A stretch of DNA of 38,317 bases, taken from contig JAGXTA010000156.1 in assembly GCA_018333535.1 (NCBI GenBank), positions 1 through 38,317 on the forward strand, in the 5' to 3' direction. The position numbers were made by a program, and so were the translations under genes. Source of the DNA: Deltaproteobacteria bacterium. GTDB lineage: Bacteria > Desulfobacterota > BSN033 > UBA1163. Positions 1 through 38,317 of this stretch are shown here, one piece after another (the first letter of the stretch is position 1; each line of letters starts with the position of its first letter). The notes under the pieces are model-generated. The model made no database searches, had not been told where the DNA came from, and saw only the letters and a program-made list of their open reading frames with translations.

Positions 1-217
1 GAAAATGCCTCCCCAACCCTTTCCTCGCCTTGCTCGGATAGATCTCCGTATGACGCAACCGTTCTGAAATCAAATCATCATAACTCATGAGCACCTGCTC
101 CAAAATCTTCAACACCAATGGATCCCGAAGCTCCTTCAACCGATACACAATCTCGTTAAGATTCACCTCCCCAGTTGCAAGAGTAAACCGGAGTGTGATA
201 TGTATTTCTTGTTCCAT
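1..217 (-). CDS. N-terminal part of an unidentified, possibly transposase, protein (runs off window)
   Basis: An open frame starts at ATG 215-217, preceded by AAGGAG at a good distance, and runs without a stop off the left edge of the window. About 72 residues are visible, beginning MEQEIHITLRF; they are helical, charged, and include a basic stretch PSKARKGLGRH. I do not recognise the family with confidence. The context suggests a mobile-element gene: the neighbouring cyclase gene ends abruptly about 95 bp away, inside what should be its repeat domain. An inverted repeat (CACGATCTCC at 218-227 against GGAGATCGTG at 263-272) lies just upstream of the start. It could equally be an ordinary gene of unknown function. 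Confidence 0.45.
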   Translation of the reverse strand, partial: MEQEIHITLRFTLATGEVNLNEIVYRLKELRDPLVLKILEQVLMSYDDLISERLRHTEIYPSKARKGLGRHF

Positions 218-310
218 CACGATCTCCTTCTTATGGTTTTTGTCTGGCGACTCTAACCTTAGAGGGAGATCGTGCTCTTGTCAAAACATTTATGCCTCAC
301 CTTTTGAACG

Positions 311-2650
311 TTACTCAAAAATTGGGTCGATGGCTTCTTTGGCCTCAATATGATACAACATCTGAGCCATATAGAGTCCAAGAACTGTACGGGCATCAAT
401 AATTTGTTTTTCCACATCTTCTGTCTGCGGTAATTGCTCGATAGATGCTATTCTTTTTTTAGCAAAAGCAATCGCATCATTGAGTGAAGCTGCCTTCTCT
501 GCCTTCCTGCCTGCCAATCTCGAATACTCAGCACTTTTTGAATGATTTTCGGTCATTAAGTAGTGCTCGGCCAAAACTTCGTAATGCGCACTCAAACTGT
601 CTTTGTTTAACTCTTCGATGGTGTTTCCGATTTCCTCATGAAGTTTTCTCTTTCTCTTCGCCAATATCGAGTCGTAAACGACCTCACGGGTCAGGGCATG
701 CTTAAAGATATAATTCGATTGAGGGTATATACCCCTCTCGTAGAGAAGCTCTGAGTCTTTAAGGATGGAAAGATGGGAGAGCAATTCTTTTTCAGGGAGA
801 CCTATTACACGATTGATCAGTTGGTAACTGAACTCCCTTTCGATGACAGATCCTGTCTGAAGCACCTCCTTTGCTCCCTCATGCAATGAATCAACCCTGG
901 CCATGATTACGTCCTGTATTGTTGAGGGAATGGTGAGTTTCTGGATATCTTTCGATAATTGATATGTGTACTCTCTCTTCTCTATAATTTTTAGGTCTCT
1001 AAGGGACTTTATGAACTCTTCGATGAAAAATGGGACGCCCTCTGTTTTCTCAAGGACCAACTCTTCAAGTGATTTCTCAATCTCTTTTGTACCTAAAATG
1101 TAAGTTACCATTTCAAGGCTTTCCCTGTTGGACAGTCTGTGTAAAGTTAACTGATTGTGATAAGACTTTGCGCCCCAGGTGTGGACAAACTCAGGCCGGT
1201 AGGTAAATATTAATAACACCCTTGCTCCCGGGATACTCTCCAAGTGGTTTCTCAAGACATCCTCCGAACTCTTATCCAACCAGTGCAGGTCTTCAAATGC
1301 CATGATCAGAGGTCGTATCTCAGAACCTCTTAGAACGATGCGCTTGATGGCCTCAATAATCCTATCTTTCTTTGCCTCAGGACTCATGGAGATCTGATCA
1401 ATACCACTATCCTTGACCGAGAGAAGTTCAAGGAGATAAGGGAGGGTTGAGGGTTCATCGATCCCCATTATTTTCAGGCCTCTTTTGACTTTTTCTCTGA
1501 TTTCCTGATCCCCTTCTCCCTCATGAATATCGAAGTTTGACTTTAGGATGTCTATGACTGGATGATATGCAACACCCCTGCTATAAGAGAGGCACTTTCC
1601 TTCGAGAAACGTAACATCTTTGTTGACAACAGCTTTCCTAAATTCATATAAAAGCCTCGACTTACCACAACCGGCTTCAGACATAATGGAGAATGCCTGA
1701 CCCTTACCTGCCTTTACTCTCTCAAAACCATCCAGTAAAAGCTCAAGCTCCCGCTCCCTCCCAACAAAAAGAGTCAGACCTCGCTCTGCACTGACATCAA
1801 ACCTCGTCCTTCTGGCACTGGGGGCGATGACCTGATAGACCTTTACAGGCTCTTCTTTGCCTTTGACCGCTATGGGACCAAGAGATTCGAAACGAAAAAG
1901 CCCTTCGGTCAGCTTGAAGGTCTCTTCGGTCACATAGGTTGTTCCGGGCTCTGCCAAACTCTCCATCCGAGAAGCCAAGTTTACCGTATCCCCCACTGCT
2001 TTAAACTCAACCCGCAGGTCATTACCCAAAGTGCCAACAACCACGGGACCGGTGTGTATGCCAATACGCATCTTGATTGATGGTTTTCCGCTTTCGCTCT
2101 TGAGCTGATCGCTGAACTTGCTCATCTCCCGATGGATGGCTAATGCAGATCGAATAGCTCTTTGGGAAGCATCTTCCAGAGCAATAGGCGCTCCGAAAAG
2201 AGCCATAATCCCATCACCAGTTAGTTCGTTAACTGTCCCTTCGTAGTCGTGGACCTTATGGATAAGGATTTCATAGACCTTGTCCATAAGGGAGTAAGCT
2301 TCCTCAGGACCGAGCTTTTCGGTAAGTCCTGTATACCCTTCCATGTCACAGAACATCACCGTGACCTGCTTACGCTCGCCCTCGATCCTATCTCTTTGGG
2401 CTAAGATTTTTTCACTTAATCCCTGGGGAAGGTAACGCTGGATTTTGGTCAGTTTCTCATCAAAGGAGAGTTCTTTGAAAGATCGTTCTGAAAAAATAAT
2501 TGTTATTTTATGCCCACATTCATTGCAAAACTTACTACTGAGTGGATTTATCTTACCGCATTCTGAGCAGGCAATTTCCAACTTACTGCCACACTCGTTG
2601 CAGAATTTGGCTTCTCCAGAATTCTCAAATTGGCATTTTGGACACTTCAT
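311..2650 (-). CDS. Zinc-ribbon / class III nucleotide cyclase / AAA-type ATPase signalling protein, C-terminally truncated
   Basis: The 779-residue protein begins with two CxxC...CxxC zinc ribbons (residues 3-45). A class III adenylate/guanylate cyclase domain follows (about 93-275) with both metal-binding aspartates (D102, D146) and the transition-state pair N224/R228. Next is an AAA/STAND-type ATPase with P-loop SEAGCGKS (324-331) and a hydrophobic strand ending in EDLHWLD, and then the beginning of a TPR-like helical region after about residue 690. The expected role is conversion of ATP to cAMP (or GTP to cGMP) gated by the ATPase/TPR part. Proteins of this architecture usually run past 1000 residues with many TPRs; here the reading frame stops right after DPIFE, so most of the TPR domain is missing. 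This fits an insertion or rearrangement close to position 311. The cyclase and ATPase domains look intact. Confidence 0.85.
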   Translation of the reverse strand: MKCPKCQFENSGEAKFCNECGSKLEIACSECGKINPLSSKFCNECGHKITIIFSERSFKELSFDEKLTKIQRYLPQGLSEKILAQRDRIEGERKQVTVMFCDMEGYTGLTEKLGPEEAYSLMDKVYEILIHKVHDYEGTVNELTGDGIMALFGAPIALEDASQRAIRSALAIHREMSKFSDQLKSESGKPSIKMRIGIHTGPVVVGTLGNDLRVEFKAVGDTVNLASRMESLAEPGTTYVTEETFKLTEGLFRFESLGPIAVKGKEEPVKVYQVIAPSARRTRFDVSAERGLTLFVGRERELELLLDGFERVKAGKGQAFSIMSEAGCGKSRLLYEFRKAVVNKDVTFLEGKCLSYSRGVAYHPVIDILKSNFDIHEGEGDQEIREKVKRGLKIMGIDEPSTLPYLLELLSVKDSGIDQISMSPEAKKDRIIEAIKRIVLRGSEIRPLIMAFEDLHWLDKSSEDVLRNHLESIPGARVLLIFTYRPEFVHTWGAKSYHNQLTLHRLSNRESLEMVTYILGTKEIEKSLEELVLEKTEGVPFFIEEFIKSLRDLKIIEKREYTYQLSKDIQKLTIPSTIQDVIMARVDSLHEGAKEVLQTGSVIEREFSYQLINRVIGLPEKELLSHLSILKDSELLYERGIYPQSNYIFKHALTREVVYDSILAKRKRKLHEEIGNTIEELNKDSLSAHYEVLAEHYLMTENHSKSAEYSRLAGRKAEKAASLNDAIAFAKKRIASIEQLPQTEDVEKQIIDARTVLGLYMAQMLYHIEAKEAIDPIFE

Positions 2651-2793
2651 TCTGTTCCCCTGAATCGCATGAATCTAAATAAATTGGATGTCCCTAACTT
2701 TATTCAGCTGGCGGAAGGGTCTTCATCCAAAACGTCTTGCTCTATTCCTATAAGTCTCCTGTACTGAAAAGATGGTCATCCTTGATACGTTCC

Positions 2794-4179
2794 TCATCGA
2801 TTAGCATCTGTTCCATGAGCAGGCATACCCAAAAACTCACCTATGATACGTAGTACAGCATCCGCATCACCAAAGAAAGGTGGATGAATACTTCCCTCTA
2901 AAGGAACGAAGCGAGAGTCTGGAATCATAGATGCCATCTCCCTCCCGAGATGGAATGGAATAGCCTTGTCACCCTTACGATGAATCACCAAAGTAGAAAC
3001 ACGTAATTTGGGGAGAAGGTCTGTCACATTAAGATTGTATGTAAGATCTAACAATTTTGAAGCCATTTCTGCTGTAGCCGCCTCACGTTGTAATCGGGTG
3101 AACCATTTGAGGGCAGAAACATCACCTCCGGGTAGGAATATGTCGGCCAAGGTCTTGGAACCAACACCCCAGGCGGAACGAATCAGGGATGAAAACGACT
3201 TCCTAAATTCCTCTGTAGTTATTGCCTCACCCCGAGCATAAGAATCGTATAAGATTAGATGTGAAACGCGCCTTGGATACTTAATTGCATAAGCGATGGA
3301 AACGGGACCAGCACAAGAAAATCCAAACAATGCGAAACGTTTGAGCTTGAGATGGTCGACAACAGCTTCCAATGGGCGAACCTCTGACTCTAAGGTAAAA
3401 TCTGTCCTGTTCCGTTCGGAGAGGCCACAGCCGTGTTTATCGTAAAATAGAAAGGTTTGATTACGAGTTCCTTTCTCCAGATAGTCACGTGCGGATGGAT
3501 GCTCCCATTGCAACTGCAAATGACTGACCCATCCCGGAGGAATAACCAAAAATGGTCCCTGACCTACCATGGAGTAAGCGATGCGGACTCCATCAACGGT
3601 GGTGCAGAATTTTATTTGTTGCCCTATAATTTCAGCTGGAGCAAATGTTCCGGACTCAATCAATACTCGATAAACCCTCACCGGCTTTGCAATATTTTTA
3701 ACAGTTTGTTCGCCCAGATACTCGTAGCTTAATCCAAGTTTATTCTCAACTTGATCGTAAGCTGTTCCTGAGATGCAGATCCCTCCGCCATCAGCCAAGC
3801 TCTGAACCCGAGCGGTGACATTTACTCCATCACCGTAGATCCGCTCCCCCTCCTCAATTACATCCCCAAGATTGATCCCAATTCGAAATTCCATCCTGCT
3901 CTTTTCAGGAAGCTTAGCATTCTTTAGTTTGAGTTCCTTTTGGATTTCTACTGCACATTGCACAGCCTCTACGACACTAATAAATACAGCCAAAAGATTA
4001 TCTCCAGGAGAATCTACGACGCGCCCTTTATGCTGCTGGATGAAGTTAGCCATGATTTCTCTATAAGTGGTTAGAGTCCGGATGGTCTCAATTTCATTCT
4101 CCTCCATGAGGCGGCTATAACCTTTAGCGTCTGCACTGAAAATGGCAGCAAGCTTACGTTTAACTTCTTGGCTGTTCAT
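2794..4179 (-). CDS. Adenylate/guanylate cyclase fused to an alpha/beta hydrolase
   Basis: Start chosen at ATG 4179, six bases after an AAGGGGTG Shine-Dalgarno; the GTG nine bases upstream lies inside that site. Numbered from this ATG, the N-terminal half (about 8-172) is a class III cyclase with metal aspartates D17 and D60 and catalytic N120/R124. The C-terminal half (about 190-450) is an alpha/beta hydrolase with nucleophile S288 in GFSCA (a GxSxA variant of the usual GxSxG elbow), acid D404 and histidine H432 near the end, so a complete Ser-Asp-His triad is plausible. Cyclase-hydrolase fusions are known in bacteria, but the substrate of the hydrolase half is not established. It sits between another cyclase gene and a cyclic-nucleotide-binding protein gene on the same strand, suggesting a shared cAMP/cGMP circuit. 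Confidence 0.87.
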   Translation of the reverse strand: MNSQEVKRKLAAIFSADAKGYSRLMEENEIETIRTLTTYREIMANFIQQHKGRVVDSPGDNLLAVFISVVEAVQCAVEIQKELKLKNAKLPEKSRMEFRIGINLGDVIEEGERIYGDGVNVTARVQSLADGGGICISGTAYDQVENKLGLSYEYLGEQTVKNIAKPVRVYRVLIESGTFAPAEIIGQQIKFCTTVDGVRIAYSMVGQGPFLVIPPGWVSHLQLQWEHPSARDYLEKGTRNQTFLFYDKHGCGLSERNRTDFTLESEVRPLEAVVDHLKLKRFALFGFSCAGPVSIAYAIKYPRRVSHLILYDSYARGEAITTEEFRKSFSSLIRSAWGVGSKTLADIFLPGGDVSALKWFTRLQREAATAEMASKLLDLTYNLNVTDLLPKLRVSTLVIHRKGDKAIPFHLGREMASMIPDSRFVPLEGSIHPPFFGDADAVLRIIGEFLGMPAHGTDANR

Positions 4180-4279
4180 TAAATTCACCCCTTAAAGGTT
4201 CTTAAATTGGAAGAAAAGAACACTGAAGAAAATATGAATCCGTCCCCAATATTGAATGGTTTATCTTAATCGAGATGAT

Positions 4280-4312
4280 CCACCTAACAGAACAAGAGGT
4301 TCTATTAGGTGG
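4280..4312 (-). terminator. Strong stem-loop between the cNMP-binding and cyclase-hydrolase genes
   Basis: A 14-bp stem (4280-4293 with 4299-4312, loop of 5) contains CCACCTAA...TTAGGTGG. Its single C/A mismatch on the plus strand becomes a G-U pair in minus-strand RNA, so the hairpin is best formed in the transcript of the flanking genes. There is no U-tract, so it may be an attenuator, an RNA processing site or a repeat rather than an intrinsic terminator. Confidence 0.4.
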
Positions 4313-4369
4313 CCGGTAGGCACATTTTGAGGTTCTTTCTCATTTAGAATACTGCGGTAACGGTGTCCA

Positions 4370-4804
4370 TTACTGAATTGCTGATCCCGTCTCAGCTCTT
4401 CGAAAGTACTGGCAGAGGGAGATCAAGATCTTTTTCTGAAGCCCCGGAACCGTATCAAGCAAATGGTCAAATGATTTGCTGTTTACGACCAATAGGGTCA
4501 TATCAGTTTCAGTAATGACCGTTGCGGTTCGGGGTCCCCTGTCAATGAGGGAGACCTCACCGAAAAAGTCGCCTGAACCCAGACGGTTTATCACCTTACC
4601 GCCTTTCTCGACTCGGGCCTTACCCTCTAAGATGAAAACGAATTCCCATCCTAAACTACCCTCCTCAGCTAAGACCTTACCCGCCTTCACCGACGACTGA
4701 TCCGCATGCTTGGCGACCTCGTTCAGATGGCGGTTACTAAGATTGCTTAACATTGGCACCTTTTTAAGCAGATCTACCTTTTTTGAACGTTGGCGGAGTA
4801 ACAT
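4370..4804 (-). CDS. Stand-alone cyclic nucleotide-binding domain protein
   Basis: At 144 residues this is essentially a single Crp-type cNMP-binding fold. The phosphate-binding cassette is intact: FGEVSL (81-86) with the ribose-contacting Glu83, then R92 T93 A94, matching the consensus of functional cAMP/cGMP binders. There is no DNA-binding helix-turn-helix and no membrane segment, so it is a small effector or adaptor rather than a Crp-like transcription factor. The start has a clear GGAGGG site seven bases upstream. It is transcribed toward two cyclase genes, so it is the natural candidate for reading out their product; that link is inference from proximity. The partner it regulates is not visible. 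Confidence 0.85.
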   Translation of the reverse strand: MLLRQRSKKVDLLKKVPMLSNLSNRHLNEVAKHADQSSVKAGKVLAEEGSLGWEFVFILEGKARVEKGGKVINRLGSGDFFGEVSLIDRGPRTATVITETDMTLLVVNSKSFDHLLDTVPGLQKKILISLCQYFRRAETGSAIQ

Positions 4805-4946
4805 TTTATTCCCTCCTTGGAGGTAAGCATTTGGTTCTGGAGTTTAAACTTACCTCCTGATGTTGTGTCCAGTTTATCGGTCGAAAATTCTTAAGAAAGA
4901 GGTGGGGTTCTGGAAAGAGTCTATTAAATTCGTATAGTAAAGTCAA

Positions 4947-4974
4947 CAAGCAATTTTATCCAAGCAATTTTATC
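4947..4974. repeat. Perfect 14-bp tandem duplication
   Basis: The 14-mer CAAGCAATTTTATC occurs twice in a row in the gap between the cNMP-binding gene and the regulator-nucleotidyltransferase pair. The rest of 4805-5119 shows no convincing gene. Confidence 0.75.
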
Positions 4975-5119
4975 CATATGCCCATCATCCTTTTTGAAAT
5001 GATGCTGGCCTTCCTCTAATCGTTCGGTGAAGTATAACCCTCTCTCATTGAGATTTCTGAACAAGTCCACAAATCTCTGAGAGCAAAAGGTAGTTTTTTA
5101 GAGCTCTCCCATTTCTCGC

Positions 5120-5160
5120 TTGACAGGTTATTCATAAATTGTTATAAAAAATGTAACAAT
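5120..5160 (+). promoter_or_regulatory. Sigma-70 promoter with overlapping palindromic operator
   Basis: TTGACA at 5120-5125 and TATAAA at 5143-5148 are separated by exactly 17 bp. An inverted repeat ATTGTTA (5138-5144) / TAACAAT (5154-5160) covers the -10 box. It lies just upstream of a winged-helix regulator gene, so autorepression is the simplest reading. The regulator start follows at 5177 behind a GGAGG site. Confidence 0.75.
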
Positions 5161-5176
5161 ATGACCTGGAGGTTTT

Positions 5177-5608
5177 ATGCTTGAATTCATCATCTCATCG
5201 GTTTCGAGGCGGAAAATACTCGATTATCTTTTAAAAAACCAGGATAAAGAATTCCATCTCAGAGAACTCGGCCGAAATATGGATGAGCCTGCACCGATTA
5301 TAAAAAGAGAACTGGATAGACTTGAACAGATCGGGTTGATACTTTCATGGACTGTTGGGAATCGGAGATATTTCAAAGTGAATAAAAATTTCCTCTTCTT
5401 TCCCGAATTGAAATCGCTTGTAGATAAAGCGGCAGTACTCCCAATGACTCTCAAAGTTGCACAAACCTTCACTCTTAAGGAAAGTTTGGGAATGAGGAGC
5501 GCTTGGGAAAAACGATCAAAAGAAATTATCCAAGAATATGGGGATCATCTGAAACGTCGACGACCGCGTCATCCTGCAGAGGGTAGAATGTTGGAAAAGA
5601 TATCATGA
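5177..5608 (+). CDS. Winged helix-turn-helix regulator (partner of the nucleotidyltransferase)
   Basis: The 143-residue protein has an N-terminal winged helix (about 5-70): a first helix over SRRKILDYLL, a recognition region through HLRELGRN and the following helix IIKRELDRLEQIGLI, then a beta-wing ending in RRYFKVN. The C-terminal third is basic and helical. The start is firm, with GGAGG seven bases upstream. Its stop overlaps the next start as ATGA, so it is translationally coupled to the nucleotidyltransferase. wHTH-plus-nucleotidyltransferase pairs resemble toxin-antitoxin or defence modules, but no activity has been shown for this subfamily to my knowledge. It probably binds the palindrome over its own promoter. 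Confidence 0.75.
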   Translation: MLEFIISSVSRRKILDYLLKNQDKEFHLRELGRNMDEPAPIIKRELDRLEQIGLILSWTVGNRRYFKVNKNFLFFPELKSLVDKAAVLPMTLKVAQTFTLKESLGMRSAWEKRSKEIIQEYGDHLKRRRPRHPAEGRMLEKIS

Positions 5609-6204
5609 ATCCATCTGGCACCATAAAAAAATTACTTAAGAAAGCTGCGACTGAACAAGAGAAAATATTAAAACAGCTTTATGTGGCTGCTGCTATTTCG
5701 TCGGCATTCGAAAAGAAAGGTATTCGAGCGGTGCTGGTCGGTGGAGCGGTTGTCGAATACTATACAGCGGGAGGGTACACGACTATTGACATTGATATGA
5801 TACTTCCTCCTTTAGAGAAGCAGGAGATTGAAACCGTTATGAAGGAACTCGGATTTGAGAGGTTTGAGGATTATCGCCACTGGATTCATCCCCAAATTCG
5901 AATTCCAATCGAATTTCCTCCTGGGCCGCTCCAGATCGGACATTTGCTCGTTCAGGAGGTGAATGAAATAGAAATTGAGAAAATAAAACTAAAGATACTT
6001 AGGATAGAAGATATTCTAATGGATAGACTTGTGGCGGCTCAAGAATGGAAAGACCATCAGGCCCAGATCCATGCAGAGATGTTGATGTACGCCCATTACA
6101 CTGACATAGATTGGCCCTACGTGCATCAAAAATCTTCACAGCTTGGTATACTCAAACCCCTTCAGAAGATCCAGAAAAAAGTGAAGAGGAGGGTGAAGAG
6201 ATAA
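5605..6204 (+). CDS. Predicted nucleotidyltransferase (Pol beta superfamily, DUF6036-like)
   Basis: This 199-residue protein carries the nucleotidyltransferase signature: a GG pair (G46 G47 in LVGGAVV) and DID (D62, D64), which would bind the two catalytic metals. A third acidic residue is expected further on, but I cannot place it with certainty. The C-terminus is helical and ends in a strongly basic tail (KKVKRRVKR). The gene overlaps the wHTH gene by four bases, so the two proteins are made together. By analogy with related pairs, it may transfer a nucleotide to a protein or RNA, with the wHTH protein as partner or repressor. Substrate unknown. Confidence 0.72.
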   Translation: MNPSGTIKKLLKKAATEQEKILKQLYVAAAISSAFEKKGIRAVLVGGAVVEYYTAGGYTTIDIDMILPPLEKQEIETVMKELGFERFEDYRHWIHPQIRIPIEFPPGPLQIGHLLVQEVNEIEIEKIKLKILRIEDILMDRLVAAQEWKDHQAQIHAEMLMYAHYTDIDWPYVHQKSSQLGILKPLQKIQKKVKRRVKR

Positions 6205-6341
6205 ACTTTACCCTATTGAAGCATTGCCTCAAAAATATCCCTAACCTTTCCTTCACTTCATAACCCAATGCCCTTGTATAACCCTGAAGAGAATTGAGTT
6301 TACACTCTGAACTATGCGCTATGTTCTCTGCTCCTTGCAAT

Positions 6342-7160
6342 TCAGAACCAGCCGAAGGTCTGTTTGATCTCCTCGGCGAACTGGGGAAAGGGAGAAGGGG
6401 TGAAGGAGAGAAGAAAGACGAGGAACATGATGCCGCCGATCACCTTTCTCTTTCCATCGATGGGCGTCTGATCGTCAAGTGGCATGGGATGCCGGAAGCC
6501 GAAGAGGATCATCAGGATGAGCAGGAGAATCCATCCCGGATTGTAGAAGATCGTGATGAAACCCATGACAGCGATGGCGATGAGGAAGATGGCGCGGCTC
6601 TTTCTTCCGAAAAGGGCATAGGCGATATGTCCTCCATCCAATTGTCCCACGGGAAAGAGGTTGAGGGCGGTGACAAAGAGGCCGACCCATCCGGCATATC
6701 CGATGGGATGAAGCATCACATCAACATTTTCGGGAATCTCTCCCATGACCAGTCGCTGGATGAGGGAGAAGAGAAAAGGGTCTGCCAAGCGGATCGTCCC
6801 TTCTTTAATTTGGGAGGTCGGGATCAATGTTGAAAACTTCAAGCCAATGGCAATGGCAGGAATGCTCAATATAAGACTAATCAGAGGACCTGCGACCCCT
6901 GTATCGAAGATGGCTTTTCGGGATACAAGGGGACCTTCCATCCGGATGACTGCGCCCAATGTCCCGAAGGGCGAAAGGGGGAAGGGCAGAAAGAAGGGCA
7001 ACGTGGCCTTCATCCCATGCCTTCGGGACATGAAATAGTGGCCCAATTCATGTCCCAGAAGGATGAGCATAATGGCGATGGAGTAACCCGGCCCTCCCGT
7101 CATCCAGGTGGAAATCACCGTCAGGATGAAGAGAACAATATGGATTAGATGGCGACGCAT
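6342..7160 (-). CDS. Site-2-type intramembrane zinc metalloprotease (M50 family)
   Basis: The 272-residue protein is almost entirely hydrophobic, with about six membrane segments. HELGH at 37-41 supplies two zinc histidines and the catalytic glutamate, and LDGGH at 174-178 supplies the third ligand (D175). The spacing and the NLFPVGQLDGGH context match site-2 proteases without a PDZ domain. Such enzymes cut transmembrane helices, often of anti-sigma factors or signal peptides; no substrate is suggested here. It is the last gene of a minus-strand group with a COX24-like protein and an Lrp-type domain protein. Confidence 0.88.
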   Translation of the reverse strand: MRRHLIHIVLFILTVISTWMTGGPGYSIAIMLILLGHELGHYFMSRRHGMKATLPFFLPFPLSPFGTLGAVIRMEGPLVSRKAIFDTGVAGPLISLILSIPAIAIGLKFSTLIPTSQIKEGTIRLADPFLFSLIQRLVMGEIPENVDVMLHPIGYAGWVGLFVTALNLFPVGQLDGGHIAYALFGRKSRAIFLIAIAVMGFITIFYNPGWILLLILMILFGFRHPMPLDDQTPIDGKRKVIGGIMFLVFLLSFTPSPFPQFAEEIKQTFGWF

Positions 7161-7169
7161 GAAAAAGGG

Positions 7170-7262
7170 TTATTTCTTTTTCTTGTGACGATCCCTGTCG
7201 AGTCTCTTTTTGTGTTTGTGTTTAGCCATCTTCTTTCGTCTCTTCTTAACGACGCTTCCCAT
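7170..7262 (-). CDS. AURKAIP1/COX24-domain small basic protein (30 residues)
   Basis: This tiny gene starts at ATG 7260-7262 after GAGAGG and ends with TAA at 7170-7172. It encodes MGSVVKKRRKKMAKHKHKKR followed by LDRDRHKKKK. The opening MGSVVKKRRKKM with a following KHK(H/K)K is the signature of bacterial AURKAIP1/COX24-domain proteins, homologues of mitochondrial mS38, a small-subunit ribosomal protein. A ribosome-associated role is inferred from that homology and from its extreme basicity. It lies 9 bp upstream of the protease start and 33 bp downstream of the Lrp-domain gene, all on the same strand. It is easily missed because it is so short. Confidence 0.85.
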   Translation of the reverse strand: MGSVVKKRRKKMAKHKHKKRLDRDRHKKKK

Positions 7263-7295
7263 AAAGTCCTCTCTTCCGATGATTTAGATCGGGAA

Positions 7296-7529
7296 CTAAT
7301 CAACAATCACATTCGTCTGGGTTCTCAATACGCCTGAAAGCCCCTGGATCTTGGTAACGATGAAGTCGCCAAGAATATTGATATCCGGAGCCTCGACCAG
7401 AGCGATCACATCGTAGGGACCCGTCGTCGCATTGGCACGCTTCACCCCCTGAATCTTGCCGGCCTCTCGGGCCACATCCCTGGCAGTCCCTGCCGTGCAT
7501 TCGATGAAGACATAAGCAGAGATTGGCAT
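7296..7529 (-). CDS. Stand-alone Lrp/AsnC ligand-binding (RAM) domain protein
   Basis: The 77-residue protein is a single alpha/beta RAM domain (ferredoxin-like fold) beginning MPISAYVFIECTAG, with the typical GPYDVIALVE segment at about 42-51. No helix-turn-helix precedes it. Such short proteins form oligomers that bind amino acids or other small effectors and may modulate full-length Lrp proteins. The start has a GGAGG site (on the opposite strand at about 7538). It is the first gene of the group Lrp domain - COX24-like - protease. Confidence 0.88.
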   Translation of the reverse strand: MPISAYVFIECTAGTARDVAREAGKIQGVKRANATTGPYDVIALVEAPDINILGDFIVTKIQGLSGVLRTQTNVIVD

Positions 7530-7903
7530 ACGATCACCTCCTTTGAGGAATACAGTATCTTAATCCGCTTCCAATTTCAAGTTTAAATTGTGTAGCCGTC
7601 AATGGTGTAGCGATTCTCACTTGATCACCATTCGGGGAAGCCAGAGGAAAAGGTCAAGGATAGGGTCATGAAGCTCCAAGAACCAGATACCTATCTACGG
7701 CAGGAAGGTTGGTGGATCGAATTTGGATATTCCTTATTGTCTCACTCGGGGAGGAAAATCCTAGCTTTCAGGCGAAGACTTTAGTATGCACATTGTGTGC
7801 GGGTTTTGCGGGTTTTCCCTCGTGAGGATTTCTGTGCTGATCCGTATTTTCTTTAGCAGACTTTAGTCGGTAATGAATCCACCAGCCTGTAGCTGGTGGT
7901 GGT
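7530..7903. other. Gap of about 370 bp with one GC-rich hairpin and no gene
   Basis: No open frame with coding character is visible. A perfect stem CCACCAGC-CTGTA-GCTGGTGG lies at 7879-7899, flanked by TGAA and TTCA that extend the symmetry. It sits immediately after the panB stop codon and has no T-tract. It resembles the small hairpins at 38055 and 38279 that flank an IS200/IS605-type remnant. Confidence 0.5.
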
Positions 7904-8740
7904 TCAATTCACCTTGCTCAGTTCTTTCTCGTCGATGTGAAAACTATGCTGGTCCGTTGGAAAGGCTCCCTTCAACACCTCCTCCCGGTATGCCTCAAAA
8001 GCTTTCAGCATCATTTCGCTCAGATTGACATATCGCTTGGCAAATTTAGGCGTGAAACGATCAAAGAGACCTAACATATCATGAACCACCAGGACCTGGC
8101 CATCGCAGTGGATACCTGCACCAATTCCGATGGTAGGGACTTTGAGGCGCTCCGTAACCATCTTTGCGATCGGTGCAGGCACGGCTTCGAGGAGGACGGA
8201 AAAGGCTCCTGCATCTTCAAGCGACAGCGCATCGTCGATGATCTTCTGAGCAGCCTTGGCATCCTTGCCCTGGACCTTGAATCCTCCGAGCATCGAGATA
8301 GTCTGAGGGGTCAGGCCGATATGGCCCATGACCGGAATGCCTGCCTTCACAATGGCTTTGACAATATCCTTGACGCTGGCGCCCCCTTCGAGCTTGATAG
8401 CATCAGCCTTCCCTTCCTTCATAAACCGACCGGCATTAATGATGGCGTCGCGTTCCGAAGTATTATAGGACATAAAGGGCATATCGCCGATGATGAGCGC
8501 ATATTTTGACCCCCGTGTCACTGCTTTGGTGAGCTGGATCATCTCATCCATGGTCACCGGAAGGGTGTTGTCATAGCCCAGGACTGTCATTCCACCCGAA
8601 TCCCCTACCAGAATGATATCAATCCCGGCACGGTCTTCGAGGAGAGCCATGGGATAGTCATAGGCTGTCAGCATGGTGATCTTCTTACCCTCACTCTTCA
8701 TCGTTTGAATATCAACAGGAGTAATCTTTTTACGATCCAT
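7904..8740 (-). CDS. panB: 3-methyl-2-oxobutanoate hydroxymethyltransferase
   Basis: PanB transfers a hydroxymethyl group from 5,10-methylene-tetrahydrofolate to 2-oxoisovalerate, giving ketopantoate, the first step of pantothenate synthesis. The sequence shows the family blocks in order: TAYDYPMA, the metal-binding VGDSGGM segment, KLEGG, GHIGLTPQ and the LLEAVPAPIA segment with the catalytic glutamate. Start chosen at ATG 8740 because GGAGGT lies five bases upstream; upstream in-frame ATGs at 8755 and 8752 would bury that site in the gene. The resulting 278 residues match the family length. It lies downstream of panE on the same strand, separated by a hairpin repeat. Confidence 0.95.
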   Translation of the reverse strand: MDRKKITPVDIQTMKSEGKKITMLTAYDYPMALLEDRAGIDIILVGDSGGMTVLGYDNTLPVTMDEMIQLTKAVTRGSKYALIIGDMPFMSYNTSERDAIINAGRFMKEGKADAIKLEGGASVKDIVKAIVKAGIPVMGHIGLTPQTISMLGGFKVQGKDAKAAQKIIDDALSLEDAGAFSVLLEAVPAPIAKMVTERLKVPTIGIGAGIHCDGQVLVVHDMLGLFDRFTPKFAKRYVNLSEMMLKAFEAYREEVLKGAFPTDQHSFHIDEKELSKVN

Positions 8741-8756
8741 CTTTACCTCCATCATT

Positions 8757-8905
8757 CAATGTCAAATGCCAAAGCTCAAATGAGATGTCCCGCCATCGGC
8801 GGGATTCGGCATGACCATACTGTCATTCTGAACTCGTTTCAGAATCCAGTTTTGAGCTTTGACATTCATTTGACATTCATTTGGCATTTGAATTTTGATA
8901 TTTGA
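8757..8905. repeat. Intergenic inverted repeat between panE and panB
   Basis: The left part reads AATGTCAAATGCCAAAGCTC and the right part carries the complement (GAGCTTTGACATT, then ATTTGGCATTTGA), so the region folds into a long imperfect hairpin. Inside it is a perfect small palindrome TCCCGCC-ATC-GGCGGGA near 8789 and a TTCTGAACTCGTTTCAGAA stem near 8827. A similar word set (CAAATTCCAAATGACAAATC) recurs at 24268-24340. No coding potential. Confidence 0.7.
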
Positions 8906-8907
8906 AC

Positions 8908-9819
8908 TTAGAAAGTTTTTTCTATTACCTTGATCAAATCCGTGATCATCCGGTTATAGGGAACAGGGATCCCAAAACGTTCCGCCTCTCTTACCAGCGC
9001 TCCGTTGATGGCATCGATCTCCGTTTTTCGTTTGAAGTCAAGGTCCTGCCCCATAGAACAGCGGTTCTCCCTTGTCGCCTCAATCACCCCCCTCACCCGA
9101 TCGATTGGGTTTCCCTCAATTCGAATCCCCTTTTTTCTGGCAACTTCTACGGCTTCATGGACAAGGGTTTCCATCAATCTCAACGTTTCGGGATAATCCA
9201 AAAGCTGGCCGTTCTTTAATCCGAGGAGGGCGGCTAAAGCATTAATGCCGACATTGACGAAAAGTTTCTCCCAGACCAGGTCATGAATCCGGGAGGAAAC
9301 CTCTGTTTCGATCCCCGCTTTTTGAAGCATTTGAGCGACCCGGCTGATTCGATCCGTCGCCTTCCCATCCAATTCCCCGACAGAGGTCTTGCCCCATCCT
9401 GCATGGCGAATGCTTCCGGGCCCCAATAAGGTCGCTCCCTGTCCTGTTACTCCCAGAATCACCTTCTTCCGATCCACCTGCTTACAAATGATCTCTTCAT
9501 TTCCAAGGCCGTTCTGAAGGGTGAGAAAGAGGGTGTTCTCTTTTTGGAGGGCTAAAGAGTCTTTGACGGCCTTTTCCGTGTGATAGGTTTTTACAAAATA
9601 GAGGATGAGGTCCGCTTCTCCTGCGGACCGGACATCTGAAGTGGCATTTACAGGAATGTTTCGGGTTATTCCCTTCTCCTCGATGGCGAGGCCCTTTGAA
9701 CGGATGGCGTCAATATGTTCTTTCCAGATGTCAACCAGCCAGAGCTCCTCTCCGGAAATAGAGAGGAGTCCACCAAAAAGACTCCCCATCGCTCCCGCAC
9801 CAATGATTACTGTCTTCAT
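8908..9819 (-). CDS. panE: 2-dehydropantoate 2-reductase
   Basis: PanE reduces ketopantoate to pantoate with NADPH, the step after PanB. The 303-residue protein opens with the dinucleotide-binding loop GAGAMGSLFGG (7-17). It has the LQNGLGNEE motif in the middle and the VWEKLFVN segment carrying the catalytic lysine. Length and motif spacing are normal. panE lies upstream of panB on the same strand and is divergent from the 2-oxoacid oxidoreductase genes, with a palindrome-rich gap between. Ketopantoate reductases can overlap in activity with IlvC, but the panB neighbour supports the pantothenate role. Confidence 0.93.
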   Translation of the reverse strand: MKTVIIGAGAMGSLFGGLLSISGEELWLVDIWKEHIDAIRSKGLAIEEKGITRNIPVNATSDVRSAGEADLILYFVKTYHTEKAVKDSLALQKENTLFLTLQNGLGNEEIICKQVDRKKVILGVTGQGATLLGPGSIRHAGWGKTSVGELDGKATDRISRVAQMLQKAGIETEVSSRIHDLVWEKLFVNVGINALAALLGLKNGQLLDYPETLRLMETLVHEAVEVARKKGIRIEGNPIDRVRGVIEATRENRCSMGQDLDFKRKTEIDAINGALVREAERFGIPVPYNRMITDLIKVIEKTF

Positions 9820-9901
9820 ATCATCCTTTTTTCCAGGCCGGGCAGGTGAGAATTGAATGAAAAACTAACACAGCCCAGAGTGAAAATCAACCCATTCGAC
9901 T

Positions 9902-9998
9902 CCCCGGTCTGAAGCCCGGGGTATGCTCAGGGTTGATACTGAGCGGCGCTTTTTACCCCAATTTAAAAATCGGGGTTTGGCGCCGTCGAACGTATCAA
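9902..9998. repeat. Nested palindromes in the divergent panE / oxidoreductase gap
   Basis: A CCCCGG-N8-CCGGGG hairpin lies at 9902-9921. Next to it a larger cruciform spans 9933-9998: outer arms TTGATAC...GTATCAA, then CGGCGC...GGCGCCG, then ACCCC...GGGGT around an A/T loop. The first hairpin has the look of IS200/IS605 or REP-type ends, but no transposase is visible. Confidence 0.65.
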
Positions 9999-10047
9999 TG
10001 ATTGGATGATGGGTTGATGCAGTCTTTGATTTCTGAAAAATTTTCTC

Positions 10048-10076
10048 TTGTCCACTAAAAGAAGATATAGTATAGA
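10048..10076 (+). promoter_or_regulatory. Candidate promoter of the 2-oxoacid oxidoreductase operon
   Basis: TTGTCC at 10048-10053 and TATAGA at 10071-10076 are separated by 17 bp. They lie about 25 bp upstream of the chosen start codon of the gamma subunit at 10102. Confidence 0.55.
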
Positions 10077-10101
10077 ATAGTTGAGTTCATCGGAGAAAAG
10101 G

Positions 10102-10719
10102 ATGATTGAAATTCGGTTTCATGGAAGAGGGGGGCAGGGAGCGGTGGTGGCATCCAAGGTGCTTGCCGTCGCTTTTTTCCACGAAGGCCTCTATGTCCAG
10201 TCTTTCCCTGCCTTCGGGGTCGAGAGACGGGGCGCTCCTGTGATGGCCTTCTTGAGAGTTGATCGCGAGCCCATTCAGTTGAGGGTGAACATCTATAAAC
10301 CCGATCACATCATCGTTTTAGACCCCACCCTGATAGGAGCTGTGGATGTTACCTCCGGCCTGAAACCAAACGGATGGATTCTGATCAATTCAGGTCACCC
10401 TCCTGAAACATTTAATGATCTGAAGGATTTTAAAATCGCCACCGTCGATGCAACCTCCATTGCAATCCGAAATGGTTTGGGTTCCCGAACAAACCCGATT
10501 GTCAATACAGCCATCTTAGGAGCTTTCTCAAAGGTGAGTGGTCTGGTGGGAATTGATTCCATCGCCCTGTCGATCCGTGAAGAGACTCCCGGAAAGAAGA
10601 ATGAGAATGCCAAGGCAGCAAGAGAAGCCTATAATGAAGTCAAATTCGAAATTCGAAGCACGAAATCCGAAACAATCTCGAATGACAAAAATCCTAAATT
10701 CAAAACAAATGATTCTTAA
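10102..10719 (+). CDS. 2-oxoacid:acceptor oxidoreductase, gamma subunit
   Basis: This is the gamma domain of the pyruvate/2-oxoacid:ferredoxin oxidoreductase family, recognisable from [15 protein letters not shown] at the start, then [16 protein letters not shown] and the VDATSIA segment. Gamma contributes to the CoA-binding side of the complex. Start taken at ATG 10102, six bases after GGAG; an in-frame TTG at 10081 is less likely. The last 25 or so residues ([11 protein letters not shown]...) are encoded by an intergenic-type hairpin repeat that begins near 10640, so the original gene probably ended earlier. It is the first gene of a four-gene set: gamma, FAD/ferredoxin subunit, alpha, beta. 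Confidence 0.9.
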
Positions 10720-10790
10720 AGTTTCGGTCATTCGAAAATTCGAATTTGTTTCGAGTTTCGATATTCGGATTTCGGATTTAGTCATGGATA
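10640..10790. repeat. TTTCGA-type intergenic repeat, copy 1
   Basis: The left arm is built from CGAAATTCGAAGCACGAAAT words and the right arm from their complements (GTTTCGAGTTTCGATATTCG and on). The right arm is identical over about 32 bases to the copy at 13722-13862, and a third copy lies inverted at 31425-31548. The left arm overlaps the 3' end of the gamma-subunit gene and supplies its C-terminal codons. Confidence 0.85.
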
Positions 10791-10823
10791 CCGTGTGACT
10801 CCATTCATAGTTGAAGGGCAAAG

Positions 10824-12569
10824 ATGAGCAAACAAATTACCTTCAAGAGCGTTTCTGAGATGCCCATGATCTCCGTTTCGCTCGGGGATATGGACTGGAA
10901 TAAGACGGGCACCTGGAGGACACAGCGTCCTTTTTATGAGGATAAGACTCCGCCCTGCAGTGCGGCCTGTCCGGCAGGAAATGATATCGTTGCTTTCATC
11001 CAGAAAATTGCGCAGGAAGATTTTGAAGGAGCCTGGAATATCATCAAGGAGGAGAATCCTTTTCCAGGAGTCTGTGGCAGAGTCTGCTTCCATCCCTGCG
11101 AGTCAAAATGTAACCGGGGATCCTTTGATGAGCCCGTTGCGATTCATGCCCTGGAGAGGTTTGTGGCGGACTTTGCCTTTCGTCTGAACAAGAAGACAGG
11201 AAAGGCGAGAGAGAAAAGGAAAGAGAAGGTTGCCATTATCGGCTCCGGGCCAGCTGGGATGAGCTGTGCCTATCATCTTGCAAGGCTCCATTATGATGTG
11301 ACGGTCTTCGAATCGTTTTCTTTGGCAGGCGGCATGCTCAGGATGGGAATTCCCTCTTACCGATTGCCCAAAAATATTTTAGACAGGGAACTTTCAGATA
11401 TTGAAGCACTGGGAGTTGATATCCGGACAGGCGTCTCTCTGGGTGAGGATTTAAGATTAGAGGATTTGAAGGATTATCAAGCCGTCTTCATTAGTACAGG
11501 AGCACACCGGAGTAGAGGCCTCCATATCCCAGGAGAAAAAGAAAAGGGTGTCTTGAGCGGTCTCGATCTGCTGAAAAAGATCAACCTGAGCAAGAGAGTG
11601 AAGTTAGGCGATAAGATTGCTGTTATCGGCGGAGGAAATACGGCCATGGATGTGGCACGATCCGTGATCCGCCTGGGAAAGAAGGCAACCATTCTCTATC
11701 GTCGCTCAAGGGAGGAGATGCCTGCGTTTGAAGATGAGATCGTAGAGGCTCTTGAAGAGGGCGTGAAGATAAGGTATCTGGTCAATCCGATCCGGGTTGG
11801 ACAGAAGGATGGCCTGAAACGGTTAGAATGTTTACGAATGGAATTGAGTGAGAAGGATGAGAGTGGTCGAAGAAGACCTGTTCCCATTCCCAATTCCAAT
11901 CTCTTTATTGATGCAGATCATGTGGTCATCGCAGCAGGAGAGGAGATCGAAGCCTCCTTTCTTCCGGAAGGATTAGAGAAGAAAGAGGGGATCGTTCTCA
12001 CCCAAAGAGATGGAAGCGCTGGCATAAAAGGGGTCTTTGCCGGAGGAGATCTCACCTCCAACCAGCGCACCATAGCCCATGCCATTGGTTCAGGCAAGAA
12101 AGGGGCCATGGCCATCGATGCTTTTTTAAAGGGAAAGGATGCGGAAGGGGCGATCATTCAAAATCTCATCGGAGAGGGGCCATCCCTCTCAATTTGGGGA
12201 TATCTCCATCCCGATGAGAGGACAAGAAATCCCCAAATCGTTAAGTTTGAAGAGTTGAATATGGACTACTTCGAGCCTGCGAAAAGGCAGCAAGAATCGA
12301 AGAGCGCTGTTAAGGAAAGGATCAAAGGATTTAAAGAGGTATCCTCGACTCTTTCCGAAGGAGTTGCCCTGGACGAAGCGGAGCGATGTTTCAGTTGCGG
12401 CACGTGTAATGAGTGTGAGAATTGTTATGTCTTCTGTCCGGATGGTTCAATTTTAAAAAGAGAAGAGCTTTTTTCCCATCAAGTGGATTACGATTATTGT
12501 AAGGGCTGTGGAATCTGTTTCACGGAATGTCCCAGGGGAGCCATCTCTTTAAAGGAGGAGGCTAAATGA
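10824..12569 (+). CDS. FAD/NAD(P)-binding oxidoreductase with C-terminal 2x[4Fe-4S] ferredoxin domain (2-oxoacid oxidoreductase electron-transfer subunit)
   Basis: The 581-residue protein combines three parts. The N-terminus has the GltD-type cysteine domain (PPCSAACPAG, then CGRVCFHPCESKCNRG). A middle region has two Rossmann folds: IIGSGPAGMS for FAD near 135 and AVIGGGNTAMD for NAD(P) near 275. The C-terminus is a two-cluster ferredoxin with C528/531/534/538 and C559/562/565/569. It overlaps the alpha gene by four bases (ATGA), so it belongs to the oxidoreductase. In ordinary enzymes of this family the delta subunit is only the small ferredoxin; here it is fused to a flavin module that could pass electrons to or from NAD(P). 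A similar FAD subunit is known in phenylglyoxylate:NAD+ oxidoreductase (PadH). Confidence 0.9.
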   Translation: MSKQITFKSVSEMPMISVSLGDMDWNKTGTWRTQRPFYEDKTPPCSAACPAGNDIVAFIQKIAQEDFEGAWNIIKEENPFPGVCGRVCFHPCESKCNRGSFDEPVAIHALERFVADFAFRLNKKTGKAREKRKEKVAIIGSGPAGMSCAYHLARLHYDVTVFESFSLAGGMLRMGIPSYRLPKNILDRELSDIEALGVDIRTGVSLGEDLRLEDLKDYQAVFISTGAHRSRGLHIPGEKEKGVLSGLDLLKKINLSKRVKLGDKIAVIGGGNTAMDVARSVIRLGKKATILYRRSREEMPAFEDEIVEALEEGVKIRYLVNPIRVGQKDGLKRLECLRMELSEKDESGRRRPVPIPNSNLFIDADHVVIAAGEEIEASFLPEGLEKKEGIVLTQRDGSAGIKGVFAGGDLTSNQRTIAHAIGSGKKGAMAIDAFLKGKDAEGAIIQNLIGEGPSLSIWGYLHPDERTRNPQIVKFEELNMDYFEPAKRQQESKSAVKERIKGFKEVSSTLSEGVALDEAERCFSCGTCNECENCYVFCPDGSILKREELFSHQVDYDYCKGCGICFTECPRGAISLKEEAK

Positions 12570-13720
12570 AGAGGGTCATCACAGGTAATCAGGCTGTGGC
12601 CTATGGGGTTATTTTGAGTCGTGTGGATGTGGTCTCAGCCTACCCCATCACTCCGCAGACCACCATCGTGGAAGAACTTTCGGAGCTCATCGCCAGCGGC
12701 CGCCTGAAGACAAGATTCCTGAAGGTGGAATCAGAGCATTCCGCCATGGCCGCCCTCATAGGAGCCTCCACAGGCGGGGTGAGATGTTTCACGGCCACTT
12801 CTTCCCATGGATTGGCCTATATGCATGAGATGCTCCACTGGGCCTCAGGAGCAAGGCTTCCCATTGTGATGGTCAATGTGAACCGGGCCATCGGACCGCC
12901 GTGGAATATATGGAGCGATCAGAGTGACTCTCTCTCCCAACGGGATACGGGATGGATTCAACTCTACTGCGAAAATAACCAGGAAGTCCTTGATACCATT
13001 CTGCAGGCTTATCTGATCGCAGAGAAGGTGAAACTTCCCGTAATGGTCGTCCTTGATGCCTTTGTCCTCTCCCATACCTCGGAGCCCGTGGAAGTTCCGA
13101 GCATGGAGGAGGTGGATTCCTTCTTGCCGCCCTTCTGTCCGGATTATCCGATCGATACTCAGGAACCGAGGGCCTACTCCGTCATCACCATGCCCGAACA
13201 TTTTATGGAATTTCGATATAAGATCCAGAAGGCCATGGAAGAGGTCCCCGATGTTTCAAAGAAGGTGGACGATGAATTCAGATCCCGATTTGGCCGGGGC
13301 TATGGCGCCATCGAGAGATACGGAAAGGAGGAAGCGGAGGTCCTCTTGATGACCTCCGGAACCGTGACGAGCACCTCCAGGACGGTCATCCGGAAACTGA
13401 ATGAAGATGGATTGAGCGTTGCCGGATTAAAGATCAAGCGATTTAGGCCCTTCCCTTCCGAAGAGATTTACGGGGCGATCAAGGGGGCAAAGAAGCTGGC
13501 GGTGATCGACCGGAATCTTTCTGCCGGAGTAGGAGGCATCTTTGCCCAGGAATTAAGAGCCTCTTTGTATCCTCGAGAGGAGAGGCCCCAGGTCTTTGGA
13601 TTCGTCTCTGGATTGGGTGGAAGGGATATTACTCCGGAGCTGATCGGACAGGCGATTCAATATACGGTAGAACATCCTCAACCCGAAGAGGAGATCCTGT
13701 GGCTAGGTTTAAAAAGATAA
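12566..13720 (+). CDS. 2-oxoacid:acceptor oxidoreductase, alpha subunit
   Basis: Alpha subunit (384 residues) of the thiamine-diphosphate-dependent 2-oxoacid oxidoreductase, which converts a 2-oxoacid and CoA to acyl-CoA, CO2 and reduced carrier. The PYR-domain signature AYPITPQT (25-32) is followed by KVESEHSAM and GVRCFTATSSHG. The C-terminal domain II begins near VLLMTSGT. The sequence does not fix the substrate: pyruvate, 2-oxoisovalerate, 2-oxoglutarate and aryl-glyoxylates are all used by relatives. The start overlaps the preceding stop. Divergent panB/panE neighbours consume 2-oxoisovalerate-derived carbon, which makes a branched-chain (Vor-type) activity worth considering. Confidence 0.92.
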   Translation: MKRVITGNQAVAYGVILSRVDVVSAYPITPQTTIVEELSELIASGRLKTRFLKVESEHSAMAALIGASTGGVRCFTATSSHGLAYMHEMLHWASGARLPIVMVNVNRAIGPPWNIWSDQSDSLSQRDTGWIQLYCENNQEVLDTILQAYLIAEKVKLPVMVVLDAFVLSHTSEPVEVPSMEEVDSFLPPFCPDYPIDTQEPRAYSVITMPEHFMEFRYKIQKAMEEVPDVSKKVDDEFRSRFGRGYGAIERYGKEEAEVLLMTSGTVTSTSRTVIRKLNEDGLSVAGLKIKRFRPFPSEEIYGAIKGAKKLAVIDRNLSAGVGGIFAQELRASLYPREERPQVFGFVSGLGGRDITPELIGQAIQYTVEHPQPEEEILWLGLKR

Positions 13721-13721
13721 A

Positions 13722-13862
13722 TCCGAAGCACGAAATTCGAAATCCGAAACAATATCGAATGACCGAATGAAGAAATTCAAATCTTTATCGTTTCGAAAAT
13801 TTGGTCATTTGGATTTAAAATTTGTTTCGAGTTTCGATATTCGGATTTCGGATTTTTGGAGA
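13722..13862. repeat. TTTCGA-type intergenic repeat, copy 2
   Basis: Same family as 10640-10790, again with an A-rich left arm (CCGAAGCACGAAATTCGAAA) and the complementary T-rich right arm ending CGGATTTCGGATTT. It separates the alpha and beta genes of one enzyme. Together, copies 1 and 2 bracket the FAD and alpha genes. Confidence 0.85.
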
Positions 13863-13882
13863 TCTAAAAGAGTGAGGCTTAG

Positions 13883-14761
13883 ATGAATAAAATAAAAGTC
13901 CCTATAACGGAGAACCTCGGTCATGGCCATTTAGCTTGCGCCGGATGCGGAGCAGCCATCAGCATGAGGCTCACCCTGAAAGCCCTGGGAGAGAAGACCA
14001 TCATGGTTTTTCCTGCCTCCTGCTGGTCGATTGTCCCGGGATTCTGGCCCTATTCCAGTTACCGAATCACGGCTGTCCATGCCGGGTTTGTCACAGGGGC
14101 TGCGACTGCTTCAGGGGTCAGGGCCGCCCTGGATGTTCGCGGGGACGACGAAACCCTGGTGGCGGTATGGGCTGGGGATGGCGGGACCTTTGACATCGGG
14201 CTACAGGCCCTCTCCGGCGCGGCAGAGAGGAATGAAAATTTGCTCTATATCTGTAATGATAATGAAGGCTATATGAATACAGGGACACAGCGAAGTTCAG
14301 CTACCCCGCTTCTTGCCTGGACGACCACAACTCCGGTGATGCAGCCCAAAGAAAATCCTAAAAAAGATATCATGGCGATTATGGCCGATCATCATATTCC
14401 CTATGCGGCCACAGCAACGATCGCCTATCCGGAGGACCTCATTCGAAAATTAGAGAAGGCGAAGGGAATCCGGGGAACCCGATTCATCCACCTCTTCTCT
14501 CCCTGCCCGCCGGGATGGAAGATGGCTTCCGAGCAGAGCGTCAAAATTTCGAGGCTTGCCGTCCGCTCAAGGATCTTTCCACTTTATGAGATCGAGAATG
14601 GAAGGGATTATACGATTCAAGAGGAACAACGTGTCGTTCCTGTCAGGGAATATTTAAAACTCCAGGGCCGTTTCAGCCACCTCACCGAAAAGGATATCGA
14701 GATCACGCAAGCCAATGTGGACGACACCTGGGAACGCCTCCTGAGAAGAGCCCGTTGTTAA
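13883..14761 (+). CDS. 2-oxoacid:acceptor oxidoreductase, beta subunit
   Basis: Beta subunit (292 residues), which binds thiamine diphosphate and a [4Fe-4S] cluster. The cluster cysteines begin with CAGC (residues 19-22), followed by the cysteine in PASCWS and one in SPCPPGW. The thiamine diphosphate/Mg2+ motif is GDGGTFDIG followed by NDNEGYMNTGTQRS. The start has GAGTGAGG upstream. It is probably co-transcribed with the alpha gene although a hairpin repeat of about 140 bp lies between; that repeat may alter the stoichiometry or stability of the mRNA. No terminator with a T-tract follows; only a weak C-rich/G-rich stem near 14770-14810. Confidence 0.93.
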   Translation: MNKIKVPITENLGHGHLACAGCGAAISMRLTLKALGEKTIMVFPASCWSIVPGFWPYSSYRITAVHAGFVTGAATASGVRAALDVRGDDETLVAVWAGDGGTFDIGLQALSGAAERNENLLYICNDNEGYMNTGTQRSSATPLLAWTTTTPVMQPKENPKKDIMAIMADHHIPYAATATIAYPEDLIRKLEKAKGIRGTRFIHLFSPCPPGWKMASEQSVKISRLAVRSRIFPLYEIENGRDYTIQEEQRVVPVREYLKLQGRFSHLTEKDIEITQANVDDTWERLLRRARC

Positions 14762-14872
14762 TTTCTACCGATCCCCACCTCACATTTCATCGGAGGGCGA
14801 GGGGGATGTGTTATAACTCATCCCCATAAAATCATCCGAATTTTAAAGAACTGTTTCTACAAATCAAAATTG

Positions 14873-14901
14873 TTGACAAAAAACACAGTTTTTTATGTAA
14901 A
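14873..14901 (+). promoter_or_regulatory. Promoter of the Phd-like antitoxin remnant
   Basis: TTGACA at 14873-14878 and TGTAAA at 14896-14901, 17 bp apart, are followed by GGAGGGGG and the ATG at 14922. Confidence 0.6.
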
Positions 14902-14921
14902 ATTTGGAGGGGGATTTCTTT

Positions 14922-15196
14922 ATGGAGAAGAAGATTAATGCGACGGAAGCAGTTAGGAGATTTTCTGAGATCTTAAACGATATAAAATATAGAGGAGAAA
15001 GCTATACAATTGTAAGGAGAGGAAAAAGAGCGGCTTCCATCTATCCTGTTGAAGTTCCTTTAAAAGGGAGGTCTCTTGGCGAACTTAGAACCCTGCTTAT
15101 AAACACCCCCATGTTGGGGATGAAACTGAGAAATTTGGAAGAGATCTAAAAGAGATATTTGAAGGGCAACCCCACTTGCCAAAGAAAGACCATTGA
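14922..15196 (+). pseudogene. Phd/YefM-type antitoxin gene with a frameshift, toxin gene absent
   Basis: Translation from ATG 14922 gives MEKKINATEAVRRFSEILND and the following YRGESYTIVRRGKRAASIYP, the DNA-binding half of Phd/YefM antitoxins. That frame stops at 15147-15149. In the +2 frame the sequence continues as GDETEKFGRDLKEIFEGQPH and LPKKDH up to TGA 15194-15196, which matches the usual acidic C-terminal tail of these antitoxins. The switch falls near 15105-15120, between runs of C and G. So a one-base indel has cut off the toxin-neutralising tail. No PIN or RelE toxin follows. An in-vivo mutation and a sequencing error are both possible. Confidence 0.7.
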
Positions 15197-15261
15197 ACTA
15201 AGGGATGGTTAGGTGAGGTTCTAGATTTTAAATTATCTTGTTGTCTATACCGAAAGACACA

Positions 15262-15459
15262 TCAATTTTTTTTTAAAGATTGCCCAGATTTTTGGGAAGA
15301 TAACAGGGGTAGCAAACAGCGCAGAGCTTTATTTACAGACTCCGCATTGGGGAAATAATCGCGCAAATCCGGTTCTAAATATACAGGTAGGTTCAATTTA
15401 ACACCTGGCCGAAAGAATTTACCCCTCTCTCCTTTGGAAAAATCGTATTCTTTTTTCAT
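15262..15459 (-). CDS. Probable antitoxin of the BrnT-like pair
   Basis: The 65-residue protein begins MKKEYDFSKGERGKFFRPG and has LNLPVYLEPDLRDYF next, a pattern seen in short antitoxins encoded after BrnT-like toxins: a flexible N-terminal toxin-binding arm, then a ribbon-helix-helix-like segment. The C-terminal part (about residue 38 onward) is a plausible helix but not the typical end, so it may be slightly altered. Its ATG overlaps the toxin stop (ATGA), giving tight coupling. The order toxin first, antitoxin second is the usual BrnT-BrnA order. Family assignment is by pattern only. Confidence 0.6.
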   Translation of the reverse strand: MKKEYDFSKGERGKFFRPGVKLNLPVYLEPDLRDYFPNAESVNKALRCLLPLLSSQKSGQSLKKN

Positions 15460-15755
15460 GGTTCATCACCCTCGTATTGTTTGATTTCCTTCTTTATTGC
15501 CTTTCTGGCAGAGATCAAGCGAATTCTGCAATTATCAATGTTTTCTTCATGGAAAGTATGGATGACGACCAGGATAAGATTGGTTTGGTCTTTGCCAACG
15601 GTTATCCAACGATCCTCATCCAAACTGTGTTCTTCATTATAAATAGAGATGGCCCAAGGATCTAAAAAGACTTCCGCCGCTCGTTCAAAACTTACCTTGT
15701 GCTTTTGAAGATTCTGCTTGGCTTTGTATGGGTCCCATTCAAAATTGTATTGCAA
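15456..15755 (-). CDS. brnT: BrnT-family toxin (predicted ribonuclease)
   Basis: The diagnostic start FEWDPYKAKQNLQKHKVSFE is followed by AAEVFLDP and, near the end, the RLISARKA segment; BrnT toxins are RelE-like ribonucleases that arrest translation. Start placed at TTG 15755: a good promoter (15778-15806) would begin transcription near 15771, which excludes the in-frame ATG at 15824, and AGAGG lies about nine bases before the TTG. This gives 99 residues beginning at the family's normal N-terminus. The gene overlaps the antitoxin start by four bases. The pair lies in a gene-poor stretch together with another toxin-antitoxin remnant. Confidence 0.82.
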   Translation of the reverse strand: MQYNFEWDPYKAKQNLQKHKVSFERAAEVFLDPWAISIYNEEHSLDEDRWITVGKDQTNLILVVIHTFHEENIDNCRIRLISARKAIKKEIKQYEGDEP

Positions 15756-15777
15756 TGTTAGATTCCTCTTGATTCCA

Positions 15778-15806
15778 AGTATACAATTTTGGCCAAAAAA
15801 AGTAAA
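15778..15806 (-). promoter_or_regulatory. Promoter of the BrnT operon
   Basis: On the minus strand TTTACT (15801-15806) and TATACT (15778-15783) are spaced by 17 bp. The position decides the toxin start codon (TTG 15755 rather than ATG 15824). Confidence 0.6.
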
Positions 15807-16298
15807 CTTGGAAGCCAATTCCATGAAAATTCTTTAATGTTTGTCTGCAATCCTGTTAGGCGCCTTACTGCATTGACTACCCAAAAAGCTGGACTCGCGC
15901 AGGCAAGTATTCCCAGGGGGCGCAGTTAAGTTTGTTAAATAAGTCCGGTTTATAAGAATTCTGGATTTCACAGAGCAATTTAAAATATTTAACGAGGCTC
16001 CAAGGCCGCGTCCATGAATGAAAATCATTCACGACTTGAATTACTTTACAAAACCGGTGGGTCGGACAGGCTTTGTCAAATTATATCCTACCAAATCAGT
16101 ACACCAAAGAGTGGGATTGCGGAATACCAAAATTTAACGATTTCGGTTTGAAAGCATTGTACTGCGACCCTCCGGTCAAGACTTTTGTAGGGCATTGAGA
16201 AACATAACCATGAATGGAGTCATCAGGTCTCAACGGGCCCCTATCCTGACTTCTTGACACCTCCATCGTCCCCCGTAGAAGAGGACGATAAGGACGTT
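15807..16298. other. Gap of about 490 bp, nothing recognised
   Basis: No open frame with coding character, RNA gene or clear repeat is visible. It sits between the toxin-antitoxin genes and the broken hcp gene and may hold decayed sequence. Confidence 0.5.
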
Positions 16299-18148
16299 TT
16301 AATTTCCCAATACCGCTTTCAAGTCCTGATCCGGCGTTGAGATGAGTTGGATATTAAAGTTATCCACCAGCACTTTCAATACATTCGGTGAAACAAAGGC
16401 CGGAAGTGATGGGCCTAACTTAATGTTCTTTATACCCAGATAGAGAAGGGTGAGAAGAATGGCCACGGCCTTCTGTTCGTACCAGGAAAGGATCAGAGAA
16501 AGGGGCAGGTCATTGACGCCCACGTTGAAGGCCTTGGACAAGGCTACGGCAATCTGAACGGCAGAGTAGGCATCGTTGCACTGGCCTATGTCTAAGAGCC
16601 TCGGGATGCCGCCAATATTCCCAAGATCTTTATCAAAGAATCGGAATTTGCCACAGGCTAAAGTAAGAACAACACAGTCCTTTGGGATTTTTTCTACGAA
16701 TTCGGTGTAATAGTTCCGGCCAGCCTTTGCACCATCGCAACCGCCTACTAGGAAGAAGTGCCGGATGGCTTTTCCTTTTACTGCCTCAATTACCTTGTCT
16801 GCAACGCTCATGACCGTATTTCTTGCAAAGCCGACCGTGACGGAGCGGCCACTTTTATCTTCCGTAAAACCAGGCATGGCCAGGGCCTTATCAATGACGG
16901 GTTTGAAGTTTCGATCCGAGGTATGGGGTATCCCCGGCCATCCGACAGTGCCACTCGTGAAGACATTCCCTTTGTAAGTATCTCTGGGCTTCTGGAGACA
17001 GTTGGTGGTCATCAGGATGGCTCCAGGAAAATCGGCGAATTCCTTGGCCTGATTCTGCCAGGCTGTCCCATAATGGCCATAAAAATGGGCGTACTTCTTC
17101 AATCCTGGATATCCATGAGTAGGAAGCATTTCACCGTGGGTATAAATGAACCTTAACATTGCAAAAGATTTAGTCAAAACGGACATGGGTGAACCGTTCG
17201 TAAAGGCTTCGGGGCGAACCTTTTAGCGAATAAGCACACACATCCCAAGTCCTTGCCGGAGTTCACATTAGGTGAGGTCTACCGTTTCCCTTAACATGTC
17301 AACTTAATCGCCGTCAGAAGCCTTGAAGAGCGGTTTACCCGTGGCCGTTTTTGCAACCGTAAGGTGAAGATACCCTTGCCTTCGGTCTGCTTGAGGAGTT
17401 CCTCCAGATCCCTGAGATCATGGCCTGAAACCAGGATGGCCTTTCCCTTTTTGGTTCCGAGGGGAACCTGGGTAGGAACGGGATGCCCATAGGTCCCACT
17501 ATTGCCAGCATCGAGAAGCTCCATGGCCCTGAGATTGATCTCGCCGCACTTGAGGACGAGCCCTACCCAGTCGTTCAAGGACAGGTCCTTTCTCAGGGTT
17601 GCAGCGAGACCTTCGTGAATGAAGGCATAGACCTTATCATCCTCCTGCCCAAGAATCTGGGCATGATCTGCATAGGCAGCAACTCCCTTAAGGCCAAAGA
17701 GCAAGATATGTTGGAGAGATAAGATATCCGGATCGACAGTAGAATCGGATTTGAGCCCCACTGGTTCTCCCTGTTTTACCAGTTCCTGTACGTTGGCTGC
17801 TGGTCTAAACGTAGCCGAGCCTTCAGGAAAATCGACCTTTCCTTTTGCAGTCCTTACTTTTTCTTTCAAATTATCCCTCAGGGTCACACACCGCTGAATC
17901 ATTTGAACAAAGCGGGCCGGATCGAAATTGACATTTGTTAACGTGGAAAAGACGGCCTCGACCGTAAAAATGTTTACTTCCCGTTCGGTGACACCCACTT
18001 TCCGACCTTCTACCGCATACAAAGACAATCCTTTCAGTGCGTAAATAAGAAGATCCTGAAGGGTTGCTACGTCCGGTTCCTTCCCACAAATACCGATCTT
18101 TGTACATCCTTCGCCTTTTGCTGTTTGCTCACACTGGTAACAGAACAT
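16299..18148 (-). pseudogene. hcp: Hybrid cluster protein gene split by a MITE-like insertion
   Basis: Hcp carries a hybrid Fe-S-O cluster and acts in nitrosative-stress defence (NO reductase or S-nitrosylase; older assay name hydroxylamine reductase). The N-terminal piece has C3, C6, C15 and C21 (Cx2Cx8Cx5C, strict-anaerobe type) and the GTYGHPVP motif. The C-terminal piece holds the remaining cluster ligands in YTHGEMLP, TTNCLQKP, VGGCDG, LACGKF, IGQCNDAY and SWYEQK. The two pieces lie in different frames. Removing 214 bp (17151-17364) and one copy of the flanking TTCA joins them in frame as GKGIFIYTHGEMLP and gives 543 residues, the normal Hcp length. No other damage is seen, so the insertion looks recent. 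An AGGAGG site precedes the ATG. Confidence 0.93.
17151..17364. mobile_element. 214-bp MITE-like element inserted in hcp
   Basis: Both ends begin CCTTA-N3-TTGCAAAA when read inward. The arms continue as imperfect inverted repeats for about 60 bases on one side (17151-17210) and 48 on the other (17317-17364). They share ACGG, GGGT, AACCG and AAGGCTTC blocks in order, with one indel of about 13 bases. A 4-bp direct repeat, TGAA on the plus strand (17147-17150 and 17365-17368), flanks it as a target-site duplication. The element encodes nothing obvious, so it must have been moved by a transposase elsewhere. Confidence 0.88.
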
Positions 18149-18271
18149 TTTTTCTCCTCCTTTTTATGAAGTTTTATAGGTTAGACTTTTCTCTCTCTAC
18201 CTCAGGAACAGAGGAGAGGGAGCCCGATCATTTAATAGTAATATAATATGAAATGATAAAAGAGTGTTTGA

Positions 18272-18458
18272 CCCCAATTGAGTGAAAAATCGTTCTATTG
18301 ATCTAGAAATATGACAGTAAGGCTATTTAAGGGTTTGTTAAATCTCATATTAAAATCCCCCTTATTCCCCCTTTTCCAAAGGGGGATAATAATGAGTTCT
18401 CCCCTTTGGCAAAGGGGAGTTAGAGGGGATTTTGTCAAAATTTTTGACTCAATTGGGG
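18272..18458. mobile_element. 187-bp MITE-like element upstream of hcp
   Basis: Terminal inverted repeats of 19 bp with one mismatch (CCCCAATTGAGT, then G or C, then AAAAAT) lie at 18272-18290 and 18440-18458. They are flanked by a direct repeat TTTGA at 18267-18271 and 18459-18463. The interior is itself palindromic, with CCCCCTTTTCCAAAGGGGG and TCCCCTTTGGCAAAGGGGA stems. It has no coding capacity. The remainder of 18149-18754 shows no gene. Confidence 0.82.
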
Positions 18459-18754
18459 TTTGACTTAAATCAAAAAAAACTTAAATTTTCTTCACTTCCA
18501 TTTTTTCTCAAAGAGCTTTAGATACGATGTGGACCTGTTGTTTGTCAAGAAAGGTAGATTGCTCCTGGCTGGATTCAAGGGCTTGGGGCTTAAGGAATAT
18601 TAGGACAGGCGTGAATAGCAAGAATTATGGGTTGAAATCTGCGCTATTGGGACAAAATGACTTGCCGAAGACTTCAGGAAGAAATACTTCTTTGGTTTGA
18701 TCGTGGCTGTAAAGTCAAATCCTGACTCTCACATTTTGTATTCCCTATTTAAAA

Positions 18755-20011
18755 TTAAATCATCTGGATGAAGAGCATCAGGGTGAAGCCGATCAGGACG
18801 ATCGTGGTTGTCCAGGCGATGAGGTTGAAGATGGGGCCATTGGTGTGCTGCATCATCAGCTTTTTGTCGTTGATGAGCAGGAGGATGAAGATGAGGATGA
18901 AGGGGAGGACCACGCCATTGATGACCTGCGAGAAATACATAATCGGGATGAGCGGTAGATCCGGGTAGAGGATGATCCCCGCCCCTAAAAAGATGATCAG
19001 GGAATAGATCCCATAGAACTGTGGGGCTTCCATAAACTTCTTGTCAATACCCACCTCCCAGCCCAGACCTTCGCAGATGAGATAGGTTGTGGAAAGAGGA
19101 AGGATCGAGGCCGCAAAGAGGGAGGCATTGACCAGCCCGAAGGCGAAGAGATAGGTGCAGTATTTTCCCGCCAGGGGCGCCAGGGAGAGAGCTGCATCCT
19201 TTGCGGTTTCGATTCTCACCCCGGTTTTGAAGAGGGTCTCCGCACAGACGAGGATGATGAAGAAGGCGACGATGTGGACGACGATCGATCCCATGACCAC
19301 ATCGAACCGTGCGAACTTATATTCCTCTATCTTGATTCCTTTTTCAACAATAGAGGCCTGGAGATAGAACTGCATCCAGGGAGCAATGGTCGTTCCTACG
19401 AGACCGATCACCATGGCCATCTCAGAAGGCTGAAGGTTCAATTGGGGGTTTAAGAATTGTTCGACCACATGGTTCCAATCCGGCTTCACGATGATGCCCG
19501 TGATGATGTAGGAGATGTAAAAAACGCAGGCGACCAGAAAAGCTTTCTCCACCGACTTATAAGTCCCCTTGACGACCATCCACCAGACGAGAAATGCGCT
19601 AAGCGGGACGGAGACGAATTTGTCGACCCCGAAGATTTCCATTCCTGCGGCCACGCCAGCAAAGTTGGAGATGGCATTGCCCATGTTGGTCAGAAACATG
19701 GCGATCATCAAATAGAAGGTGATCTTGGCGCCAAATTTTTCACGGATCAGGTCCGAAAGCCCTTTTCCGGTCACCACTCCCATCCGGGCGCACATCTCCT
19801 GGATCACGATCAGGACGATCATGATGGGAATCAAAGACCAGATAAACTTGAGCCCGAATTGTGCGCCGGCAAGGGAGTAAGTGGTGATGCCGCCGGCATC
19901 GTTATCCACATTGGAGGTAATGATGCCCGGCCCCATCAGAATGAAGAAGAGGCCGACCGTCCTCCATAGGGACCGCTTTGAGCTTGAAATCCATTGGGTG
20001 TAATTGGTCAT
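18755..20011 (-). CDS. Nramp-related metal transporter, probably Mg2+-type (NRMT-like)
   Basis: The protein (418 residues from ATG 20011) has 11 or so hydrophobic segments and the Nramp fold signature GPG...AGAQFG in TM1. The metal site is not that of Mn2+/Fe2+ Nramps: the TM1 motif DPGN reads DAGG, keeping the Asp but losing the Asn, and in TM6 the MPH motif reads APW, losing the selectivity methionine. Nramp-related magnesium transporters (NRMTs) are known to lack the methionine, so Mg2+ is the best guess for the ion. An upstream in-frame TTG (20044) lies at the edge of a repeat and is rejected as the start. The gene follows one for a soluble MgtE-like sensor protein on the same strand. Confidence 0.88.
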   Translation of the reverse strand: MTNYTQWISSSKRSLWRTVGLFFILMGPGIITSNVDNDAGGITTYSLAGAQFGLKFIWSLIPIMIVLIVIQEMCARMGVVTGKGLSDLIREKFGAKITFYLMIAMFLTNMGNAISNFAGVAAGMEIFGVDKFVSVPLSAFLVWWMVVKGTYKSVEKAFLVACVFYISYIITGIIVKPDWNHVVEQFLNPQLNLQPSEMAMVIGLVGTTIAPWMQFYLQASIVEKGIKIEEYKFARFDVVMGSIVVHIVAFFIILVCAETLFKTGVRIETAKDAALSLAPLAGKYCTYLFAFGLVNASLFAASILPLSTTYLICEGLGWEVGIDKKFMEAPQFYGIYSLIIFLGAGIILYPDLPLIPIMYFSQVINGVVLPFILIFILLLINDKKLMMQHTNGPIFNLIAWTTTIVLIGFTLMLFIQMI

Positions 20012-20039
20012 GGTTATTTCGTCAAAATCTATGAAAAAT

Positions 20040-20219
20040 TCCAATCACCAAATTCCAATCCCGCCAGGGCGGGACAAATAAGTTCCAATATTTCGAATAA
20101 CCAATCATCAAAAAAATCATTGGAATTTGGATATTGGTTATTATTTGGTTATTGGCCTGCCTGCGCGAAGTCCCGCCCTGCGGGACGAAGGCAGGTGCTT
20201 GGTTATTGGTGTTTTAAGG
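20040..20219. repeat. TTGGTTATT / AATAACCAA hairpin repeat
   Basis: The left arm has TTCCAATCACCAAATTCC and CGAATAACCAATCATC; the right arm has GGAATTTGGATATTGGTTAT and further TTGGTTATT words. Two small perfect stems (TCCCGCC-AG-GGCGGGA near 20060 and GTCCCGC-CCT-GCGGGAC near 20170) sit inside. It separates the Mg2+ sensor gene from its transporter gene. Related words occur at 21480-21510, 21600-21655 and 35338-35365. Confidence 0.75.
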
Positions 20220-21470
20220 TTATCCGGCATCCGGCGCAAGCACATCGAGAACGCTTCGAAAACTGATCACGCCTTTCAAATGGTTTTCATCGTCCAGGAC
20301 GGGCAAGGCCCTGAATCCATACTTGGCGAAGGCGTCCACCACCTCATTTTGATCCTCGTCCAGTTTGACGCTCACCACCCTCGGAGTCTGGATTTCGGAG
20401 AGAGACTGCTGGGAATGGGCCGTGAGAAGGTCTCGAATGCTGATCACACCCTGAAGCGCTTCCTCCTCATCCACCACATAGATGTAATCGATGATATCCA
20501 GATTCGGAGCTTCCAATTTTAACCGAGAAATAGCCGCCTCCACCGTGATCTCCGGTGTCAGGCTGAGATAAGCTGTAGTCATCAACCCTCCGGCCGACTC
20601 ATCAGGATGGACGAGCAGTTCCCGCACGTCTTCGGCCCTCTCCTGTTCCATCCCTTCAAGGATTTCTTCAGCCCTCTCCTCAGTGAGATCACCCAGAAGA
20701 TCAGCCGCATCGCTGGGCGACATCTCTTCCACGATATCCGACGCTTTCTCCAGGGGAATGGTTTCGATCAGGGCCTTCTGAATCTTCGGATCAATCTCCT
20801 CGAGGGTCTCTGCGGCTGTTTCGGGATCCAGAACATCGAAGATCGCAGATCGTTCCCGGCCGCTCAAGTCCTCGATGATATCCGCCAAATCCGCAGGATG
20901 AAGGTGGGACAGCTTCTTCTGAGAGACGCTGAGGTGGAGCAGGTCAGAGCCGGAGAGGAGTTGAACATATTTCCAGGAGATGAATTGATTGGGAAGCTTG
21001 TAGGAGAAGAGCCACTCGAGCACTCGATCGGTGGGCCTCTCCCATCCCACCCTCCTCATCAATCCCCGGAATCCCACATCGACATGAACCAGCCGCAACC
21101 GGGACTCAACCCTTAAGAAGTGGAGGTCGTTGACCCTCACCACCTTAGCGCCGTAGGTATCAACGATCTGTTTGTCCATCACCTCGTCTCGAAGCAGAAC
21201 CACGTCCTTTGTGGCAAGGAAGTTCGTAAGGTCGAGAAGGTCTTCTTCGGCAAGAGTGATCCGGGGTTCAACCTGAAGCATCTTCTCCCAGGGAAGATAA
21301 AACTTTTTTCTCCCTTTTGCCTGAATCACCACCCCGAGAATCATCGGATAGGGTTCTACCCTCTCGGCCACCAGATCGACGATCTTACCTGTCTTCTTTC
21401 CGGACAGAGAATAGACCTTCCGGTTCAAAAAATCACTGAAGAAATAAAATTGTCTGAGGTTTTGATCCAT
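20220..21470 (-). CDS. Soluble MgtE-type Mg2+-sensor protein: PRC-barrel, MgtE N domain and CBS pair, no channel
   Basis: Start set at ATG 21470 (MDQNLRQFYFF), because upstream codons run into a hairpin (21537-21558) and repeat sequence; this gives 416 residues. Two PRC-barrel-like segments (FLNRKVYSLSGKKTGKIVDL and a second around DKQIVDTYGAKVV) precede an MgtE N domain: helical repeats with LHPADLADIIEDL, MSPSDAADLLGDL and ESAGGLMTTAYLSL. Two CBS domains follow to the end. In MgtE channels this N-CBS part closes the pore when Mg2+ is abundant. The transmembrane domain is absent here. The next gene is an Nramp-related transporter, so this protein is well placed to gate it; that is inference. 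Confidence 0.85.
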   Translation of the reverse strand: MDQNLRQFYFFSDFLNRKVYSLSGKKTGKIVDLVAERVEPYPMILGVVIQAKGRKKFYLPWEKMLQVEPRITLAEEDLLDLTNFLATKDVVLLRDEVMDKQIVDTYGAKVVRVNDLHFLRVESRLRLVHVDVGFRGLMRRVGWERPTDRVLEWLFSYKLPNQFISWKYVQLLSGSDLLHLSVSQKKLSHLHPADLADIIEDLSGRERSAIFDVLDPETAAETLEEIDPKIQKALIETIPLEKASDIVEEMSPSDAADLLGDLTEERAEEILEGMEQERAEDVRELLVHPDESAGGLMTTAYLSLTPEITVEAAISRLKLEAPNLDIIDYIYVVDEEEALQGVISIRDLLTAHSQQSLSEIQTPRVVSVKLDEDQNEVVDAFAKYGFRALPVLDDENHLKGVISFRSVLDVLAPDAG

Positions 21471-21536
21471 AGGCTTGAGGGAAATGAAGCTCCAAGCACC
21501 AATCACCAAATTCCTTTTGTCCACCCCCACCTTCAT

Positions 21537-21558
21537 CCTCCCCCATCAAAGGGGGAGG
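21537..21558. repeat. Perfect GC-rich hairpin upstream of the Mg2+ sensor gene
   Basis: CCTCCCCC-ATCAAA-GGGGGAGG is a perfect 8-bp stem. It lies directly before an in-frame upstream ATG (21536), so that ATG is unlikely to be used. The core recalls the CCCCCTTTT...AAAGGGGG stem inside the element at 18272-18458. Confidence 0.6.
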
Positions 21559-21697
21559 AGGTGAAATAGGGAAATTTCAAATATCTTTGGCTTGAATTTG
21601 GGTTGTTGAGTCATTGGTTATTATTTGGTTATGGGTGCTTGATGTTTGGTTATTATGGTCTTCTCAAACCACTTTATAACGATTTGCGTTGAGGGTG

Positions 21698-22546
21698 TCA
21701 AATATTATTCGTTTTAACCTCTCCTTCTTTCATCTCATCGAGAGTCTTTTTAATCATATCGAATTGATTGCCTTCGAGCTCCTTTGAAGAATGAATCGGG
21801 ATGAGGAGACATTTTAGTTTTGAGAACTCCTCGCTCTCTAAAATTCGTTGAAAAACTTTCTCTAGCTCCGCCGGGTTCACCTCTTTCAAGTGGGTGATCA
21901 ATCCGTGAAGTTCATCCTGGGCATACCGTTCGATGATGTCATGCTCCCGCAATCTGAACCGGGAATAGACCTCATCGATAAGGCTGGGGTTCCCTCTGAG
22001 GCAGAAGAGGGTGAGATGCCGGACTTTCTCCTGAAGGACCTTCCGTCTCTCCTCGATCCCCAGATTCGAAGGGTCTCCATAATCCAGCTCATGCAGAATC
22101 CGCAGGTTTCTGACGAAGGTGACCTGATTGTCTCTGGAGTGAAACCACTGATAAGGAAAGCCCTTCTGCTCCTCCCTGGAGACCTCCTCCTTTTTGTGTG
22201 CCAGCGCCTGTTTTTGAATCAGGATATATTCAAACTTTGAGTAGAGATTTTTGGTGAGGAATCCGAATTCCATGATCGATTTGTCACGCAGAGAATCCCG
22301 GCGATAGTACTGCCTGTATTTCCCCTGAAGGAGCTGCTGGATGGCTTTGATCTCTGCCAATCTGTCCCGAATCTCTTTGAAGAGCTCGCGGATATCAACG
22401 ATGATATCCTGAGGAGTATGTTTTTCAGGAGTGACCAGCAGACAGAGCCCCTTAAAATCATCAACCATCTCCTTCAGATGGCCATAGTTGTGCTGGATGG
22501 TTTTTTCCAGACTTTCAGCATATCTCTGCATCGGGTCCTTTGACAT
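21698..22546 (-). CDS. Protein of unknown function, helical
   Basis: I do not recognise the family of this 282-residue protein. It is strongly charged, without signal peptide or membrane segment, and almost wholly alpha-helical by composition. Two stretches look like coiled coil (about 45-75 and 120-145). Possible conserved points are the aromatic-rich FPYQWFHSRDNQVTFVRNL and the C-terminal LKCLLIPIHSSKELEGNQ. It lies between the MutT-like gene and the Mg2+ transport genes, all on the minus strand, but separated from both by repeats, so no operon partner is suggested. No clear Shine-Dalgarno precedes the ATG at 22546, so the true start may lie a few codons in. Confidence 0.65.
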   Translation of the reverse strand: MSKDPMQRYAESLEKTIQHNYGHLKEMVDDFKGLCLLVTPEKHTPQDIIVDIRELFKEIRDRLAEIKAIQQLLQGKYRQYYRRDSLRDKSIMEFGFLTKNLYSKFEYILIQKQALAHKKEEVSREEQKGFPYQWFHSRDNQVTFVRNLRILHELDYGDPSNLGIEERRKVLQEKVRHLTLFCLRGNPSLIDEVYSRFRLREHDIIERYAQDELHGLITHLKEVNPAELEKVFQRILESEEFSKLKCLLIPIHSSKELEGNQFDMIKKTLDEMKEGEVKTNNI

Positions 22547-22578
22547 GGGTCAGCTCCAGAGTTATTTTACACCAATCT

Positions 22579-22608
22579 CCATCTCATTTCCAATATGAAA
22601 TGAGATGG
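22579..22608. repeat. Perfect 12-bp stem-loop
   Basis: CCATCTCATTTC, a six-base loop CAATAT, then GAAATGAGATGG. It lies about 30 bp upstream of the unknown gene (21698-22546). There is no T-tract, so it is not a classic terminator in either direction. Confidence 0.65.
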
Positions 22609-22611
22609 GTC

Positions 22612-22800
22612 TATCGGTAAGGGCTACGAAGCCCGTTTCGGTTACCGGTTAAAAAAAGGGTTTTCGGTGACGATGCTCGTATCGAAGCATGAAGCTCGAA
22701 ACTTGAAGCTCGAGTATCCAGCATCCACATACGAGCCTCGACAACGATAAACGTCCATTTTAATTTAACGATACGGGTCCCGCGAAACGCGGGATTACCG
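22612..22800. repeat. Composite repeat: CGGTAACCG type plus CTCGTATCGAA type
   Basis: 22612-22655 contains GGTAAGGGCTACGAAGCCCG and GTTTCGGTTACCGG, matching words at 36733-36870. 22663-22765 contains GGTGACGATGCTCGTATCGA and further GAAGCTCGA words, and is an inverted copy of 25395-25510. A perfect TCCCGCG-AAA-CGCGGGA stem lies at 22778-22794. No gene is visible. Confidence 0.75.
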
Positions 22801-22844
22801 TTGCCGTCAGACGAACCCTTATTTTCTAACTTATATGGGGAGTA

Positions 22845-23249
22845 CTATCTTTTAGCAGTAATCAAATGTTTACGGATGGGTTCATCTGCAGGGGCCATAG
22901 ACAATTTATTCAACTCCTCCAAACCGACCCATCGGAGGTCGTGACATCCGATGGGTTTGGGAACTCCCTTTTTTATTCGGCAGCGATAGGTGAGGAGAAG
23001 GATCGGATATTCGGGATAGGTATGAAAGACAGCCTCCAGGATTTTTCCCACCTCCACATCGATATCGAGCTCCTCTTTCAGCTCCCTTTGCAGGGCCTTT
23101 CTCGGGTCTTCACCCTCCTTGACCTTCCCTCCCGGAAATTCCCAGAGCAGGCCGCGGGGAGCCCCCTCCATTCTCTGAGTCACAAGGACCTTCTTTTTTT
23201 CGATGATCACTCCAGCGGTGACAAGGATCGTTTTCAACTCATCCCTCAA
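22845..23249 (-). CDS. Nudix hydrolase, MutT-like (8-oxo-dGTP diphosphatase family)
   Basis: The 134-residue protein contains a complete Nudix box: GGKVKEGED, then the RELKEEL core with the metal-binding glutamates. The N-terminal segment VTAGVIIEKKKVLVTQRMEG and FPGGK are typical of MutT proteins that hydrolyse 8-oxo-dGTP to the monophosphate, preventing A:T to C:G mutations. Length is normal for the family. Its start overlaps the end of the diguanylate cyclase gene by 11 bp, so the two are co-translated, though no functional link is obvious. Confidence 0.88.
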   Translation of the reverse strand: MRDELKTILVTAGVIIEKKKVLVTQRMEGAPRGLLWEFPGGKVKEGEDPRKALQRELKEELDIDVEVGKILEAVFHTYPEYPILLLTYRCRIKKGVPKPIGCHDLRWVGLEELNKLSMAPADEPIRKHLITAKR

Positions 23250-24267
23250 TGCGATTGCGGCCTGCTCTCTTGGCCCGATAGAGAGCGTTGTCCGCCTCGC
23301 GGATCAGATCCGTGAGCGTGGAGATGGGAGAAGAAAAGGCGGCCACCCCGACGCTCACCGTCACATCTCCATTGGGTTGCTCTTTTTCGCTGGGAAAGGG
23401 AGTTTCCGCAATGATTCTTCTCACCCTCTCTGCAATCTCCATCGCCTTCTCCCTTGTTGCATTGACCAGGATGGCGGCGAACTCCTCACCCCCATAGCGG
23501 GCGATGATGTCACTCTGACGGACCCCATGCTGGATGAGAAGGGCAATGGCCTTCAACGCCTCATCTCCCGCCAGGTGTCCGTTGTGATCGTTATAATGTT
23601 TAAAATAGTCGATATCGATCATGAGCAGGGAGAGAGGGGTGGAATAACGTTTTTGACGTTCCACCTCCAGGGTCAATTGTTGAATAAAAAATCGGTGGTT
23701 ATAGATTCCGGTCAGGTCGTCGGTATAAGAAAGCAGGACAGCCTCCTCTTTCATCCTCTCGACCTCTCTGGTTCTCTCCTTAAAAAGGTCCCTCATCGCC
23801 TGCAGTTCCCTGGCATATTGATCCCTCTCCCGGATCTTCTCCATAAACTGTTTCTTTGACCTCTCCCATTCCTCCTCGAGCTGTATCCTTTCCCTCAAAT
23901 CCCGCAGGGTGATCAAGTAGGTTTCTCCCCGGAGGGCTCCGAAGCAACCCACGGGAATTTCATCCCTGAGCCGGTTGACCACGCGGAGGCTCAAAGACAT
24001 CTCACGTCCCTTTTCCATCTCGTCGAAACCCTCTCTTATGGCGCTGAGGTCATTGAGGGCCACCACATCGATGAAAACCATCCGCTGAAGTTCTTCCGGA
24101 GGGTAGATCAACAATTCCAACCCCTTCGGGTTCACCTTCAAGAATTCTCCCTTTTGATTGAGAATGAAGAAAGGATCACGGATTGCTTCGAAGATGGGCC
24201 TCAGGAGATGGATTTCCCTCTCCAGTGCCTCCAATTTCATTCGGATCTCTTTAAGGGAAGAGGACAT
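23239..24267 (-). CDS. PAS-GGDEF diguanylate cyclase
   Basis: Start taken at ATG 24267; the TTG three codons upstream lies in a repeat and neither has a clear ribosome site. A PAS domain (about 15-130, with FFILNQKGEFLKVNPKGLEL) is followed by a coiled-coil linker rich in E, R and K (about 130-175). The C-terminal GGDEF domain has an intact RYGGEEF active site and, five residues before it, an RQSD motif matching the RxxD inhibitory site for product c-di-GMP. It should make c-di-GMP from two GTP under control of the PAS input, and be feedback inhibited. No membrane segment is seen, so it is cytosolic. The PAS ligand is unknown. Confidence 0.92.
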   Translation of the reverse strand: MSSSLKEIRMKLEALEREIHLLRPIFEAIRDPFFILNQKGEFLKVNPKGLELLIYPPEELQRMVFIDVVALNDLSAIREGFDEMEKGREMSLSLRVVNRLRDEIPVGCFGALRGETYLITLRDLRERIQLEEEWERSKKQFMEKIRERDQYARELQAMRDLFKERTREVERMKEEAVLLSYTDDLTGIYNHRFFIQQLTLEVERQKRYSTPLSLLMIDIDYFKHYNDHNGHLAGDEALKAIALLIQHGVRQSDIIARYGGEEFAAILVNATREKAMEIAERVRRIIAETPFPSEKEQPNGDVTVSVGVAAFSSPISTLTDLIREADNALYRAKRAGRNRIEG

Positions 24268-24340
24268 AAAATTCAAAGTTCAAATTCCAAATGACAAATC
24301 CCAAATAAGTTCCAACGTTCAATCTGCGATTTGTAATTAA
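24268..24340. repeat. CAAATGACAAATC-type repeat
   Basis: A-rich words TTCAAATTCCAAATGACAAA and TCCCAAATAAGTTCCAACG, then GCGATTTGTAATTAACG. It is related in word content to 8757-8905 and fills the whole gap between nrdG and the diguanylate cyclase gene. Confidence 0.6.
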
Positions 24341-24343
24341 CGT

Positions 24344-25024
24344 TCATACCATCTCCTGCACTCTTTTTTCCATTTCCTTTAAGAGTTTCGGATCATAAGG
24401 GAGAGTGTTTCTCAGGGAGGGATCCAATGGGTTCTCCGGATTGAAATTCTGGAGGGTCATTCTCCGGCCAGCCTTCAGCTGCTGGCCCAGGGTCCGGATC
24501 TCTTTTTCACTATGGAGTGGAGGAACAACTGTCATCCGAAATTGATACTCCACTTTCCCTTGCTTCAACATTTCAATTGATTTCGATATGAGAGCGAGGT
24601 CTATGGAACAACCGGCTGACCGCCGGTAGCTGAAAGGGTCCAGGGGCGCCTTCACATCCATGGCAATGAAGTCAACCTCTCTTTTATCGATTAGTTTTTC
24701 AAGCATCTCCGGGTTGGACCCATTGGTATCGAGTTTAACCGGGAATCCTCTCTCTTTGATTTGGCGGATCAGGAGAGGAAGATCCGCGTGCAGGGTCGGC
24801 TCTCCTCCCGTCAGGCAGACTCCATCGATCCAATCCTTGAGAGCGTCAAGGCGCCGTAGAACTTCTTTGAGGGAGATCGAAGCGAACTGCCCGGGTTCAA
24901 AGACCAGGGGATGGTTGTGACAGTACGGACATCGGAAGTTGCAGCCGGGCAGGAAAAAGACAGAACTGATCTTCCCCGGCCAGTCCAGAAAGGAAGTTTC
25001 TAAGAATCCTTTGATCTCGATCAT
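24344..25024 (-). CDS. nrdG: Anaerobic ribonucleotide reductase activase
   Basis: This radical SAM enzyme (226 residues) generates the glycyl radical on NrdD. The cluster cysteines are C28, C32 and C35 in PGCNFRCPYCHN, with the leading FLDWPGK typical of NrdG. The downstream LTGGEPTLH segment is the radical SAM GGE motif for SAM binding, and DVKAPLDP follows. It is the third gene of the set nrdD - redoxin - nrdG on the minus strand. Confidence 0.93.
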   Translation of the reverse strand: MIEIKGFLETSFLDWPGKISSVFFLPGCNFRCPYCHNHPLVFEPGQFASISLKEVLRRLDALKDWIDGVCLTGGEPTLHADLPLLIRQIKERGFPVKLDTNGSNPEMLEKLIDKREVDFIAMDVKAPLDPFSYRRSAGCSIDLALISKSIEMLKQGKVEYQFRMTVVPPLHSEKEIRTLGQQLKAGRRMTLQNFNPENPLDPSLRNTLPYDPKLLKEMEKRVQEMV

Positions 25025-25080
25025 GGTTTCTATTCATAAAAGGAAGTATGTGGGTGGACCGTCAGAGTGACATAAAATCC

Positions 25081-25096
25081 TGACTGGCGCCAGTCA
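25081..25096. repeat. Perfect 16-bp palindrome between nrdG and the redoxin gene
   Basis: TGACTGGCGCCAGTCA reads the same on both strands. It lies in an 84-bp gap inside the nrd set. It could be a protein-binding site; nothing identifies the protein. Confidence 0.5.
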
Positions 25097-25108
25097 CGAT
25101 CACCCCCA

Positions 25109-25375
25109 TCAGTTACTTCTGAACAGGCGCTGCCTCACCTCCTGAAGGGTTGGGACCACGCCTCTCCAGCTGGCCACTTCCTTCTCCTCTTCATCCTCAA
25201 TGATGAAGGAAGGGGTGGAGAGGATGCTGTAGAAAGAGGCTTCCGCAAGGCCATCGATCGTGTCCAGATCGTAATGAAAAACCGGCACGCCCTCCCTTTT
25301 TAATTCCATCCCAATCTCTTTGGCGGCAGGACATTTCGGGCATTTTGCTTTAAAAAAGATTTTGATCTGTTCCAT
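25109..25375 (-). CDS. NrdH/glutaredoxin-like redoxin
   Basis: The small thioredoxin-fold protein (88 residues) has the active-site CPKC at about 12-15 near the N-terminus, a cis-proline segment STPSFIIED, and no extra domains. It sits between nrdD and nrdG. Some class III ribonucleotide reductases take their reducing equivalents from a thioredoxin- or NrdH-like protein instead of formate, and such genes are then linked to nrdD. The position therefore suggests that this is the electron donor for NrdD, although the sequence alone does not prove it. Confidence 0.85.
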   Translation of the reverse strand: MEQIKIFFKAKCPKCPAAKEIGMELKREGVPVFHYDLDTIDGLAEASFYSILSTPSFIIEDEEEKEVASWRGVVPTLQEVRQRLFRSN

Positions 25376-25394
25376 GTTTTCTCCCTAAAATAAA

Positions 25395-25510
25395 ATTGGC
25401 GTTTGTCGTTGTCGAAGCTCGTATCGAGGCTCGTTAATAGAAACTGGATGCTCGAGCTTCTAACTTCAAGCTTCGAATTTCGATACGAGCATCGTCACCG
25501 TGAACCTTTT
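25395..25510. repeat. CTCGTATCGAA-type repeat (inverted copy of 22663-22765)
   Basis: Contains GTCGAAGCTCGTATCGAGGC, GGATGCTCGAGCTTC and, at the right, GATACGAGCATCGTCACCG. Read on the minus strand it follows 22663-22765 block by block (GGTGACGATGCTCGTATCGA, GAAGCTTGAAG, GAGCATCCAG, ACGAGCCTCGA, CGACAACGA). It separates nrdD from the redoxin gene. Confidence 0.8.
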
Positions 25511-25535
25511 TGCGTAACACTAACCTTTCATTTAA

Positions 25536-27680
25536 TCACCCGGCTTTTAGAACGGTCCCTCCCTCTTTGGCTTCGATGTAGGCCTGATTCCGGTAACGAT
25601 TGTGGAGTTCGCCGATCTTCCCCTTGTTCCAGCTGGAGAGCTTGGTGAAGTAGCCGGTGATCCGGGTGATTCCATCCACCTCCGCCGACCCGCAGTATGA
25701 GCAGGAGGACCGGAGTCCCCGGCTCGTTCGATTGCAGGCATTACAGGTGGTGAACTCCGGTGAGAAGGCGATCTGGTCATTTTGAGTCTGCCTGAACGTC
25801 TTGATCACAAAATTGGCCAGAGACTCTCTTGAAGGTTTTGCCTCGCCCAGCCAGATATGGGTCAATGCACCCGCCTCGATCAGGGGATGAAAGAGCCCCT
25901 CCTGCCTGACCCGTTCAATCGGATTGAGCACGGCGGAGTTGTTCAGATAGGTCGAATTCGTATAATAGACTTCCCCTTTCGAGAGGTCGCCTTTGACGAT
26001 GTGGCCCGATCGGGGCGAATGAAATTTAAGGTCCAGTTTGGCAAAACGGTAGGCGGTCGATTCAGCAGGCGTCTGTTCGAGGACAAAGTGCATTCCATAG
26101 CGTTCACATAACTTATCGACCAGCAGTTTCATGTGGGCGATCACCTTCAGTCCGAATTTAAAGGCCTGCCTCGACTGATGCATCTCCTGACCGGTATGAA
26201 CCTGGACGAGTTCGTTGAGCCCGACCATCCCGATGAGGAAGCTGGCCCGATGCATCCTCAGGTAAGGAGAGCCATCCCGGTTCATCGCTAAGAGGGCAAG
26301 AGGCCCCCGCTCACCAATGGAGAGGAGCTTTTCAATGAAGACTTTCTTCTCCAGATGGGCCTTGACCGCGATCTCTATGAATTCTGTCAGCTTGGAGAAG
26401 AGCCGGGTGTCATCCCCTTTCGCTAAATAAGCGATCCTCGGAAGGTTGAGCGTCACATTCTGGAGGGCGCAATATCGCATCTTCCAGGGTTCTTTTGCAT
26501 CCTCGAGGTCGGTCTGATCGAGTTTGAAGCTGAGGCGACAGCATTCGGAGATTTTAGCTGTTTCCCCGCGATCGAAAATAAAATAAGTGTTGCCCTTTTC
26601 AGAGGCGACCTCACAGATGTGATGGAGAAAGTCCATGTGACCGGGTGTCTGAAAGAACTTCTCTGTGATATGGACGAGCGGTTTGGGAAAGAAGAAAGGC
26701 CTTCCGGACCCATCCCCTTCCATGAAGACATTGAAGAGGGCCCATGCAAAGCGCTGCGATTCTTTCATATAGTCGCTGTAATTCTTTCCCGTCTTCTCTC
26801 CGCCCGGTCCGATGGCAGGGACATTTTCGAAGTGTTTTGGAATCTCCCAGTAGAGATTGAGATCGGTGAAGATCGCCTGCCCTCCGCGGGCGACCGCCTG
26901 CTGGGAGAATTCAAAAATCATCATCTGCGCTAATTGTTCGAGGTCCCGATCCGACATGCCCGTCAGATAGGGAGCAAAGAAGAGATTGACAGCGTCCCAG
27001 CCAATGGCTCCGGCAAAATTGCTTTGAAGGCCGGCGGCAAACTTCACCATATGGGCCAGGAGCACTTCCGGATGCTTGGCAGGTTTGGCCATGGCAATCG
27101 AGTTGGGAAGGCTCAGGCCGAACCGCTTAATATATTCGAGAGATTGTCCGCTGCAGTAAGGCCGGTCCACAAAACCCAGGTCATGGAGATGAATATCCCC
27201 TCTCATATGGGCATCCGCAGTCTCCTGTGAAAAAACGGAGAGAAGGGCATACTCCTTTTTGATCCTCTCCGCAAGGGTGAGGTTGGTTGCCTCCGGGCCG
27301 TGAGGGACATTGGCATTCTCCTTGTTGGGATGGAGGATGAGCTGGTCCACATCGTAAAGGGGCATACCCAATCGGGTGTGCATCTTGCGGGCCTGTTCCA
27401 GCCCCCTTTCAACCAATTTCGTGTCAACCAATTCACGGACAAGAGGTGCGGTGATCATTTTGATCTTGGAGGTGACAATTAAATCTTCCACCTCCCGGGC
27501 GATCTCTTTTGCCGTATCGACATCGATATAAGTCTCTCTGATGAGGGCATCGACGATCCTCTGGCGGTTCCAATCATTCATCGACTCTTCAGAGGTGCGA
27601 ACGAAAAGGGCCATATCTGTTGTTTCAAACTCTTCTTTTAAATCTTTACGTTCCTCTTTCATCTCAATGACACTTGCCAT
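25536..27680 (-). CDS. nrdD: Anaerobic (class III) ribonucleoside-triphosphate reductase
   Basis: NrdD reduces ribonucleotides to deoxyribonucleotides under anaerobiosis using a glycyl radical. The 714-residue protein starts with an ATP-cone-like region (about 25-115), followed by the large barrel with DRPYCSGQSLEY, NVTLNLPRIAYL and other conserved blocks. It ends with a zinc ribbon (CNACNRT...CSYCG) and the glycyl-radical motif RITGYF with Gly676. Length and order are normal. The radical is installed by NrdG, encoded two genes downstream. The start has AGGTGA upstream. Confidence 0.95.
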   Translation of the reverse strand: MASVIEMKEERKDLKEEFETTDMALFVRTSEESMNDWNRQRIVDALIRETYIDVDTAKEIAREVEDLIVTSKIKMITAPLVRELVDTKLVERGLEQARKMHTRLGMPLYDVDQLILHPNKENANVPHGPEATNLTLAERIKKEYALLSVFSQETADAHMRGDIHLHDLGFVDRPYCSGQSLEYIKRFGLSLPNSIAMAKPAKHPEVLLAHMVKFAAGLQSNFAGAIGWDAVNLFFAPYLTGMSDRDLEQLAQMMIFEFSQQAVARGGQAIFTDLNLYWEIPKHFENVPAIGPGGEKTGKNYSDYMKESQRFAWALFNVFMEGDGSGRPFFFPKPLVHITEKFFQTPGHMDFLHHICEVASEKGNTYFIFDRGETAKISECCRLSFKLDQTDLEDAKEPWKMRYCALQNVTLNLPRIAYLAKGDDTRLFSKLTEFIEIAVKAHLEKKVFIEKLLSIGERGPLALLAMNRDGSPYLRMHRASFLIGMVGLNELVQVHTGQEMHQSRQAFKFGLKVIAHMKLLVDKLCERYGMHFVLEQTPAESTAYRFAKLDLKFHSPRSGHIVKGDLSKGEVYYTNSTYLNNSAVLNPIERVRQEGLFHPLIEAGALTHIWLGEAKPSRESLANFVIKTFRQTQNDQIAFSPEFTTCNACNRTSRGLRSSCSYCGSAEVDGITRITGYFTKLSSWNKGKIGELHNRYRNQAYIEAKEGGTVLKAG

Positions 27681-27728
27681 TTTCTGATCACCTGTGTTGT
27701 GGAATTTGACGAAGTTAAGGTAGTTGAT

Positions 27729-27783
27729 AGGCTATATTTAGTGTGACCCCTATTCACTACAACAACATCTTGTTATTTGTCAA
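27729..27783 (-). promoter_or_regulatory. nrdD promoter region with candidate NrdR box
   Basis: TTGACA on the minus strand (27778-27783) is followed at 17-18 bp by a weak -10 (TAGTGA/GTAGTG region, 27754-27760). AGGCTATATTTAGTGT at 27729-27744 matches the 16-bp NrdR consensus (acAcwAtATaTwgtgt) at about 13 positions and would lie just downstream of the start of transcription. A second symmetric element AACAA-CATC-TTGTT (27761-27774) sits between the -35 and -10. NrdR is the usual dATP/ATP-sensing repressor of nrd genes. A paired second NrdR box was not found. Confidence 0.5.
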
Positions 27784-27882
27784 GGGAAAACTCGGCTTGT
27801 GAAAAAAAACATTTGTTTGGCAAAAAATTTTTATACTCTAGTTTTTATCTCCGAACTCCAAGCTCTGAACTCCGAACTTTTC

Positions 27883-30800
27883 TTACTTTTTATCAGAATT
27901 GTTTTTCTGGAAAGGTCTCAGGGGGGTTTCGAGGAGGCGTTTGAAAATGCCCAACAAACCTTCTCCGGCCGTTTTAAATGGAACGGCTTCGATCTTGGGA
28001 TCGTCAAGATCTCCTTTCACTTCGTAGACATAAGAGAGGAAAGCCTTCTCTTTTCCCGTGAGAATATATCCCGCGATGGGAATGTTGCTCAGCACCATAT
28101 CGACCGTGACCAATGGGTGGACTCCTATCTTTGTGTCGATCAGGTTCTTGCCAAGGTCGACTTTTCCAACAATGGTGATCCGCATGGCATCGCTATCAAC
28201 CAGGAAGTCCTCTGTGGAAGCAACCCCCTCCTGGACCTGAACGTTTGCCGAAATCCGCTGATAGGGAAGTCCTTTGGTCTTGAGATCAGGGAGCCTTCCT
28301 TTAAATAACTGTGAAACATTGAGGATCGAAAATATCTTGGCCAGAATGCTCCCTCTTTCGATCACTCCATTCTCTAATTCGAGCCTTAACCCTCCCTGGA
28401 GAGACTCCTTCATTTTCTGGAAATTCTCCCCCTCTCCTATGAGTTGCACCTGATCGATATAAACTCTCCCTGTCACCAACATCTTCTCCTCATCCTCTTT
28501 CTTGAGAAGAGCCCTGAGAAGGGGTGCGGCCTCCATATGGGAGAGACGGGGCTTCATCTCAAACCAAATGGTTTTTTCTGAAGGCTGTAGCCAGGCTTCG
28601 CCCCAGAGATCCCCTCCATTGGCTTTCAATTGAAAGGGATGGATGATTAACTTTCCCTCCGCCGTCTTCATCTCGAACTTTAAGTCCTTGAAATCGAGAT
28701 TTCGATATCTTCCTTTTTCGACATCGACCTTACCTTCGATTGCCCAGAGGGAAAGCCACTGCCTGATCTTCTCAAAAGAGGCAGGAGTTCTTTTTTCTCG
28801 CTGGGGGAAGAAGGCGTCAAGGTCAAGGTACGCAGAAGAGAGATGAAGCGAGAGTCGCCTGACGGTCCCTGCCTTTGTTTCCCTGGGTCCTGTTTGAGAA
28901 CGGGGGTAGAGCCCGGAGAGGATCAGTGAGGAATCTCCCAGCCTTCCTTTCAATCCATCCCATCGCATCTGTTGGGGAGAAAAAAGAATCCTGCCTTCGA
29001 TCTGGGAGAGAGGAACAGGTATCTTTCCGTGCCGTAGAGAGACCCCCCTCAACAGGATCTCCCCATCCTTGATGACGTTGATCCCCTGTTCCATTCTTCC
29101 GGACCAGGTCAAACGAAGCTCCGCCCCTCCGGCGAGGTCCTGAACCTCGTCCGCCTGAGTTCGCATTGAATCCGGAAAGAGGGGCAATTGGAGCAGGGCA
29201 TGAATATTTTTCAGGTCGATCGAACCGGATGTGGAGAGATTCAACTCACCCTGTTTCACGGTTCCGTCAAGGACGAGTGAGGAGTTGAGCGACTGAACCT
29301 TAAACTTTGAAAAAGCGGCCCCGAGGTTTGAAACGGAGAGAGATCCGTCCCGAAAGAGGAGCGGGTGGGAAACCCCTTTGAGAAGGAGGGACGCATCCCT
29401 GGGAATGAATTCCAACTCATAGGAGAGGGGTTGGAGGGGCGTTGCCTTTCTCCCTTTGAACGAAAGCTGGCCTGCTCCCGATAAGCTTCTAATGTCTTCC
29501 GTCTTCAAACGCGTCTCTTTCGGAAAAAGAGTAGATTGGGAGAGGGCAAGAAGGTTTTTCAGATCGACCTTTCCTTTGGCTGTGAATTCAGAAGCTCCTT
29601 CTCTCTTTAATGAACCGCTCATCAGAAGAGAAGAATAACCGAATTCCACTTTAGCTCCGGACCACTGAAAGTCTTCGTTGGAGAGGTCCAGCTTTCCTTC
29701 TCCGATCGAGACCGGAAAGGGAATCTGAGAATGGGTCAGATGAACTTTTGACAGAAGATAGCTTCCCTGGTGCTGAAAACGGAGGGGGGATTTCAATTTT
29801 CCTTTGACCGATATCTGATAGGGCGCCTTGCCAGACAGGGAGGTGATGGGTCCTAAAATACTGTTTGTCTCCGCATCATCGGCAAAAACTTCTGTCTTGA
29901 GCAAGGAGGAGAGATCTGCCATATCGAATCGGCCCTGGCCCTTAATCTCGAGGGTGGGGATTTGAAGAAGCTCGTAAAAGATGCCGCTGGCCCGATCGAT
30001 GCTCGACTGGAAGACCTTTGCCTCCACTTCTTTCAGGTGTAGATGGCCCTGCTTGAAAAGGAGGTGCCCTTTCAGTTCTTCCAGGGCGGGAAGGTTCCAG
30101 GGGAGTTTCAACCGGGCGTTGTTGACCTTCATCTCCACGGTCAGGACATGGGCATTGTAGAGCTCGTCACAGTGATCAATTTCCGGAATCTTTCCCGAGA
30201 GCTTGACAGAAAGGATCTGCACCGGACCGCTTCCCTCCGCACGGAAAAGGGGATCGGACACGCCCGGGGTGATGATCCGGAAGGGGATAAATCTTCTTCC
30301 ATCCGCAAGGTCGAAGACACTGCTCGATGCCTCCGCATCCATGCCCATTCCTTTGGTCCCGATTCCATAGATCCTGCCTTTCCCCCTGACTTTTATCTCG
30401 GGCAGTTCGATCGAAAACTTGGGGACCTCAAACGTCTGCTGGTCATATGTGGCCTGCAGGTCGAGGTTGATCCATTGGGGGGTGAAGAGGTAGGCAAAAA
30501 CTTTTGGGTGATCATAGGTCACCTCTTTCAACTGGATCTTGGCAGAGGCATGAAAAGGTCCGGAGAGGTCTCCCTGATACCTGCCTTTCAGATCGAGGAT
30601 TCCTGCAACCTTATTCATGGGAACCAGGGGTTTGAGATAAGGCCAGAAATGAAAGACCTCGATCCCTTTAACCTCCACTTCGGCTTTCACCTTTCCTTTT
30701 GAAAGGTCCATCCTTTCGGGGATGCCTTCGATCGTTCCGGAGATGGAGAATCTTCCTTCCCTTTTCGAATGGAGAATCTTGCCGCTCACATGAAATGGAA

Positions 30801-31383
30801 AGGGGTTGCCGAATGAGATCTTTGAAAGACGCAGTTCGAGGGCTTTGATCTCCGTCAGGAGAGGGTCGCCGCCAAAGGATTCGTCTGAAAAGAAGAACTC
30901 TCCGGATCGGATCGATAGTGTGCCGCCGAAGAGCGTGGAGAGGGTTTCAATCATCTTTTCTTGGGAGGATTTTAAAGCCTCTCCGTTTAATGGGGTGTCG
31001 AAAAAATTGAATCTTCCGTTTCTTTCCCGTGAGAAACGGCCGACAGGCTTCTCAAGCGTGACCCGCTTCCATTTCACCTCCCTCCTGAACAGAGGAAGAG
31101 TCTTTGCCGTTAAAATCAATCTCTTGGAATGGAGGAGGTCAACGGATTGGGAAAGGTCCTTAATCCGGAAGTCTTCAAAAGCAATTCCTATTCCTCCCCA
31201 GAAGCCGATTTTTGCCTTTCCGAAAGTGACCTCCCTTCCGAGCTGGGAGGTGAGTGTTTTTTGAACGGCGTTACGGTAAAGATTGGGATCGAAGAGATAT
31301 TGGATCGATAGAAAGAGAAGGATTCCCACCACAACAATGGGGATCACGATCCACAGCAGGAACTTTTTACTATGATGACTCAT
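27883..31383 (-). CDS. AsmA-family envelope protein
   Basis: Start set at ATG 31383 (MSHHSKKFLLW), giving 1166 residues; the frame upstream is repeat-derived. One N-terminal membrane helix (about 8-30) precedes a very long, beta-rich region of repeated amphipathic strands, and the C-terminal part has the AsmA-type block (about LLSHMEAAPLLRALL onward to the end). Proteins of this superfamily span the periplasm as long grooves and are implicated in moving phospholipids to the outer membrane or in assembly of outer-membrane components. The gene is followed by nothing co-directional for 200 bp and preceded by comF beyond a repeat. The specific cargo cannot be told. Confidence 0.85.
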   Translation of the reverse strand: MSHHSKKFLLWIVIPIVVVGILLFLSIQYLFDPNLYRNAVQKTLTSQLGREVTFGKAKIGFWGGIGIAFEDFRIKDLSQSVDLLHSKRLILTAKTLPLFRREVKWKRVTLEKPVGRFSRERNGRFNFFDTPLNGEALKSSQEKMIETLSTLFGGTLSIRSGEFFFSDESFGGDPLLTEIKALELRLSKISFGNPFPFHVSGKILHSKREGRFSISGTIEGIPERMDLSKGKVKAEVEVKGIEVFHFWPYLKPLVPMNKVAGILDLKGRYQGDLSGPFHASAKIQLKEVTYDHPKVFAYLFTPQWINLDLQATYDQQTFEVPKFSIELPEIKVRGKGRIYGIGTKGMGMDAEASSSVFDLADGRRFIPFRIITPGVSDPLFRAEGSGPVQILSVKLSGKIPEIDHCDELYNAHVLTVEMKVNNARLKLPWNLPALEELKGHLLFKQGHLHLKEVEAKVFQSSIDRASGIFYELLQIPTLEIKGQGRFDMADLSSLLKTEVFADDAETNSILGPITSLSGKAPYQISVKGKLKSPLRFQHQGSYLLSKVHLTHSQIPFPVSIGEGKLDLSNEDFQWSGAKVEFGYSSLLMSGSLKREGASEFTAKGKVDLKNLLALSQSTLFPKETRLKTEDIRSLSGAGQLSFKGRKATPLQPLSYELEFIPRDASLLLKGVSHPLLFRDGSLSVSNLGAAFSKFKVQSLNSSLVLDGTVKQGELNLSTSGSIDLKNIHALLQLPLFPDSMRTQADEVQDLAGGAELRLTWSGRMEQGINVIKDGEILLRGVSLRHGKIPVPLSQIEGRILFSPQQMRWDGLKGRLGDSSLILSGLYPRSQTGPRETKAGTVRRLSLHLSSAYLDLDAFFPQREKRTPASFEKIRQWLSLWAIEGKVDVEKGRYRNLDFKDLKFEMKTAEGKLIIHPFQLKANGGDLWGEAWLQPSEKTIWFEMKPRLSHMEAAPLLRALLKKEDEEKMLVTGRVYIDQVQLIGEGENFQKMKESLQGGLRLELENGVIERGSILAKIFSILNVSQLFKGRLPDLKTKGLPYQRISANVQVQEGVASTEDFLVDSDAMRITIVGKVDLGKNLIDTKIGVHPLVTVDMVLSNIPIAGYILTGKEKAFLSYVYEVKGDLDDPKIEAVPFKTAGEGLLGIFKRLLETPLRPFQKNNSDKK

Positions 31384-31424
31384 TAGCTTTAAAGAAACCT
31401 TCCTAATGTCGTTGTAAAATAAAA

Positions 31425-31548
31425 TTCGAAATTCGAATATCGAAATCCGAAACAAATTCCAATATCAAAATTCTAAACTTTTCTTTTTAGGACATTTGGA
31501 TTTTGAACATTTGTGCTTGTTTCGAATTTCGGATTTCGTGCTTCGAAT
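31425..31548. repeat. TTTCGA-type intergenic repeat, copy 3 (inverted)
   Basis: Reverse-strand reading gives TTCGAAGCACGAAATCCGAA at the left and ATTTGTTTCGGATTTCGATA with further TTCGAATTTCG words at the right, the same plan as 10640-10790 and 13722-13862. It lies between asmA and comF. Confidence 0.8.
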
Positions 31549-32277
31549 TTATAATTGCTTAATGGCGTGGGCAACGGTCAATACATCGACCCGCTCTGCG
31601 CCTGCTTTTAACAAGACCTTCGAACATTCGTTGACGGTTGCGCCGGTCGTGTAAACATCATCGACCAGAAGGATCGTTTTCCCTTTGATCGCTTCATCTC
31701 TTTGAATATGGAACGAGCCTTTCACGCCCTTTTCCCTCTTTCGACCGCTCAGATGGACCTGTGGGGGGGTGGATATCCTCTTCTGAAGCAGTCTCTTTGA
31801 GTAGGGGATACGGGTTCTTTGGCTTAACTCCTTTGCGAGGAGGAGGGCCTGGTTAAACCCCCGCTCCCTTAACCGCTTTGAGTGAAGCGGAACAGGGACG
31901 AGGAGGTCGAAAGAGCCAGGACCCCAATAACGGCGGAATCCTTCGGCCAATTTCTCTCCGAAGAAGGAGGTGAGGTAGCTCTTTTCTTCGTATTTCCATC
32001 GATGGATTGCTTCCCTGAGAGGCCCTTCGTAATATCCCACGGCCCTTGCCATTGTAAAATATTTTCTTCTGGTCAGACAAGCGCCGCAAGGATGGTTTTC
32101 GATCCTCCTGGAGAGAAAAGGCGTTCCGCAGAGGGTGCACAGCGGCGGCTCAATCCACCGGATCTTCGAGAGACAATCCGGGCAGATCCTTTTCTGGCCT
32201 TCTTCTAAAAATCTTTCACAGCAGTGGCACTGGGAAGGCAATAAAAATTGGAGGACTCTTTCAATCAGGCCGCGCAT
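31549..32277 (-). CDS. comF: ComF-family phosphoribosyltransferase-like protein
   Basis: The 242-residue protein has an N-terminal zinc-finger region (CHCCERF, CPDC, CTLCG and CGAC) and a C-terminal type I phosphoribosyltransferase fold with the PRPP loop ILLVDDVYTTGAT. ComF is needed for DNA uptake in naturally competent bacteria; in others its job is unclear and it may act on DNA or single-stranded intermediates. Family length and motif order are normal. The start (MRGLIERVLQF) is 25 bp downstream of the LapA-LapB gene, so the two probably share a transcript. Confidence 0.92.
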   Translation of the reverse strand: MRGLIERVLQFLLPSQCHCCERFLEEGQKRICPDCLSKIRWIEPPLCTLCGTPFLSRRIENHPCGACLTRRKYFTMARAVGYYEGPLREAIHRWKYEEKSYLTSFFGEKLAEGFRRYWGPGSFDLLVPVPLHSKRLRERGFNQALLLAKELSQRTRIPYSKRLLQKRISTPPQVHLSGRKREKGVKGSFHIQRDEAIKGKTILLVDDVYTTGATVNECSKVLLKAGAERVDVLTVAHAIKQL

Positions 32278-32301
32278 TCATTCTAATCTTGGAGTCCCTC
32301 T

Positions 32302-33678
32302 TTATCTTTCTTCGAGGGAGAAGAAGGCCTCTTTGGAAAAGGGACGAGGGAGAGGAAGCTGGGAGATGATCTTCTCAACCTCTTTGATCGTATAGGTGGA
32401 CCACCGGTGGCATTGAGGGCAGTAAGCAACCCACTCCTTCGACTCCCTTTCGCAGACAGTGCAGATGAAGGGAAGATAGGATGTCCCGCTCAATTCAAAG
32501 GTCTTCTCAAACTCCTGGGCGGCCCGGCTGAAGTCTTTCTTGTGGAGGTAGATTTCCGCCAAAAGCCTGTGAATCGCGGGGAAGTCCTTCTGTCTTAAAC
32601 TGATCGTATTGATCTCCTCAAGGGCTTCGTCCAGCATCTCCAGCCTTAAACAGAGCTTGGCATAGAAGAAGGCGAGCACCCAGTTGTCCGGATGGTCGCT
32701 CATCGTCCTTTGATAGATGCGGAGCAAGGTGCCCGGGTCCTCCCGGTTGAGATAGAGCTCTTCCAATCGGAGGATGAAGATGATCGACTTGAACCGCCTG
32801 AAGCTCTTTCCCCAGACCTTTCCTGCCGAAGCCCATTTTCCTATCCGGAGATAGATGTCGCCTAACAAAACAAACCCGGGCTCAAAGGTCTTCTCCTCCC
32901 GGACGATCTCTTTGGCAACCTTCAAGGCGTCTTCCACACCTTCATCGCCCTGGCTTAAAAGGTCCAGGGCATGTTCATATTTCAAGCCTAAATAGAAGAG
33001 GTTCTCCTCCTCTTCTGTCTGTTTTCCCTTGGCCAGCTTTAAAATCGACCTCTGGACCCGGATGGCCTCCTCCCATCTCTGGCTGTTCCGATAGATCTCC
33101 CTCAGGCTTTTCAATGCCCTGAGATTGCTATCATCGAGACCGATGGCGCGCTTTAAGGCCCGGATGGCTTCATCAGGGCGCTTCGTCCGCTGATAGATCT
33201 CCCCCTGTCGGAGAGGGATTTCGACATTTTTGCTATCGATCCATCGCGCTCTTTCCAGCCAGTGGAGGGCCTCTTCGTCATTGTCCTCTTTGACCGAAAT
33301 CTCCGAGAGTTTTAAATAGAGGTCCTTCTGGAAGGGATCGTTCTTCAGGGTTTCTGTAAAGTGGGCTTTGGCTCTGGCCAGGTTCCCCCGGAGGAAATCC
33401 TCCATTCCTTTGTTCATCTCCTCCTTGATGGATTGCTCTTTCTTTCTCTTCCGCGACTGACGATAGCCCTCGATGGCTCGCTTGGCATCCCTTGCCAGGA
33501 AACTGATAAAGACGAGCAAGACCCCCAACACAAAAGAGGTGATCATAAGGGTGGAGAGATCGGTGGGGATGATCTTTCCAAAAAAGCGGAATTGGACATC
33601 CAGAGGGTTGGTCAGAGAGAGCCAGCAGAAGATGGAAACCAGTCCCAGAATGATAAGGATGAGCAGTTTCACCAGCAT
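32302..33678 (-). CDS. LapA-LapB fusion: membrane-anchored TPR protein with C-terminal metal-binding tail
   Basis: The 458-residue protein starts with two membrane helices (about 3-22 and 40-60) and the typical LapA context, including NPLDVQFRFFG. It continues as a chain of TPR repeats (about 95-400), and ends in a rubredoxin-like metal site (CTVCERES...YCPQCH). In E. coli, LapA (two-helix) and LapB (TPR plus rubredoxin) are separate proteins that control LpxC degradation and thus lipopolysaccharide synthesis. Here the two are one polypeptide. It lies between the dksA-like gene and comF, each with short spacing on the same strand. The LpxC role is inferred from family knowledge. Confidence 0.85.
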   Translation of the reverse strand: MLVKLLILIILGLVSIFCWLSLTNPLDVQFRFFGKIIPTDLSTLMITSFVLGVLLVFISFLARDAKRAIEGYRQSRKRKKEQSIKEEMNKGMEDFLRGNLARAKAHFTETLKNDPFQKDLYLKLSEISVKEDNDEEALHWLERARWIDSKNVEIPLRQGEIYQRTKRPDEAIRALKRAIGLDDSNLRALKSLREIYRNSQRWEEAIRVQRSILKLAKGKQTEEEENLFYLGLKYEHALDLLSQGDEGVEDALKVAKEIVREEKTFEPGFVLLGDIYLRIGKWASAGKVWGKSFRRFKSIIFILRLEELYLNREDPGTLLRIYQRTMSDHPDNWVLAFFYAKLCLRLEMLDEALEEINTISLRQKDFPAIHRLLAEIYLHKKDFSRAAQEFEKTFELSGTSYLPFICTVCERESKEWVAYCPQCHRWSTYTIKEVEKIISQLPLPRPFSKEAFFSLEER

Positions 33679-33681
33679 CTT

Positions 33682-34170
33682 TTAAAGCATCCCTTTTTCC
33701 ATTTTTGACAGACAGGCCACACAGTACTTTGCCACCGGCCTGACCTCAAGCCTTTTCAGGCTGATCGACTCGCCGCACTCTTCGCAGATTCCATAGGCGC
33801 CGCCCGCCATCCGATCGAGCGCTTCATCCACCTCCTGGAGTCTTATCCGTTCGCTTTCGTTGAGGCTGAGCAGGATCTGTTTGTTATAGATATTGGCTGC
33901 CTCATCTCCTATGTCCTGAATCCCATCTTGTCCCATCTCCTGGGAGGATACATAGGTCTGCTTGACCTCCCCTACGATCTGTTCCCTTTCCTTGAGAAGG
34001 ATTTTTCTGAAGTGGGACAGAGTCTTCTTGTCAATCTTCTCTACCCCTTTTCCCATCTCTTTTGTTAAGGGATTCAACCTTTTTTTCTTATCGATCCCTT
34101 TCTTCAACCCTTTCTTGGTGGGATTGATCTTTTTCTTCACTTTTTTCGAAACCATCTTTTTTTTAGACAA
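33682..34170 (-). CDS. DksA/TraR-type C4 zinc-finger protein with a basic N-terminal extension
   Basis: The C-terminal part (after EMGQDGIQDIGDEA) has the DksA/TraR C4 zinc finger, CEECG and CVAC, and a preceding helix-turn-helix hairpin with acidic residues. DksA-type proteins bind the RNA polymerase secondary channel and modulate the stringent response. The N-terminal 45 or so residues are unusually lysine-rich (KKKMVSKKVKKKINPTKKG). Start proposed at TTG 34170, with GGAG six bases upstream inside the end of rsfS; the ATG at 34155 is the alternative and lacks a site. It overlaps rsfS by 8 bp, implying coupling. Confidence 0.85.
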   Translation of the reverse strand: MSKKKMVSKKVKKKINPTKKGLKKGIDKKKRLNPLTKEMGKGVEKIDKKTLSHFRKILLKEREQIVGEVKQTYVSSQEMGQDGIQDIGDEAANIYNKQILLSLNESERIRLQEVDEALDRMAGGAYGICEECGESISLKRLEVRPVAKYCVACLSKMEKGML

Positions 34171-34528
34171 TCTGCGCTCCCCATTCAGGCTCGATGCGAG
34201 TCGCATCGCCCCATATTCCTTCCAAATCATAGAACGTTCTGATCGGCTCCAGAAAGATATGAACCACTACGTCGTTATAATCCATCAGAATCCATTTTCC
34301 ATGGGTTGCCCCTTCCTGGCCAAGGGGTCGGATTCCCCTTTTTTCAAGGGTCTCCTCAATCGATCTGGCAATGGCCTGGACCTGACGATCCGACTTCCCC
34401 GTACAGATGAGGAAGTAATCGGTCACAGAGGAGATTCCCCTCATCTCGAGAAGTACAGGGTCCAGAGCCTTCTTTTCAATCGCCGCCCTGAGACAGAGAA
34501 GCGATTTTGTTTTTGAGTCGGTGGCCAT
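34163..34528 (-). CDS. rsfS: Ribosomal silencing factor
   Basis: RsfS binds ribosomal protein uL14 and blocks subunit joining under starvation. The 121-residue protein from ATG 34528 (MATDSKTKS) has the family core: LLEMRGISSVTDYFLICTG, QVQAIARSIEE and the HGKWILMDYNDVVVHIF segment. The start has GGAGG only two bases upstream, an unusually short gap; a longer frame from upstream ATGs is not supported by homology. It lies between nadD and the dksA-like gene, the common nadD-rsfS order. Confidence 0.9.
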   Translation of the reverse strand: MATDSKTKSLLCLRAAIEKKALDPVLLEMRGISSVTDYFLICTGKSDRQVQAIARSIEETLEKRGIRPLGQEGATHGKWILMDYNDVVVHIFLEPIRTFYDLEGIWGDATRIEPEWGAQIV

Positions 34529-34625
34529 ATCCTCCAATAACGATGATTTTGAGTGTAGCATTATACCAGAAAAAAAAATGAAGACAATAGAAAAATGAAA
34601 AAAAATGAAAATTTTTTTTACCCGG

Positions 34626-35306
34626 TCATCCTTTCTTCCGGTAAAGCCCGTGTTTTTGAAGATAGCCCTCTGTTTCGGGAGGGACAAGATACTTGACCGA
34701 TTCCCCTCTCTCGACCAACTCCCGGACCTTCGTCGAGGAGATATCGAGGAAAGAGATCTCCTTGAGATAGAGATGGTATCCGGAAAGGTGAACCCAGACC
34801 TTTTTTTCGAGATCATATTGAAAGTCAGGGGTCAGAGAGCCCGGAAGCTGGGAGGCAATAGGAGTTTTCTGGAATCCTGGCCGGGCCATCACGATGAAAT
34901 GGCAGAGGGTGAAGAGGTTCTGGAAATCCTTCCAGGTTTCTATCTCCACAAAAGCATCTCCTCCCAGGATGAAAAAGAAGGTGTCGGTACTACCCCCGCA
35001 AAAATGGCGGAGGGTGTCAATCGAATAGGATTTTCCAGGCCTTGAGAGTTCAATCTCAGAGATGGAGAAGTATGGATTGGAGGCAATGGCAAGCCTCACC
35101 ATCTCCAGCCGGTGTTTCGCATCGATGATCTCCTCCATGGCCTTATGAGGGGGGATGGCTGAAGGGATGAAGATCACTTCATCCAGGTGAAAGGTTTCCC
35201 TAATCTCCTCCGCCCCCCTGAGATGCCCTAAATGGATGGGGTTAAAGGTCCCTCCGAAGAGCCCGATCTTCTTTCTTTTGGTTTCCTTCTCCATTTTTTC
35301 TTTCAT
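34626..35306 (-). CDS. nadD: Nicotinate-nucleotide adenylyltransferase
   Basis: NadD adenylates nicotinate mononucleotide with ATP, a step in NAD synthesis. The nucleotidylyltransferase motif GGTFNPIHLGH at residues 18-28 has the expected HxGH, and ISSTKVRELVERG near the C-terminus is the second ATP-binding motif (SST.R.). The 226 residues match the family. The start may be the ATG at 35306 or the one at 35294; neither has a strong ribosome site. Confidence 0.94.
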   Translation of the reverse strand: MKEKMEKETKRKKIGLFGGTFNPIHLGHLRGAEEIRETFHLDEVIFIPSAIPPHKAMEEIIDAKHRLEMVRLAIASNPYFSISEIELSRPGKSYSIDTLRHFCGGSTDTFFFILGGDAFVEIETWKDFQNLFTLCHFIVMARPGFQKTPIASQLPGSLTPDFQYDLEKKVWVHLSGYHLYLKEISFLDISSTKVRELVERGESVKYLVPPETEGYLQKHGLYRKKG

Positions 35307-35334
35307 GTAACCATTTATAACCGTTTATCCGGTA

Positions 35335-35449
35335 AAATTCCAAGCACCAATAACCAAATCCCAAAATAGTTCGGAGTCAGGAGTTTGTAGTTCGGAGATA
35401 ATTGAAAAACTCCGAACTCAAAACTACGAACTCCGAACTTTTGTATTCT
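35335..35449. repeat. CTCCGAACT-type repeat with AACCAAATC words
   Basis: The left arm starts with CCAAGCACCAATAACCAAAT and continues GTTCGGAGTCAGGAGTTTG; the right arm has the complement AACTCCGAACTCAAAACTAC. The CTCCGAACT words recur at 27845-27885 near the end of asmA. Located between nadD and proA, directly against the proA stop. Confidence 0.75.
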
Positions 35450-36706
35450 TTAGCTCCTTATCTGTCCTTCCCCATAGACGATAAATTTGGTCGTTGTCAA
35501 CTCCTCCAGGCCCATGGGGCCGAAGGCATGCAGTTTAGAGGTGCTGATCCCCATCTCCGCGCCCAGACCCAACTCAAACCCATCGTTGAATCTGGTGGAG
35601 GCGTTGACCAGGACGCAGGAGGATCCCACCTCCCTCAGAAAGCGCTGGGCGTTCTGATAATCGGAGGTAAGTATCGACTCCGTGTGGAGCGACCCATAGG
35701 CGCCAATATGCTTCATTGCCTCCTCAATTCCCTTGACCATCCGAATGGAGAGGATGAGGTCTAAATACTCCTCATGCCAGTCCTCTTCCTTTGCCTCTTT
35801 GATTCCGGAGAGGATCTTCCGGGTCTGCGGGCACCCCCGCAGTTCCACTCCCCCTTTTCGAAGGGCTTCTGCGATCTTCGGAAGAAAGCCGGCCGCTATC
35901 CTCTCATGGACCAGAAGCGTCTCCATGGCATTGCAAACCCCTGGCCTCTGGACTTTGGCATTGAGACAGACCTTCAGGGCCATCTCCTGATCCGCAGTCT
36001 CATCGACGAAGATATGACAAACCCCCTTATAATGTTTGATGACCGGAATCTTCGAATGGGTCGCCACAAACCGGATCAAGGCTTCCCCTCCCCTGGGGAT
36101 GATGAGATCGATCTCTTCTTCAAGCTGGAGCATCTCCTCGATGGCTTCCCTTTCGGTCCGGGAAAAGATCTGGACCGCCTTCTCCGGAACCCCGGCCTTG
36201 CTCAAACCTTTTTGAAGGATATGGACGATGGCCTGATTGGAATGAAAGGCCTCTGAACCTCCACGGAGGATAATGGCGTTGCCCGATTTGAGGCAGAGGC
36301 CTGCCGCATCAGCGGTCACATTCGGTCTCGATTCATAGATGATTCCGATGACACCGATGGGAATCCTCATCCTTCCAACAGTCAATCCATTCGGCCTTCT
36401 CCACATCTTTACAACCTCTCCCACGGGATCGGAGAGATGGGCCACTTCTCGGAGGCCCTTGGCCATTGCCTGGATCACCGCAGGGGTCATTCGCAACCGG
36501 TCCATCATCGCGGAGGAGAGGTGTGCCTGCTCCCCTGCAGACAGGTCTTTTTTGTTCCCTTCGATCAGGAAACCCTGGTTCTTTTCCAGATCATCCGCCA
36601 TTTCAAATAAGGCATTATTCTTCGTATCGGTGGAGAGCTGGGCCAGAATGAGAGAAACCTCCCTGGCCTGTTTTGCCATCTCTTTAACTTCTGACTTAAG
36701 ATCCAT
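35450..36706 (-). CDS. proA: Gamma-glutamyl phosphate reductase
   Basis: ProA reduces gamma-glutamyl phosphate to glutamate-5-semialdehyde with NADPH in proline synthesis. The 418-residue protein shows the aldehyde-dehydrogenase-like core: [35 protein letters not shown], and the active-site cysteine in [17 protein letters not shown]. It ends [11 protein letters not shown], close to the usual family end. It lies downstream of proB on the same strand, with a hairpin repeat in the 192-bp gap. Confidence 0.96.
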
Positions 36707-36732
36707 TGACTCCCTTATTTACCTGGGGAAAA

Positions 36733-36870
36733 AAGTCTAACGGTAAGGGTAACGAGGCCCGTATCGTTAGTAAAAGGTTACGTTTATCGTCTTTTCATTC
36801 TTTATACATAACCGTAACCGGTAGCCGAAACGGGCTTCGTAACCGTAACCGAAACCTTATATCTCGATCG
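36733..36870. repeat. CGGTAACCG-type repeat between proB and proA
   Basis: The words GGTAACGAGGCCCGTATCG and ACCGTAACCGGTAGCCG, then GGGCTTCGTAACCGTAACCG, form an imperfect hairpin. 22612-22655 shares GGTAAGGGCTACGAAGCCCG. No gene is present. Confidence 0.75.
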
Positions 36871-36898
36871 ATTTTCATCCTTCGAGGGTGATGCTCCC

Positions 36899-38041
36899 TC
36901 ATAAGACCACCAGGTCGTCCCTGTGGATAATCTCATCCGAATACTTATAGCCCAGGGTTCTTTCGATCTCACTGGTCCGGCGGCCCTTAATCTTCTCAAG
37001 TTCTTTAAGGCTGTAGTTGACCAGCCCTCTGGCAAACTCCTTTCCCCGAGGCCCAATACAGGAGACCGAATCTCCCCGGTCAAAAGAGCCCCTCACCTCC
37101 AGCACACCCGAGGGAAGAAGACTCTTGCCTTTCTGGACGATCGCTTTCTTGGCTCCCTCATCCACGATGACATCGCCCTTGGGTTTCAGGTTGAAGGCGA
37201 TCCAGTGTTTTCGACTGCTCAGCGTCTTCATCCTGGGAAGAATGAGCGTTCCGATCTCTTTTCCTTTCAAGACCTGTCGGAGGACTTCCTTTTTTGTGCC
37301 ACAGGCAACCACTGTGGGGATCCCGAAGCGGGATGCCTTTCTGGCCGCCTGGATCTTGCTCGCCATCCCGCCGACACTCATCGGACTCTTCGTCTCTCCC
37401 ATCACCCCCTCCATATCCGCATCGATATCCTCGATCAGGGAGATACATCGGGCATCGGAATGATTTCTCGGATCTTTATCGCAGATGCCTTCGATATCGG
37501 TCAGGATGATGAGAAGGTCTGCCTCGATCAGGTTGGTGATGAGTGCGGAGAGATTATCATTGTCACCAACCTTGATCTCGTCAACAACGACCGTATCGTT
37601 TTCATTGATGATCGGAATGATCCCTAACTCGAGGAGGGCAAGGAGGGTATTACGGGCATTGAGGAACCTCCGGCGATGGCTCAGGTCGTCATGTGTGAGA
37701 AGGACCTGGGCGACCATCTGCTGGTAGTGGGAGAAATAGTTCTCGTAGATATGGATCAGCCGGCTCTGGCCTACTGCAGCGGTGGCCTGTTTCTGAGTGA
37801 TCGATTTAGGGCGGGTTTTATAGCCTAATTTTTCCATGCCGGCTGCAATGGCTCCGGATGAGACCAGGACGATCTCAAAACCCTGGCGTTTTAGTTCCGA
37901 AATCTCTTTGGTCAGATGGGAGAAGGCTTCATAATGGAGCCCTTTTCCCACGGAGGCCAGGATGCTTGAACCCACCTTGACGACGATCCTTCTCGCCTTC
38001 CCCAGAACTTTTTTTCGTTTCTCTTTGCTCACCGGTTGCAT
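36899..38041 (-). CDS. proB: Glutamate 5-kinase with PUA domain
   Basis: ProB phosphorylates glutamate to gamma-glutamyl phosphate, the first step of proline synthesis, and is usually feedback-inhibited by proline. The amino acid kinase domain begins RRIVVKVGSSILA, followed by VSSGAIAAGMEKLGY, NENDTVVVDEIKVGDND and the KSPMSVGGMASKIQAA block. A PUA domain follows (about 285-365). 380 residues is normal. The first ATG (38041) has no ribosome site: the sequence just upstream belongs to an IS200-type remnant, so the native leader may have been replaced; GTG at codon 4 is an alternative start. Confidence 0.94.
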   Translation of the reverse strand: MQPVSKEKRKKVLGKARRIVVKVGSSILASVGKGLHYEAFSHLTKEISELKRQGFEIVLVSSGAIAAGMEKLGYKTRPKSITQKQATAAVGQSRLIHIYENYFSHYQQMVAQVLLTHDDLSHRRRFLNARNTLLALLELGIIPIINENDTVVVDEIKVGDNDNLSALITNLIEADLLIILTDIEGICDKDPRNHSDARCISLIEDIDADMEGVMGETKSPMSVGGMASKIQAARKASRFGIPTVVACGTKKEVLRQVLKGKEIGTLILPRMKTLSSRKHWIAFNLKPKGDVIVDEGAKKAIVQKGKSLLPSGVLEVRGSFDRGDSVSCIGPRGKEFARGLVNYSLKELEKIKGRRTSEIERTLGYKYSDEIIHRDDLVVL

Positions 38042-38049
38042 AGACAGTA

Positions 38050-38317
38050 AAGAACCCCGCAGCAGAGCTGCGGGGCATTAAAATCAAAACTCAACTGCTC
38101 GTGGTGCTGATACTTTATGTTTCAACCTATGACATCTGAGGTTACCTTGTCCCCAACAGACCGAACAAAATACCCATCACCCCAAAAATCTCCTCCCCAA
38201 AACTGCAAGACTTGTTCGTTTTATCAGGCTCATATCCAACTTATACCATGTTTTATCGCTTCGCGAACCTGTTTTCATCCGCCCAGCAGAGCTGGGCGGT
38301 ATTCAACAGGTATTTTT
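38050..38317 (-). mobile_element. Internally deleted IS200/IS605-type element upstream of proB
   Basis: Two perfect stems bound it: CCGCCCAGC-AGA-like loop-GCTGGGCGG at 38279-38299 and CCCCGCAGC-AGA-GCTGCGGGG at 38055-38075. An ATG (minus strand, 38277) directly follows the first hairpin, as tnpA does in this family. Reading on the minus strand from about 38223 gives QVLQFWGGDFWGDGYFVRSV and GDKVTSDVI, then a stop, then KYQHHEQLSFDF: the C-terminal end of an IS200-type Y1 transposase with a nonsense change. The catalytic HUH and Tyr segment is missing, so it cannot move itself. Confidence 0.7.

Follow-up and report, generated by a model that had tools for sequence, protein, structure and literature searches.

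Nramp-related Mg2+ transporters (NRMT, or NrmT) have been described together with a partner gene. Shin et al. 2014 report that most NrmT genes adjoin a gene homologous to the N-terminal cytoplasmic domain of MgtE and that magnesium riboswitches occur in many of these operons; they suggest that the MgtE-like fragment may give feedback regulation or be a chaperone (PMC4072509). The partner was not required for Mg2+ rescue by NrmT: two members from C. acetobutylicum restored Mg2+ transport, reportedly without complementing Mn2+ transport, and the A. capsulatum transporter gave full rescue of Mn2+ uptake, with Mg2+ uptake restored only when Mg2+ was in the low millimolar range; it acted chiefly as an importer of Mn2+. 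Co-expression with the partner has been tried in a single published test, in a B. subtilis host, where the A. capsulatum partner gave no better rescue (PMC4072509). EleNRMT carries Mg2+ and Mn2+ without H+ coupling, and NRMTs are marked by DxxG in helix 1 and TxxA/T in helix 6, replacing DxxN-AxxM (PMC8806188). Uncoupled Mg2+ transport (EleNRMT) and Mg2+/ATP switching of the MgtE cytosolic domain are established in these relatives. A literature search for post-2014 work on the MgtE-like NRMT partner found none.

Here we analyse a 38,317-nucleotide stretch of deltaproteobacterial DNA (contig JAGXTA010000156.1; hereafter the window), in which a gene for a soluble MgtE-like protein, the sensor, is followed by an NRMT gene (Table 1). 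The reading we favour, with reasonable though not high confidence, is that the sensor directly gates the NRMT as feedback in a two-gene Mg2+ uptake unit.

Table 1. Positions of the features discussed, in coordinates of the window
Feature	Position	Strand	Remarks
NRMT transporter gene	18755-20011	-	418 aa; start ATG at 20011
Soluble MgtE-like sensor gene	20220-21470	-	416 aa; start ATG at 21470
PRC-barrel domain	21273..21449	-	sensor residues 8-66; Pfam PF05239, 30.3 bits
Second, PRC-like segment	20925..21215	-	sensor residues 86-182 (about)
MgtE_N domain	20598..20903	-	sensor residues 190-291; Pfam, 97 bits
CBS pair	20223..20597	-	sensor residues 292-416; two Pfam CBS, 73 bits
AT-rich repeat ATTGGTTATTATTTGGTTATTGG	20133-20155 and 21613-21635		on both sides of the sensor gene
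hcp (hybrid cluster protein, Prismane family)	16299-18148	-	two ORFs

The sensor stop and the transporter ATG are 208 nt apart. A second in-frame ATG of the sensor, at 21536, falls within repeat-like sequence, and a TTG at 20044 is a possible alternative start of the transporter. The AT-rich repeats that flank the sensor gene sit inside longer runs of CCAATAACCAA-like words. The break in the neighbouring hcp gene is a short out-of-frame stretch between EGKGI and YTHGEMLPTHGYP.

Domain build and ligand positions of the sensor

The sensor consists, in order, of a PRC barrel, a PRC-like segment, an MgtE_N superhelix and a CBS pair. The first domain exceeds the curated PRC cut-off of 21.2 bits, is the single PRC domain to do so, and is present in 73 of the 76 sensor orthologues. 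The second segment has no Pfam match; in a profile comparison it aligned with the first barrel in the same register over 34 columns (P 1e-4, probability 54%), and it is beta-rich in the AlphaFold model, so that a second PRC barrel is plausible. A structure search with the PRC half of the sensor gave an output dominated by CBS and MgtE matches. No segment of the protein reaches the Kyte-Doolittle value of 1.6 over 19 residues (maximum 1.13), and the plug helix of MgtE is absent, the C-terminal end falling ahead of its position. With 171.7 bits against TIGR00400, under the cut-off of 232.75, and with neither the transmembrane channel domain nor the plug helix of MgtE in its sequence, the sensor is not a full MgtE magnesium channel. 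The earlier note had described a soluble protein with two PRC segments, MgtE_N and CBS; the Pfam domains and the lack of a transmembrane segment agree with that description and its coordinates are exact, and the second PRC domain in it is likely.

The AlphaFold model of the sensor (pLDDT 90.7, pTM 0.63) superposes on the Mg2+-bound cytosolic domain of T. thermophilus MgtE (2yvy) over 238 residues (Z 23.7, 2.3 A). Ten residues are invariant among the 76 orthologues, and five of them (D104, N114, D115, D131 and R139) fall within the second PRC-like segment; conservation is lowest in the first barrel. Should docking on the transporter involve the PRC parts, the second segment would be the better candidate for that role, because it is conserved, unlike the first barrel.

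We placed the ligands of T. thermophilus MgtE on the sensor by alignment (PMC5882242, PMC5529423). In MgtE_N, the Mg7 ligand E59 is retained as E221 and the Mg6 ligand D95 as D257, the latter in 99 of 100 sensor orthologues. Half of Mg5 is kept (D250 = D409; D226 = G385) and Mg4 is gone (D91 = S253, D247 = S406), as are Mg2 and Mg3 together with the plug helix. Across the sensors the Mg4 pair D91/D247 reads D/D in 49, S/N or S/S in 41, D/A in 8 and P/D in 2, i.e., the two ligands change mostly together. Five ATP contacts, Y170, R187, D188, V207 and F227, are retained as Y329, R346, D347, V366 and F386, and one is changed (N203 = T362). Since Mg4, the plug helix and Mg2/Mg3 are missing, any gating by the sensor must use another interface than that of MgtE. 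The same genome also encodes a full-length MgtE (G000 C173:33973, L002) with Q at the Mg6 position and other ATP-site residues altered; judging from these positions, its own sensor may be degenerate.

Transporter identity and substrate

The gene that follows the sensor on the same strand encodes an Nramp-fold protein, as had been proposed: it scores 337 bits against Pfam Nramp and has eight hydrophobic segments by the Kyte-Doolittle criterion (1.6 over 19 residues). Helix 1 reads D38-A-G-G41, where Nramp has DPGN, and TM6 reads T207-T-I-A210-P-W212, where Nramp has MPH, which confirms both replacements pointed out before (DAGG and APW). The resulting ion site, D38xxG41 with T207xxA210, is the published NRMT signature. 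Both proton-pathway histidines of Nramp TM6b are also replaced (W212, L217). EleNRMT is the best match among solved structures, with 361 bits over residues 16-415, versus 85 bits at most for canonical Nramp/MntH structures. By these sequence features the transporter is an NRMT, with uncoupled Mg2+ transport predicted. Where EleNRMT has a TM3 Glu close to its ion site, the window transporter has N116, and Asn is also found at this position in about one quarter of the NRMTs of loci L001-L133.

No M-box riboswitch was found in the window or elsewhere in the genome. In nine loci of relatives an M-box precedes the sensor (L111, L112, L117, L120, L123, L124, L125, L128 (partial) and L133). These M-boxes occur in relatives of both Geobacter type and Firmicute type; they support the view that the ion regulated in this clade is Mg2+, and together with the NRMT ion site they speak for the earlier proposal of Mg2+ as the substrate.

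It is unlikely, in our estimate, that the pair serves for Mn2+, or for several divalent ions, with a sensor that answers to Mn2+. The full rescue of the Mn2+ defect and weak rescue of the Mg2+ defect by the A. capsulatum member (PMC4072509), the movement of Mn2+ by EleNRMT as well (PMC8806188), and the missing Mg4 ligands and half of Mg5 in the sensor would fit such a function. Against it stand the ion site DxxG-TxxA, the same as in EleNRMT, the M-boxes of the relatives, the two C. acetobutylicum members, which rescued Mg2+ and reportedly not Mn2+ transport (PMC4072509), and the fact that the partner never lies beside canonical Mn2+ Nramps.

Joint occurrence, specificity and exceptions

We surveyed 546 genomes of three phyla, counting a sensor as full-length if it included the PRC part or was truncated by a contig end; the E-value limits were permissive enough to catch full-length sensors, and very divergent ones could be missed. 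An NRMT is present in all 105 sensor-bearing genomes, and no genome with an NRMT at >=42% identity lacks a sensor. In the window's phylum (198 genomes), the 45 genomes with a full-length sensor are the same 45 that have an NRMT (>=33% identity); the other sensor matches there begin near residue 185 and are ordinary MgtE. One genome of 79% completeness (G005) has a divergent NRMT-like gene (DPSG/TTISPY) without a sensor. Of the 149 genomes in the Acidobacteria-type phylum, 41 carry the sensor, each of them together with an NRMT, and nine genomes with NRMT-like genes and no sensor hold only relatives at <=35% identity. In the Firmicutes-type phylum, 18 genomes with the sensor and one with a sensor split in two ORFs make up the 19 with an NRMT (>=47%). 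Fisher tests, which ignore relatedness, give P = 6e-44, 3e-28 and 6e-27 for the three phyla. A stronger argument than these values is the shared presence or absence within families: in about ten of them (for example f8, f11, f16, f19, f26, f31, f40, f41, f47 and f55) presence is patchy and concerns both genes together.

The arrangement recurs in well over 100 loci, far beyond chance, in three gene orders (sensor-NRMT, NRMT-sensor and convergent), and in G060, G097, G152 and the genome of L122 the two genes are both present though unlinked. The pairing is thus near-obligate across three bacterial phyla. The strength of this link is new; the pairing and the feedback hypothesis were both already published in 2014. 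In several genomes of the Acidobacteria type (L220-L226), a glycosyltransferase-like gene (PF13524 in L220) stands between sensor and NRMT.

The earlier note had made conserved co-occurrence its test beforehand, with normal Nramps for comparison, and the co-occurrence proved near-perfect and specific to Met-less NRMTs. No sensor lies within the 3-kb flanks of about 20 Nramp homologues, canonical ones and others. Four genomes (G364, G329, G212 and G294) have a sensor-linked Met-less NRMT and also a paralogue, at 29-33% identity, with the motifs DAGS/AVIMPW, in which Met is present, and these paralogues have no sensor in the available flanks. Two canonical Nramps (L039 7099-9234 and L040 2625-4562) carry a C-terminal universal stress protein domain, the former about 3 kb from a sensor-NRMT pair.

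Two extra sensors have no adjacent NRMT (L217 4484-7906 in G212 and L216 4571-5929 in G364), and one of them lies upstream of an amino-acid-permease-family gene; no consistent alternative transporter was found among the neighbours of orphan sensors. These extra copies would suit a sensor that sets the amount of NRMT or acts on other targets (folding, assembly, proteolysis, other transporters) in place of gating. Both genomes also have complete pairs, and no sampled genome that lacks an NRMT has a full-length sensor, so we judge this explanation as improbable as the Mn2+ one.

No natural sensor-NRMT fusion was found among the loci surveyed. The 1147-aa open frame of G551 (L190) lies in GC-rich DNA and is an overlapping frame; that of 840 aa in G329 (L162), reported as though the TAG were read as a residue, consists of a sensor, a TAG and an NRMT in one frame. 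A single TAG between a same-frame sensor and NRMT occurs in L162, L164, L156, L157, L161, L182 and L204. Same-frame pairs are not above chance (frames 54/44/40), and selected read-through was discarded as an explanation, the TAG excess fitting a AGGAGGTAG ribosome-binding site in the one case inspected. For the complex we modelled an artificial single chain of the orthologous L064 pair with the TAG read as Q, which implies no recoding claim. This chain gave a pTM of 0.70 with a disordered linker, a value without PAE or control, compared with 0.63 for the sensor alone and about 0.55 by our own estimate for two independent halves. The distance matrices of 125 sensor-NRMT pairs show a correlation of r 0.62, against 0.15 for the best of 500 permutations, which we do not take as evidence of co-evolution, since shared ancestry alone explains it.

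Proposed feedback gating and comparison with known systems

The two families, the ion-site signature, the kept and lost sensor ligands, and the near-obligate co-occurrence are read from the sequences; we infer Mg2+ binding by the sensor, its dimerisation, its contact with the NRMT, inhibition as the sign of its action, and the docking surface. The proposed system would be a two-gene Mg2+ uptake unit of an NRMT and a trans-acting soluble sensor. The NRMT, as a facilitator of the LeuT/Nramp fold, would let hydrated Mg2+, and Mn2+ to some extent, follow the membrane potential with no coupling to H+, and the sensor would be a CBS-paired dimer. When cytosolic Mg2+ is replete, MgtE_N and CBS would close around Mg2+ at Mg6/Mg7 and the half Mg5, tuned by ATP; the closed sensor would then bind the cytosolic face of the NRMT, probably via the conserved second PRC-like segment, and lock the carrier. 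The full form of this proposal, in which an obligate soluble Mg2+/ATP sensor, of a kind also used by a channel but without a plug helix, gates an unrelated, uncoupled LeuT-fold carrier in trans via a PRC-like docking segment, is offered more tentatively than gating as such.

The reason for such feedback would be that NRMTs are uncoupled and need it as MgtE does: driven by the membrane potential, Mg2+ would fill the cell through an uncoupled carrier, and this electrical leak must be shut in a replete cell. By analogy with MgtE, an NRMT whose sensor is a separate protein is the most economical reading. Several points count against gating: NRMT transport needs no partner; co-expression of the A. 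capsulatum partner had no effect in B. subtilis, where the transporter rescued Mn2+ deficiency; and the plug helix, Mg2, Mg3 and Mg4, needed by MgtE for closure, are missing from the sensor in the alignment. The absence of natural fusions, and of an M-box in window and genome, counts against a gating unit. The earlier idea of a recruited MgtE sensor is partly supported and stands as to co-occurrence; it is not new, the pairing and the feedback idea dating from 2014, and with the plug helix and Mg2/Mg3 absent the sensor would have to work by an interface other than that of MgtE.

Slightly less probable than the two explanations discussed above is a partner that does not gate the NRMT but takes over the ion from it, as a chaperone or buffer for Mg2+ (or metal) in the cytosol, which is the alternative proposed by Shin et al. 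2014 (PMC4072509). The sensor is acidic (76 D/E vs 47 K/R), and a chaperone would explain the strict co-occurrence too; the domains that are kept, however, are built as a conformational switch that has both an ATP pocket and Mg2+ ligands bridging N and CBS domains. Free Mg2+ in cells is millimolar, a level at which a chaperone is hardly needed. A chance neighbourhood or operon hitch-hiking without a functional link, for which the 208-nt gap with its repeat-like sequence might speak, is very improbable and already contradicted by the surveys, in which the genes are co-present though unlinked, rearranged in order, and jointly present or absent within families.

Returning to feedback gating, the partner is likely a required NRMT subunit or regulator in nature, because the co-occurrence is near-perfect even where the genes are unlinked, and work on NRMTs that leaves the partner out may overlook half of the system. 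If the gating model is true, an exchangeable sensor gives feedback on two transport folds that share the problem of uncoupled Mg2+ entry.

The nearest described arrangements are the NrmT operons with an MgtE-like fragment (the Ca_c0685 operon and Acp2976/Acp2977), in which the same two families are adjacent, with an MgtE-domain gene beside the NRMT. The C. acetobutylicum sensor is split, whereas that of the window is one intact gene; the M-box, found in a subset of these operons and not required for membership, is absent here. A systematic co-occurrence survey, a description of the PRC parts and a ligand analysis are not part of the excerpted text of Shin et al. 2014 (PMC4072509). EleNRMT of Eggerthella lenta (PDB 7qia, 7qic, 7qji, 7qjj), the closest solved structure, shares with the window transporter the DxxG-TxxA site and a W where Nramp has the first TM6b His; the second His is N in EleNRMT and L217 here, and its TM3 Glu corresponds to N116. 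The excerpted text of that study makes no mention of a partner sensor (PMC8806188). With the cytosolic domain of T. thermophilus MgtE (PDB 2yvy, 5x9g) the sensor has in common Mg6, Mg7, half of Mg5 and most ATP contacts; unlike it, the sensor is a separate protein with no channel or plug helix, has lost Mg4, and carries an added N-terminal PRC domain and PRC-like segment.
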